DNA from: Xanthostigma xanthostigma
Taxonomy: Eukaryota > Arthropoda > Insecta > Raphidioptera > Raphidiidae
Direction: 5' to 3'
DNA: 64,000 bases
Assembly (NCBI GenBank): GCA_963575645.1
Contig: OY754464.1
Location: 72,638,948-72,702,947, forward strand
Every line of letters starts with the position of its first letter. Positions within the stretch are counted from its first letter, which is position 1. Below are positions 1 to 64,000 of the stretch, in pieces. The position numbers and the translations under genes are program-made. Under the pieces are notes generated by a model. The model made no database searches. It had not been told where the DNA came from and worked only from the letters and a program-made list of their open reading frames with translations.

Positions 1-342
1 AAGAAACAGAAAAACTACATCAGATGTCTGTGTGTTCGTGATTTTATTTTTAAGGTGGCCAAAGTTCTTTACTTTTTATATCTACTATTTTATCGACCTG
101 CACTAGCCCAAGGCTTCCATTGCTACACGAACTCTTTTTGAGAATTTGTGGTGTTGTATATTAGATGTCTTTTATTTTGTCTTTTCTTTTTCATCATGAA
201 CAAAATATTTGGATATTTTTACATTCAATCCAATTTTCTTTTGTACAGTACAATTATATAGAAAGTTTGTATGTTCCAGCATAGTAAATTCAACCAATTC
301 AGCCTCTTAGATGGTAGAACGACTGTGTTCTTTACACCACAG
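1..342. other. No gene recognised
   Basis: AT-rich sequence without an open frame that I can tie to a gene. A pyrimidine-rich tract ending in CACCACAG at 335-342 looks like a splice acceptor for the possible exon that follows. Confidence 0.4.
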
Positions 343-395
343 GTTCTTTAAACTGTCGGTTGCGATCCAGAAGGGTCGCAGCAAACAGCACAAAC
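343..395 (+). CDS. Possible 53-nt internal exon, unknown gene
   Basis: This short stretch is clearly richer in G and C than its surroundings. It sits between a good acceptor (pyrimidine tract then CACCACAG) and a consensus donor (GTGAGT at 396). In the frame that starts at its second base it reads FFKLSVAIQKGRSKQHK, a basic peptide; a second frame is also open. I recognise no family, and no partner exon is visible in the window because a MITE begins 28 bp downstream. It may be an exon of a gene lying mostly to the left, or chance. Confidence 0.25.
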
Positions 396-422
396 GTGAG
401 TAAATTATATATTATAGAACTA

Positions 423-1042
423 CAGTAAACCCTCGTTAACACGAACACGGTTAACACGAATTTCGGTTTAACGCGAACAAAAATTTGCTCTCGACAATGG
501 TCACATAAGCTTTAATGTAATTATATTCGGTTAACACGAACCCTCGTTAATACGAACTTCGAACAACTTTTTCGTCCCTTCACGGTTAATTATCGGATAA
601 TACGAACTACAAAAATTCTCAAATCATATATTTTGATCATTTTGGTCAATGAATATACAATACAACTAAAAGAAAAGATTCGCTTAAGGGATTACAAAAG
701 TAATTAACTCACATTCTAAAAATAGACAAAGGACTGAGAGATTAAAAATTCATTCGAAATCCTATAAATAGAAACATACCTCAAAATGTTTCCCCTCTTA
801 TTTATTGAAATGTATTTTGTAAACAAATAAAAACAAACTTTCAAACTCAGATAATATTTAAGAACAATTAATGTTATTAGATAATTTATAATAAATAATT
901 ATTCAATGTTTACTTAAAATAAATCATGATTTGACACTTAAAAAATGACTGTATTTTATGCCATACTCGGTTTACACGAACTCCCACATAACACGAACTT
1001 TTTGCCTGATTTTTACGAGTTCGTGTTAACGAGGTTTTACTG
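423..1042. mobile_element. Non-autonomous pogo/Tigger-like MITE
   Basis: Inverted ends start CAGTAAACCCTCGTTAACAC on the left, with the complement ending GGTTTTACTG on the right. A TA dinucleotide flanks each side (421-422 and 1043-1044). The motif TTAACACGAAC recurs inside in variant forms near 470, 530, 550, 970 and 990, so the subterminal region is a repeated array. TA duplication and CAG ends fit the Tc1/mariner superfamily, pogo branch. No transposase frame remains; it must have moved in trans. Confidence 0.8.
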
Positions 1043-2000
1043 TATTGAAATAATACAACATATACTGCCCGGGATCGCTAATATTTCTCATAAGAAAAAG
1101 ATCGTCGCGAATAAAAAAGAAAATATGCATTATGCAGCCTGTCCGAATGTGAACTGATTTTGTAAAAAAAAAATATTATTCGCTATAGTCCCTAACGACG
1201 TCCGTGCAAATTTAGCCTCTACAGCACCTAAAATAAAATTAGACTAATAAGCGCATAGGTCTATCATCTAGAAGGTCGTGACTCGACAAAATTATTTAGC
1301 AAAGCGTTCACTGCTTATAATTTATAACGATGATAGTGATAGATAACGATTTTTTTTTTTTAATTTATTATTTTATCAATTTGGGTATCGGCAAACCAGA
1401 GTATTATTATAGATGAATATTGTATATATTTTAATTTTGTATTGCATAGTTAATTGAGATATACATTGCATGAGAATTTTATGTTGTTTTTCAATTTTTT
1501 TTTTTTCTTTAAGTCCAAATTGATCTGCAATCATCGACTACCTATATGTAAACATGACAGACTTCTTTTAATCCCTCCATTAGTTCAGGATTAAGAGTAA
1601 CAAAATATGTACATATTTTGTAATTTTGTTTTTTAAATTTTCCTCAGTACTTTTGTGCATCGAATATACCTCTATCCTTTGTTATCGTCAACAGTTTACA
1701 AATAATGGACGTACATTCAATGCATGAAAGTGCAATGAATCGAAAACGCTATAAAAATAATATTTGAACGTTTGCCCTGCAATTTCAGTTTTAAACAAAA
1801 CTTAATGTACTTTCAGCAGGCTTATTGCTACAATTCTTTCAACGGAATAATGCTGAGTTAAAAACAGAAGTGGTTTCTCGCTAAAACTACATAACCTCTA
1901 AATATTTAAAGACACATTTGACAATACAAAAACGGGCGACAAAAAAATCTGTAAACACTACTTTGTTTATTGTCAATTGTTATTTGAACTGTACGAAAGT
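1043..2000. other. No gene; AT-rich spacer
   Basis: No supported gene, repeat or RNA was found. Short homopolymer tracts occur near 1351 and 1496. Confidence 0.4.
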
Positions 2001-2440
2001 GTTGTAGGACCTCATACGATTTTTTTTATTTGACTATGACTTGCATTTCTATTGGTCGCTATTTAGGTATACCCAGTTAATGTTGCATTTCTATTGGCTG
2101 CTATTTGGGTATAGCCAGTTAATGTTGTCTCTCTATTGGTCGCTATCTGGCTAAAGCCAGTTTTTAATGGTCATTATCTGACTATAGCCAGATATTATCT
2201 GGCTAAACCCAAATGAAAATAGTATTTAAATAAGTTGTCAGTAATTATCGTAAACATTTGTTTGAATTGTACTTATTCGGATAATACACAATAGTATTCC
2301 ATACATAAGCGCTGAAGTACCGTGTGGTATTTACGTACTGGTGATATGATAGCGACCAATAAGAAAGCAGCATTATTCGGCTTAAGTCAGATAATATCAG
2401 GTTATAGCCAGATAAAAAATATCTTATGTGACCCTACAAC
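2001..2440. mobile_element. Unclassified MITE with internal tandem repeats
   Basis: Imperfect inverted ends: GTTGTAGGACCTCATACGAT on the left, with a matching complement ending ACCCTACAAC. Just inside the left end a unit of about 44 bp built on CTATTGGTCGCTATTTGG is repeated about three times (2050-2150), and a related unit lies inverted near 2350. The target-site duplication is not clear, so I leave the superfamily open. Confidence 0.6.
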
Positions 2441-3786
2441 AGAACTGAACCAAGCAGTACGTATCGAATGGAAATAAACATGAGTAACACAGAGGATTGA
2501 AATAAAAATTTATTGCAAGATACAATTTATGTTTACTAGTATATCGGCATTAAACTAATTCGTTTTAAAACGAAACTGATAAGATAATACATTTTGGTAT
2601 ATATTTATTTATTTTGCATGTATATTTGCAAAATTGCGTGTAAAAAGTAATTGTACTGTATAAATGAAAAATATTTAATCGAAATTAATGTTTTAATTAT
2701 TACTTTTTTGTGTATGTCACAAGTTCTGGGAAATAATTTTTATATGAATTTAAAAATCAGGGTCGGATTTAAGAGAAAGTACGGTTATCACAGACTTGCA
2801 TGATTATTTCTTCTTTTATTTCTTTTTTACAAATTGTATATTTTTAGTAATATCATAGATAAACGTATTATACTTAGGAAGATAAGTATCCTAGTTAACC
2901 AAAATGAGACCACTTATGATGCTCGCCGCTAGGTGGCCACCTATTGACGAGCATCATAAGCTAAATTTTTTTAATCTGCGAGTGTAGAATATGTAGAGTT
3001 TCCGTAGTGAATTGTGCTGATAATGGTTCGGCCGTCTGGTGACTAGCATCATAACTACATAATATGTTTTCCGTAGTGAATTGTGCAGGCAATTTGTTCC
3101 TCTAGTGACTAGCATCATAATTACATTTGTTCTTCAAAGATCCTCTTACGTCATTCGACTGTATTGTACAATATCCCGCGGTGACATTATTATTGGGCTT
3201 TTAAATATTTTTCTTTTGACATAAGTAAATGAATAACTTTAATTAAAATTTTATTTTTAAACAAAGTTCTGATGTTGAGTCAAAAAAATCCGAACAAAAA
3301 TATAAATTCAAGAAATAAGATTATGTATTTCATTTTAAATTATTTTTATTATCTTAATTAATTAGATGCTTATACCGACACTGTACTTCTCCCATAATAA
3401 AATAATTGACATGATCTTCGATGCTACAAAATAATATGTCATTCACAATTGTAGAGTAGAATACATAACCAAAGTGGACGAAAAATGCACCCTGTATTAC
3501 ATGTTATAAATTTGTTAAAATCCGTAGGTGAAAAAATATATGATTAATTATTTAACGGCCTGACAGTTGAATTTTTTTTTAAAGATTTTTCAGAGATGAT
3601 ATTTTTTTTTGGTATCTACAGTCAAGAAATATAATAAAGAGAATGTTCGACTATTTTTTTTTAAATTCGTATTCATGGTTTCAAAATATAAACAGCCTTA
3701 TGTATGATTTGAAAAAATTCTGTCGGTACGTTTATAAATTGTGTCAAAAAATTATTTCTTATTTCATTTCCGAGAATTTTTCAATA

Positions 3787-3924
3787 ATGGCTTGTGTAAG
3801 TAATTCGTGCAGTTACGTTAATTGTAAAAATTGTAGACGAAATTCACCGGGATTAAGTTTTTACAGATTACCTTTAAAAGACAAAGTCCTTCGTAAACTT
3901 AGATTTCCTGAAAATTTGGAGTAA
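3787..3924 (+). pseudogene. THAP-domain fragment of a P-like transposase
   Basis: The 45-residue frame MACVSNSCSYVNCKNC... carries the THAP signature start: C3 and C8 spaced C-x4-C, then SFYRLP matching the conserved SFxRFP strand. It stops before the downstream cysteine/histidine pair of the finger. No catalytic region follows in any frame, so this is a relict of the transposase N-terminus. Confidence 0.6.
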
Positions 3925-3999
3925 TTCGGCCCAATAAATTTTGAGAAATCACAGAAATACAAGTTTCAAAAATTTTAAGAAATTTTTTTTGGAATATTT

Positions 4000-5050
4000 A
4001 TTGGCAATATAATATGTCAGTATTCTTAAAGTTGAAAAGATCTTTGACGAATAATGAATTGTCTTAAATTATTAAAATGAATTCGTATCCATGATTTTGA
4101 TTAAACTGTGAAACAGACCAAAAAAAAACGTTACCACGACTATTCAAAATCAAATTTGAAAATTCAAAAATTTTGAATTATGTTTGGTTTTTTACATTTA
4201 TTTAGAAATTTAAGTGCCGTTGTTTACGTGGCGTTTCTATGGTTTGAAACAAACTGGGAACTGTCGTCACGGAAAACTGTAAATTATCATTTATCACATA
4301 CGTAAAAAAAAATAAAATTGATGGTTTTTAACAATTTATAAACCATTGAGCGAGTAATTGGGATCAATTTTTTGACAATTTTATTATATAAATAATAATA
4401 AATTATAATTATAATAAATAATAATAATAATAAATTATAATTATAATAAATAATAATAATAATAAATTATAATAAATTATCGACCAATTTTTCAGACAAT
4501 TATATTGACAAAAATATATAATTATAATTCAATAAATTATAATTCAATAAATTTATTGAATTATAATTATATATTTTTGTCAATATAATTGTCTGAAAAA
4601 TTGGTCGATAATTTATTTATTGAAGAGTACTAATCAGACGTTAATCAAAGATTCAAATATCAAAATGTTTATTACTAGCCATTATACACGTCACTGCACA
4701 CGTTAGTAGAAATTTTATTTTATTTCTATTGACAAAATATGTCAGTACCTATTTGTAAAGTTGAAATGATCCTTGATGAATAATAAATTAATGTGAAACA
4801 GACTAAAAAAACGTTACCACGACTATTCAAAATAAAATTTGAAAATTCAAAAAATTTGAATTACATTTGGTTTTTTTATTTATTTTAGAAATTTATTTGT
4901 GCCGTTGTTTACGCGGCGTTTCTATGATTTGAAACAAACGGAACTGTCGTCACGGAAAACTAAAATTATCACATACCTACGTCAAAGATAAAAAAAAACA
5001 TTGATGGTTTTTAACAATTTATAAACCATTGAGCGCGTAATTAGGATCAG
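4000..5050 (+). repeat. Direct duplication of a block of about 350 bp inside the P-like element
   Basis: Bases 4000-4375 and 4728-5050 are diverged direct copies. Shared landmarks are AACGTTACCACGACTATTCA, GCCGTTGTTTACG, CTGTCGTCACGGAAAACT and TAACAATTTATAAACCATTG in the same order. An AT microsatellite and a hairpin lie between them. Confidence 0.7.
4388..4615. repeat. AAT-rich microsatellite followed by a palindrome
   Basis: 4388-4470 is a run of AATAAT/AATTAT units. 4470-4615 is a nearly perfect palindrome: GACCAATTTTTCAGACAATT on the left returns inverted on the right, centred near 4545. It would form a cruciform with arms of about 60 bp. Confidence 0.75.
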
Positions 5051-5355
5051 TATAGAGGTAGCTTTAAGATTATCTGAACTTTTAGTTTAACCATAATGTA
5101 GGTGGAAGCACAAAACAACATTCAGTTTGTGGGCCAGGGGTATGAAACGTAAGAGGTTTACTATATAAAAGTGGTCTCATTTTGGTTAACTAGGTTACGA
5201 ATCTTCCTAAGTATAATACGTTTATCTATGGTAATATATAAACTATATTTTTAAATGTTTTGTTTAAAACAACGTAAAACGTTATCTACCCGTTTTATTT
5301 TATTGCTCAGCTTGTCTGTAAAAACATACAGAGCTTCCACACAAACCCGACCCTG

Positions 5356-6455
5356 AAAAGAATAGTTAATTTGTTGATTATTAATTTATTAAATAATTGA
5401 AGGTTCGTTCCAGTGTCCAGTTTGAACTGTCTGGGAAAAAATGTAGGTATAATTGGTTAGTTCAGAAAAGCTACGCAAAATTCTAAAGCCGAGACTCCAT
5501 TAACTAGAAAATACAGTTCCGTGGGATCCACACATGTATTCAAATGTTTGAAACGAACAATGCACATAAGGTTCGTTCCTACAAAAATCCAAAATCGTTC
5601 TGTGGACATCAGGAGTGTGAGGGAAAACATTTTTATTGTTCTGGCAGTCGTTTTCTCTCACCCAAATCTCTGATTTGCTTAGTCAACAAATTTGTAAATC
5701 TTTTGCTGACAATCAGAAAAGTTTGCGGATAGTAGGAGCGCGAATTTTTAATCAGAGACATGCGCATTAAATAATTCCATCGATCGTGTCGAACTTTAGA
5801 TTCAAGACTACAGTTTGATACGATCGAAGGACCTCGCGTATTACGGTAGAACTGTAGAGAGTTCGAAGAACGTTTTGTGTTTTGTTTTTGCCCACTGGAA
5901 ACATTGCGTCAGTTGTTCCAATAAACAAGTTTAAGACTAGTTTTCAATTAGTCATATTTAGCACCATGAAAAAGTCAGAAACTTGCCAGGGACACATCGG
6001 TGATTGTAGGAATAAACCTATTGTGTGAAATCGGTTCAAAAAATTAGCCAATGAACTATACAATATAATTTTTAATACTTTTTGAAACGAAAAGTTTTAC
6101 ATTATATAAAGTGTGAAATGAAGATTCTATTGTTTATTATTTTTTTAGAATTATTTTTTTTTTATTAGCGTTCCATTACTTTACAATTTATTTAAACCAA
6201 TTGTTTTCGAAATATTCCACACTATAGAAGGTATGTTTTATGTGGAAAAAACATATTGAATTTTCCAGATTACATATTTGGAACAAAAGGGAAAAAACTA
6301 AGAATACTAAGAAAAAAATGTTAAAATATTCGAAGAGATAGGTTATGTACCGTTTTGATAATGATTATTCCATAATTAAAGGCTGGCTCAGTCTGACTAT
6401 ATCGGTAATTCGTTGCCGATAGAAAAAAAAAACAAATGCCTATATCCATTAATGT
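5356..6455. other. No gene recognised
   Basis: No coding region supported. GGTTCGTTCC occurs at about 5403 and 5570; the same end motif bounds the MITE family at 25678, 33830 and 53656, so a decayed relative may lie here. Confidence 0.35.
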
Positions 6456-6456
6456 A

Positions 6457-7417
6457 AGGGGTCGTTTTATTATAGTCATTTTTATAACAAAAACCATGCT
6501 TGAATATTAAAAAACATGCTCAATAGTTTTTATACAGCTCAATAATGCCCTTTGGGAATTATTACAGATTATTTTCTAACTCAGAAATGATGTTCACCAT
6601 TGTGACGTCACAAAGCTAATAGCCTATTTTGTGTAATTTTCAAACAACTGACGTCACAAAGGGGGGATATTTTATATTATAATTATTTTAGATTTCTTTT
6701 ATTAAAAGAAAAATTGTGCCTATTAAAACTGGATTGTCTTTGAAATTTAATTTAAAAGACTCAAAATATAGTATACACATAAATAGCTAAAGTTTGCTAT
6801 TGTATTACGAAACACGCATTTTTGACATAATACAATATTAGAGAAAAATATTATTCAAACAATGTCACTGTCGTGACTCAGACCCAAATATTCCATTATC
6901 GCGGCGCCTGAATTATCATTAATTTAATAATATAATAGAAAACTATAGCTATTTATGTGTATATTTAAAACCTTACGTTCTTGTTCCGCAACGAGTACTA
7001 AGTAAAAAAATAGTGTTAACTATTAGAGCTGTAACAAACCATATGTATTCGTTACTGAGTAACGGGTACATCGTCTGATTCGAAGTAACGAATCGTTACT
7101 TTCAAATTCATTTTGTTACTCGCATCTTTCGCATCCATGTCAGTTCGACTCGTTTGATGATGCGGTTATACGAACGAAGTCATACCATATCACGTATGCG
7201 ACGCGCCTCGTTACGATGCTTATACATGCTTGATGCTAGTACACGATTGTATGTCATATGAAAAGTAACGAGTAACGTACCGATACGAAAGTAACGGGTA
7301 CTGGTTCTTTAAGTAACGAATACATACGGGTACACAATTTCTCGTTACTTTTACAGCTCTATTAACTATTAAGTTATAGTACTTGCATTAAGAAGATAAA
7401 CTACAAAAACGACCCTA
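6457..7417. mobile_element. Foldback element carrying a nested hAT MITE
   Basis: Ends AGGGGTCGTTTT and the complement AAAACGACCCT face each other. Inner inverted blocks (CATAAATAGCTA near 6780, its complement near 6947) support a foldback structure. Two TGACGTCAC-type motifs lie at about 6602 and 6650. A hAT MITE occupies 7024-7361. The superfamily of the host element is not clear. Confidence 0.45.
7024..7361. mobile_element. hAT MITE, copy 1 of 2
   Basis: Ends TAGAGCTGTAAC and ACAGCTCTA are flanked by a perfect 8-bp duplication TTAACTAT (7016-7023 and 7362-7369), which is diagnostic of hAT. The subterminal regions are arrays of GTAACG/CGTTAC words. A second copy in opposite orientation lies at 54660-55052. 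Confidence 0.88.
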
Positions 7418-8090
7418 TTCCAATTTTGATTTAATAATTGTGAATTCTCAATGCTCCGTGTGTGATTAAAATTATGTGAAGTGAATTAAAAGAAAAGTGG
7501 ATTTGTTACTTTTATCTTTATGATATTGCTTGTCTCACCTAAGATTGTTGTCTATAGTAAGCTTAGTGCACAAAAAATGGCATCCGTGTTATGTATTGAA
7601 AGATAGATGGGCATAGTTGTAAAAGACTGGTTAATAGATTTGATTTGACTTGACAAAAAAAAAAATATTCAATAGCCCCCTGTGTCCTTTTAATGTAACG
7701 TAGTCTATTTCCTATAATATTGGTGTTAAGATTTTCAATCATATTATATTGTGTAAGATAATGAATAAAATTTTTGCAAATTCAAATGGGCATTCAATTG
7801 ATAAAATTTGGTATCTGGGGCACAAGTCGATGCAATTGGATAAATATTTGGGGGAATTACAAATTAATATTACTATTAATTTTGACGTTTCGAAAAAAAC
7901 ATTTTTGTTTAAGTGGCTGTCACTTTTCGTGAACCCCTACCGGCTCAAATCTAATTCTATCGGTTCAAGTCTGATTAAAAGTTGTAAGGTTATGTTAGCC
8001 ATATTGTTTTCTTTTGTTTTTGTTTTGATATAGTTTTATTATATAGACTCTGACCTGAGGTGCTTAGCGTCAATAATTTATCTATCTAGC

Positions 8091-8669
8091 CATATATATA
8101 TATTAATAGATAGCGGATGCCTATCCTTGAGCATTGTGCGGAATGGTTCCAATTAGAAGCCATTTTGTACGTGGCAAACGCCGTAAAAAGCGCGCGGGAT
8201 TCAAAAAGATTAAATATTCTATAATATAATGTTAATGGAAAAACAATAAAACTCACAGTAAACAGTGATATTTCGCTCCAAAACCTATTTTTATATTGAA
8301 ACGTTTCAAAAATTACAAAACTGAGCATAAATATAATATAAAAGCTTAGAACATTTTACATTGTCAGATTGGCATCAATGCTTGTCAACCTTATGCCAAA
8401 TTGACAATGAAAAATGTTCTAAGCTTTTACATTGTATTTATGCTCAATTTTGTAATTTTTGAAACGTTTCAGTATCAAAATAGGTATTGGAGCGAAATAT
8501 CAGTGTTTACTGTGAGTTTTGTTGTTTTTCTCAATAAAATCGTATTATAAAATAATTAATATTTTTGAATCTCGCGCGCTTTTTACGGCGTTTTCCACGT
8601 ACAAAATGGCTTCTAAAAGGTACAGGAGGCGCTAGTGTATCCGCAATCTATTAAATATATATATCTATG
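8091..8669. mobile_element. P-like foldback MITE (CATAGAT family), copy 1
   Basis: Long imperfect inverted arms of nearly 290 bp. The ends are CATATATATA (left, decayed from CATAGATATA) and TATATCTATG. ATCTAGC flanks both sides (8084-8090 and 8670-8676). Further copies lie at 32042 and 37875. CATAG ends and 7-8 bp duplications resemble the P-like element at 2854. Confidence 0.75.
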
Positions 8670-8676
8670 ATCTAGC

Positions 8677-9454
8677 CATACTCAAGAAAATTGAGTATGG
8701 AGTTAACGAAATATTGCTCTAAAAGAACGCTTATTAATTAAGACGGGTGGTTGTAGTGATTTAGTATTTAGAAATTCATGAGACTGGAGTGTTTTGAAAT
8801 TATGTCTTGGTTCTTTTATTATGGAAAGTTTTACCTGAGTGATTTTTATGTATAGTCAATCGAATGCCCATCAAGTCCTGTTGAGTAAAGATTTACGGAA
8901 TGTTATGTGGCAAAACAAGTGTTGATTATTATTGTAACTATTTATTTAGCAGCTGTTGTGTCATCTGAAAATATTTATGGTAACTTCCCTTAATATTAAT
9001 GTGGACATAAAAAATATATATTATGCAAGAGTATATTTTGCATATTTTTGAAGTTACAAATTTATTGATTTTTTATTCAGCCTTGTTTTATTTTTGTTAT
9101 AATATATTTTGTTTAAAATAATTCTCTTGTCCGTTTATTGGTAACTGACGAACAGAACGATTAATTTTTATTAACAAGGCACATATAAATGTGGTCATGA
9201 TAAACAAAACGCACCGTATTTTTATAATTATAATTTAGAATAAAATACCGATACAAGTATATATCTAGAGATAAAAATGCCACATTTATTTACTGCAATT
9301 AATATTTGTTGAAAGCGAAATCTGCCTGTATTTTTCGTGACTTTGGTTTATCTGTTAGTGATAAATGGACTTAAGATTTAACGAATTATTCTAGATTCCA
9401 CAACGGAACTTACTCTAATTCCGTGCCGCTTGTCAGTTGTTTCAATTGTAATAG
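8677..9454. other. No gene recognised
   Basis: AT-rich spacer between two MITEs; no gene or repeat supported. Confidence 0.35.
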
Positions 9455-9682
9455 ATGTGTTTGTTGGTAAGCTCTGAACTCTCAAAGCGTCTGTCGGCAA
9501 TACAGAACTCTTTGGGCACAGCTACGTGTTTGTCCAATTTCTCGTAGTCATTGGACTGTTTCAACCTGCTTTTAGCAGTTCTAGTAGTCTAGAATTGCTA
9601 GAGTCCGAAAATTTGAAAAGTTGTTACCGATAGATGTTTCGGAAGCTCAGAATCAGTTTAGAACTTACCAACAAACACACCT
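9455..9682. mobile_element. Short MITE with TTGTTGGTAAG ends
   Basis: TGTGTTTGTTGGTAAGCTCT at the left is matched inverted by CTTACCAACAAACACA at the right. A relative with the same end and the inner word GCAATNCANAACTC is the outermost element of the nest at 37793-38728. Confidence 0.6.
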
Positions 9683-10031
9683 AATATTATTTTGTTTAAG
9701 CAGAAACAATACCACCAAACTGTACGAGTACGTTATTAAGACATTTACAGACAGTCTTCTGTCACTTTGTCTCGAGTGGTGTTTTTGGAGACGGTGCTGC
9801 GACTTATCAGTCTTCTATCTGTCTTAGTTGTGGTTTTGATAGTTGATGCGTCGTATATTTGTGGTTAGTTTCTGACTGAATAGGCCTAGTATTAACAGTT
9901 TATTGCAAGAAAACGTTAACATACTTCCATCGTTTTACATGTAGTAACATTCCATGTGCACTGACACAATAAAACCACATAATGGGTGAATAAATAACAG
10001 ATCTTGCAATAAGTTCATATAAATCAGTATA

Positions 10032-10112
10032 GCCTGCCGTTCGTTACGAGCAAATTTGTTCTGCGGCACCACTTGCGGAGTAGCACAGTTTCGCTCTTAG
10101 CGGACGGCAGTT
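10032..10112. repeat. Small GC-rich hairpin
   Basis: CTGCCGTTCGTTACGAGC is mirrored imperfectly by GCTCTTAGCGGACGGCAG, an isolated GC-rich hairpin in AT-rich DNA, perhaps the core of a small MITE. Confidence 0.5.
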
Positions 10113-10558
10113 GAATTCATAGCCGTCGTTCAAATTTTTACCGTCGACCAGTTTTCAGATAAAGCATTGTTTAAGTTTTATTTGAGAATAACTAATTGAC
10201 GGCTTTACAGGGTCGAAGCTAGGGGACCTTTCTTAAAAATAGTCAACATACAGTAATCCCGCCTTTTGCAATTTTTGTTTGCCTTTTGAATAGTTAAGAA
10301 AATAAAACGGGGCACCAGAAAGTCACTCGGGGCAGAATGGTGTTGCTTATTGCTATCGCCCGCGCGCCTTGTTCTTGCTCATTCATAACACTGATAAAAA
10401 TTTGCGCTCTACTTCAAATTTTTGATGTCCTACCTAAAATTTGGTTCTAGCTACGGCCTTGTGGTTTTGTCGTAAAATTTGAGTCAGGAAGACGCTCAGT
10501 TACGTTTATGAATTTTAACTACAATAAGTAAATGAAATGTAGAAATATAATTTGTATA

Positions 10559-11131
10559 CAGTATGTAAACACGTAAGGTGCACATAGGGAAATTAACATT
10601 GGGAAAAAATGACTGGATCAGAGTGAGCCTTGAAATCTTGTTTTTCAATTTGACAGATAATATTCTTTTGCAAAATGAATGTGTATACTACCGAAGAAAA
10701 TATTCAAATGATTATAACATAATCGGACTTTTTTTATTAATGGGACATTAAATTCCCAAAAATACTTAAATATGGTGCGAGATCAAATATCTCCGCCTAT
10801 TCGTGTTGAACCTAAAGACATTGGGTCACTGATTTACCAACGCGCATACGTCATACCAGTCAGACAATTTTTGAATGAAATGTTTCCAAACAAATGGAGT
10901 TGTTCTTTTGTTTTATTTTTGTACAAAAAAATTAAAATAATGATTTATAAGAGCTTTTTATTATTAAAAAAGCCAAGTGAAATAAAAATAAATCAAAATA
11001 AAATAGAAATCCTCAATATTACCACGATAATTCAATAGAAATAGCAATTAATGCAGTCATGGCTAACTCTGATCCAAGTATTTATTCCCGATGCTAATTT
11101 CCCTATGTGCACCTTACGCGTTTACATACTG
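10559..11131 (+). mobile_element. Tc1/mariner-superfamily remnant with transposase fragment
   Basis: Inverted ends of about 38 bp begin CAGTATGTAAACACGTAAGG and close with CATACTG. TA flanks both sides (10557-10558, 11132-11133). A frame from 10772 contains IPVRQFLNEMFPNKW, which resembles the piece just before the last catalytic block in insect mariner-like transposases (known form: VREFLNxxFPxRWIGRxGP). The conserved segment that should follow is absent, so this is an internally deleted, non-autonomous copy. Confidence 0.75.
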
Positions 11132-11599
11132 TATTTGTAGTAAACCTGAAATCAGAATGTTTGTTATGGTTGGAATTAATTTAATGCAGGTTGGTATATT
11201 GGCTCGATTTCATCACGACTACATCATTGAGCATAATATGACAAAATAGCCCCTTTTTTGTTTAGTGTGTGGCACTTTTATAAAAATTTGAAAATAAAAC
11301 GGTAATTCCAACTTCTGATACGATTACATCCTTGGAATATCAACTCAGTGGTTGTATTTCTAAAGTATAGAAAGACTAATATTTATGTATTATTTGAATT
11401 TTTCAAGTTTTTGATATTTTGATTCAATAAATTACATATCTTACTGATATTCTACTAAAGTTTTTGTAGTAGTCTATTGGCGCTGTCTTGCCACTAAAAT
11501 CGGAACTAATCAAATAAGGTTGTCTGCGAAAACATATTGACAAATAGACGAGCAAGTCAGCCTCAATACTTTGCATTCACCGACTAATTGTTAGTGACT

Positions 11600-11985
11600 G
11601 GTTAATTTTGATTCTAATCTATTATTCTAGACAAAACTGTTTTTACTGAATTTTCAAGCGGAGGAAAATCCTTAAATTGCGTCCTCGAGGTGAAAAAATT
11701 CGTTAATAGTGTTTTTTCAACTCCCACTCAACTTACGTGAAATCCATGTGAGATAGGAGAAAATTGCGTACTGGTAATTTTGCAGAATATAAAATTTCTG
11801 GTATTCAATTTTCTCCTATTTAGCTTGGTTTACACAAAGTTGAATAGGAGCTGGAAAAAACATTTTTAAAGATTTTTTCACCTTGAGAACGCCATTTGGG
11901 AAGGTTTCCTTACTTGAGAATAAAAAAAATAGTTCAGAAAACATAATATATTGATTGGAATCAAAATCAGTTGATTGCTACTTTT
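11600..11985. mobile_element. Foldback element, unclassified
   Basis: Several inverted blocks pair in order: TTGATTCTAATC with GATTGGAATCAA, GGAGGAAAATCC with its variant near 11905, GAGGTGAAAAAAT with ATTTTTTCACCT, and GGAGAAAATTG with CAATTTTCTCC. The arms are diverged. No duplication is clear. Confidence 0.5.
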
Positions 11986-12763
11986 AGAAGATAATCTACA
12001 GTGCTCACTTAAAAATTCTAAATTTTGTCAATCAGTTTTGTTTTATTTAAATTGTTCGTTTGTTTTCACTATTTTTGAAAATGAAGTACTTTTTTCTAAA
12101 TTATTGTAATATCTGATGTTCTGATAGAATACACCTTGGCACATTTAACAAGATGTTGCGTATTTTTCAGACCTATATGTTTTTCATATGTCGCAAGAAT
12201 TCAGGTTTTTAAGTATTTATCCATGAAAGGCAGTTATACTAGAGGTCATAATTGTGTCATTATTTTCTTTTATCATACTGATGACGGGTGCGTGGATTCA
12301 TTAATGTTTATGATAAACACATTTACAAAATAAAAAAAAAAAAACTTACCTGCAAAGTTGAAACATTTCCATTTTCTTAGATGGAAGCGACATTATCAAG
12401 AACTGTCATTGGTCACAATTCTTGATGTTCATCATTCACACAATGTATTTTTTAACTCACACAAGTAAACACTTAAAACTCACTCCATTTTAAAGCTAAC
12501 ATCATACAAACTGACAATTTGGTTTTAATGGGTATATTCAACCGCCAAATTTCGTTAAAATTGGTCCACACAGTCATATTCGTGAGAAAGAAAAGAGGGA
12601 CAAGTTAACAATAAAATTCCAAACAATCGAGTTGAAGTGATCAACAAGATTAAAGCAAATTACCCACATAACCGTGATTACAGTACTGCGAATATTCGAA
12701 ATTAAGATAATAAAAATATATGTACATCTGTCACTTCATCACGGTTTGAAAACTTTTCTTTTA
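11986..12763. other. No gene recognised
   Basis: No coding region, RNA or clear repeat was found. Confidence 0.35.
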
Positions 12764-13483
12764 AGGCCCCCATACACCTCGTTCTTTTTTGGCAGTTTTA
12801 ACCGCCGGGTAAAACTGTACGGTTAAACACGAACAACGGCCATCCCCATACACCTCGTTCTTTTATGGCAGTTTTAACCGCACGGGTAAAACTGTACGGT
12901 TAATTTAAACACGAACAACGGCCATATCCACACAGAGGCGTAGTTTCGTTAAGTTTTTCTGAAGTCGTGGTTTCATTAATACGATCTGCTTTGATGGAAA
13001 ATACAATAATATTGATATTATTTTATGTTTAATAAACATTAATAAACAATATAATGCAAAAATAATTAATAAAATTGATTGATATTAGTCTAAATTAGAG
13101 TGTTTTATTTGACACCATTATTTTTTCCTCTAAATTAATCAATATGTTTATAGCAATTTTCATTTATTTTTGTCAAAATTGCTTAGCACTAAAACGGTTA
13201 AAATATAAATCAATACTCAAACTAATTACAATCATTTAATTAATATGACTTATTTGCTGTACGTCGCACCACTGAATAAACACGTCGATTCTTATCGGAA
13301 AGCGCCACACATTACGATTTAAAACGACAACCAGCAAACACGTCGTGTTTAAAATCAAGCTTCGGCAGATAAAAAAACTGCCGTGTTTCATCGACAGTTT
13401 TTGCCCATACACTTCGGTTTTGACCGACGTGTTTTATCGTGACGATGAAAACTGCCAAAAAAGAACGAGGTGTATGGGGGCCT
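12764..13483. mobile_element. PIF/Harbinger MITE
   Basis: Inverted ends AGGCCCCCATACACCTCG and its complement are flanked by TTA on both sides, the 3-bp TWA duplication of PIF/Harbinger. The left terminal block of about 70 bp is repeated in tandem (second CCCATACACCTCGTTC near 12845), giving a doubled end on one side. No transposase frame is visible. Confidence 0.85.
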
Positions 13484-14466
13484 TTATAATGGCTAACTTA
13501 TTATGCGAGGTTATGTAACTGAAATCAAATCAAACAGTCAAAAAACTTGATAAAACATAAAACAAGAATCGCATGCCAAAAAACTTTTTGTAAAAGTCCA
13601 GGCTTGGGCATAAAATGGCACAAATTAATTTTAGAATATAATATAGTCCAAAATATTAAAAAACTTCGCCACATCTCCGAACGTGAAAAAAGAAACCTGG
13701 TTTCGTTAGATAATTTGAAATTTTTATAATTTATTTGTTGTATATATGAAAACGTTATTTACATTGACTATTGTAAATTTATTAAATTACTTTTTGTGAT
13801 ATTTTTTGTTTAATTAGTATATTATCAAAAATAATGGTAACTATTGTTTAATAATTATAATTTGAAAATGTAATAATTAAAATAAAAATAAAACAATACT
13901 TTTTAAATGCTGATACATTTTCTTAACACATACCTTACAAGACCGCGCACACTATACCTGCATGTACCAGAAAAGCCTGTTCGTGAAGGTACCCATGTTA
14001 TTTAACGGAGTAGCCCACATTAGACCAGCACTTGCAACTAACAATGACCCGCAGAGCAAATAGTGTACAATTTTGATCTGCAAATTTCGCCTGGCCATAC
14101 TGGACCGACTTAGTCTTGTGTTTTAATTCTACTTTTGGTACTGTAGATGAGAAGGAATGATATCCAATAGTTCATTGAATCTGTATTGTGACATTCGGAA
14201 ATATTGAAAGAATGTCTGCTCCATATTACTGCCTCTTTCCATTGATAAAGAGAACCCAAAACTTTTTTCCTCTATTTTCTCCTGGTTTCTTTCTCTTCAC
14301 AAAACATCGACAAACTAAAAACATCTTCCACCGAACTAAACACTCTTACTAACTTCACCTGTGTGTAATTATGTATGTATCTACCTTATGGAATCTTTAA
14401 ATTTAATTTTCACTCACTTACAGACGTCTGAATAATTTGAAATTTTGCACACGTATTAATGGACTA
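13484..14466. other. No gene recognised
   Basis: AT-rich to about 13920, then more mixed sequence to 14466. No frame, splice pattern or repeat that I can support. Confidence 0.35.
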
Positions 14467-14676
14467 AGAGCTGGCTACGGAGAAAATGGGTGACTTGGTG
14501 CAGAGCTGAAAATTTGCAGAATAATAGGAGATAGTATAAGTAAGTAGGGAAAAAATAGCCAGAAGGCTAGGCAGAAGATAAAGAGCCGCCAGAAGGCGCT
14601 AATGTTGCGAAAAATCAGTGCACTTCTGGCAATTTCTATACTTATTCTGTAATTCAAAACTAGATTATATATTATA

Positions 14677-15161
14677 CAGATTGTATCAAATCAAAACAGT
14701 CCATAGAACATTCTGTGTGTAAGACAGAGACGATATTATATAAAGCACTAAAGCAGTAAGTAAGAATGAGATAAATGATCGCTAATAGTTACTGTGGTTA
14801 TACAATCTGATAGTATCGTCTTTGTTTTTAGACAGTAAAAATCACAATTTTATCAAATGTCAGTATTCACTAGTGAAATTATTGATAAAATGGCTATTTA
14901 TACTGTTCGGGAAAAAATCCAAATAATCAAATGGTTTTATGGTGGTAATTCAACCGCCAACATAATAAATTTATTTGTAGTTGTTTTAATTGATAAATTG
15001 GTAAAAAGATTTACAATGTACGTAATTATTTATTTACGTAACCACAGTAACTATATTAGCGATCATTTATCTCATTCTTACTTACTGCTTTAGATCTTTA
15101 TATATCGTTTCTGTCTTACACACAGAATGTCCTATGGACCGTTTTGATTTGATACAATCTG
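14677..15161 (+). mobile_element. Tc1/mariner-superfamily remnant with HTH fragment
   Basis: CAGATTGTATCAAATC at the left and its complement at the right, each flanked by TA, with arms of about 120 bp (14677-14800 and 15039-15161). Inside, a frame from 14890 reads MAIYTVREKIQIIKWFYGG, the start of the helix-turn-helix (DUF4817-like) domain at the N-terminus of many insect mariner-like transposases. The rest of the transposase is missing. Confidence 0.65.
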
Positions 15162-15386
15162 TATCGAAGAATCTCGCTAGAGATTCTTTTCTGTGCTAAA
15201 TGCCAACGAATGAATCTCTAGCGTATTCTTATACATTGATTTTGCCTTTGTCCCATATAACGCCGTGTATATGAAGCAAGTTTCCAAGTTTTATAGTTCT
15301 GTGACCACGTGACTTTCATAGGACCGATTTTTCGTATCACCCATATATACTTCTGTACCATAATAACAGCGTATACTGTGTGAGTG

Positions 15387-15463
15387 CCTGTGGACGAGCG
15401 GGTTACGACGTAGGCTAGTAATAACTAATAACAGGGTCTTGAGTTCGATCCCCGCCAGCATCA
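15387..15463 (+). pseudogene. tRNA-like (class II) pseudogene or SINE head
   Basis: A-box-like TGGACGAGCGGGTTACG and B-box-like AGTTCGATCCC are spaced as in tRNAs with a long variable arm, and the first and last seven bases pair in part. A T-rich stretch follows. It is not a clean tRNA. Confidence 0.4.
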
Positions 15464-16172
15464 TTGGAAAAAATTTTTTTTCAATTTTTAATTTTTTTAT
15501 GTTTTTAATTGTTTTTTTTTATTTTTAATTTATTTTCTCAATTTTTTTCTCATATATTTTAATTTCTTTTTTAATTTTTAATTTTTTTTATTTTCTTGTT
15601 TTTTGAAAAATTCACTCGTCAAATCTTTTATTAAAAAATAACAAAATATATGATTGAAGTTAGATTTAAATAAATTAATTTATTAAAAAACATATTTATT
15701 ATAAAAAGTGCAACAAAAATTAAAAAGTGAAAAGATTACGAAGTGAAACTTCTTTTTTTAATGCAAAATAAGTATTTTACAAATGATATGAAAAAAAATT
15801 TGTATTTTTAATGGTGGGCCTTGTTCATTGATTTTTTTTTCATGCCTTCAAAATGTGCCTTCATGGAATCTTCAAGAATATCCATATTTCAAATGAATAT
15901 AAATAAAAAAAAAAAAACTAAAAAAAAAAAATATATACGCGTCGACTTGAGAACCTCCTCCGTTTTTGTTTTTCGTCGGTTAATAAAAAAGAATCATGTA
16001 TTACAGAGCATAGACTTGTTATAGCTCATTTTTATTTTTAATAGACTTCACATGGATTGTTTACAAATTGAATGTCATGGTATTCGCATGGAGGTGTGAT
16101 GAGCCGATTGCACCACTAGGTGTTGCACCGCGGCAGCACTGGACTACGCGGCAAAATATAAATGCACTTTTG

Positions 16173-16262
16173 TAGTACTGTTTGTTAAATGAGAAGTAAA
16201 AATCAAAAGTCGATTATTGCAATTTCTATAACCGACTTTTGATTGTTACTTCTTATTTAACA
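16173..16262. repeat. Hairpin with 27-bp arms
   Basis: GTTAAATGAGAAGTAAAAAT then CAAAAGTCG is mirrored after a spacer of about 20 bp by CGACTTTTGATTG and ACTTCTTATTTAAC. Confidence 0.65.
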
Positions 16263-16480
16263 AAATACATGAGAGACGCGCTCGAAACCACAGTTGCATG
16301 GAGTAAGGATCGTGTTGTTTTTTACAATACATATTCTAATTTCGGAGATTCATTGCATTTAAATACAACAATATGAACACTTTTATTGCATTTAAATACA
16401 ACAATATAAAAAATGTACATATGTTTATTTTGGAGGAAAAATAAAAATAATGTCTCACACTTTGGAAAAAGACGTGAAAT

Positions 16481-17032
16481 CTTAAAAAAAAAACTTCGGA
16501 GAAGTAAAAACTTCGTTCTGTGCTAAATTCAAAAACTTGAGGCGACTGAATCTTAAGATTATAACTTAAAAAAAAAGAATTTCGAGGCAGACAAGAAATT
16601 GAAATCAAGCTCGAAATTCTGTGCGTAAGACGTCGAAAAAAAATGAATTTCGAGGCAGACAAGGAATTGAAATCCAACCTTGAAATTCTGTGCTTATAAA
16701 AGCTACAAGAGCAACAGCAAAAAAAAGTGCACAGACGGCGTTTTTTTAGTGATAACTAAAGGAGTTATGCGAACACCGTCTTTGCATTTTTTTTGCTGTT
16801 GCTCTTGTAGCTTTTATAAGCACAGAATTTCAAGGTTGGATTTCAATTCCTTGTCTGCCTCGAAATTCATTTTTTTTCGACGTCTTACGCACAGAATTTC
16901 GAGCTTGATTTCAATTTCTTGTCTGCCTCGAAATTCTTTTTTTTTAAGTTATAATCTTAAGATTCAGTCGCCTCAAGTTTTTGAATTTAGCACAGAACGA
17001 AGTTTTTACTTCTCCGAAGTTTTTTTTTTAAG
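16481..17032. repeat. 552-bp near-perfect palindrome
   Basis: Two arms of about 255 bp, mirrored almost without mismatch, with a loop of about 35 bp near 16740-16775. Each arm holds two similar units starting AATTTCGAGGCAGACAAG. The same peptide is therefore readable on both strands, an artefact of symmetry. It may be a recent foldback insertion, or a source of long double-stranded RNA if transcribed. Confidence 0.85.
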
Positions 17033-17038
17033 ATATAT

Positions 17039-17313
17039 TATACATTATATAGTTCTAAGGGCATACTGAAAATTCAAACATGATATAATAATTACATTCG
17101 ACAAATATTCAAAATTATTAATGACATTTTGATAGAAATAAAATTAATCGTCATCTATTTTCATTAATAAAATTACGTTGTTATAACAACGTAATTTTAT
17201 TAATTTATTTAATTTTATTTCTATCAAAATGACATTAATAATTTTGAATATTTGTCGAATGTAATTATTATATCATGTTTGAATTTTCAGTATGCCCTTA
17301 GAACTATATAATG
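17039..17313. mobile_element. 275-bp palindromic MITE
   Basis: Arms of about 110 bp, nearly identical and inverted: TATAGTTCTAAGGGCATACT at the left and its complement at the right. The centre is GTTATAACAAC. Confidence 0.75.
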
Positions 17314-17525
17314 TATAATATATATAATCTAGTTTTGAATTACAGAATAAGTATAGAAATTGCCAGAAGTGCACTGATTTTTCGCAACATTAGCGCCTTC
17401 TGGCGGCTCTTTATCTTCCGCCTAACCTTCTGGCAATTTTTTCCCTACTTACTTGTACTATCTCCTATTATTCTGCAAATTTTCAGCTCTGCACCGAGTC
17501 ACCCATTTTCTCTGTAGCCAGCTCT

Positions 17526-18258
17526 CCGTCTATAAGAACCCATGACAATACAATAATTTGTATAAAAATATAAATAATTTATATCAACACTGACAAACAA
17601 ATGAACCTATTTTAAGCTTCTAGACGCTTTTGAGTTTTGTCATTATTTCACGTGAAGGCGTCACCTAATTGTGGAGTCCTATTTTGATGCACAATTATTT
17701 TCTGTCACCAGATGTCAGCATCAAAATCTGTAATTTTATATTTCTCAATTTTACCCCGTTTTTAAAACTTTAAAAAGAAACATCATTTTGTAATGAAATT
17801 TTTATAATAAACAATACATTATTTACATAAAAAAAACTATAAGATAATTTTTTATAAGGACATTACAACTATTATTTTCATAAATGTTTAGTTAGTAATA
17901 ACTTAAGATAATTAACTTAATAAAAATAATTCCCACGTAGTTTTTAAGCGTAAGCATTTTTACTATAAACAAAAGAGATGCAGCTATTAAAATAGTTTTT
18001 AAATGATACTCATAGTTTATTCAGTTACGACATTTGAGCAAATGAACCAAACAAAAAGATTAAAATGTGACAACCGAACAAATGCCGGACATTGAACATT
18101 GAATAGTAGAGCGTTTTTACAGTTTTGCAAAGTATAGTACATACAGTGTCCTACAGATTTTGTTTGCCGCCTTATATTTCAATCATCTACGAATTTATCT
18201 TACTCCAAACAAGTTTATTGAGTCAGATTGTTTTTAAAAAGAATAGGTACATATTGGC
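17526..18258. other. No gene recognised
   Basis: AT-rich; no feature supported. Confidence 0.35.
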
Positions 18259-19447
18259 TAGTGATGGGAATAATCGAGATATTTCGATAATCGAGACATT
18301 AGTAATCGAATGATTCCAATAATAATAATACATTTATTTCAATAAATAATCGAATGATTGCCATAATCGAAACATTTTACTAATTTAGTAGTTTGCGCCT
18401 TAGACGGCAACGTTGATTTGAAATAATTGAATTATATTGCTCTCTCTCTCCGCTCAATGCAAGGATTCTCGATTCAAATAAATTCATTATCCATCGTCGC
18501 TACTCGCTACTGCAGGGAACCGAGCAAGATAGATACTACTGAATTAGTAGTATCTATCTCATAAGTCACAACTAGTGATGTGCCGGATCGTTAAAAATGT
18601 ATATTCGTGGATACAGATCTTAACTTTCTTAGAGTACGCGGCGGTAAATATTGCACATCGACCTTTGGAAAGAGACTATCTGTTATGGGAAAAAGTTATT
18701 GACCTCTTTAAGAGTTAACTCTTGTACTGGAGCCAATTTATATAATGTTTCAGTTCACTTATGTAACAGAATAGTTTTAATTTTAAATACCATTTGTAAT
18801 AATAATTCATTCCTAATTTGAACGTTAAATAAATAACTAAGATAAAAGCTTCTGGTGTATTATTTTCTATAATATCTTAAGGATATTACAACTCTCATAA
18901 CAGATTGTCTCTTTCCAAAGATCGATGTGCAATATCTCATTATAGTAAAGATAGTTGATTTAGTACCTTTGAGTTATGTACTATTAGTATGGTACTCACT
19001 ACGATAAATGTTTGCAATATAAAGGTGCCAAATACGATTTAAAAAAATAAAAAATAATCTGAATGGAATTTAACAGGTTTTCATTATTACCTAATCACCT
19101 ATATATATATAAAATTGCACTTATGAATTGAAAATTAATAAGGTAAAAGATCCGCCAAAAACTAACGGATACGGATACAGATCTTTCTTCTCTCTCGGAT
19201 ATCCGGCACATCACTAGTCACAAGACACATTAGTAGTATCTATCTCGCTCGGTTCCCTGCAGCACAACTTGTGTGCAATGTAGCTGCTAGCTGTTGATCG
19301 GCTACTATGTTCCCTCTCGAATCTCGATTATTACAGTAGTACTTATTAGTAGTGTTTCGTAGTGTTCCGTTCCGATACATGCATTCATTCGAATAATTTT
19401 AGTAGTAATTCGATTCGGTAATTAATTTCGATTTATTCCCATCACTA
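18259..19447. mobile_element. hAT-like element, outer
   Basis: Ends TAGTGATGGGAATAA and TTATTCCCATCACTA. The flanking 8-mers ATATTGGC (18251-18258) and ATAGTGGC (19448-19455) agree at 7 of 8 positions. A further inverted pair (CTGCAGGGAACCGAGC and complement) lies inside. A second hAT element is nested within. Confidence 0.75.
18573..19216. mobile_element. hAT-like element nested in the previous one
   Basis: Ends TAGTGATGTGCCGGATC and GATATCCGGCACATCACTA. The flanks GTCACAAC and GTCACAAG agree at 7 of 8. Its own interior has an inverted pair (GCACATCGACCTTTGGAAAG near 18653, complement near 18912), possibly a third layer. Confidence 0.78.
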
Positions 19448-20278
19448 ATAGTGGCAGCGGCATTGTGCGACTGTCGAAAGCAGTAATGCGAGAAGAGACG
19501 CGTAGACCTCTCCAGCACTGACAGAAATTGAGACAGTCCTAACTGAATAAACTGTTATATTAATACAATGTACATTGTTAATTGGTCCATTTTTTAATAA
19601 ATTCAAACGAATCGCAGTTTATACTAATTATAACATTTATGGTAAAAAAATATCACAAAATCCGAAAAATTATAAATTCTCACTGTAAATTTCTGGCTAA
19701 TTAAAAATAAAATAAAAATTGTTTCATTGATGACTTAATATTATATGCCATTAGAGATTTGTTAAACTCAAAATACTTTATTTATACACTAATTATAATA
19801 GTCAAGGAAGCTTAAAACTTTATCAAAATCAGATGAAAAAATAAACAATAATAAGTTTAAATATTTTAAAGATTTAGGAAGTACAAAATTTTACTAGTTA
19901 CCACGGCCATCAGTGTAGAATACTGATTTCTATATTTTGGTAATACAGAAAAATACATCCTGCATTAATTCGTATAAAAATACGGTGTAAATTACTTAAA
20001 AAATACTCAAATACTAATTTTTGTAATATAAAAAAAAATCAGTTCATATATTTTACAGGCCTTTTGTAACAGATTCTGAGAATTCTATAGTTTAATATAC
20101 AAATGACGTTGGGATTGCGCGCCATATTTGCTGCCATTTTGTTTAAATTATACTAGACTACTAGAGTATGCTAGCGAAATATTCATATTTTTTATCAGTT
20201 TACAGAAAAATGTCGTTTTTATTACAATCATATACCTATTGTATGTTGGCAAAAAGAACCAAATTAAATTAGTTTTTA
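19448..20278. other. No gene recognised
   Basis: AT-rich spacer; no coding or RNA feature supported. Confidence 0.35.
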
Positions 20279-20608
20279 AAGTGAAACTTTTATTCTATCG
20301 CCCCGAATTTTTCTGGCCGTCTGTTGCATGTCTGTTGCATTACAGGCGGCCGCGGAGTAGGGGTAAAGTGAAAGGCGCTCAGAGTAGGCGCTCGGTAGAG
20401 CAGCCAAGGCCAATATGGCGGCGCCCATGGTTAGCATCAGCTGACCGTGTAGTATGTATAACACATAGTCAGTCTGTCATGCGGGCAAGTGCTGTACAGT
20501 GTTTACATGTTTTTATTCGTGTATTCATGTGAATATTGTTGTTTATAATTAATCGTGATGGGTAAGTGTCCACAATCCAACGCCTACAATCCAATAAAAG
20601 TTTCACTT
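20279..20608. mobile_element. GC-rich MITE with AAGTGAAACTTTTATT ends
   Basis: AAGTGAAACTTTTATT at the left is matched by AATAAAAGTTTCACTT at the right. The interior is unusually GC-rich for the region (GGCGGCCGCGG near 20344), which makes coding-like open frames that I do not accept as genes. Confidence 0.65.
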
Positions 20609-21869
20609 GCGTCGTGGTTTCTTAAAACCACACAACTGTTTTTTTATTTTGCTTTTCGATAGTTTTCAAGGGAATTAATTCATGAAACGAATTATGTATG
20701 TACTGGTTCACATAAACGCTGATGACTTTAGCTATTTAGCGTCTATAAACTACAATTGTCCGTCTTAATCTATTAAGACTGCACATATTTTTATGAGCCA
20801 CAAGTTGAACACACGGTATTATCGAAAACAAGCGCAATCAGGCGCCATCTTTTGTAACAGTCTAAATTTCCTCTAAGCGATTACAATTTTGTTACTGGAA
20901 ATTTTTCAATTTTTTATTTTGAACAATTTTATTTTTGCATTTGTGCAGTGAAAGTGCTTCTTATTTGTTTTCAGGAGCCAAAATTGCGCATGCGCAGATT
21001 AAAAGTTAAATGTATTCGTCCCTTGAGAAATTCTTTCCAGGTCAAAAGTGAGTGAAAGTGGTGCCATCTGACGCGATTATTGTAAACTATATCTGACAGT
21101 TCACCTAACCTACAACACCCATTTAAAGTGTGTTTGTAAGTATTTAATCTTTTTCTTCCAATGCACTTATCGCAAATAAAGATGAGTGTTACTCGGTCAG
21201 AAAGTTGGTGTTTGCGGATCAATTTTCCGCCCTAGTAGCAATGCACAATTTTATTTTTTCGTTAAGGGCACCTTCCTTTTCCGTTATGGCCGGTACTTTC
21301 TAATTCCAAATAATTATGCACAATATTATAATAGTACAAAATGTGTAATAAACAAACACCGTTTTCATAAATAATTAAAAATAATATATCAAGATTTACA
21401 TTATTTAATTTTACTTAATTCTTCCCTTTGCAGAATGTCTTTTAACATTGCATAAATACGATTATTTTAGTCATTTTACTTAGCTACTACTGTGGACCAA
21501 TATTTATTAATGACTATTTGTTTTTTTTAATTTATTTAAACAACAATATTTATAGTTTTATTTTAATTTCCATGAGTGACCACTAAAAATCCGTTTAGAT
21601 ACGACAAATCACATATTCTTAAATAATTTCAAAATACATTTTTCTTTACATATACTTCAAATTAACTAGATTTTGTTTAAATATTCAACACGCAGTATAT
21701 TTTTTAACATTCTGGAAAATATTAACTGAAAATAAACAACAATCACATTAATTTTGATTTGACAAACATTACGCTCACATCATCTAATCTTACATCAAAA
21801 GCAACGAATTTAGTTTATTCCCGCCAATTGGTGGATAAGATCAACGATTCCAGCATTTCACAAACAAAA
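20609..21869. other. No gene recognised
   Basis: No supported gene. GCGCATGCGC at about 20986 is a short palindromic word only. Confidence 0.35.
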
Positions 21870-22757
21870 ATGGGCGTGTTTGGCCGAAGTAAGTACTTAC
21901 TAAATTTTAAGTCACTCACTATACTTACAAAATTTTCGGCCGGGACACAAAATAAGTGCTAACGCAGTAAGCATGGCTTAATATAAGACGCCATTTTGCT
22001 TATTGTTGATGTAAACAAAACAGACAAGAACAGACCTGTCATTGTTCAGATACACAAGCACTCAATTTAATAATTTAAGACGTAAAAATTAGTTGACAGT
22101 GAAAAACTGGTGTGTATAATAACGTATCATAGAATTTTCTAAAATGAGTTCTAATGTTACGTTAAGCCAGTAAGTCTGTCCTGGCCGAAAAGCGCTATAG
22201 TCAGCTTATAAGATTTTAATTTTTTTATGCTAACTGGCTTACTAAGGGTGCGTTCCGATATACACTGGGAGCACTGCCCAGTGCTCTTACTGTAGAAAAA
22301 TTCGTTCCGTTATGAACGCCAGTATACTGCCGCAGTACCCTAGGGAAATATGTGACGTCATAAATAACCATATATTTCTACTGCGAGCACTGGCGTTTTC
22401 GAGGTAAGGTACTCGCCAGTACTTTGATCACGTGATCAGTCAAAGCCGCTTGAGTGCTAAACAGTTGACATTAAAAATTCTGAAATTATTTTGGACTTCT
22501 GAAAATAATGGAAAATTTGCAAAAATTGAGCTTATTTAATTAGAAATCTTTAATACGCTCATTTGCAAACTGCGTCAAAAAACGATGCTGACAGTATACT
22601 GGAGTGCGTTCCGTTTTAAATAGTAACCAGTATTACTGGCTATAAAGGAACGGCTTCACAGTATACTGAATTGACGTCACACTGTACAGTGCTCCCAGTG
22701 TATATCGGAACGCACCCTAAGTATAGTAAGTACTTACTTCGGCCAAACACGCCCAAT
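21870..22757. mobile_element. Inverted-repeat element with nested Harbinger MITE
   Basis: TGGGCGTGTTTGGCCGAAGT followed by AAGTACTTACTA at 21870-21901 is mirrored at 22725-22756. The flanking duplication is unclear. The interior repeats TGGCCGAA near 22181. Confidence 0.6.
22246..22717. mobile_element. PIF/Harbinger MITE nested in the previous element
   Basis: Ends GGGTGCGTTCCGATATACAC and the complement, about 33 bp, flanked by TAA on both sides, the TWA duplication of PIF/Harbinger. The words CAGTGCT and CAGTATACTG repeat inside. Confidence 0.85.
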
Positions 22758-23165
22758 GTCATAGCAGCTTGAACATTGTATGTTTTATAACCTCAAATTA
22801 ACTTTAAAGTACAGACGAATAGAACTTTATAGAAGAAATAATTAATAAAATGTTGATTTTATTGACAATGAGCTCTCTAGCGAATTAGAAATAAAAAGTG
22901 TGCCCCTACATCGTGGATGGAACAACCTCTTTTGGACGAAAAACTACCCCTGGTGGAGATCTGTTTCGAATTTTCCTCATTGATCTTCTAAATCGCTACT
23001 CGGGCGAAAAAATATTATACAACCAAAAAATTAGAGCAGTGACTGAAATTCAGAATACTGTTTTAGAAACAAAATATATTTTAAACAAAATTTCATCCAA
23101 AACAACAGAAGATTGAATATCTATGAGACTGATACACACCGAGTGAAAAAGAATAAAGGCGTAAG

Positions 23166-23322
23166 CAGTGCCGTAACTAGAGCGGTGCCCAGGCACAAGG
23201 CGCAGACCCTGGAGGGGCGCAGAAATGATCAGACCAAGACCAAGTTTTAAGATAAGAACATTTTTAAGGGGCGCAGTTATAGAAGTTCGCATCGGGCGCA
23301 TAAATGGCTAGTTACAGCACTG
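23166..23322. mobile_element. Short hAT-like MITE (157 bp)
   Basis: Ends CAGTGCCGTAACTAG and CTAGTTACAGCACTG. Flanking 8-mers GGCGTAAG and GACGTTAG agree at 6 of 8. CAGTG ends are typical of hAT. Confidence 0.65.
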
Positions 23323-23450
23323 GACGTTAGGAAACTTACGTACATATCAATATTTATCTGCACTTACAGTAATTGATAAATCAGAGCACTCTTGCAAAAC
23401 AAGATTATTTACTTTAGAACTAAAGTCAAACTCGCAATTGCGTTGTATGT

Positions 23451-23988
23451 GCTAGGAAAGTATCTTTGACATGCTATATTTGCGCCATCTCGTGCTTGAT
23501 TTTTTAAAATCTGGTTCACTCAAAACTTACAAACACATGGAAACCAGCTTTATTCTTAACAATAAAAAATATTTAAGCACAATGTCAGTACAAAAAATAC
23601 ATAAATGATATACATTTTTTATTTCAAAATTTTTTAAATCTTGTTTTCGTTAGCATTTATGATATTTTTCATGTATTTAATAATGATTACAGACGTAAAA
23701 TAAAATTTAATTACCCTTGACGACGTACTGCTACAGTCCATTTTTTTCCCTCTCTAATTCATAAGAAAATCCAGGAAAACGGTGGAATTGTAATTCTGGA
23801 TTTTTAGTTGGTGTATCTTTACAATCAACAACACAGCACTTCCGATTTGATAGCTTTTATTCAACAATTAATCCTTATTAAAATGCACGTATAACATATT
23901 ATGACACTAATGTTGTGGCTGAACCAGAATTAAAAAAAAAAAAAAAAAAAAAAAAAACAGATCGGGTGTCAAAAGATACTTTCCTAGC
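23451..23988. mobile_element. MITE with GCTAGGAAAGTATCTT ends
   Basis: GCTAGGAAAGTATCTTTGAC is mirrored at the right end by GTCAAAAGATACTTTCCTAGC. A run of about 24 A lies just inside the right end (23933-23957). The flanking duplication is not clear. Confidence 0.6.
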
Positions 23989-25485
23989 GTATTAAATTAG
24001 AAAGTATTGTTTATTTTGCTCGTTAAAAAATAGAAATATTACCTATGAAATAATAACAATAATTTGAATATTCTCAGTTAAATAACATTAAAATTACAAA
24101 AATTTAGTTCTTCACAGCTATAAACTCAATTATATTTATTATATTATGTTTAAAAAAAAAAAAAACATTCTAATCATAAAGTTTTTTAATCGAAAAATGT
24201 GTTTTTATCTGATAATTTCATGATAATTTGCATACACTCCAAGCACATAATATATAGAAAATATTGTATGTTCCAGTTACCTAAATCTTGTTGAAGCTTC
24301 AGTGAACTGGGGAATAACAATTTCTTTTTTCTATATTCACAAAAAAGTTCTCTCTAACTGTCTAACAACTTCCGGATTCAATTTGCGGCGTATATTACCT
24401 TAAAATACTGAGTGGACATCTAGATCTAGTGATCATTTTAATTTATGGCAGTGCAGTCATTTGTCAGTGTGTGTTAATATTATTATTCCATGGCTTACTT
24501 GTTTAACAAGTCGGGTTGCCTCACCTATAGGCTGTGTGCACGAAGCCTACTAGCGCCGCTAGTGGGTAATAGAGAATTATTTAACTCACTCTTTATGGAA
24601 ATCGCGACATGTTTCTATGGTGATAAGTCAAAAACTTTAGTTGGCCATGGTGTGTAAAAAAAAGAAAACTGCTGTTCATTTTATATACAATAAAATTCAT
24701 ATTGTAAGCATTTTTTAAATAGCATAACATAAAAGATACATGAGAATTATTTATTTATAAATTATGACGTACAATGTATAAATAATTAATTTGTTTACAC
24801 TGACATTGCAACGTCAAATTATGGCGTCAATGATCTTTATTTTACTTAAATCGCCATCAGCGCAACAGCCCGGAACACAACAAGCATTTCCAGATCGCCT
24901 AGTTTTGCCCATGTTTTCTTTGTAATTAAAGAACCAAATAAAATTTTAACTATTTTCACTTTTAATAAAAATTGCTCATTGACATATGGCAAATTTGAGT
25001 TTGAAGTTTCCTCTAGTGCTCACCACAAACGCTCGCATCGATAAATTTGTAACTCCGCCTCCTTGCACATAGCCCATTGGGACAGTTTAAGGTAGATGTT
25101 ATATTTTTTTAAATTAAAGTTTGATGTTTTATTATCTTTATTTAATAAATCGCATTGACCAGCAACATGTGTACCATGGCAGAAGGCCAGTAATTTTACT
25201 TATTGTCCTTTCAAAAACTATCCACTACAAACAGATCAGTCGGTAAAGCAAGAGCCCAACACGCTACTAAACGGTGAATCTAAAAACGCAAGGGTCGCCG
25301 CAAGGAACCCGAAACGTTAAGTTCGGTAGGTTTGTGACATATGTGTTACCGAAATACAAAAGAAATCTAGTAAGACTTACAAAGTAACTGAAGCATACAG
25401 TATGCTTTCAAATTGTCAACAATAATAACATGTGTATATAATATGACTTGTTCTTACCTGAGTATAAGAGACAAAAAGAACACAA
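23989..25485. other. No gene recognised; possible decayed MITE
   Basis: Near 24525 GGCTGTGTGCAC has a weak inverted partner near 25065 (TTGCACATAGCC), so a decayed MITE of about 550 bp is possible. The 3' untranslated region of the PPxY gene on the minus strand should lie just below 25486. Confidence 0.3.
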
Positions 25486-27680
25486 CTAATAATTAGGGTT
25501 GTAGGGAGACTGTTTTGCATACACTTCAGTACTGACTGCTTCCGCGTACGACGGCGGATTTTGACCAGACGCCAGATGGATTTGAGTAGTATTTGTTGGG
25601 TATGGCGGGTTTGAAACACCTGCAAAGATTTTCTCTAATTATTAACCATTAAAGGAATAAAAACAGAAAGTTCGTTCCAAGCAGCCGCGAACGGTAATAA
25701 AACCGTACACAGTCTTGGTACTGCGCAAGACTGTCTTGCGTAGTATCGATTTTTGAGCTAGTGCGCAAATTAGTCTTGCGCAGTGACAAGACTGTGTACG
25801 GTTTTATTACCGTTCACGGCTGCTTGGAACGAACCTAGAGTTACTTAGATTTTTTTTTTAATAATATCATAAAATATAACACTGAAATATGAAAGGAAAA
25901 AATGTCAAAGCTATAGAAAAAATATCATGTGACCCAGGGTTGATCTAGAACCTAAAAAATTACCGGGAAAATTGTCAAACGTTTCTACAAGACCATGCAA
26001 CTAAAAAGAAAAAAATCCGGACCGGCCTACGAAGGACCGGCGGTCCACCGGGAAAAGTCCGGGTATTCACTGAGGCCAGACCAACACTGACGTGACCACA
26101 AAACGCGCTGGAAGTGTTAGTGACGTCATAATGTTTAACTTTCATCTTGAGTACGTTTCCAAAATGTTTGATATTTCATTTGTGTAATAAATTTTTAACA
26201 GTACAGGTTACTATAGTTATTAACGGTAAATTATTGGAATTTATTTAACGCTAGTGTTAAAATTGTCACTTTACGATCGCTATTTTTTTTATTATTTTGT
26301 AAAAATAAAAATAGTTTTGCTGTAAAACTCACATGTGATCTTTCCGTTTATATAAAAATAAAAATTAATTCAAGAACCTGCATGTACTGTGTTCCGTCAT
26401 TATTCGATTATATGATAATAAATATAGTTTAAAAAAATCTAAAAAACAAGCTTTAGGTATATCAAACTAAAAGTAAAAAATATTTTTTTTTTAAATAAGC
26501 TTAAAACAATAATGAATAAAAAATACAGGTAGGTATTATTGTGAAAAAAGCGTGGGGCGCTTTGTTCCACATTTTCGTACATCGAGCGCCCCACGCTTTT
26601 TTCACAATAATACTTGTATTTTTTATTAGTGTATTTGTTCATTATTGTTTTAAGCTTATTTTAAAAAAAAATATTTTTTACTTTTTAGTTCGATATGAAG
26701 CGTGTTTTTTAGTTTTTTTTAAACTACATTTAGTTTCCACTTTTTAGTTCGATTTATTGTCAAAAATTTGCCGAAAAAAACAAATTTTTTATTTCGGCGT
26801 GGACGGGATTAGAACCCACGACCGGTGAATCCGAGAGTTGACGTCAGCGAAGACCCGCGCCTTAGACCGCTCGGTCAACGATTGCTCTTACAGTAGTGGC
26901 ATAACATACTAACAGTAATAAACCACTTGCTGTAGTCCAAAGGAAGGTTACAAACAAACATACATACAAACTTACAAGTGAAGTTAATATAAAGCGTGTA
27001 AAAAGGTGTCAAATTCATTTCTTTTGGTATTTTTTTTTTATAAAAACTAAGACAGTTTGATATGAGGCTATATCTTCATCTTGGGCTGAATATATTAAAA
27101 AAATCACTATTTTACCTGTTGTTGGGTACGGAGGTTGTGGAGGATACGGCGCGCTGTGCGATGGAACAAATCCTATAGGCTGCGCTTGCGGCATTGGCAT
27201 ACTGTTCGGTTGAGGCATTGTCGTACCAATCGGATATGGTGGATATGCTGGCTGTGGCATTCCTGTTGGATATGAAGGTCCTCCGGGATGTGGCATGCAT
27301 GTGGGAGCATTAGTTGGGTACGGTGCAGCAGTTTGCATGGCCGCATGATGTGGCAGAACTGTTGACCCGGGATTTGGCTGCACCACTTCTACGGGTACTG
27401 AAAATATTGTAAGGTTACAATTAAAATTACAGGATAATTGATACATAATTCATTGTTAGCTGTTTTGATTTGTTTCCAAGATCGAGGATAAAAACAATCA
27501 CAAAACTGTCAAAGTCTTTTTTGTTCAATACACGAATGTTTACATTTTAAAGGGACTTAGCTTACCGTTAAAAATTATACCTTTCGTTTTACGTCGACAG
27601 CACCAACCAAATAAAGAAAATATTAAAAATAATACAAAGAATGTAATTATTATGGACAGAAGACCCATCTCTTCTGGCAT
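25486..27680 (-). CDS. Small proline-rich single-pass membrane protein with C-terminal PPxY
   Basis: Three exons on the minus strand: 27680-27581, 27397-27116 and 25619-25486. Phases 1 and 1 close to an open frame of 171 residues. The protein begins MPEEMG, then a hydrophobic segment of about 22 residues (7-28) followed by a basic stop (CCRRKTK), so it looks like a single-pass membrane protein with a short outside part. The cytoplasmic part is a Pro/Tyr/Met-rich tract (YPTxMPQPxYPPYP type, about 35-125). The tail holds NPPSYAEAV, a PPxY ligand for WW-domain proteins such as NEDD4 ligases, and ends in SPYNPNY. The layout recalls Shisa/WBP1/VOPP1-type adaptors, but no cysteine-rich ectodomain is visible, so I assign no name. 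An upstream exon cannot be excluded. Intron 2 holds a MITE, a palindrome and a tRNA-like sequence. It is head to head with MCM4. Confidence 0.75.
25678..25836. mobile_element. Palindromic MITE (AGGTTCGTTCC family), copy 1
   Basis: Ends AAGTTCGTTCCAAGCAGCC and GGCTGCTTGGAACGAACCT, with internal mirrored blocks GTACACAGTCTTG and GCGCAAGACTG. AGA flanks both sides. It lies in intron 2 of the PPxY gene. Copies 2 and 3 are at 33830 and 53656. Confidence 0.8.
26448..26704. repeat. Palindrome of about 255 bp in intron
   Basis: Arms match closely: GTATTATTGTGAAAAAAGCG with GGGGCGC in the stem near the centre at about 26571, and AAAAAATATTTTTT/AAGCTTA words farther out. Confidence 0.75.
26795..26885 (-). 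pseudogene. tRNA-Leu/Ser-like sequence, probable SINE head
   Basis: On the minus strand TTGACCGAGCGGTCTAAGGC matches the A-box region of class II tRNAs, followed by a long variable arm and GGGTTCTAATCCC, a B-box with one change from the GGTTCGANTCC rule. The acceptor stem does not pair, so this is not a working tRNA. A tail of about 60 bp continues to lower coordinates. Confidence 0.55.
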
Positions 27681-28252
27681 CAAATACCGTCGTAAACTAT
27701 TATATAGAAAAATCCTCAAGATAATTGCATATTATCTTTACACCATTCCTAAAACTGTTGATTTCACCACAAATGAATAATCATCTACGTCAGAAGTACC
27801 AGGGACATCTCTATATTTACTGCCAGATAATAGTTGGAATTCACTATTTTCTCCTATTTTACCTTCAACCTCACGATAATCAGAAAATATTTATTACTTC
27901 CTAGAAATGTCAAATATTAAGTCAACAGATATCAATTTCAAAGACGCCAACCTAATGCGTCATTAATATTTAAATATTACTGCTTCAAATAAATATTAAA
28001 ATGTTTGTCAGCTGAATATAAGCTGATTTATTTGCAATTATAGGCTTAACATATCTAAATATTTATGCAAAATAGCAACTTCAGAAGGTTTCTGCCTAAA
28101 ATACTAACATTTGATTTTTTTTCTATATTTACATGATGGTAGCATTGAGTGTCTAACATAAAACCGCGCCAAACTATTTCTCAAAGTTTGGTGTTCTTAA
28201 GTCCTTAAAAAATATTATTTTCTTAAGTGTAAAGTAGATTTTTAAAATTGCA
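27681..28252. promoter_or_regulatory. Shared 5' spacer of the PPxY gene and MCM4
   Basis: 572 bp separate the two divergent start codons. No transposon is recognised in it, unlike most spacers here, which suggests constraint. No convincing TATA box was seen. Confidence 0.5.
28166..28173. promoter_or_regulatory. E2F-type site upstream of MCM4
   Basis: GCGCCAAA (TTTGGCGC on the other strand) fits the E2F consensus TTTSSCGC exactly. It lies 79 bp before the MCM4 start. MCM genes are classic E2F targets in animals, so S-phase control is likely. Confidence 0.6.
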
Positions 28253-38907
<10,655 letters not shown>

Positions 38908-38966
38908 ACATTGCATTTGTTTTCGTATAATTAATTACTAATTATTATATTGTTAATTTTTGTATT

Positions 38967-38976
38967 TTTAATTAAA
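38967..38976. terminator. Two-way poly(A) signal between MCM4 and MUS81
   Basis: TTTAATTAAA reads ATTAAA on the plus strand (38971-38976) and on the minus strand (38972-38967). It is 64 bp after the MCM4 stop and overlaps the last base of the MUS81 stop. No AATAAA is nearby, so this pair is the best candidate for both 3' ends. Confidence 0.45.
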
Positions 38977-41900
38977 ATTCATTCTCAGTATAAAGTTTAT
39001 ATATGGCATTACTTATTGTTGGCCCAATACATCTTTTTTGAGATTTTATTGAAGATAATAGTTTTTCCCCTTCTTTCGATGTTGTGTTTTTGTATGTTTC
39101 ATATAGTACAGTTGGTGTTGGATATTTTTCAGTAATGGCCGCTGCTTTATCAACGGATATTCCTTTCAGTTGTAACAGCTGTCGTATAAATAATTGATGA
39201 ACTGTTGTGTTCTGAAAAAAAAAATCGAATGCAAAATCATTAAAAAAAAAATTGGTTGTCTGTAAAGTCGGTTTACGGACGATAGTTTTACGTGATAACG
39301 TATTCCGCTCGAATATCATATTTAATAATACATAACCTAAATTTTAGTAGCTGTCAAACTTGGGCCGATCATGCTTCTCTATCGCTTATACTGCGTTCTC
39401 GCTTGCACGCACAGGGTCAGGCGGAACGTTACACTTTTTCGTGCGTGCAGCTGGTGTTTCATCAATTTATAAGACGTTATCACGTCAAAAATATGTGTTG
39501 GTCAAAAATAATCACGACTGTATTTTCTGTACTAACCTTTCCTTTTCTCGCTCCTGCATTAAATTCCGAAAACAGAAGCAAACGTGCAATTTTCTCTTTA
39601 GGCGATGATTCCGTTAAACTTAACTTGGCGCATCCATGCAACGTTTTATCCTGTCAAAAAGACATTGTAGGTAGATTATGTAACTGAAATTTTATACATA
39701 GTCATGCTGTCTATTAATACAATTAATGACAACTGAAGTCATTATTAATACTTTTTTGCGAGGAAGGTGCTTTAAAAATAATTATACTGATATCTCGAGA
39801 AAACGACCTGACCAATTCAGACGAAATGTTGGTGCACTCGATCTTAAAAAAGCATAACGTGCTTTTTACTTGACTAAGGTATGTTAGAATCGATATTAAT
39901 GCAAGCAAAGCCATGATTATAAAAAACCTATTAAACTTATGATATAATACGCGCCACGAATCTAAAAGGCTGCAAATGCGGGCTTGCACTTGTACAGTCT
40001 GTTGAAAAACTACAAACTTGCAACTCAACAAAACTAAAATAGTAGTAACAACTTGACAATAGCGTACTCGACTGTGTACTTTAAAGCAGGTAAGTGACAA
40101 AGGCAATGAGCGATCACGGCCAATCACCAACGAGCGCACGTTCCGTGCATGTAGCTGGGAAGTGGTGTGAGTATTAATGGCTCTAAAATGTGCCTTTGCG
40201 ACGCTATTTGTGACTAACTTCCGAACCTTTTAGATCTGTGGCGCGTATTATACCTTATTTTCCCACTGGTTACACCCAAGTTCAGCTGGGAAGTAGTAAT
40301 TTTTTTATGGAATCTTGATTTGTATAAAGTGAGGGTGAAAAGTAACAGTATTCTTAAAAAGTTAGTTGATAAATAAAACGCCCCTATATGAAAACAAATG
40401 ACTACACTAAAAAATGTAGGTGTTCAACTATTGCGATTTGACATAGGTGCGGAGTTAAGGCCAAATGTAATGTCGAATCCGCCATTTTCATATATAGTAA
40501 TACTGAAAGCATGTGTTTATGGTTTTAATTTTTATCACCAGATGTCGTACAGTTTTATTTCAAAACCATAGAGATATAAGACTAGAGTACGCGAGTGAGT
40601 CGTGAAAGTGTCTGCAAATCAGACAGAGAACAGTTCCTTATCTCTATGGTAACTAATGATACAAAACAATACTGATTTGAGTAAACGAATATCTGGTTTT
40701 CTGGACTTTCTGCAGCGTTCTCTCTCTTGACTGAGGACACTTTCACTTATGGCAAGCATACGAACTAGCGTACTCTAGTTACTTATATCTCTATGGTCAA
40801 ATCCCAATAAGGAATTTGCACGATTTTTTTACTTTGTTTATTTTAGAAAAACGAAGATAATGAAAACAAATCTGAAATAAAGTTTTTTTAATAGATTTTT
40901 TTATGACAAAATTTTCTGTAAAAAATCCAAAATCATTAGGAGATTTATAATGTTAAAAATTAATAAAAACTTTTACAGGTAGACTTATGGAAAATATGTC
41001 AACCTAGCATGCAAACTGTTCATTTTAATTTTTTGCAAATAACCAAATAATGTCAGCAGTTCCGAAAACTAACTATGTAAAGCATCAATGTCTTACGCAT
41101 ATTTTAATATTTTTTCCAATTTAATTAGGAGACTTTTAATCAATAAAAAAAATTATTAAACATTAGCACTTTTCGATTATGAACTTTTATTGTTGACAAT
41201 TTTAACTGAATTTTCAACTTTTTAATGATTTAATTTTAATTTTTATTACTTCTAATTTCTTTTTTTAATTATTTACTGCAAAAAATATGTAAAATACAGA
41301 AATTTACATAAATTTATTTTTTTTTAAACCTAACTTTGTACAAAAAATTCAAAAGTTAGAAATAATTAATTAATATTAAAAAAATATTTATTTATGCCTT
41401 TATGACAATAATTTATTGCTATCATCGACTTATAACCTTTTGTAAAAATGTATTATGGAAAAGTTCCTATTTAGAATTCGACTTACTTTTGATTGGGACT
41501 GTAACGGATTAACCTCCTTAAGGAATTTATTTTTAAAATTACTCACCGTATATAGTTTAATTAAAAATCTGGTTAATCTGGCGACATATTCCATTGAATT
41601 TCGATGACACGACGTATATTTTACTGTAAAACCATCTTGCACGTCTGTGTTGACTGCAGCTTGAAATAAAGAGGTGATCGGAATTCCAGTGTGTTGATTA
41701 TTTCCATGACTTTCAATTAAATATATTAAGTTTTGCAAGCCGCTTTGTTTCATTCGAAACTTTTGTTCGTAGTATCTGCCATCTTTTATACTCTTACCTG
41801 TAAAGTCAAAATATTATTCAATACTAATCATTGGCAGATATCTAATTGGGGTAATTGCATGGAATTTTTCATGACATTTTTATTATGCAGAACGAAAACA

Positions 41901-44900
41901 TGTAAATTTGTACAACACTCTGAAATCTAATGCCGGCACTTCACATGGCTATTTGTATTTGTGTATTTGGCAAACAATTACCAAGTGTGGAGGGTCTATT
42001 TGACAAAGTGTTGGCCTTATTTGCCTATTTGACAAATAAGGCCAATACCAAATACGCGTTACCGTGCGCTTGTCGGTTTTTCGAGGCACATCAAAGGAGT
42101 CAAAAGTCAAATACGGCAAATAAATCGTCCACACAATGGCTATATTTAGAAGCGCACGCGCCGTGAACCTGTACGGACGTGCAGTATTTTTGTGTCTGTG
42201 CTGTGAGCGAGAACTGGAACAATTACTATTGAAAATGAATTGGGACAATGAAACTGCTAAAATTCCTGGAATTTTGAACCTGCGTTCTGCTGCCAAATGT
42301 TTGTGTGTTTGCTATTTGACTGCCATGTGTGGATGGTCGTATTTGCCTCTATTTGCATGTTTGTCTTGAACGTCATATATTCTGCCAAATACAACAAACA
42401 CCCAATAGCGAACACAAATAGCCATGTGAAGTGCCACCTTTAGATAGATAGATTGTAGTTGTACAGCTAAGATCATCAGCGTCTAATGTTTCTTCTGAGA
42501 GATCTAAAATCTAAGAAGAACTGAACGATTCAAAGAAATCACTTAAGGAGGCGGCTACAATGGATGCGTCTTCACACGAAATTAATGCAGGGATTTAAAT
42601 AGCACCTGTAAATTAACATAAATCAACAAAAATTACCTAAATCGTCCATTCTTTTACGTTCAACAATGTAAGGTAACACAAGTTCTTGTCCGAGTTGATT
42701 TCGGCAAATCCAAGCAAAATCACCAACATTTAAATGACAGACTTCAAACTTTACTTTCAAATGTTCTAATTCAGTTACAGTTACATCATTTTTTCCGTTT
42801 TTTCCTGATGTTTCTTGTGTATCAACCAAAAGAATAATTTCAAATGTGCGCGGATAAAAAATTACACCACTTTCAGTACCCGAAATGCTGGTCTGCGTGC
42901 ACTGATCATCGAGCTTAAAAACTGTATTGCAATGTTGAACTGGTATTTTCGGTTTAAATGTATCCTTAGAAGTTGATGGAATAGGTATATTTTCAATGAA
43001 ATCATTGCGAAATCTGCTTTCATCATTTTCATCCAACTTATTTTTGCTCGAAACGCTGTAATGATCCAGTTCAGGAAATTTGGAAGTATCAGAGTTGAAT
43101 AATCCTTTTTCTAAATATTTTGTACCTGTAAAATTTCTATCGTTTTTGTATAAAGAATTAAAGCGATCAATATTTTCATCAGAAGACACTTCTTCATTTA
43201 ATTGTTTACTTTTAGAAGAGCTGCATAATCCAGTTCCACAAGAGGCATCATCTTCGTTACTGTCACTTGTTTCTTGATACGCGTTGGCGTGTTTTTTTAA
43301 ATATTGCAGGGCAATTCTTTTCTCCTCATAAATCAAATTATCTTCGCTATTACTAGATGAAATGTTTTCTTTGCGCGTACCACACAACAGAGTCTGTTTT
43401 TTAGTCATTGTTTTACTTTTCCTACAAATATCAACATCTCCGTCGCTATCACTGGAAGATATTTTCTCTTTCAACTTTTTTCTTGAACGGATTTTACTAT
43501 TGTATTTTAATATCTGTTTTCTTTTGCGTATTACATCAATATTAAGTTCATCTGTATCACTATCACTTGATAATGCATCACTCTTTGAATTTCTTTTACT
43601 ATCTGACGGAACTCCGTCACCATAAATCAAATTGAAATCATCTTTATCATTGTCTATTATCTGTTCAATATGTCTTTGGTTACCATTGGAAAATATGCAT
43701 GTACCGATTTCATCATCATTTCCCGTAATTTTATCAGCATTTAAATTCACGCCATAATCAGAAAATGGGGGATCGTTACAACTGAACATTTCATTGGTTT
43801 TCCTAACAACCGGTTGAGTACATAAGAAATCTTCATCCGAATCAGAATATCTTTTTGATTTTAACATGTCTTTATCATTTTCATTATCGCTATCTATCAC
43901 ACAAATTTCCATTTCTTTTTTGCAATCGCTGCTTACAATGGTAGAATAAGTTTGGAACGCGTTGTACTTACTATATTTTTGTATCAAGTCATGTATGTTT
44001 TTGGTTTTTGAAATCGGAGCATCGGTCATGTATTCAGGTATTTTATTATTCATATTGTTTGTGTTTAAATCTTGCTCTTTCAGACATTCCGTACTGTTTT
44101 TTTCGTTAATATTATAATAAAAATTAATAGCTGCGTCCATGCCTTTATCAGTTAACGAATAACAGGATGGTGAATTCTGTATCGAAACTAATCCTTCGTT
44201 AATTAAAGATTCTATTGAGTTAATATTATCACAAGATTCCAGCAAAGTGATTATTTCTTGTTTGGAGGTATAACCGCGATAATGTTCTTTTTGACTTTCT
44301 TTGAATAACAGGATAAGTATCGCAGACTTCTGATTATCGATTTGTATTTTTTGATCATTATTTATAGTATTTACTTCTGTACTGGTATTTAATTGTTCAC
44401 ATACGGTCATGTGTTCATTTCTGAACGGAGATCGAAAACTATCATTTACATCAACATTTTCTATTGCGTCATCTGAATCAACATTTATCATTACATGCTT
44501 ATTTCCAGAACTGCTGAAATCTTCTTCTTCTTCCGATTTGTTTTCATCCGGATTGATTGCCGTAGTTGCATTGCATAATCTAGAAGCGATGTCTCTGCCT
44601 TCATTAGTTAGAGAAAACTTTGCTGGTGAACTTTTACGTGAAACTAATCCTTTGGAAATTAATATGCTCATAGAAGACCACGCCGTATAAAATGAACCGG
44701 GATCAGATTTAGTGAACGATTTATCGCAATGATGTTTCGCTTTGTTAATAATTTCATTTTTCGACATATATCCAGCATAATTTTCCGTCTTGCTTTCTTC
44801 ATACAAAGCAATTAGTATCGCATATCCTCCAGATCGCCATGTCGGCACGTATTGTTTTGTTTTAGACGTGTTCAATTTTTTCTTCCCTTTAGATGGTGTT

Positions 44901-45622
44901 TGTTTTTCCAGATCTGAATGCTTTCGTTTATTTTTTACGTTATCTTTTTCGGTTGATTTTTTATTTTCTGATAAATTTTCATTTTCTGTATACAACTTAA
45001 ATGCAACTGATATTCCTTGGTCAGTTAACGAATACTGACCGAAAGTATCATTAATCAAGCCGTCTAGTGTTAATTTCTCCAACACAGACGTTAATGATAT
45101 AGTATTTTTGGAATTTGATTCAACAAGTGGTTTGTCACAAAGCTGTTTAGATAAATCAATAATTTCATCTCGTAACACATAACCACGATAATTTTCCTTC
45201 TGGCTTTCTATTAATAATGTTATAAGCACTGAATTTTCTTCAGAATATTTTATTCGGATCTCATCTTTCTTTTCAACCACTGTACTTCTGCGTCTTGGTT
45301 TTTGCTTTTTTCCATTTTCAGTAATTGCAATATTTTCACTATTAGAAAGAAATAAATGTGGTTTACATTTTCTATATTCATCTAGTTTATTATCCAACGC
45401 TGCACATACATGCTTACCAAAACCCTCTAGTATTATACATTCTTTACCACTTTCCAATAATAGTGGATATTTTCTTAAAGATTTCAATGCCTTACCGAAA
45501 GTATATTGAGATTGTAAACCTTTTTCAGCCGCTTCTTTTTGCCATTCTTCTAGCCACGTCTCAAATAACGGATTTGGTCGTTTTATTTTAACTGTAATGC
45601 GATTTTTCTTTGAAGATGACAT
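38972..45622 (-). CDS. MUS81: Crossover junction endonuclease MUS81, enlarged
   Basis: Catalytic subunit of the MUS81-EME1 nuclease that cuts stalled forks, flaps and nicked Holliday junctions in the nucleus. Four exons: 45622-42637, 41797-41547, 39650-39537 and 39211-38972; 1196 residues, about twice human (551). The N-terminal helix-hairpin domain is at about 12-90. Three winged-helix units follow at about 125-212, 260-350 and 430-505, each with Y-x-GY and YSLT/FSLT marks; the middle one has the TWRSGG and PGSFYTAW features of the normal single domain. A long acidic Ser/Asp/Asn-rich part (about 510-910) carries many SDSD clusters. The ERCC4 nuclease core spans exons 1-2: LLVDTQET, GDFAW and VERKRMDDL (ERKxxD intact). 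The C-terminal (HhH)2 domain spans exons 3-4 (LFSEFNAGA, LFIRQLLQLKGIS). Introns hold several MITEs. It is head to head with MOK. Confidence 0.95.
39251..39515. mobile_element. MITE with CTGTAAAGTCGG end, in MUS81 intron 3
   Basis: Starts TGGTTGTCTGTAAAGTCGG and has a weak complement near ACGTTATCACGTCAAAAAT at the right. It matches 35541-35738 inverted. It ends about 20 bp from exon 3. Confidence 0.65.
39943..40252. mobile_element. MITE in MUS81 intron 2
   Basis: TATAATACGCGCCACGAATC at the left and GATCTGTGGCGCGTATTATA at the right; arms of about 30 bp. Duplication unclear. Confidence 0.65.
40567..40795. mobile_element. Short P-like MITE (CATAGAG family), copy 1
   Basis: CATAGAGATATAAGACTAGA and CTAGTTACTTATATCTCTATG ends. 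The flanks TTCAAAAC and GTCAAATC agree at 6 of 8. It lies in MUS81 intron 2. A copy at 55386 carries another element inside. Confidence 0.65.
40811..41517. mobile_element. TTAA-type element, copy 1
   Basis: The right end GGATTAACCTCC is followed by TTAA. The left end is decayed (GGAATTTGCACG). It matches the element at 60352-61050 in opposite orientation. It lies in MUS81 intron 2 and ends 30 bp from exon 2. Confidence 0.65.
41931..42439. mobile_element. Harbinger-type MITE with MADF-like start, copy 1
   Basis: TGCCGGCACTTCACATGGCT at the left and AGCCATGTGAAGTGCCACC at the right. The interior repeats ATTTG words. An ATG at 42235 opens MNWDNET. It lies in MUS81 intron 1. TAA and TTA flank it, so the TWA duplication is only suggestive. 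Confidence 0.65.
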
Positions 45623-45949
45623 TTTTATTCACTTTACAGCGGAGGTTAAATAAGAAATGTCAAACAAAATTCAAACTTTGTCAAGTGCTTCCATCAGCCA
45701 TCTGTTGTCAATTTTCATAATTATTTTAGATTTACTGACATCTGTCAAGTGACCGATTAGTTCACTAAAATTTAAATTTTCAAAAATTTATTTTGGAATG
45801 TGATTTTACTATTATTTGGGACAAGAAAATTAAACATAACAACAATTCTAAATCAGCATCATTATTTATACAAAAAATGACATATTGACTTTTCTTAAAC
45901 TTCGAAAATTAAATTGGATAATGTATTTCATGAACAATTTTGACATATC
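45623..45949. promoter_or_regulatory. Shared 5' spacer of MUS81 and MOK
   Basis: 327 bp between divergent start codons, free of recognised transposons. No TATA box or E2F-type site seen. Confidence 0.45.
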
Positions 45950-48900
45950 ATGAATTCTTCATTTACTAAAAGTAAATAGTCTTATTTCAAGTTTTCACCG
46001 GACATACGGTCTGGAAAACATAATAATAATTGTATCTGAAAATTTTCAGAATACAAAGTGCTCGAAAAAATTGGAGAAGGTTCTTTCTCTGACGTATTAA
46101 AGTGTCAAAATCGTGAAACAGAATCAATGTATGCGGCAAAGAGATTGAAAAAGACCTATCGTAGGTATGTTTTTCAAATACATTTATTTTTAGATTAAAT
46201 AAACCATTCTACTAAAAATCTGTTGAGAATTCAACATAAATCAATTAATAATAGTTGTCTCGATTCACAAAATTATCTTTATTTAAAACAACGAATAGAT
46301 AAGTGAAAATACTTTTTACGGGCAAGAATAAAATATTTTCTTTGTTTATATTCATAAAAAATTTAAAATAAACTACGAATGATTTATTTCAGTATGCAAG
46401 AAGTATACGATTGTCCAGAAATAATAGCAATGAGAAAAGTTTCAAATCATCCAAATATTTTACATATTATCGAAACACATTAGTAAGTAGAATAAACATT
46501 TTTATAACTATAATTTAGTGGCCTTTTCTCAATAATTTTATTCGCTCTATACTCCTCTTTTGAATTAAACTCGTAAACAATATATATTCGAAATTATTGA
46601 GTTTCAAGTTTTGTGCTGAGAATTAGGCTTTTGAAAAAAAAATAATTATCGATTTTTTTTATTGTATTTTAAAACTTTATTATAAATAATATTGATAATC
46701 GATGTGAAAAACTTCCAAAAAACTTTTTTTAAATTAATTATAAGCAATTTAAAATGGATAAAATATTAAAAAAAATCACGTGACTGCAAACGCACTAAAA
46801 TTGTTTTTGACAGTTGTGACGTCATAATGGTAAAATGTATATATGCAGTATACTATCAATGGCTTCTACATGTGTATTGACTAAAACATTATGACGTCAC
46901 ATTATGTTCGGGAAATGTCGGCGCGTTCTCGGAACTGGGTACAAAAATTTATTTTTAATTTGATATAACTTTTGAATTATAACGAAAATAAAAAAAGAAC
47001 AATAGTTTTGTTATAAAACTTATATACGATCTTTCCATTTATGACAAAAAAAAATTCATTCAAAAGCTCAATTATGTAAGTATAAACAAGGAATTAAAAA
47101 TGTTTATTTTTTTAGTGATCAGTTTCCAGGTAAAGTAACGCTCATTTTTGAACTCATGGATATGAGCGTTTATGATTTCATTAAAACTCGTAAAAGGTTC
47201 GTTTTTTTAATAATTGTTGTGTTTATTCTATTTTTTAATCAAAATCCAAATAATACGAAATACTACACTTGCAGATGTCTTTTGGAAAACAAAGTAAAAA
47301 ATTTTACTTTCCAATTACTAAAAGGACTTGAGCATTTACATAAAAGCGGTATATTCCATAGGGATTTAAAACCGGAAAATATTTTAATCAAATCACAATC
47401 GTCGGAAGGCACTAGGAATTTCTTCTCCCCTAAGGTAAAAAGAAAATAAATTTTGCATTTTATTTAATTTCATATCAATATATAAGAATATGCAGCTGTA
47501 TCGTCGTACGACTGAGCGCAGTGCCAAATTATCAACTATCAAAGTGGTCACCTGCCCATTGACTTCTTTTAGGGCCCCCCAAAAGGACGTTTTGTCGCCA
47601 CCGCCGTTTAGAAAAATCACAGCACATTTTTTTATGCACTTATATTAACTTTGAATACTAGGCTAATTGTTGGAATTTTATTTGATACTAGCGGTCCCGC
47701 CCGGTTTTACCCGGGTGTAAAAGAACGAATGGGGAAGGGAGGAACATGAGTACATACATTCATCTTAGTTTACCGAGATGAATGTTGTGTCCAAATTTCA
47801 TGATGATCGGAGTTACCGTTCAAAAGTTTTTGTCGATAAAAAGCAGTATTTATACTTTTTTTAACTAATAATTTTTTTTAAAATTAATTAAATAAAATTA
47901 AAATAAATTTAAATGTAAGCCTTAGAAGAAAGCAATGAAGAAAATAAAAAAAAAATAAAAATATATTCGCCCAACATAGGGCTCGAACTCACGACCCTGA
48001 TATTGACAGTCGTGTGCTCTACCGATTGAGCTAGCCGGTGTTGTATTCTGGCAACGCTAATATGAGTATATTTAGTTAGTGCATTTCACCTGAATAGAAG
48101 CTTATTTTTGAGATACATTTTGCAACATTTTTCATTATTGCTCCGCTCCTAATGGTCGTAGCCTGATTTTATATAATAGCCTATAGCCTTCCTCGATAAA
48201 TGGGCTATCCAACAAAAAAAAATTTTTTCAATTTGAACCAGTAGTTCCTGAGATTAGCGCGTTCAAACAAACAAACAAACTCTTCAGCTTTATATATTAG
48301 TATAGATTAGGAGATAATTTGCAACGGGTTCCGATATTGCGATTGGGTAGGGGCCATGACAAGATTCAATCCGGCACTGACCGCTGGATCCCTAACTATA
48401 TATTATATATTTAAATTTTTAGAATGAAATCATAAAAATAGGTGACCTTGGATCGATACGAGGCATATACAGTAAACCTCCTTATACTGAATATATTTCA
48501 ACGAGATGGTATAGATCTCCCGAGTGCTTACTGACCAATGGTTTTTACGGTCCTAAAATGGACGTCTGGGCAGTTGGATGCGTCTTTTATGAACTTTTAA
48601 CGTAACGTATTATACTTAGTTGTCTATTTAGGCCCGATTTTCGCAGTGAAAATTCGAAAAAATTGAAATAACAGAAAATATGAAATAAAATTAATAACAG
48701 AACAAGTGAGGACATCTTAGATAACGAACGTTAAACGAATAATTATTATTTTCAGACTTAAACCACTTTTTCCTGGATCAAATGAATTAGACCAAATAAA
48801 TAAAATTCACAACATTTTAGGAACACCTAGCTCAAGAGTTTTAAATAAATTTAAAAAACAGTAAGTGATCAACTGTTAAAGTAATTTTATTGAAATAAAT

Positions 48901-51900
48901 AATTATTTGGAAGTTTTTTTTAAGCAAATCGCGAAATTGCGAATATTTTTTTCCATCGTACGATGGATCTGGTTTCACCGTTTTAATACCGACTGTTAGT
49001 GATCCGGGCCGAGATATTCTCAAACAAATGCTTACTTACGACCCCGACCATCGAGCAAACGTTCGTAGACTTTTGGAGCACCGATACTTTCTCGATTATC
49101 GTGATTTGGACGATCACGCTAAGCGGAGAAGATCACAATCGGAAACACCGCCCGTAAATAAAAGTCCGTTTACCGGTGACTGGAGAGTGCCTTTGTACTA
49201 TAATTATTTGAGCCCTGAAGCAAAACAAAAACGTGCCAAGGTCTATTATATAATAATTAATAACTCGAATATTTTTCTTACCTCTAAAAACTACTAAAAT
49301 TATCCTCAACAATAATTTTATTCATAACACATTTAGCTATAGACGCTAATGACCTCAGATGTCGAGCGTCTATAATATATAATCTCTCTCTCTCACACAA
49401 ACCTTTAGCTGATGAGATACAGAAGAGGTTTCCATTGAATATAGTTGCAACTTCATAGTCAGTAAAGTAACCAATAAATCATATATATTAATACGCTAAG
49501 GTTTAAGATGTTTGCCTCCCTTTTTAGAAAAAACCTCACAATCTCTCCACATAAATTATACCTACATCATTTTACAGATAATTGCTTGCTCTACTGACAT
49601 CGACAACTAAAAAATTTATTATTGCTTTTGTTTTTGTAAATTAATTAAAATACAGCAACGCTGAACAACGTCTGCCACCTGACGGCTTTAATTTTGAAAC
49701 AACGTCAACACTTCGATCTGTCATCTGACCTTCATATTGTAATACAACAGACACAATACTGCATACTGCCATCTGACGGCTTTAATTTTGAAACAGCGAA
49801 CAACGCTGAACAACGTCACAGCAATGCGGCAAAATGCCATCTGACGGCTTAGCTCAACGCTCTTGCTACTTGCGCCTTTATATGACAATTTTAGTAAAAT
49901 ATTTCTTCGATCTGTCATCTGAGCTTCATATTGTAATACAACAAAAAGAAGAACGTTATAAGCAGTGTGCAAAATTAGAAACGAATTGAATACGTGCAAT
50001 CATGTTTAAAAAATAATTTTGTAAAGTGATAATTATTATACTTATTTAGTGCGAATAATTCGCACAGGTCACACTAGTACTACTTATTGTTTTTAAAATA
50101 ATTTAATTATTAGGCGGCCATCAAAAATAAGTTTTTCTAAAACTCAAAGTTTTCTTATTTTGATTACAGAATCAAGGAATGTTTATGGACATCAATTCAG
50201 AACGAGAATTAAAAATTACCAATTTCCAAAACTCCGGCAAAACAAAATTTAAATCTAAAAGCGGATCGTTAAATGTGCTTAAACCTGACAGCAAGCAAAA
50301 AAATAGTATTGCAACACAAATAAAAACGTTACCTGAACTTATAAAAGTCAAATCTGTTGGGAAAAATTCGCATAAATCACTCCATGCATCCGTCGCCAAA
50401 GTAGAACTCAAAACTGCAGTTCAATCCAAATTAAATACTTTAAAATCTTATGCGAAAACCAATGCAAACAAACTGTCGCTTCAGTCTATGAATGACTCCA
50501 AGGGTTCTCAATTAAAAACTTCCAGGTATTTTTTTACAATTCGATTTAAAATACTTTTATAGATGCTAATATTATAAAGAGGTATAATGTAGTTTAATAT
50601 AATATGTTCACACGGTGTTAAAAGCACAATTGACAGCTGTGTTTTCTTTCTTTCTCCCTCTCTCTCTCTTTAATATGCTGCAGCACATGCGCCAACTGTA
50701 GGCCGCACCAAAAATCATATTGTAATGCATTTCCGCTGCATTCACAGAATTACTGCCCATACCGAGAGCTAAAAATATGTTACACATCAAAAATTCTGAT
50801 AATACTGTCTTGTCGCGGTTGATTATTAAACAACTTTTAAGATAGCAAGACTCCAATTTGCGATCCACATCCCTAATACAACAATAAAAAAATTCCAGCT
50901 AATTGGGCGACGGGCGGGGCCATTCCAACTTCAAAATGTTGACAATAATAAAGAAAATAAAAGTTCTGATATCGCGTTAGGTGACGCGGGTAATGGCTAG
51001 TATTCAATATGATATTTGCTATTCTTTATTACCATGGTTACCTACATAATATGTTCACGTCATGTAAAAATTAATCAAAGCATTCTTAACCAGTTTATTT
51101 CTGACAGATCTACAAAACAAAAGAACAGTTGATTTTTTCTATTTTTAAAATATTTCCAAAACTATAAAGTTTAAAAAAAATTCGATCAATCCTTTCATGA
51201 AAAATGTATAGAATAAGCCGTTATGAAAAGTATACCATTATTAAATTAAAAAAACCGTTATAACATATATCTCTTCTGCGCATGCGCCGATTCTCCACAA
51301 AAACAATAGAGCTCTTCATATTTGCATATCAAAAATTCTCCCAAAATTTGGTTTCAATCCGCTCATCCGTTTGACCTGTATCGTGCTCACAGACAAACAG
51401 ACGCTCAGAGTTTTTCCAAAAATATGTTTTTTGGATTCAGGGGACCTCAAAACCACAAGATATTGTAAAATTTTGAAAAGTGTTTTTTGCCCTTAACTAA
51501 TACCATTTCCCACTTGTGGGTTGTAATGGTAAAATTAATGTTTGTGGACGAAATAATGCACAAAAAATTCCCCAACTCTATAATTTTGACGTTTTTTTTT
51601 AGTTACGTATTACATTACAAAACAAAAAAAGTTTCGGACCCTAATACAGTTGATAAGACCCTTCCATCTTCTGGTGGAAATAAATATCTGTCAAAATCAT
51701 TCGTGCTGCCTCGTCGCTCTTCTGGTAAATCAACTCTTGAACCGATAAATGAAGTGTCCGAACAAATAAATTCCCTGAGATCTTCAGCAGCTAAGCAACG
51801 ATCTGTTTCGAGACAAGAAGAGTTGGTTTCGTTGAAATTTCGACCGCCCGCTCGTAAAAATACCCGTACGAAATTATTACCACCTTTAAATAAATCACTA

Positions 51901-51924
51901 ATACAGAAAAAATCAATTGGGTAA
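45950..51924 (+). CDS. MOK: MAPK/MAK/MRK overlapping kinase (MOK)
   Basis: Ser/Thr kinase of the RCK (MAK/ICK/MOK) group, whose members act at cilia in animals. Ten exons: 45950-45971, 46050-46164, 46393-46482, 47116-47196, 47275-47434, 48423-48601, 48756-48860, 48925-49240, 50170-50525 and 51603-51924; 581 residues. The first exon of 22 nt (MNSSFTK) is inferred from phase and donor, and is the least certain. Marks: Gly loop IGEGSFS (15-21), Lys38 in AAKR, HRDLKPEN (131), GDLGS (DFG reads DLG, about 164-166), TEY activation motif (about 178), STRWYRSPE and MDVWAVGCVF. A 14-residue insert SQSSEGTRNFFSPK separates the catalytic loop from DLG. The tail after about 357 is basic, Ser/Lys-rich and unstructured. 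Intron 5 has a Helitron; intron 8 a tandem repeat. Confidence 0.92.
47688..48306 (-). mobile_element. Non-autonomous Helitron with tRNA-like insert, copy 3
   Basis: On the minus strand, TCTATACTAATATATAAAG begins at 48306 and CTAG ends at 47688, inserted between A and T. It fills most of MOK intron 5. Confidence 0.83.
47968..48039 (-). pseudogene. tRNA-Lys-like segment inside Helitron copy 3
   Basis: Same 72-nt unit as in copies 1 and 2, with A-box TAGCTCAATCGG and a one-base B-box change (GAGTTCGAGCCC). The anticodon stem is unpaired. Confidence 0.7.
49662..49975. repeat. Interspersed tandem repeats in MOK intron 8
   Basis: GCCATCTGACGGCTTTAATT-type units occur three times and CGATCTGTCATCTGA with CTTCATATTGTAATACAACA twice, in alternating order. 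It is probably a decayed complex satellite or element. Confidence 0.7.
50915..51535 (+). repeat. Dispersed repeat, copy 1, in MOK intron 9
   Basis: CATTCCAACTTC, GACGCGGGTAATGGCTA, CCATGGTTAC, AACAAAAGAA and CATTTCCCAC...GTAATGGTAAAA recur in the same order at 56560-56890. Between them this copy has GCTCACAGACAAACAGACG. Family unknown. Confidence 0.6.
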
Positions 51925-52271
51925 AATTAATGCTGTGTTTTGTACAATACAAAAATACTTTATTTTACAATGTATCTTTGTAAAATTATAAAAAAAATTG
52001 TCCATTGACATTTTGTACCTAAGTGTATAAAAAACAATGTTATTTGTACATTTTACAGAAGACAATATAAAATCTTTTTATAAAATTTGTTTTTGTCATT
52101 TTTTTCAAACACAAATTATAATATATAACCTTTGCTTATAGAATCTTACTAGTTAGTAACTGTTCAGTTACTTGGCTGACACAACTGTAATTCATATTTT
52201 AGACACCAATATAATTGAGTATCTATAACTCAGATAAATAAATGGTCTGTAACGAACCAAGTCTATGATTA
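51925..52271. other. MOK 3' flank, no other gene
   Basis: AT-rich. The MOK 3' untranslated region should lie here. No AATAAA close to the stop was picked out with confidence. Confidence 0.35.
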
Positions 52272-52850
52272 ATAGGGTTATTGACAAAATTTCAAAAAGT
52301 ATTTAAAATTAAAGAATAAAGGTATACCTATGTACTCATAAAAAATATTTTTTCTCATAGATATAACAGATTTGACTCATTATTAGTTGTTTTTTATTTT
52401 GACTTTAAATTCTGCGCCAAAACGCCAATTGACCTTGACAGCCATGTTTACTGATTGCCTACATCACAGTAGACAATCAGTAAACATAAGCAAGCGGGTA
52501 CAACGTGACATACTTATAGCAGTATAACCAACAAAGTGTTGCATTTAATATGATTGACAGAGTACAATGAATACACCAGAGTACATACACTGAACAGAGA
52601 TAACGAATACACATGGCAGTCAGTGGCACACAGCTACCGGCCATGTTGACTGATTAATGACGTCACGCGCTGTGATTGGTGTTTGAAATCACGTGACACA
52701 TAGGTTAAAAATCGTGATTTTATTTATTTATTTTAATATATTTAACGCACTTATTTAATAAAAATAATAATTCTAAACGATATTTTAGACCATAAACTTT
52801 CATTATAACACAGTTTTATATTTAATTTTAATCAATGTCAATAACCCTAT
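52272..52850. mobile_element. TA-flanked MITE (ATAGGGTTATTG family), copy 2
   Basis: 579 bp, TA on both sides, very similar to 30629-31202 but inverted. It contains CRE-like ATGACGTCACGCGC. Confidence 0.78.
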
Positions 52851-53282
52851 TAAACAGTGTTCTGCAATACCGACTATCTTGACAACGCTCGTTCATAAAA
52901 CATTTGAGCAATACTTTTTCATTTATTTCTACGTTTTGTATTGCTTTCAATAAAAGAATCGAATAGATTTTTAAATCACAGATGTCGCTAGTTAAAACCA
53001 CAGATTTCAGTTCTGTAAATTAAATGAATGATTTTAATTTGCCACACAGAAATAAGGCGCATACAGATAGATTTTATAAGCAAAAAAATAACATTTAAAA
53101 AATATAACACAAAATTAACACTCAAAATCTAATGGTCTAGTTGCCGCACTAAATATTAAAATCGATTATTATAAATATCTATAATATAAAAGATATGAAA
53201 ATTAATACCAATATAATGATTTAATATGAAGATTGTCATTAAAGACGATGTTTTCAGTTGGTTAATGGATCCAAAACGCAGT

Positions 53283-53402
53283 TGTGTAGTGAATTTTGCG
53301 TTAATTAGCTGACGTTTCGTGTACTCACACCCTTCAAATTTCGTTAGGAAGAAACAGTGAATATATTATACGAAACATCAGCTATGCGAAATTCACTACA
53401 GT
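53283..53402. mobile_element. Short inverted-repeat MITE
   Basis: TGTGTAGTGAATTTTGCG and GACGTTTCGTGTA are mirrored by TACGAAACATC and GCGAAATTCACTACA. Confidence 0.6.
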
Positions 53403-53655
53403 AATTTCACTGTCTTTATTCTGAACCCTTCACAGTTTAGCCAACTTGAAAACATCCCATTAAACAAGTTTTATCAGCTAATCTCAGGATCGACTCATAT
53501 GTTTCATAGCAGTAAGTTCTTCATAGAATGATTTAATGACATAATGGGCCCGTCCCACATTGTTTTTTCATTGGGATATACATTACAATAAAAAACAATT
53601 TCTTTTGATAAATTTTCGGATGCTTTTTCTATAACAAAATATCACAAAAGTGTGT

Positions 53656-53824
53656 AAGTTCGTTCTAAGCAGCCGTGAACGGTAATAAAACCGTACACAG
53701 TCTTGTTACTGCGCAAGACTGTCTTGCGCAGTATCGATTTTTGAGCTAGTGCGCAAATTAGTCTTGCGCAGTGACAAGACTGTGTACGGTTTTATTACCG
53801 TTCACGGCTGCTTGGAACGAACCT
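53656..53824. mobile_element. Palindromic MITE (AGGTTCGTTCC family), copy 3
   Basis: AAGTTCGTTCTAAGCAGCC to GGCTGCTTGGAACGAACCT, flanked by TGT. Nearly the same as the copy at 25678. Confidence 0.8.
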
Positions 53825-53854
53825 TGTATTTCCAATTTTAAACATAATTTATTG

Positions 53855-54062
53855 TAAAGGAAAAAAATAACGGGTGAAATAGCCAATTTGGAGTTCTAGA
53901 GAATTTTTATTTTTAAAGTATAGTCGACGTTTCGCTAATGTTTGTTAGCATCCTAAGGATCGTAGAAATACAAACAATATATGAAACGTCGACTATACTT
54001 TAAAAATAAAAATTCTCTAGAACTCCAAATTGGCTATTTCAGCCGTTAATTTTCTCCTTTAC
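53855..54062. mobile_element. Near-perfect palindromic MITE (208 bp)
   Basis: GAAATAGCCAATTTGGAGTT and TATAGTCGACGTTTCG on the left arm return inverted on the right, with a loop of about 50 bp near 53955. Confidence 0.8.
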
Positions 54063-54659
54063 TATCAACATCACAGTCGTCATCGTATCAACATAATTTA
54101 TCGTGCCGCTACCGAAATCAGCCTGTGATTGGTTGACTAGATCTACTGCCACGCCTACTGATCTGTCAAATTGAACGTGATTCGGAAGGTAGATAATTTA
54201 TATGCATCTCTTTCTATAGACAAACAAGTGCGATTTTTTTCTACAACACCATATAGAGGTTCAAGTTTCGGTGTTGAGTATTATACTTCTTTAATTCTTT
54301 TTTACAATTAAGAGGAAGGGGATAATTATAGATTGTTTATGTATGAAGAATAATATGCACTGTTAAAAATTCTGATACAACGTGAGACGATCCTAATTAA
54401 AAGAAAATCTAAAGATTTCTTTGATTTTCGCAATGAACTACTAAATTTTAGTATAAAAAAAATATGAATAAACACAAATTTGTTTATAATATTATTTAAA
54501 TAAAAATAATTAGTCGAAAATTGTACAGTACAAGCTTAATAATCCGACAGTCGATATTTTGAAACACTTGGAAATTTTACGTTTTTGTGGCATCGACAAG
54601 CCTTTACGACGTTTGTGGCGTTATAAGCTCTTTACGTCTCACGCAAGTAACATCGATAC

Positions 54660-55052
54660 TAGAGCTGTAAAAGTAACGAGAAATTGTGTACCCGTATGTA
54701 TTCGTTACTTAAAGAACCAGTACCCGTTACTTTCGTTACGTTACTCTTTACTTTTCATACGAAATACAATCGTATACTAACAGCATCAAGAAGTGTATGT
54801 TCTCTGGCATCAAGCATGTACCATCGCATCAAGGCGCGTCGCATACGTGATACAGTATGACTTCGTTCGTATAACGTATAACCGCATCAAACGAGTCGAA
54901 CTGACTCCATGTCAGTTCGACTCGTTTGATGCGGTTATGGATACGACAGATGCGAGTAACGAAATGAATTTGTAAGTAACGGTTTGTTACTTCGAGTAAG
55001 ACGATGTACCCGTTACTCAGTAACGAACACATACGGTTTTGTTACAGTTCTA
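54660..55052. mobile_element. hAT MITE, copy 2 of 2
   Basis: TAGAGCTGTAAAAG to CAGTTCTA, flanked by a perfect 8-bp duplication ATCGATAC (54652-54659, 55053-55060). Arrays of GTAACG words as in copy 1. The centre is a palindrome around GACTCCATGTCAG. Confidence 0.88.
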
Positions 55053-55385
55053 ATCGATACAAGTTGTTGCGCGTCATTGTCAGTAGGTTTTTGACCGAAA
55101 CATAAAAATGAGATATTAACAGTAATCATAGAAAAGGAGATTTTATAGTTTAGAAAAACTCCCTGTCTACACTGATCTAAAACTTCAAATGATTCAACAT
55201 TAGGCTGGCTTTCATTGGTGTCGAATTTGTACTACAAATAAACACAACTTAATGCAAAAACAAATACATTTTTTCCCCTTAAACACACGATCGTGAGACA
55301 AATTGTATATCACCAAAGTAAATAATACTGTTTACCACGAAATTATTATGAAATATAAAATAGCCAAACAAAAATCCAGGATCCC

Positions 55386-55964
55386 CATAGAGATATAAGT
55401 AACTAGAGTACGCTAGTGCGTATGCTTGCCTTAAGTGAGTGTTCCTCAGTTAAGGAGGTTGTGCCGTTTTACAAAGATAATGAAAAAAATCTGAATCTGA
55501 ATTTTCAACTTTTTTTTAATGATTTAATTTTAATTTTTATTACTTTTAATTTCTTTTTTTTAATTATTTACTGCAAAAAATATGTAAAATACAGATATTT
55601 ACATAAATTTATTTTTTCTAACCTAACTTTGTACAAAAAATTCAAAAGTTAGTCCATTAAGTAAAATACTGAAATAATTAACTAATATTAAAAAAAAATA
55701 TTTATTTATGCCTTTATGACAATAATTTATTGGTATCATTGACTTATAACCTTTTATAAAAATTTATTATGGAAAGTTCCCATTTAGAATTCGATTTACT
55801 TTTGATTGGGACTGTAACGCATCAACCTCCTTGAGAGAGAGAGAGAGCGCTGCAGAAAACCAGAAATTTGTTTATTAGTTACCGTAGAGATAACGAAATG
55901 TTCTCTCTCTTAATTGCAGACACTTTCACTGCTCACTCGCGTACTCTATTGTAATATATCTATG
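55386..55964. mobile_element. Short P-like MITE (CATAGAG family), copy 2, interrupted
   Basis: CATAGAGATATAAGTAACTA to TATATCTATG; flanks AGGATCCC and GGTATCCC agree at 6 of 8. The TTAA-type element at 55454-55830 is inside. Confidence 0.65.
55454..55830. mobile_element. TTAA-type element, copy 2, shortened
   Basis: GGAGGTTGTGCCGTTTTAC at the left and ACTGTAACGCATCAACCTCC at the right, flanked by TTAA and TTGA. The interior is a deleted version of 60352-61050. Confidence 0.75.
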
Positions 55965-56927
55965 GGTATCCCATTTCTGAAGTTAATCTAATTCTAGTGC
56001 TTATAATTGCGCCCATGAGAAATTCTTATTTAATTAATACCACAATAAAAATATAGATTGTTCAACGAACAATTATCTCATATGCTGTAATGCTGGACGT
56101 TTGAAAAAATAAAAGAATACACTTAGTCCCAATACTTGAGACTGATATACACGTTGCATATAGCGTTTTGAGATAATTTCATTTATCATATTCTACTCAT
56201 CACATTTGTTACGTATCCTTAGAAAATGCTTCGGATACTAAAATTGAAATGTTTTGACGAGCTGTTGTAACGAATAATGTATTCTTATTTCTAACTGCCG
56301 AGCTGATTGGCACTCGACGATTTAGTATTTAAAATTAAAAGTAACTTCAGCTGAGCTTTTAATCTATCTATAAAACACATCCCTGTTTCTGATAGGTATC
56401 AAAAAAATACAGTTAAAAAATATTTACGCTGTCGCTCACAAATATTTTGGACAACTTCATTGATAAATATACATTCACAACAAATATTTTTAATATAATA
56501 AAAAATATACGTAAATCTCTAGATTTGGTAAAAAAAATCCGTCAATTGGATAATGAGACCATTCCAACTTCTGACTATAATAACATTTCTGTTAATGTAT
56601 ACGATGACGCGGGTAATGACTAATATTATATATTTACTTTTCGTTTCCATGGTTACATGTGGCTTCGCATGTAAAAATTAACAAAAGCACGCTTGTCAGT
56701 GAGCTCATTCCTTTTTCACATTAGAACAAAAGAATCATTAACAGATGAAGACTTAATAATATTATATTTGTTGGACTCGAGGGACTTCAAAACAAAAAAA
56801 AAAAAATATTGTGAAATTATAAAAAGTGAATTTATACCTAAATTAGTTTCATTTCCCACGTCTTGTAGAGTTGTAATGGTAAAAAAATACGTATTAAAAA
56901 ATAATAAAAACAAAATTAAATATAAAA
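55965..56927. other. 3' flank of the N4BP2-like gene with dispersed repeat copy 2
   Basis: 56560-56890 is a shortened copy of the repeat at 50915 and probably lies in the 3' untranslated region of the gene that ends at 56928. 55965-56560 holds nothing I can name. Confidence 0.5.
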
Positions 56928-59900
56928 TCACGATTCCATTGTCAATTTTACTTGTTTTGTGATTTTTATTTTTAAGAACCCTGAATTGACCTGATGAAAT
57001 CTGTAAAAAAAAAACACATAATTACTACAAAATATTTCTTACATAATCAGATGTGTTTTAAAACAGCATAATAGCAAATTGGAACTGCATAAGGTAAAGG
57101 GCCTGGTTATTGACACTGACCCAGTTTGTGACACTTTCAATTTCATTTTAAATTAAAAAAGAAAATTTATGTCGAATAGGTTAATACATTATTTTAAAAT
57201 TTAAATACATTCACCTGTACCTAATTAATGGCAATAACTAAAATAAAAATAATAATAACTCAATTAAAAAAAGTATTTAAGCCTCAAGTGACTGTGGAAG
57301 CCATTTTTTTGTTATACTCTAAATCATCATGTAAATATAAATATAATAAAAAATATATGGATAGGATAAAAATTAACTATAATCATTAACTACAACACAA
57401 GAAATTTTGAGTGTCAAAAACTGGGTCTTCAAACATCGTTTTTAAAAACATTAATTTAAAGTATTAATTCAGTTCAAATAATTATTTCGCGTATATGACC
57501 TTATCTAGAAATTCTGAACTTGTTTATGATACAAAATATTAAATATCAAAATGAATTTTATGTTGGTTATCATATTATAACCTCAGCTGTCACTCTTAAA
57601 GTGTCACAAACCGGGCCGTTTACCTTAATTGTAAATCTGACATTGGAAATTATATATGCTCGACAACAGAGTTCATAAGCGTAACTTCTGTTGTGTGTCA
57701 AACAAACATAATCGGATGTTTATTTCAAGATTTCAATGGACGATCATGCATTGAAAGTTAAAAATACGCGCATGCGCCAACCCAGGCGTTATGACAGTTG
57801 TAATTCTTATACATTTTAAATAGAAAATGTCAATATTGCAGTTTTTTCAAAATAATAGACTATGCTATGTATATTATGCCGGTACTTCACATGGCTATTT
57901 GTATTTGTGTATTTGGCAAACAATTACCAAGTGGGGACAGTCTATTTGACAAAGTGTTGGCCTTATTTGCCTATTTGATAAATAAGGTCAATACCAAATA
58001 CGCGTTACCGTTCGCTTGTCGGTTTTTCGAGGCACATCAAAGGAGTCAAATAGGCAAATACGCAAATAAACTGTCCACACAATGGCCATATTCAGAAGCG
58101 CACGCGCCGTGAACCTGTACGGACGCGCAGTATTTTTGTGTCTGTGCTGTGAGCGAGAACTGGAACAATTACTATTGAAAATGAATTGGGACAATGAAAC
58201 AGTGCTAAAATTCCTGGAATTTTGAACCTTGCGTTCTGCTGCCAAATGTTTGTGTGTTTGCTATTTGACTGCCATATGTGGATGGTCGTATTTGCCTCTA
58301 TTTGCATGTTTGCCTTGAACTTCATATATTTTGCCAAATACAACAAACACCCAATAGCGAACACAAATAGCCCGTTATATGATTACTATTTTGATAAAAA
58401 TTCGTAATACTTACGGAATATTTCTCTTGTTCAGTCTTTTAATAACAGCCGGTTTTATTTTCGAAACATTATTAACGCTATGTTTACCGCGGCCTGTAAT
58501 CAAGAACAGTTCTTCGTATGGCTTGCTCGTATTCCGCAACTGAGTTACGCGCTCATCAACAAAGATGTCGAGCGCTTGAATAGCTTCTGCCACACGGTAA
58601 AAGTGTAAGTCTAATGTTGTAGCGTTATCTCGAGACGCCAACAGAACTGCTGCGGCGCGACTGTTTGCTTGTTCGTATCGACGAGTGTGAATCTGGGCTA
58701 CCTGGGAGTAGTACTGAGCCACCTGCGCAAAATAAATAAGTTTGATTATTTTAACTGAGATGCCTAATAGTCTAAGAGCTGAACCTAAATCGACCTTCAC
58801 CGAGCTGATAATAGAATGAAACATATTTTATCATGAATTTAGTATATTAGAAAATATATTAAAAATGGGTTTGCTAAAAAAATCCTGGACAGACTATTTT
58901 TAATTATTTTTTAAAAAATGATTTTTTATTAAATGTTGCAACATCAAGATAATAAGAAAATTTTGTCCTGACTTGAAGTATAAAACGTATAGAACGTGCA
59001 GCCGTTGGGTTGTCTATTATTTACCTGGGCGAACTCTGGGTTGTCGATGCAAGTTACTTTCACTTGCTTGGAAAATAGAAAAAATTTTATATCATAATAA
59101 GCGCTCTTTTATTGCGAACACGTTGATATAGGGCTGTCTGCGAAAAATTCGGTTCTATTAGGGGTTTGCGAATTTTAAAGATTTTAATTTTGACGCGCTT
59201 GAAAGTGTGTGACAGAGATATCCGAGGTAAGTAACTGTGTAATAATAAAAGACCCAACATCGCAGTCACTTGTGATGGCACCCTGAATATTAGAAAGTTT
59301 ACATACCGAGCACTTTCTAATATTCAGGGTGCCATCACAAGTGAAGGTCGATTTAGGTTCGGCTCTTCTACTATAACAGTTTTGTAAACTTATTAATTTG
59401 GCATGCACTTTGCAACTTTTGTCAATGCGAATTATTATTATTCCATTTTATTGTTGTTTTAATTCAAAATTTCAAAACAGAAAAATTTTAAGAATGGTGG
59501 ACAGTAATGCTCAAAATCAATAATATAATGCACTATAAATCGATTATGACGACTGTAATAACCAAAACATAAGAGAACCGTCTAATTTTAATTTTTTATT
59601 TATTCATTAGCGGTTCGTCCTGGTTTCACCCGGGTATGGTAGATATAATTCTGAAAAATATATTTCGTTAGCGGCCTGGCGTCTGAACTAATAGCTTTGA
59701 GCGAATTCTAACAGATGTCGCTACTTGGTACTAAAACAGTTTTTTTTGTTTGCTTCTGAACTAATAGCTTTGAGTAAATTCTATCAGATGTCGTTACATG
59801 TTACTAAAACAGTTTTGTACAAAATATTTAATAAAAACTATCCTATAGCATAAGTTGCACCAAGTAAGACATTTACAAAATTATTATTAAAATCTGTTCT

Positions 59901-62900
59901 GTGGTTTCGGAGATTAGCGCGGCCAAAATTGTGACACTAGAATTTTATAGATTAGGCCCAATATATGCGAATAGATTTCATTTTAATTAGATTTGATAAC
60001 TTCAGTTGTTTATAACGACAATCGGATATAACAACGTCTTTTGTAGGGTCCTGGAGCAGTCGCCATAACCGATGTACACTAATAATTATGGGTATTAACA
60101 ATTAGAATGTTTTGTTGATTCTTACCTCGCCTTGTTTTCGTTTAAAAGCCACTTTCGCTTTGTTATAACAGTCATCTCGTAGTCTTAACTCTTCTGTAGC
60201 TTCATTACGATAAAAATTCGCCAGATCTACATTGTCACGAGGAGACAAGTCTATTTTTTCTTCGCTTGTTTCCAGTTTTTTGGACTGTAATTAGATAGAA
60301 ACAAATTATCACAATTATACAAGTATCTATTTTTTTAAAAATGTTTTTTAAGGAGGCTGATCCGTTACAGTCCCAATCAAAAGTAAGTCGAATTCTAAAT
60401 GGGAACTTTTCCATAATAGATTTTTACAAAAGGATATAAGTCGATGATACCAATAAATTATTGTCATAAAGGCATAAATGAACATTTTTTTTAATATGAA
60501 TTAATTATTTCAGTATTTTACTTAATGGACTGACTTTTGATTTTTTGTACAAAGTTAGGTTAGAAAAAATTAATTTATGTAAATATCTGTATTTTACATA
60601 TTTTTTTGCAGTAAATAATTAAAAAAAGAAATTAAAAGTAACAAAAATTAAAATTAAATCATTAAAAAGTTGAAAATTCAGTTAAAATTGTCAAAAATAA
60701 AAGTCCATAATCGAAAAGTGCTAAGGTTTAATATTTTTTTTTTATTGATTAAAAGTCTAATTAAATTAGAAAAAATATTAAAATATGCGTAAGACATCGA
60801 TGCTTTACATAGTTAGTTTTCGGAACTGCTGACATTATTTGGTTATTTGCAAAAAATTAAAATGTACCGTTTGCATGCTAGGTTGACATATTTTCCATAA
60901 GACTACATGTAAAAGTTTTTTTTAATTTTTAACTTTATAAATCTCCTAATGATTTTGGATTTTTTACAGAAAATTTTGTCATAAAAAAATCTATTAAAAA
61001 AACTTTGATTCAGATTTTTTTCATTATCATCGTAAAACGGCTCAACCTCCTTAATTATTATAAAATAACTTTTACACTTACCACAACTGACGAGGCTTTT
61101 TTGGCTTCAGTGAGAAGTTCCTGTTCTTGTTTTAACAGCATCTCTTTTGAAATGAACGCTTCGACGGAAGAGCGACCATTTTCTACCCGAATCAAATGCG
61201 ATCTCCCAGTCGAATTCAGCAAATCTTCAACTGTTTGTTCAAATTTCTTCTCGTTCGATCCGTACACGTCGAAAATCATTTCCGGATCTATTTCCGGGAA
61301 TAAATCCACCAGCTTTTGTTTAGTGAGCCTTGTCGCTAAAGTATCAGCTGTTTCGTGATTATTTTTATCCAAATCACTTTTCGCCAACGCTAAAGCTATT
61401 TCCATATCAATAATTTCCTGTATATTTGGTGTTTTCAAACCAATATCCGGAACATATTCTTCATTTTGTAAGCGTCGTGCAAATTCTTCGTCTTCCCTAA
61501 CGAGTTCGGACAAGCGTTCTTCTTGTACTGTGAGCTGTTGATGTACCGATTCTATCCACAACGCATACAGCTGGCGAGCCAACGACATCGGAACCTGTAT
61601 AACCGGCTGTAAGCCTTCCGGATATCCGGCCGTCGCACCGCCGAAATTGGATTCCAACTGACTGACAAAACTCGTTCCTAAATTCAGTTCCATTGCCTCG
61701 TCGTCTTCGGTACTTTCAGAGTTTTCATCCGAATCGGGTAGTGGCGATATTTCTCTGGAAGACGGAGCTGCAAGTTCAGAAATATTATTAATTGGCTCTG
61801 AAGTTACGGTAGTATTTGTTTCTTCGCCGTGTCTCTGTCGCTTAATTTTCAAACAATGTTCAGAATAATAACTCTCATCGATTATGAATTGTTCTTCCAT
61901 TTGCCTTTTAATATCTAAAAGTTCCTCGGAAGTGTAGGTGTATTTGACCTTTTTTGGTTTTTCTAACTGCTCGCCTTGAGATTTATCGTCAATTGCTGAC
62001 TCAGGCGGTGCCGACGGAACAACTTCTTTTTTAGGCGGAACAATCTTAGGCAGATTTTCGTTTTTATTATCTAAAAGCAAATCGGTGACCCAATTGACGT
62101 CATAATTACACATAGTATAAATATCACGAAGCGATTCGACTGAATGTGATGGAAAAAGACTAACAAATTCCGCAAAGTCCGCCTCTTTATCGTTGTTGGT
62201 TTCATAAACCAATTCGTCTTCAGTTAAAGAACTCTTCTCCAACATTAAAACTTTTGGTGGCGGTCTATCTATCACCAAGTTAGCACAGCCACTATTTATA
62301 TCGCGTGGATTACCGATCACAGTTTTAAATTCAGTACTTTCGATTTTTTGTTTCATCAAAACAAAATCTGCACTGCTAGTGTTTGTGCTGTCATCTGTAG
62401 TGTCGACTTTGACACTTTCAAACGAAACAGTTGGTTCATTTGTTTCAACTGTCGAGTCTTTTTTTAACGAAAGAAAAGACCAAAAACTCGTGTTTTTTGA
62501 TGATGGCGGCTTATCTTTAGACGAAAACAATTCCAGAAGCGATTGTGTCAAACCGAACGAATCGTTATTTTTCTTATTGTTTCCGTCTGATTTTTTCGCT
62601 TCCGATGCGTCTTCTGATTTTCCGTTATTTTCTGGTAAGGAATTTTTCAGTTGGACATTGTCCAATTTTAAAATCTCAGATTCCAAACTAGGATACAGCT
62701 TCGTATCTTGTTTTGTCGATTCTGATTTCTCAGAAGTACAATTTTCACCAGAAAATGAAATGATATTCGGAACACTGTCAACTTTATTATCATTTTCTGG
62801 GAACAAAGAAAATGCGTTTGAATTATGATTATAATTCATATCTGGTGATACATTGTCAGTTTTATCTGATATGAAATTTTTTCTTTGTGGTTGTGGCACA

Positions 62901-64000
62901 TTTTGACCTTGGACTTTATCATCTTGTTTTTGTTTCAATTCATTTATCCAAGATGAAAATTCCTCTGATTCCGATTTATCATTGTCATTATTTTTACTGG
63001 CCAATTCCCTTTCTAATGCAAGCACATCATCGGGGATCACTCTTTTAAGATTATCTCTACGAGGTTTAGGCACATAGGCACAATTTTCTCCAACTTCAGT
63101 GTTTGATTCCGAACCATATTTTATACCGTAATCATCTTTAGAAATTCCCTCTACCCATTCGTTGTCAACTTTTACGACAAATTCCATGCATGTAATTTCA
63201 GTCGTTTTAGCGTTGGGTAAGTTCAAGCTTCCAAAGATATCATCACCCTGGTTCAACTCATTTTCCAGACACATAAATTGATCTGTATTCTTCACCTGAG
63301 GGTTATCTGAAGGCGACTCGAGCGATATCAAGTCTGCACTTTCAACAACTTCTGTACTATTATTATCGTCGCTAAAATCATCTTCCGAATCACTAAAATG
63401 AATTAATTTCTCCTCTTCGTTTGACGTACTGACGTTTTCATTCGAATTCGAAACCTTAATGTTGAAATGTTCCTGCGTAAATTCATTTCGCGAGGAACTT
63501 TGCGACCGTGCTTTATTATTATTTTTAAATCTATTAGATCGACTCCTAGACCTCTGTCTATTTCTTATTTTCGGAGCAGTAATGTCCCTAGGCACAATAA
63601 CAATCGGCGGAAACAATCTTTGCTGCGGAGGATAATTATCTCGCCTATATTGCAACTGGAAAATCGATAATAGTCGCATACCGTTTAGGTTTTTTTGATA
63701 ATTTCCCAGCATTTCTTTGATCTTTATCCTCGGCACATTATGTGAATTGCGTTTAGCAAGTTCTCGATCATTAAACGCCCAATGTGTCCATGGTTCAAGC
63801 ACTTCTATGGTATATCCGTTCTGAACCGCCAGCACCAGGTAAGGATGCATTTCCCAATCGCAGACATTTGTATTATCAACAATGATGGGACTTATTCCTT
63901 TTTCCATACCTGCTTTGACGCGCTGCTGGTTCCAAGAATGAGCGTCGCTCAATCTTGATCTATCATATTGGTATTGTCCTCCGCCAAGCCAAACAAAAAA
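56928..64000 (-). CDS. N4BP2: NEDD4-binding protein 2-like (kinase/CUE/SMR protein), 5' part missing
   Basis: Minus strand, cut at the window end. Exons: 64000-61082 (open at the edge), 60284-60126, 58722-58415 and 57000-56928; 1152 residues in view. The first seen segment, QYQYDRSRLSDAHSWNQQR to VDNTNVCDWEMHPY and ELAKRNSHNVP, is the second half of the N4BP2 polynucleotide-kinase-like P-loop domain; Walker A lies outside the window. A long acidic Ser/Asn-rich linker follows, with two CUE-like helices (DFAEFVSLFPSHSVESLRDI; KLVDLFPEIDPEMIFDVYG). Exons 2-3 hold the DUF1771 helix (FYRNEATEELRLRDDCYNKA) and the SMR nuclease-type domain with LDLHFYRV and TGRGKHS. The fourth exon supplies the last strand (FHQVNSGFLKIKI). 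Domain order fits N4BP2; the closeness of other SMR proteins makes the exact name probable, not certain. Introns carry several MITEs. Confidence 0.9.
57092..57625. mobile_element. TA-flanked MITE in N4BP2-like intron 3
   Basis: AGGTAAAGGGCCTGGTT and TTTGTGACACTTT at the left; AAAGTGTCACAAACCGGGCC and GTTTACCT at the right; TA on both sides. Confidence 0.65.
57877..58372. mobile_element. Harbinger-type MITE with MADF-like start, copy 2
   Basis: Same as 41931-42439, but the last bases at the right are lost. The frame from 58181 reads MNWDNETVLKFLEF, matching the first helix of MADF/Myb-SANT-like proteins that accompany PIF/Harbinger transposases, then stops. It ends 43 bp below exon 3. Confidence 0.7.
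58768..59367. mobile_element. Inverted-repeat MITE in N4BP2-like intron 2
   Basis: AAGAGCTGAACCTAAATCG and ACCTTCAC at the left are mirrored at 59341-59367. A hairpin at 59275-59339 (GTGATGGCACCCTGAATATT and its complement) lies next to the right end and may be a separate insertion. Confidence 0.6.
59609..59950 (-). mobile_element. Decayed Helitron relative
   Basis: On the minus strand it keeps GAGATTAGCGC near the start and CACCCGGGTGAAACC-type sequence near the 3' end, but lacks the tRNA-like part. A unit of about 75 bp (CTGAACTAATAGCTTTGAG...) is duplicated inside. It is much older than copies 1-3. Confidence 0.5.
60352..61050. mobile_element. TTAA-type element, copy 3 (Kolobok- or piggyBac-like)
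   Basis: Ends GGAGGCTGATCCGTTACAG and GTAAAACGGCTCAACCTCC, flanked by TTAA on both sides, the target of Kolobok and piggyBac. GG-starting ends favour Kolobok. It lies 31 bp from the donor of the large N4BP2-like exon, in intron 1. Confidence 0.8.

Follow-up and report, generated by a model that had tools for sequence, protein, structure and literature searches.

The window, a stretch of 64,000 nucleotides from Xanthostigma xanthostigma (contig OY754464.1, positions 72,638,948 to 72,702,947), contains a complete gene for MUS81, a nuclease that cuts branched DNA during repair and in meiosis and whose activity has to be restrained. The gene lies on the minus strand of the window and comprises four exons, joined in frame by GT-AG splice sites as predicted from the DNA, which encode 1,196 residues ending in a TAA stop codon. 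Head to head with it on the plus strand is a protein kinase gene at about 46050-49300 (extent by eye), where Pfam Pkinase was identified at 47045-47446; judged by eye, this kinase is presumably MOK-like. Exons of MCM4, bearing the Pfam domains MCM_OB and MCM_lid, occupy positions 31371-36220 of the plus strand. Among solved structures, the first MCM4 exon is closest to chain 4 of 6raw, which we take to be a Drosophila protein.

Coding exon 1 of MUS81 (42637..45622, minus strand) carries residues 1-995 plus one base, runs to the donor TAG/GTAATT and contains no stop codon in its coding frame, where 83.9 would be expected from base composition. It begins with a helix-hairpin-helix (HhH) domain, residues 16-84 (45371..45577, minus), identified by Pfam HHH_8 (E=1.2e-16) and similar to the solved MUS81 HhH domains 2kp7 (E=8.5e-18), 6vwb and 7bu5. 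Its last part is the start of the ERCC4 nuclease domain (42637..42877, minus; Pfam ERCC4 E=1.4e-7), which matches the MUS81 structures 2ziu, 9f98, 2zix and 4p0p and in which VERKRMDDL is read directly, ERK..D being the catalytic motif of the nuclease domain. We take 6vwb, 7bu5, 2zix, 4p0p and 9f98 to be parts of human MUS81. The remainder of the nuclease domain is in exon 2 (41547..41797, minus), placed by its splice sites and by positions 61-140 of PF02732, over the cut-off, so that this family is found in both exons. Exon 3 (39537..39650, minus) was identified from its splice sites and the continuing frame, and exon 4 (38972..39211, minus) contains the C-terminal (HhH)2 region, with positions 1-74 of PF21292 (EME1-MUS81_C) over the cut-off, and the final TAA. 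The sequence-only reading had named this gene MUS81 and given it about double the usual length. HHH_8, ERCC4 with VERKRMDDL and PF21292 bear out the name, and the length agrees, human MUS81 having 551 residues. As far as the sequence can tell, the gene is intact-looking and single-copy. MUS81 characteristically acts as a heterodimer with EME1, and a candidate for this partner, a locus also bearing PF21292, was found on the same contig (C1:80386064-80386619).

The part of exon 1 that lies between the HhH and nuclease domains encodes three related units, whose boundaries were drawn by us around the ranges of the sequence-only reading. All three lie on the minus strand: unit 1 is an acidic winged helix of residues 123-216 (44975..45256), unit 2 is a canonical basic winged helix of residues 256-352 (44567..44857) and unit 3 is again acidic, residues 425-510 (44093..44350). 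Each was scanned separately against Pfam, and MUS81-like_WH (PF21136, curated cut-off of 27 bits) was the top family for every one of them. Unit 2 clearly passes the cut-off (85.2 bits, E=4.1e-24), unit 3 passes it narrowly (28.3 bits, E=2.3e-6) and unit 1 falls short of it (22.8 bits, E=1.2e-4). In a six-frame search of the genome with the same profile, unit 3 reached 24.1 bits alone and 27.8 with its neighbours (E 0.026), and unit 1 reached 21.7 bits (E 0.127).

The core shared by the three units is formed by an LI.L..ES helix, a Y.GY turn and a [YF]SLT strand. Helix 4 starts with T-x-x-G in every unit, as TDQG in unit 1, TNEG in unit 2 and TDKG in unit 3, and this motif belongs to the reported MUS81 fingerprint (PMC3834828). 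In unit 3 the loop before helix 3 is shortened. Pairwise identity is 31% between units 1 and 2, 40% between units 1 and 3 and 45% between units 2 and 3, with local alignment scores of 120, 112 and 126, respectively; the 3,000 shuffles made for each pair never attained the observed scores and peaked at 58. The proposal that three units share the helix, the GY turn and the Y/FSLT strand is thus upheld by motifs, alignments and Pfam, the middle one is indeed the best match to the winged helix and the outer two, read as its duplicates, are related to it and to each other beyond all shuffles.

Comparison of single sequences with solved structures (phmmer) gave 2mc3, the human MUS81 winged helix, for unit 2 (E=6.2e-9, query residues 3-95 aligned) and for unit 3 at just E=0.98, with no match for unit 1. 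The outer units were then modelled with AlphaFold2 from a three-row alignment, unit 2 not being modelled by itself. Both models have the H-H-H-E-E-H order of a winged helix, with a mean pLDDT of 83.7 for unit 1 and of 80.1 for unit 3, where one of the five models had a mean of 57.8. The best Foldseek match was 2mc3 in both cases: among 1,182 matches at E<=10 for unit 1 (E 1.1e-3, TM by query 0.73, rmsd 5.1) and among 1,042 for unit 3 (E 1.5e-3, TM by query 0.74, rmsd 2.2), no match of either unit being at E<=0.001. These models support the assignment and are not an independent proof of it, since unit 2 was included in both alignments. Sequence or predicted fold places all three units in the MUS81 winged-helix family, and the outer ones are predicted to fold as had been proposed.

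The units differ in the residues that would face DNA. Mutation of W182, R186, R191, R196 or R202 of human MUS81 lowers DNA binding, as reported by Fadden and colleagues (PMC3834828), and the equivalent positions were located with the gap-free helix 3 and the SLT motif as guides. In unit 2 they are occupied by W, S, K, R and K, four of the five being kept or conservative and R186 being replaced by Ser. None of the five is kept in unit 1 (T, E, D, a gap and Q) or in unit 3 (I, E, E, I and C), and in both of them the positions of R186 and R191 are acidic. The predicted pI is 4.62 for unit 1, 9.45 for unit 2 and 4.97 for unit 3, and that reported for the human domain is 10.0 (PMC3834828). A Tyr-x-Pro arm before helix 1 was identified only in unit 2, and truncating the region before helix 1 is reported to cut DNA binding of the human domain (PMC3834828). 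From its contact residues, pI and arm, unit 2 therefore looks like a DNA reader, and the corresponding face of the outer units appears charge-inverted. Winged helices can contact DNA by other faces too. With no mapped contact kept, acidic residues at two of the positions and an acidic pI, the outer units are nevertheless unlikely to be extra readers of duplex DNA, and the two additional copies probably do something other than contact DNA.

A DNA trace of the duplication appears to be left in the D1 repeat of 45 nt, of which a DNA repeat search identified one copy per unit: the reference copy in unit 3 (44117..44161), a copy in unit 2 that is 62% identical to it (44573..44617) and another in unit 1 that is 71% identical (44990..45034). 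In the pairs 1-3 and 2-3, agreement is higher at codon positions 1 and 2 than at position 3, and in the pair 1-2 this is true of position 2 only. The dN/dS ratios between units (NG86), about 0.41 (1-2), 0.25 (1-3) and 0.33 (2-3), are rough since dS is 1.6-2.2, near saturation. Residues are hydrophobic in all three units at 21 of 77 gap-free columns, where 5,000 shuffles gave 5.3 on average and 12 at most, an excess of which part is expected because shuffling breaks an alignment made on these very sequences. The hydrophobic core and the dN/dS ratios may be taken as signs that the fold was under selection.

Units and nuclease are separated by a linker of about 400 residues (511-915; 42878..44092, minus), which is Ser/Asp-rich by composition. 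The acidic linker noted in the sequence-only reading does exist and is mildly acidic, with a pI of 5.1 for residues 511-910. Four motif patterns were counted over these same residues against 2,000 shuffles. The only one standing out was the acidic CK2-type pattern, with 7 sites versus 2.3 in shuffles (24 of 2,000 reach 7); its acidic Ser clusters include SDSDED, SDSDTD and SDSDGD. Within residues 511-910 the loose CK2 pattern was not enriched (16 versus 12.9; 377 of 2,000 shuffles reach 16), the first SIM pattern had no site and the second had a single one, VIDSD at 575 (55 of 2,000 shuffles reach one), which we assume to resemble a SUMO-interacting motif. These counts are to be read as leads only.

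The order of the parts is that of human MUS81: HhH, winged helix, linker, ERCC4 nuclease with ERK..D and C-terminal (HhH)2 region. The differences are the number of winged helices, three versus one, the acidic outer two without the DNA contacts and the linker of about 400 residues. The MUS81 proteins of fruit fly and nematode belong to the same gene family, but are reported to be without a conserved winged-helix region (PMC3834828), whereas the Xanthostigma xanthostigma protein has three. Bacterial winged helices of the DtxR/MntR type have the general fold in common with unit 3 without being family members; DtxR, IdeR and MntR chains were among the Foldseek matches listed for this unit (best 50 of 1,042), and the human MUS81 domain is reported to come closest to MnTR (PMC3834828). 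Both outer units, however, match the MUS81 structure 2mc3 best. Among the titles and abstract openings listed in a literature search, none described several winged helices in one MUS81 protein, and the tripled winged helix is a new domain arrangement in a known nuclease.

The explanation we favour, with modest confidence, is a single-copy MUS81 whose winged helix was multiplied by intragenic duplication into a tandem of three, the middle one reading DNA and the outer ones serving as protein-contact or self-regulatory modules. Unit 2 would bind duplex DNA near the junction, like the human domain. The outer units would have been kept for their fold while losing the DNA-reading face and turning acidic. 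Placed between the nuclease and the HhH domain that binds SLX4, they would most likely act as such modules, a role in which the long Ser/Asp-rich linker could help. In human cells the HhH domain of MUS81 binds SLX4 and, as one proposal has it, serves as a self-inhibitory gate that restrains the enzyme until SLX4 binds (PMC5344696), and CK2 phosphorylates Ser87 of MUS81, where a change to alanine lowered co-precipitation of SLX4 (PMC8599992). Effects of the outer units on SLX4 or EME1 regulation are possible. A further reading, in which the acidic units are built-in DNA mimics, is quite unlikely: their charge-inverted recognition helices would bind the basic surfaces with which the enzyme itself contacts DNA (unit 2, HhH or nuclease) and would keep MUS81 inactive until they are released when SLX4 binds or the linker is phosphorylated. 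The sequence-only reading had seen in units 1 and 3 additional DNA-binding winged helices, through which the choice of substrates could be broadened or altered. They do share the family and the predicted fold of a domain that in human MUS81 binds DNA and shifts the incision position (PMC3834828), but neither keeps any of the five mapped contacts, both are acidic at R186 and R191 and in pI, and both are without the Tyr-x-Pro arm, which makes this role unlikely. Decay is also rather unlikely. The weak Pfam scores, the lost DNA contacts and the loop deletion of unit 3 are what functionless leftovers of an internal duplication might look like in an N-terminal half flexible enough to tolerate them; however, the hydrophobic core has been kept (21 columns against 5.3 for the average shuffle), the dN/dS ratios between units stay under 1 and the frame is without stops.

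Exon 1 is deduced from DNA alone, and mature transcripts that drop one or both outer units would leave a MUS81 with one winged helix and make the three-unit form an artefact of the gene model. At thresholds of at least 7 of 9 consensus positions for donors and at least 12 of 15 pyrimidines for acceptors, however, splice-like sites are few in the exon 1 stretch, with three donor-like sites, one of them the true exon end, and two acceptor-like sites. Frames worked by hand from the positions show that donor 214 with acceptor 283 or 1201 shifts the frame, and donor 1652 has no later acceptor within exon 1. At these thresholds, and from DNA and frames worked by hand, no pair of splice-like sites in exon 1 would excise unit 1 or unit 3 while keeping the frame, and the artefact is highly improbable. 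A question of age, compatible with the favoured explanation, is whether the three-unit form is an old and ordinary architecture of the lineage, merely undescribed in papers, and this is quite possible, if somewhat short of an even chance. In pairs with unit 1 the same codon is used at 14 of 28 and 17 of 32 sites, versus 12.7 and 16.0 expected from codon use; the synonymous sites of this unit look saturated relative to the others, and the first duplication therefore does not seem recent. Units 2 and 3, on the other hand, share 22 of 36 codons versus 15.5 expected (P=0.015, one of three pairs, uncorrected), which weakly suggests that their split is the younger one. Whatever its age, a natural MUS81 with a tripled winged helix, two copies of it acidic, would be a ready experiment on the N-terminal regulation of the enzyme, and it would contrast with the fruit flies, in which the domain is reported to be missing (PMC3834828).

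The genome search with PF21136 gave five matches (six candidates scored), three of them being units 1-3. The other two, L007 (E 0.76) and L008 (E 1.29), were rejected as extra copies because they are partial and their open frames are, by eye, without MUS81-like context (1400-1800 for L008). When units 1 and 3 were used as single protein queries, the MUS81 locus was the sole hit among the best candidates scored, and no further winged-helix copy was found in the genome. Among viral contigs, 56 pattern matches yielded no confirmed relative, and neither did the 28 obtained with the nuclease start in a collection of genome contigs without eukaryotes. An NCBIfam search returned nothing useful, and at gathering scores Rfam matched nothing in the window. 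Perfect runs of five TTAGG or TCAGG units were looked for in the whole genome, a 28-contig assembly, and none was found, which is odd for an insect with such telomeres; the ends may be unassembled or simple repeats may have been skipped by the search.

Two minor elements were observed within introns of the window. Intron 1 of MUS81 contains, at 41925-42445, two inverted arms of 35 nt that are 89% complementary and 451 nt apart, a layout as in a small terminal-inverted-repeat element. In an intron of the kinase gene, the stretch at about 47960-48040 has by eye the look of a tRNA-derived short repeat.
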